Shown: piece by piece, positions 1 to 7,002 of the stretch
Numbering within the stretch: position 1 is the stretch's first letter
How the letters are laid out: the number at the start of each line of letters is the position of its first letter
NCBI GenBank assembly: GCA_021162905.1
Contig: JAGGXT010000249.1
Location: forward strand, 1-7,002
DNA: 7,002 nucleotides
Origin: Candidatus Odinarchaeota archaeon
GTDB lineage: Archaea > Asgardarchaeota > JAGGXT01
Direction: 5' to 3'
Program-made: the position numbers and the translations under genes
Notes under the pieces: model-generated
Databases searched by the model: none
Seen by the model: only the letters and a program-made list of their open reading frames with translations
Told to the model about the DNA's origin: nothing

Positions 1-21
1 AATATATAGTGAGGTATTTTC

Positions 22-2646
22 TTGTCGCAATCAACACTAGATTTTTTCTTTAATATTAAAGAAAAGGTAGAGGAAAAGAAAGAAAAAAAGTATGAAGAGA
101 TTAGTGAAATTAAGGAGAATGCAGTTAGTTTAGAGATAAGACGCTCTACTCCTAAAGATGTATTGAATTGTATTTTATTAGACGTAGGATATGATGGTAA
201 AAAAGAAAAGGCATTCGTTAAGCTGTACGATCCAATTAGGAATCGAATTTATTTTTGGTATGATAATACGGATCATCACCCTTACTGCCTAACAGATATA
301 CCCAAAGAAGAGCTAGAGAAAAATAAGAGAATAGTAGGTCATCCATCTTTCTTAAAAATCGAAGAGATTGAAAAAATAGATCTTCTGCACGACGGAAAAA
401 TAGTAAGGATGTCCAAGATATGTGCCAGAGACCCATTAGCTATAGGTGGTTCAAGCAATTCCATTAGAAATATGCTTCCAAGTGCATGGGAGGCGCACAT
501 TCCATATAGGAAATGTTACATAATGGACGCTGGAATAATACCTGGGATGATATATTCCATTAAAGATGGTGATCTTGTATTAGAAAAGCCTAATATACCA
601 AGGGTAACGATTAATGAATTATACTCTGCTTTAAAGGATGATATAAATTTATATGAAGATATTTTACAAGACTTTCTTCCTCTTTTCTTTACTCCTATTC
701 CAAAAATTAAGCGGGTTGCCATGGATATAGAAGTAGAATCGCCCCAGGCTGATGTAATTCCAGACTCCAGTGAAGCTGCCTACCATGTAATAGCTGTTGC
801 TTTTTCATCTGATGATCTGAATGAGGTTCATATTCTTCGTAGAAGCAATAAAGAAAATATAACGTGGAACCTTTTAGGAGATGTAAAGATTCACTTATAT
901 GACAATGAAAAGGATCTCATCTCAGCTGTTTTTAAAAGATTATGGGAAATTCCTATTCTTGTGACTTTTAATGGTGATAACTTTGATATGCTATATTTAT
1001 ATAATAGAGGTTTACGATTAGGTTTTTCCAGAAACAATATTCCTATCACTGTAGGAAAGGATTATACTGACCTAAAGAATGGCATACACATAGACCTATA
1101 TCCCTTCTTCCATAATAAGTCAATTCAGTCATATGCCTTTGGTAATAGTTACAAAGAAACAACGCTAGAGGCTATAACACAAGCTTTACTTAATAAGGGA
1201 AAGGTTCCTCTAAATAAACCTATTCCAGACCTCTCCGAAGAAGAATTAGCCTATTACTGCTTTACCGATGCACAAATTACATATGAACTAACGTCCTTTA
1301 ACGACGATCTTGTAATGAAGATGATAATCTTAATGATGCGCATTTCAAAATTACCCATTCTTGATATCACGCGTCAGAGCATCTCTGCCTGGATTCGAAA
1401 TATGATATACTTTGAGCATAGGAAACGAAATTATTTGATTCCAAGGCCTGAGGATATTCTCAAGGAAAAGGGACAAGTTTCAACTAAAGCGATAATTAAA
1501 GGTAAAAAGTATATGGGTGCTATTGTTGTTGAACCTATAGAAGGTGTTCATTTTAATGTTGTTGTGCTTGACTTTGCTTCACTTTATCCATCCATAATAA
1601 AACGCTGGAATTTATCATATGAAACTATACGCTGTCCTCATGAGGAGTGTAAAAGCAACATAATTCCTGAGACGTCGCACTGGGTCTGTAAAAAAAGACG
1701 TGGGATAACATCTGCCCTAGTTGGTTTTCTCAGAGATATCCGTGTAAAATGGTTCAAAATGAAAGCTAAAGATCCATCAATAAGTAAAGATGAAAGATCG
1801 ATGTATAAAGTGATTCAAGCAACCTTAAAAGTTTTCATAAATGCTACTTATGGTGTCTTCGGGAGTGAACATTTTGAATTATATTGTCCGCCAGTAGCTG
1901 AAAGTACGACGGCTTTAGGTCGTTTTTCAATTATGAAAACAAAAGAAAAGGCAGAGGAAATGGGAATTAAAGTTATATACGGTGATACTGATAGCGTTTT
2001 CCTGTATAATCCGACTCCTGAACAGGTAGAACATTTAAAAAGATGGAGCATAAACAGTCTGGGGATTGAATTGGATGTAGATAAAGTATATAGATGGGTC
2101 GCGTTATCAAATAGAAAGAAAAATTATCTTGGCGTTTTAGAGAACGGAACGATAGACGTTAAGGGCTTATTGGGTAAGAAACGTAACACTCCCGAATTTG
2201 CAAAAAAGGCGTTTTATGAAATACTTCAAGTATTGAGCAAGGTTAATAATATGGAAGATTTCGAATTGGCAAAGAAGAAAATTATAAAAATTGTGCAAGA
2301 AGCTTATCGGAAACTTGAACGTGGAGAAGTCTCTTTAGAAGACCTAGCAATTAAAGTGCAATTAACAAAGCCACTCAAGGCCTATACAAAAACAACTCCA
2401 CAGCATGTAAAAGCAGCTAGACTCTTAGAACATAAAGGTAAAAAGGTTCTCGTTGGTCAAATAATAAGCTTTGTAAAAACGACTACAAGTCCGGGGGTAA
2501 AACCAATCGAACTAGCAAAAGTAAGTGAAATAGACATCCAGAAATATAAAGAGTATTTGCAGTCAACGTTTGAGCAAGTTTTAGATGCCTTAGGAATAGA
2601 TATTGAGCAATTTGAAGGTATAACTAGTTTGAGCAGCTGGTTTTAG
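22..2646 (+). CDS. polB: Family B DNA polymerase, PolB1 (Dpo1) type, replicative
   Basis: Replicative DNA-dependent DNA polymerase with 3'-5' proofreading, acting with the PCNA clamp. The 874-residue length fits PolB1 (Sulfolobus Dpo1 is about 880). An N-terminal domain (about 40-225, DNTDHHPYCL near 81-90) precedes the exonuclease domain: Exo I MDIE (D235, E237), Exo II FNGDNFD (N317, D322), Exo III YCFTD (Y412, D416). Polymerase motifs are A LDFASLYPSII (D517), B KVFINATYG (K603, Y610) and C YGDTDS (D655, D657), then KKNY (699-702) and the thumb motif TPQHVKAA. All catalytic residues are present, so it should be active. QSTLDFFF (3-10) is a textbook PIP box; the C terminus ITSLSSWF (867-874) is a degenerate one. 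C538, C543, H553 and C556 after motif A could bind zinc. The TTG start at 22 is chosen because GAGGT (11-15) precedes it by 6 bases and it retains the PIP box. Resemblance to Dpo1 is from memory of its sequence. Confidence 0.97.
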   Translation: MSQSTLDFFFNIKEKVEEKKEKKYEEISEIKENAVSLEIRRSTPKDVLNCILLDVGYDGKKEKAFVKLYDPIRNRIYFWYDNTDHHPYCLTDIPKEELEKNKRIVGHPSFLKIEEIEKIDLLHDGKIVRMSKICARDPLAIGGSSNSIRNMLPSAWEAHIPYRKCYIMDAGIIPGMIYSIKDGDLVLEKPNIPRVTINELYSALKDDINLYEDILQDFLPLFFTPIPKIKRVAMDIEVESPQADVIPDSSEAAYHVIAVAFSSDDLNEVHILRRSNKENITWNLLGDVKIHLYDNEKDLISAVFKRLWEIPILVTFNGDNFDMLYLYNRGLRLGFSRNNIPITVGKDYTDLKNGIHIDLYPFFHNKSIQSYAFGNSYKETTLEAITQALLNKGKVPLNKPIPDLSEEELAYYCFTDAQITYELTSFNDDLVMKMIILMMRISKLPILDITRQSISAWIRNMIYFEHRKRNYLIPRPEDILKEKGQVSTKAIIKGKKYMGAIVVEPIEGVHFNVVVLDFASLYPSIIKRWNLSYETIRCPHEECKSNIIPETSHWVCKKRRGITSALVGFLRDIRVKWFKMKAKDPSISKDERSMYKVIQATLKVFINATYGVFGSEHFELYCPPVAESTTALGRFSIMKTKEKAEEMGIKVIYGDTDSVFLYNPTPEQVEHLKRWSINSLGIELDVDKVYRWVALSNRKKNYLGVLENGTIDVKGLLGKKRNTPEFAKKAFYEILQVLSKVNNMEDFELAKKKIIKIVQEAYRKLERGEVSLEDLAIKVQLTKPLKAYTKTTPQHVKAARLLEHKGKKVLVGQIISFVKTTTSPGVKPIELAKVSEIDIQKYKEYLQSTFEQVLDALGIDIEQFEGITSLSSWF

Positions 2647-2708
2647 CTCATTCAAATGCCTCGTCATCATAGTTTTTCTCAGTTCCGGAAGTACTAATCA
2701 TCGCTAAA
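2642..2708 (-). ncRNA. Candidate box C/D guide sRNA, 2'-O-methylation guide
   Basis: Read on the minus strand, about 67 nt show all box C/D elements in order: C box GCGATGA (2704-2698, one mismatch to RUGAUGA), 15-nt spacer, D' box CTGA (2682-2679), 8-nt spacer, perfect C' box ATGATGA (2670-2664), 12-nt spacer CGAGGCATTTGA (2663-2652) and D-like box ATGA (2651-2648, one mismatch). TTTAGC (2708-2703) and GCTAAA (2647-2642) flank the boxes as a perfect 6-bp terminal stem; its 3' arm overlaps the polB stop codon. By the N+5 rule the D guide would direct methylation of the third A in CAAAUGCC of 23S rRNA, next to the E. coli U1939 position. By my count from memory this equals yeast 25S A2281, methylated with snR13. 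The D' guide TTAGTACTTCCGGAA has no target I can assign. A TATA box lies about 23 bp upstream. Such RNAs work with L7Ae, Nop5 and fibrillarin. The weak C and D boxes are the main doubt. Confidence 0.68.
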
Positions 2709-2728
2709 TTACTTTTAGTATTTATGCA

Positions 2729-2741
2729 TTTATAGTTTTCT
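2729..2741 (-). promoter_or_regulatory. BRE/TATA promoter for the minus-strand C/D sRNA candidate
   Basis: On the minus strand AGAAAACTATAAA matches the archaeal BRE/TATA pattern RNWAANNTTTAWA at 12 of 13 positions. The centre of TATAAA lies about 23-25 bases upstream of the first base of the predicted terminal stem (2708), where archaeal transcription would start. No minus-strand protein gene follows, which supports an RNA gene. Confidence 0.55.
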
Positions 2742-2813
2742 ACTGAGAAAAAGAACGACAAATGAATGGATAATGCTTTTCTTAAGCTCTATGGACGTAA
2801 GGGTTGGTCAAGC

Positions 2814-2826
2814 GTTAAAGTTTAAC
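2814..2826 (+). promoter_or_regulatory. BRE/TATA promoter of the TIP49 gene
   Basis: GTTAAAGTTTAAC matches RNWAANNTTTAWA at 12 of 13 positions. Transcription would start near 2845-2850, giving a leader of about 40 bases that contains the GAGGTG ribosome binding site. Between this element and the sRNA promoter (2742-2813) I see no gene or further structure. Confidence 0.5.
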
Positions 2827-2875
2827 CGAAATCTTTTTTTATCAGTATTATTGATTTTCTTTTTGAAAAATTTAA

Positions 2876-2881
2876 GAGGTG
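2876..2881 (+). promoter_or_regulatory. Ribosome binding site deciding the TIP49 start
   Basis: GAGGTG is followed by a 6-base spacer and ATG at 2888. A GTG at 2879 lies inside this site, so the longer open frame beginning there is not the likely start. The same spacing recurs at the other genes here. Confidence 0.8.
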
Positions 2882-2887
2882 CTTCTC

Positions 2888-4270
2888 ATGATTAGGGAGA
2901 TTCAAGCAGGTCGTTTCGAAAGGGTTGGTGCTCACAGTCACATTAGAGGTCTTGGCCTTAAAGGATTAAAGGCTCTTCCAATCGCAGATGGCTTTGTTGG
3001 GCAAGTCGAAGCTAGAGAGGCTGCCGGTATAATAGTAGAAATGGTAAAATCAGGTAAAATGGCAGGGCGTGCAATATTATTAGCAGGGCCTCCTGGTACA
3101 GGAAAAACAGCAATAGCCATAGGAATTGCCAAGGAGTTAGGCGAAGATGTTCCATTTGTAATGATCGCTGGCAGTGAAATTTATAGTGAGGAGAGAAAAA
3201 AGACTGAAATCTTGCAAGAAGCTCTCAGAAAAGCTATTGGCGTAAGGATTCATGAAATGAGAAAAATATACCAAGGCGTTGTTGATAGTCTAGATATAAA
3301 GATGACAAAGAATCCATATAATCCGTTTCAACAATTACCAGAATCTGCGACTTTAACTCTTAGAACTAAGAAGGAAAAGAAAACCTTCGAAGTAGGTCAG
3401 CAAGTTGCATTATACATGATAAATCAGAATGTCGTTGAAGGAGATGTAATTATGATAGATGCTGAGACAGGAAGAGTTACAAGGATAGGTCGTGCTGATG
3501 ATCCAAAATATAAGCAATATGAAATAGAAGCAACAAAAAGAGTTCCTATTCCGGATGGACCAATTGTAACAGAGAAAGAATTCGTGTATACATTAACTTT
3601 AGCAGACCTAGATGAAATTCAAGCAAGAAGAAGTGGAATCTTCACTATATTTAGCCTCTTTGGTGAGAGGACTGAGCGAGAAATAGATCCTGAAATTAGA
3701 AGACAAGTAGATAATGCTGTAAAAGAAATGGTCGAAGAAGGTAAAGCTGAACTAATTCCTGGAGTGCTTTTTATCGACGAATCGCATATGTTAGATATAG
3801 AAGCTTACTCTTTCTTAAACAGAGCGATGGAAAGCGAATTGGCGCCTATAATAATATTTGCTAGTAACAGAGGTATTACAAAGATACGCGGCACAGACCT
3901 AGTCAGTCCTCATGGTATGCCTCTCGATCTTCTCGATAGGCTTTTAATAATTAATACTAGGCCATACACAGAAGAGGAAATCCGAGAAATTTTGAAAATT
4001 AGAGCTAAAGAAGAGAAAGTGGAATTGGATCCAGAGGCACATGAATATCTAGCAAAAATAGGAGCTGAAACTAGTCTAAGGTATAGTGTACAGTTATTAG
4101 GACCTGCTGCAGAAATTGCTAGAAAAGCTAATGGAGGCAAAGAAGGGGAGAAGGTTAAAGTTACAAAAGAGCATATCGACATTGTTCGTAAGTTATTTGC
4201 TGATGTTAAAAGATCTGTAGGTTATGTCAAAAAGCACGAGAAAGAATTCCTAATAGCATATAGTGAGTAA
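2888..4270 (+). CDS. TIP49/RuvBL family AAA+ ATPase
   Basis: Archaeal homologue of the eukaryotic Rvb1/Rvb2 (RuvBL1/RuvBL2, pontin/reptin) ATPases, which form hexameric rings and serve chromatin remodelling and box C/D snoRNP assembly; the archaeal role is poorly known. The 460 residues match the eukaryotic length. Visible features are the N-terminal HSHIRGLGL (about 16-24), Walker A GPPGTGKT (67-74), a TIP49 insertion domain (about 122-286, OB-fold-like by family), Walker B FIDESH (D297, E298; DEVH in eukaryotes), sensor 1 ASNRG (N327), SPHGMPLDLLDR with the probable arginine finger R351, and sensor 2 SLRYSVQLL (R398). All ATPase residues are intact. The start at ATG 2888 follows GAGGTG by 6 bases. 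It has its own promoter and stands alone between polB and the DUF47 operon. The nearby candidate C/D sRNA is a suggestive neighbour given the eukaryotic snoRNP role, but no functional link is shown. Confidence 0.96.
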   Translation: MIREIQAGRFERVGAHSHIRGLGLKGLKALPIADGFVGQVEAREAAGIIVEMVKSGKMAGRAILLAGPPGTGKTAIAIGIAKELGEDVPFVMIAGSEIYSEERKKTEILQEALRKAIGVRIHEMRKIYQGVVDSLDIKMTKNPYNPFQQLPESATLTLRTKKEKKTFEVGQQVALYMINQNVVEGDVIMIDAETGRVTRIGRADDPKYKQYEIEATKRVPIPDGPIVTEKEFVYTLTLADLDEIQARRSGIFTIFSLFGERTEREIDPEIRRQVDNAVKEMVEEGKAELIPGVLFIDESHMLDIEAYSFLNRAMESELAPIIIFASNRGITKIRGTDLVSPHGMPLDLLDRLLIINTRPYTEEEIREILKIRAKEEKVELDPEAHEYLAKIGAETSLRYSVQLLGPAAEIARKANGGKEGEKVKVTKEHIDIVRKLFADVKRSVGYVKKHEKEFLIAYSE

Positions 4271-4297
4271 TATTTCTCTTTTTTGTTTATTTTGTAT
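4271..4297 (+). terminator. T-rich archaeal-type terminator after the TIP49 gene
   Basis: Directly after the stop codon the coding strand holds T-runs (TTTCTCTTTTTTG, then TTTATTTTG) without a stable hairpin, as is usual for archaeal intrinsic termination. A new promoter follows at 4312. Confidence 0.5.
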
Positions 4298-4311
4298 ATC
4301 ATTCAAAAATC

Positions 4312-4324
4312 GTTACTTTTAAAA
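4312..4324 (+). promoter_or_regulatory. BRE/TATA promoter of the DUF47-endA operon
   Basis: GTTACTTTTAAAA matches RNWAANNTTTAWA at 11 of 13 positions. Start of transcription would fall near 4345, leaving a leader of about 35 bases with a GGCGGTG ribosome binding site at 4366-4372. Confidence 0.4.
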
Positions 4325-4378
4325 AGGCATTTTGGAATTTATGATTAAAAAAATTTCGAAATCAAGGCGGTGTTGTTC

Positions 4379-5044
4379 TTGAGTAGAGATTCCTATGAAA
4401 GTGAATCTGTTTACATGAACTCTGTTGAGAGAAGAGCTTTGGATATGTGTTCTGATCATGTCAGGGAGATAAATCGAATTGTTAAATATCTTCTTGGAAT
4501 TTTGCAGAAATGGGTTGATGGGGAACCCTTTGATTCTGCAGAAACAGTTAATATGTTTACAAAAATGGAACAAAAAGCAGATACAATAAAAAAGGGAATT
4601 CTTGACTATCTTTCACAAGCTCAAACATTACTTAATCGGGAGGACATAATGAGACTTGTTTTAAAAGTGGATGATATTTCTGATTTTGTAGAAAGCGTCG
4701 CTTACCAGCTTTCTGTCTTAAAATTAATAGTTCCTCCTCCAACAACAAGAGCTGATTTAACATCAATGTTTCAATATACACTAGAAACTATGGAGCTCTT
4801 AGAGAGATCTATATCATTTCTTGGCTCTAATCCAGATAAATCAATAGAGCTGGCTGAAAAAATAGATATGCTAGAGAAAAGAATTGATATAACTCATCGT
4901 AGACTTGTATCAACATTTTTCGACACAATGCAAGACATTCGTTTACTTATTAGATTAAGGGACATACTCTATCACATTGAGGGAATTTCTGATTTAGCTG
5001 AAGAGGCTGCTGATGCTGTAAGAATACTTGCAATGAGTAAATAA
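4379..5044 (+). CDS. DUF47/PhoU-like protein
   Basis: All-helical PhoU-like protein of the DUF47 family, 221 residues, the usual length. Family members are thought to bind metal through E/DxxxD motifs and to regulate PiT-type phosphate transporters. Visible motifs are EQKAD (64-68), VDDISDFVE (97-105), a central pair around EKRID (166-170), and the closing signature YHIEGISDLAEEAAD (198-212) with E201 and D205. There is no signal peptide or membrane segment, so it should be cytoplasmic. TTG at 4379 is chosen because GGCGGTG (4366-4372) lies 6 bases before it; the upstream GTG at 4370 is within that site. No PiT or Pst transporter gene is in the window, so the phosphate role is not supported by context. 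It heads an operon with endA 18 bases downstream. Family assignment is firm, regulatory role inferred. Confidence 0.88.
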   Translation: MSRDSYESESVYMNSVERRALDMCSDHVREINRIVKYLLGILQKWVDGEPFDSAETVNMFTKMEQKADTIKKGILDYLSQAQTLLNREDIMRLVLKVDDISDFVESVAYQLSVLKLIVPPPTTRADLTSMFQYTLETMELLERSISFLGSNPDKSIELAEKIDMLEKRIDITHRRLVSTFFDTMQDIRLLIRLRDILYHIEGISDLAEEAADAVRILAMSK

Positions 5045-5062
5045 TCAATAAAGGTTATGACA

Positions 5063-5656
5063 ATGAACCTAATGGATGAAAAAGAAAAAACAAACGAGGA
5101 GGTATCTATTCCTATTTCTGCTTATCTTTTTAACAATATTGTTATTGTTTTTGATTATGCTTCATCTCGTTTTCTCTATAAAAATGGATTTTTTGGTCAA
5201 CCAATTGGAATAAAAAAGCCCAAATCGTTTGATTTCAATAGACCTCTCCAGCTGAATCTTTTTGAGGCCTTGTACCTATATAAAAAGAAAGGATGGATAA
5301 AAATATTTGATATGTATGGAAGCGAGATAGATTTGGATCTTTACATGAAAATAGCTAAAAGTAACTATGAATTCTTTGAACAAGAATATTTAGTTTATGA
5401 ACATTTAAGAGATAAAGGGTATGTTGTCAGATCTGGTTTAAAATTTGGTGCAAGATTTGCAGTTTATGAGTACGGGCCAGGTATAGACCATGCACCGTTT
5501 TTAATTCATGTTTTGCCAGATAAAGTAAGTATTTCCGCGATAGATATCCTCCGGACAGGAAGATTAGCCACAACTGTAAGAAAAAAATTTATAATTGCTG
5601 TGATTAATGAATTTGGGAAACCAGAATTTTATGGTTTTAGCTGGTTTAAGCCATAG
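5063..5656 (+). CDS. endA: tRNA-splicing endonuclease (EndA family)
   Basis: Cuts introns from precursor tRNAs at the bulge-helix-bulge motif, leaving 2',3'-cyclic phosphate ends. The 197 residues have an N-terminal domain (about 15-105) and the C-terminal nuclease domain, with KFGARFAVYEYG (128-138), IDHAPFLIHV (141-150) and RLATTVRKKFIIAV (167-180). The catalytic triad is Y135, H143 and K174 or K175, so this is a catalytic subunit. The protein ends in the family's WFKP strand. The size fits a homotetramer or one subunit of an alpha2-beta2 enzyme; crenarchaeal relatives usually need a second, non-catalytic subunit, which is not in this window. The start at ATG 5063 gives 6-base spacing from AAAGGTT; ATG 5057 would abut the site. 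It lies 18 bases after the DUF47 gene, and the next gene's ribosome binding site begins just past its stop. Confidence 0.93.
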   Translation: MNLMDEKEKTNEEVSIPISAYLFNNIVIVFDYASSRFLYKNGFFGQPIGIKKPKSFDFNRPLQLNLFEALYLYKKKGWIKIFDMYGSEIDLDLYMKIAKSNYEFFEQEYLVYEHLRDKGYVVRSGLKFGARFAVYEYGPGIDHAPFLIHVLPDKVSISAIDILRTGRLATTVRKKFIIAVINEFGKPEFYGFSWFKP

Positions 5657-5668
5657 TGAGGTGTTCCT

Positions 5669-5809
5669 ATGCGAAGTCAAATAATTTTTTCACTAATTCT
5701 TGCTATAGGCCTTACATTAATATCTTTAGCCTTGTGGACTGAGCAGATAGCTTTTATATCTGAAATATTAGGAAAATTAAATATAAGTTACTCAGCTGGG
5801 ATTCCTTAA
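5669..5809 (+). CDS. Small single-pass membrane protein, unknown function
   Basis: A 46-residue open frame starting MRSQIIFSLILAIG. It has one hydrophobic segment (about residues 5-23), a positive N-terminal Arg, then an amphipathic stretch with W23 and a short polar tail ending SAGIP. A strong GAGGTG site (5658-5663) lies 5 bases before the ATG, and the gene follows endA by 12 bases in the same direction, so translation is plausible despite the length. The N-terminal part could be either a signal anchor or a cleavable signal. I recognise no family. It closes the DUF47-endA operon; a T-rich stretch follows directly. Confidence 0.7.
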   Translation: MRSQIIFSLILAIGLTLISLALWTEQIAFISEILGKLNISYSAGIP

Positions 5810-5817
5810 TCTTTATT
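5805..5817 (+). promoter_or_regulatory. Possible BRE/TATA promoter of the coiled-coil gene
   Basis: CTTAATCTTTATT matches RNWAANNTTTAWA at 11 of 13 positions. A start near 5840 would give a leader of about 24 bases holding the CGGTG site at 5853-5857. It overlaps the stop codon of the membrane peptide gene. Confidence 0.4.
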
Positions 5818-5833
5818 TGTTATTTTTCTATAT
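5810..5833 (+). terminator. T-rich possible terminator after the membrane peptide gene
   Basis: The coding strand is T-rich (TTTATTTGTTATTTTTC) straight after the stop codon, with no hairpin. It overlaps the proposed promoter of the next gene, so terminator and promoter roles may be combined or only one may be real. Confidence 0.35.
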
Positions 5834-5863
5834 TTATTATGAAGAAATATCACGGTGCTCTTG

Positions 5864-6520
5864 ATGAATGATAAACCAGAAACGGAAAAAGTAACGACTC
5901 TCGATACAAATTCGTTCTTGGAGCAGCTCATTCTACGCATAGAAGAGGATATGCTAAAATCTGAATTAAAAGATATTGCTGAAAAAGCTAGGGAACTTGA
6001 ATTAAAGTGGAAAATAGGTGAGCTATCTTCTGAAAAAGTAAAAATTGAGCTTCTGAAACTCAATGATAGACAAGAATCTATACATCATAGACTAGAAGAT
6101 ATTCAAAAAATGAAACAGGAGACTGAAATAGAACAGTTCCTTAATGAAGTAATGTTACTAATGAATAAGATAGAGAAACTAAGTAAAATTAGATGGAAAG
6201 TTGGAATAAGTCAAAGGTTTATAGATTCTCTTAAAAGGAATCTCAAATCAAAGATAAAGGAAAATCAAGAATTACTTAAAGCCTTTAAATCAAAGTTTAA
6301 AGAAATAAAAAAGAATCTTGAGCAAAAAATAAAAAATTTAAAACTCGAGAAAGAATCCCTAAAAGCCAGCTATCTTCTGAATGAAATAAGTGAGGATGAA
6401 TATAAAAAGAGAGATAAAGAATTAAATAAGAAAATATTTATATATCAAAAAGCTCTCGAAAATTTAAAATCCTTAAAGAAACAAGTTTCTCGTGTTGAGC
6501 GATATAAGTGGCTCATATAG
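5864..6520 (+). CDS. Coiled-coil protein, unknown function
   Basis: A 218-residue, very Lys/Glu-rich, almost wholly helical protein with no signal peptide, membrane segment or cysteine. Residues about 17-105 and 117-215 look like two long coiled-coil segments, split by the less helical SKIRWKVGISQRF (107-119). Two similar short motifs occur: KIGELSSEKVKIELLKLN (50-67) and NEISEDEYKKRDKELNKK (173-190). They resemble the G-x-I-(S/T)-x-E-E-Y helix-turn pattern seen near the ends of several prokaryotic coiled-coil and SHOCT-like proteins. No enzymatic motif is seen. ATG 5864 is chosen because CGGTG lies 6 bases before it; the in-frame GTG at 5855 is part of that site. The next gene starts 11 bases after its stop, suggesting co-transcription with the Cys-rich protein. 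A CdvA-like or other filament/scaffold role crossed my mind, but no CdvA barrel domain is present, so I leave function open. Confidence 0.82.
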   Translation: MNDKPETEKVTTLDTNSFLEQLILRIEEDMLKSELKDIAEKARELELKWKIGELSSEKVKIELLKLNDRQESIHHRLEDIQKMKQETEIEQFLNEVMLLMNKIEKLSKIRWKVGISQRFIDSLKRNLKSKIKENQELLKAFKSKFKEIKKNLEQKIKNLKLEKESLKASYLLNEISEDEYKKRDKELNKKIFIYQKALENLKSLKKQVSRVERYKWLI

Positions 6521-6531
6521 GTAGGATTCTT

Positions 6532-6876
6532 ATGTCACAGAAAAAGATATTCTGTACACCAACTTGTAAGCATTTTCAATGTGCTGGAGGTCACATTTCT
6601 ATTAAATTCACTCGACAAGGAAAACGATTAGTTATGTGTAATTGGGCGGGTGATCTCTGTATAGGGTATAAATGCAAATTTGCATCTTGTAAAATAAATA
6701 AACTAATGAGCGATGGTACTTGTGCTTTACGAACACAAATTTCAAGAAAGCAAGAGCATCGCAAAAAAGATTTTGAAGAATTTGAAATTACTGAGGAATT
6801 ACCAATAGATGAACTACAAAAGAGAATAAAAAGCAAGGATCTCAAGAAGATAAAAGATTGGGATCTATACTATTAA
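6532..6876 (+). CDS. Cys-rich, probable metal-binding protein, unknown function
   Basis: A 114-residue protein with eight cysteines in its first 64 residues: C8, C12, C17, C36, C43, C48, C53 and C64, plus H14 and H21. The spacing CxxxCxHFxxC, then CNWAGDLCxGYKCxxxxC, suggests two four-cysteine sites for zinc or an iron-sulphur cluster. The C-terminal half (about 70-114) is charged and helical, rich in Lys and Glu, ending DWDLYY, and could bind a partner. No family is recognised. ATG 6532 is preferred over GTG 6508: GGTAGG (6520-6525) lies 6 bases before it, and the GTG would overlap the upstream gene. It sits 11 bases after the coiled-coil gene, so the two probably act in the same operon. It converges on a minus-strand gene 15 bases downstream. 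Confidence 0.82.
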   Translation: MSQKKIFCTPTCKHFQCAGGHISIKFTRQGKRLVMCNWAGDLCIGYKCKFASCKINKLMSDGTCALRTQISRKQEHRKKDFEEFEITEELPIDELQKRIKSKDLKKIKDWDLYY

Positions 6877-6891
6877 CTTAATCATATCATT

Positions 6892-7002
6892 TTATATATG
6901 CATCATAAAGAGTTCACTTGTTCTATCTAAATTTTCTATTTTACCTGGTATAGCATTTAATTTAAACTTAACATATTCTAATAGCTTGATAAGTTTATTA
7001 TG
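6892..7002 (-). CDS. 3' end of a convergent minus-strand gene, partial
   Basis: The minus strand is open from the window edge (7002) to TAA at 6894-6892, giving 36 residues with contents such as KLLEYVKFKLNAIPGKIENL and ending FMMHI. The other two minus frames have stops at once, and this length is above expectation for such AT-rich DNA. The piece looks helical, with a Leu/Ile pattern. Too little is visible to name a family. A real gene would make 6877-6891 a short convergent spacer. Confidence 0.5.
   Translation of the reverse strand, partial: HNKLIKLLEYVKFKLNAIPGKIENLDRTSELFMMHI

What the first reader, a model, noticed from the sequence alone, without database searches (positions are those of the whole stretch)
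2642..2741. Hidden box C/D sRNA gene antisense to the polB 3' end, with its own promoter
Boxes C, D', C' and D occur in order on the minus strand with a canonical 12-nt C'-D spacer, a 6-bp terminal stem and a 12/13 BRE/TATA match placed about 23 bp upstream. These independent elements agree on the same boundaries in a stretch with no protein gene. The terminal stem uses the polB stop codon bases, so transcription of the two may interfere.
Basis: partly seen in the sequence, partly recalled or inferred. Interest (0 to 1): 0.8.

Follow-up and report, generated by a model that had tools for sequence, protein, structure and literature searches.

The report
Ribosomal-RNA methylation guide gene in Asgard archaeon
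A stretch beside the DNA polymerase gene of a probable Asgard archaeon very likely encodes a 67-base RNA that directs a chemical mark onto the large ribosomal RNA at a site also marked in yeast, plants and humans, which makes it a new member of a known kind of gene.

Summary
The minus strand of 2708-2642 reads as a complete archaeal box C/D sRNA. My reading shifts box C by 3 nt, to AUGAUUA (2701-2695). Both guides are then 12 nt, the 6-bp stem abuts a 3-nt bulge as in a kink-turn, and box C U6 faces A1 of the unusual D box AUGA.

Chance is unlikely. One such site exists in the window; 1500 resamples gave one hit, none with a stem of 3 bp or more. In the whole window only two Rfam matches reach E<=1, both C/D models here, but below gathering scores.

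The D guide (CGAGGCAUUUGA) pairs 11 nt with 23S rRNA CCAAAUGCCUUG of other archaea, predicting 2'-O-methylation of the adenosine equivalent to yeast A2281/human A3764. The guide core recurs in 117 of 400 genomes (reversed control 2 of 400), inside C/D sRNAs in the 30 loci read, and matches SNORD15's guide.

The host is probably Ca. Asgardarchaeum (PolB 99%). Still open: expression, host 23S, D' target and synteny, because I reached no Asgard genome. Interest lies in a possible Asgard counterpart of an ancient eukaryotic snoRNA. Otherwise ordinary.

The parts
2642..2708 (-). box C/D sRNA, predicted mature region (67 nt)
2729..2741 (-). BRE/TATA-like element AGAAAACTATAAA, TATA centre about 23 nt upstream of the sRNA 5' end
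   Evidence: 2 matches in the window, 0.98 expected by chance; position fits
2703..2708 (-). terminal stem, 5' arm TTTAGC
2695..2701 (-). box C, AUGAUUA (bulge nucleotides G2702 A2701 U2700 follow the stem)
   Evidence: of three candidate registers the only one in which the 6-bp stem abuts the bulge
2683..2694 (-). D' guide GUACUUCCGGAA (12 nt), target unresolved
   Evidence: best near candidate 23S CGCCGGGAGUAAC about 32 nt upstream of the D target; 89 of 2000 shuffled guides do as well
2679..2682 (-). box D', CUGA
2664..2670 (-). box C', AUGAUGA
2652..2663 (-). D guide CGAGGCAUUUGA (12 nt), complementary to 23S CCAAAUGCCUUG of other archaea; fifth nucleotide upstream of box D is U2656
   Evidence: guide core found in 117 of 400 genomes
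2648..2651 (-). box D, AUGA; its A1 can pair with U6 of box C
2642..2647 (-). terminal stem, 3' arm GCTAAA, antisense to the polB stop codon
22..2646 (+). polB, family B DNA polymerase; stop codon 2644-2646 lies inside the sRNA 3' arm
2888..4270 (+). TIP49/RuvB-like ATPase gene (start ATG 2888 chosen by me; the ORF opens at GTG 2879), divergent from the sRNA

Best explanation
A stand-alone archaeal box C/D sRNA gene on the minus strand, in the 241-bp gap between polB and TIP49, overlapping the last 5 bases of polB. The 67-nt RNA would fold into a terminal kink-turn (C/D) and an internal k-loop (C'/D'), bind L7Ae, Nop5 and fibrillarin, and use its D guide to direct 2'-O-methylation of the third A of CCAAAUGCC in the helix 68-71 region of 23S rRNA (yeast A2281, human A3764; E. 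coli A1938 by recalled numbering). The D' guide probably addresses a second rRNA site or is an orphan. Shown from sequence: boxes, spacings, stem, pairing potential with other archaea's 23S, recurrence of the guide in other archaeal C/D sRNAs. Inferred: transcription, RNP assembly, methylation, the target in the host's own rRNA.
For: Full box set, 12/12-nt guides, 6-bp stem in kink-turn register, and a U-A pair where the standard boxes have G-C. Chance controls. Only C/D models match at E<=1 in the whole window. D guide: 11 contiguous pairs (one G-U) with the conserved 23S segment in 9 of the 9 rRNAs that one search found in 12 genomes, a score reached by 1 of 2000 shuffled guides in the nearby 215 nt and 3 of 400 in one genome's 23S plus 16S. 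Guide core after a C-type box: 117 of 400 genomes versus 2 of 400 for the reversed pattern. In the 30 loci fetched from that search, 30 of 30 carry the same partner guide CAGAGUUA and a CUGA box, 30 of 30 have a best stem of 4-6 of 6 pairs abutting the bulge (2 with 4, 24 with 5, 4 with 6), and 29 of 30 pair the position that is U-A in the window (the parse takes the register with the best stem, which flatters it). The GAGGCATTTG form: 13 of 398 versus 0 of 398, 11 of the 13 with the window's guide-box spacing. Rfam's SNORD15 consensus reads GAGGCAUUUGUCUGA there. Helices 68, 69 and 71 are described as archaeal methylation hotspots (PMC4644070 passages).
Against: No Rfam model reaches its gathering score, although 14 loci with the same guide also reach none for C/D families. 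Box C and box D each depart from consensus by one base. No expression data. Host 23S not available, so the target rests on other archaea. D guide position 1 is unpaired. D' target unresolved. Fold energy not unusual. In the 7 genomes with a GAGGC guide whose 23S could be read, the target is CCUUG, so guide and target do not covary there. The genomes are related, so 117 is not 117 independent events; 283 of 400 lack the exact pattern.
Confidence: 0.92

Rival explanations
1. Chance arrangement of AT-rich intergenic sequence that happens to resemble C/D boxes.
For: Box C and box D are each one base off consensus; Rfam scores are below gathering; TATA-like motif is common.
Against: 0 of 300 shuffles (stem of 6 bp or more) and 0 of 1500 resamples (stem of 3 bp or more) give boxes plus stem; the D guide matches a guide conserved in other archaea.
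Confidence: 0.03
2. A decayed C/D sRNA: once functional, no longer expressed or assembled.
For: Non-consensus box D (AUGA) and box C (AUGAUUA); D' guide without a clear target.
Against: The two box changes can form a base pair with each other. Among L086-L096 the same AUGA/UGAUUA combination, there in the C'/D' motif, occurs in 5 of the 5 loci with D' AUGA (closely similar loci, so perhaps one event). The D guide and stem are intact.
Confidence: 0.04
3. An antisense regulator of polB that borrows the C/D fold for stability: convergent transcription or pairing with the polB mRNA 3' end limits polymerase expression.
For: The sRNA 3' arm is complementary to the polB stop codon and last bases.
Against: Overlap with the coding region is only 5 nt. 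The review PMC7994747 (section 9) reports neutral or slightly negative effects on a reporter for 3'-overlapping C/D genes; whether the tested ones were antisense is not said in that text.
Confidence: 0.05

Closest known systems
Archaeal box C/D sRNAs (dual-guide 2'-O-methylation guides)
   Same: Two box pairs, 12-nt guides, terminal stem, length of about 60-70 nt, target in the helix 68-71 hotspot, overlap with a neighbouring ORF end.
   Different: Box C/D closes with U-A instead of G-C; lies antisense to the ORF end; apparently stand-alone, while only 20% of the genes surveyed had a TATA-like motif (PMC7994747, section 9).
   Same: Same guide core in the same register next to a D-type box; C/D fold around it.
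   Different: Second guide differs. Partner guides match helix 69 AACUCUGA (CAGAGUUA in 30 of 30; target recognised by eye) or helix 71 AGUUCCGGC (best site in 6 of 6 loci tested of L086-L096); the window's D' guide fits neither well. In L086-L096 the shared guide is the first (D') one.
Eukaryotic SNORD15 / snR13 (RF00067, RF01223)
   Same: Rfam SNORD15 consensus carries GAGGCAUUUGU-CUGA, the window GAGGCAUUUGA-AUGA; target equivalent to yeast Am2281/human Am3764 (PMC8817022 table row).
   Different: The SNORD15 model has 146 positions; it does not match the window at E<=10. In yeast snR13 the guide stands before box D' and also directs the neighbouring A (PMC8053127 passages).
Rfam sR17 (RF01144) and sR20 (RF01140)
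   Same: sR17 is the best model on the window; sR20's consensus also has an AUGA D' box beside a UGAUU C' box.
   Different: sR17 score 25.6 is below gathering 36; its guides differ from the window's.

Membership tests
Archaeal box C/D sRNA | Boxes C, D', C', D in order with about 12-nt guides | tested here: met
   box C and box D each one base off consensus
Archaeal box C/D sRNA | Terminal stem abutting a 3-nt bulge (kink-turn), closing pair kept | tested here: met
   6 of 6 pairs, box C U6 with box D A1; three-dimensional fold not tested
Archaeal box C/D sRNA | Guide complementary to rRNA with the target opposite the fifth nucleotide upstream of D or D' | tested here: met
   D guide, against other archaea's 23S; the host's own 23S not available. 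D' guide inconclusive
Archaeal box C/D sRNA | Guide conserved in other C/D sRNAs | tested here: met
Archaeal box C/D sRNA | Expressed 50-70 nt RNA bound by L7Ae, Nop5, fibrillarin | not testable with these tools
   no RNA data; host genome not held
Rfam sR17 (RF01144) | Score at or above gathering (36 bits) | tested here: not met
   25.6 bits
Eukaryotic SNORD15/snR13 | Match to the family model | tested here: not met
   not among the 19 matches at E<=10
Eukaryotic SNORD15/snR13 | Same guide and same methylation site | tested here: met
   guide core identical over 10 nt; site equivalence by letters against PMC5199042 and PMC8817022 table passages, with the yeast sequence recalled. PMC3511168 numbers the yeast site Am2279, an offset of 2 in its numbering as far as I can tell
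Eukaryotic SNORD15/snR13 | Common descent rather than convergence on an invariant target | not testable with these tools
   only 10 nt shared, and the target itself is nearly invariant

The most novel reading that the evidence does not exclude
Probability: 0.18. Interest if true: 0.65.

Novelty: new member of a known kind. Interest (0 to 1): 0.4.

Why it matters
Hoeppner and Poole (PMC3511168; passages and section 7 seen) list U15/snR13 among the modification sites of snoRNAs of the last eukaryotic common ancestor. In the text I saw, they name archaeal counterparts only for other families (sR12/snR70; with weaker support SNORD60/sR36 and SNORD96/sR11). An Asgard C/D sRNA with the U15 guide core in the same register, plus the same core in 117 of 400 genomes of another archaeal class, gives a concrete candidate for testing descent against convergence. 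As to print: the titles and abstract openings listed by my searches (10 of 10 papers listed; 7 of 7; 8 of 295) name no survey of C/D sRNAs in Asgard archaea. [quoted passage not shown] No bioRxiv preprints and few subscription papers are held. At the plain level it adds an unannotated RNA gene and shows that Rfam at gathering thresholds misses this group.

Tried and rejected
Box C as GCGATGA (2704): rejected because the 6-bp stem would leave no kink-turn bulge. sR17 membership: rejected on score. D' target in 16S: no convincing or conserved site in 9 genomes. D' target in 23S: best recurrent near-site score 8.4, reached by 89 of 2000 shuffled guides, so left open; some higher scores elsewhere in 23S (up to 10.4) differ between genomes. 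Guide-target covariation at the CCUYG position: looked for and not found. The genomes with GAGGC guides also have CCUUG, in 7 of 7 readable 23S loci (13 genomes searched), so the host's target letter there is unknown. Promoter as independent proof: not accepted. polB-TIP49 synteny outside Asgard: not seen in the stretches held, so it cannot test the sRNA. Exact 30-nt and 21-letter patterns of the sRNA in viral contigs: none. RNA fold energy: uninformative. Fold search, structure prediction and covariance-model building were not used.
Full report
What is there. The evident protein genes of the window are all on the plus strand: polB (22-2646), TIP49 (from ATG 2888, my choice of start), a PhoU-divergent (DUF47) protein, a tRNA splicing endonuclease and two further proteins; the minus-strand ORFs that one search lists are 64-90 aa and lie opposite these. 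PolB is 99% identical over its full length to a protein named for Candidatus Asgardarchaeum, the next hits being 75% and 60-64%, so the source is very probably an Asgard archaeon of that genus (taxonomy). No genome is held for the window and I found no route to an Asgard genome.

Anatomy. On the minus strand, 2708 to 2642 reads UUUAGC-G-AUGAUUA-GUACUUCCGGAA-CUGA-GAAAAACU-AUGAUGA-CGAGGCAUUUGA-AUGA-GCUAAA. The obvious box C, GCGAUGA, leaves a 15-nt guide and no room for the bulge of a kink-turn. Three bases further on, AUGAUUA gives 12-nt guides on both sides and a 6-of-6 stem directly followed by the three-base bulge GAU. In that reading the two odd boxes explain each other: box C has U instead of G at position 6, box D has A instead of C at position 1, and these two bases face each other in the kink-turn (recalled geometry), so G-C has become U-A. 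A similar rule can be read in loci from other archaea, there in the C'/D' motif: D' AUGA goes with C' GUGAUUA in 5 of 5, GUGA with GUGAUCA in 1 of 1, and CUGA with an RUGANUGA form in 5 of 5, which keeps a G-C pair only if one base is looped out; read plainly those five do not pair (L086-L096). The looped-out reading is mine, and the loci are similar to each other. The Rfam sR20 consensus also shows an AUGA box with a UGAUU box.

More than chance? A box-score scan with dinucleotide shuffles expects 0.013 such sites per window and found none with a 6-bp stem in 300 shuffles. A kink-turn scan finds one site in the window, this one, and one hit in 1500 resamples, with a stem shorter than 3 bp. 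I defined that scan after seeing the site, so it flatters it. cmscan is independent of my choices: over both strands of the whole window at E<=1 only sR17 (0.0097) and snoPyro_CD (0.67) appear, both here. They stay below gathering, but so do the C/D sRNAs with the same guide in 14 other loci, where the 10 matches that pass are all tRNAs.

Guide and target. The D guide pairs over 11 contiguous bases (10 Watson-Crick, one G-U, the base next to the box unpaired) with CCAAAUGCCUUG of 23S rRNA in 9 of 9 rRNAs, which found a 23S in 9 of 12 genomes. The same target letters stand in 17 of 17 loci read (23S found in 7 of 13 and 10 of 14 genomes; the two short pieces L104 and L105 were dropped). The nucleotide opposite the fifth guide base is the third A. 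Yeast m5C2278, Am2280, Am2281 and Gm2288 (PMC5199042 table passage) fall on the right letters of CAAAUGCCUCG (yeast letters recalled), which makes that A the equivalent of yeast A2281 and human A3764, guided there by snR13 and U15 (PMC8817022 table row; PMC8053127 passages). Helices 68, 69 and 71 are described as archaeal methylation hotspots (PMC4644070 passages); a search of that paper's main text for this particular position found nothing.

Relatives. The pattern GATGA-N(1-9)-GGCATTTGNNTGA occurs in 117 of 400 genomes of the class of a Thermoprotei MAG; its reversed control occurs in 2 of 400. The 30 loci fetched show a C/D sRNA around it. All 30 carry CAGAGUUA in the partner guide, which matches the helix 69 loop AACUCUGA (target judged by eye), and 29 of 30 pair the position that is U-A in the window, there as G-C. 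In 7 of the 14 loci scanned with Rfam the sRNA lies about 40-45 nt downstream of a tRNA on the same strand. The GAGGC form, as in the window, occurs in 13 of 398 genomes of the phylum versus 0 of 398 for the control. Eleven of these 13 have the window's spacing, with the guide in first position; one more (L085) resembles the first group, and one (L084) shows no clear sRNA by eye. Their 23S keeps CCUUG in 7 of 7 readable cases, so there the guide makes a G-U pair and guide and target do not covary.

The second guide. GUACUUCCGGAA has no clear target. The most recurrent site is 23S CGCCGGGAGUAAC, 32 nt upstream of the D target, with 9 contiguous pairs (one G-U) from guide position 3; 89 of 2000 shuffled guides do as well within the nearby 215 nt. 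That is a lead only.

Promoter and context. AGAAAACUAUAAA (2741-2729) sits about 23 nt upstream of the predicted 5' end, but about one such site per window is expected by chance. The better argument for an own promoter is that no evident minus-strand gene lies in the 4.3 kb upstream, so there is no obvious precursor to be processed from. A review (PMC7994747; [quoted passage not shown] The arrangement is therefore within the known range, apart perhaps from the antisense orientation, which that text does not discuss. Interference with polB remains an untested idea.

Comparison with eukaryotes. Rfam's SNORD15 consensus, as printed by cmscan on locus L086, contains GAGGCAUUUGUCUGA. The window has GAGGCAUUUGAAUGA. 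SNORD15 also appears weakly on L050 (E=0.058) and L086 (E=0.6), but not on the window at E<=10. Ten shared bases complementary to a nearly invariant target can arise twice, so common descent is possible but not shown. Hoeppner and Poole list this family among those of the last eukaryotic common ancestor; in the passages and section 7 that I saw, no archaeal counterpart is named for it (PMC3511168).

Verdict. A real, probably functional C/D sRNA gene, not covered by Rfam at gathering thresholds, in a probable Asgard archaeon: a new member of a known kind, with a slightly unusual but self-consistent kink-turn, and with a guide that makes a question about snoRNA ancestry testable.

Noticed in passing
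L036, L039, L041, L043 (23S loci): These 23S matches are 3.7-3.8 kb long, and the sequence changes just before CUUAAGGUAGCCAAAUGCC, which looks like an intron beside the D-guide target. Introns at such conserved sites are known (recalled).
   Followed up: no
L102: The 23S of one genome is interrupted on both sides of AAGGUAGCCAAAUGCCUUGCCGGGU, so the methylation target segment stands as a tiny exon or an assembly artefact.
   Followed up: no
L050, L051, L054, L056, L057, L073, L074: C/D sRNA with the same guide lies about 40-45 nt downstream of a tRNA on the same strand, suggesting tRNA-sRNA dicistrons.
   Followed up: partly
window 5855-6520 +: Protein with weak matches to a CdvA-like coiled-coil domain and to IPP transferase (E about 8e-5, both below the curated cut-off) in a probable Asgard archaeon.
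   Followed up: no
window 6508-6876 +: Small cysteine-rich protein (122 aa ORF; its last 114 aa were scanned) with no Pfam match at E<=0.001.
   Followed up: no
L050-L068 and L070-L074, terminal stem: In this group the stem GGCYGC/GCYGCC keeps a pyrimidine-pyrimidine mismatch at its third pair in 24 of 24 copies.
   Followed up: no
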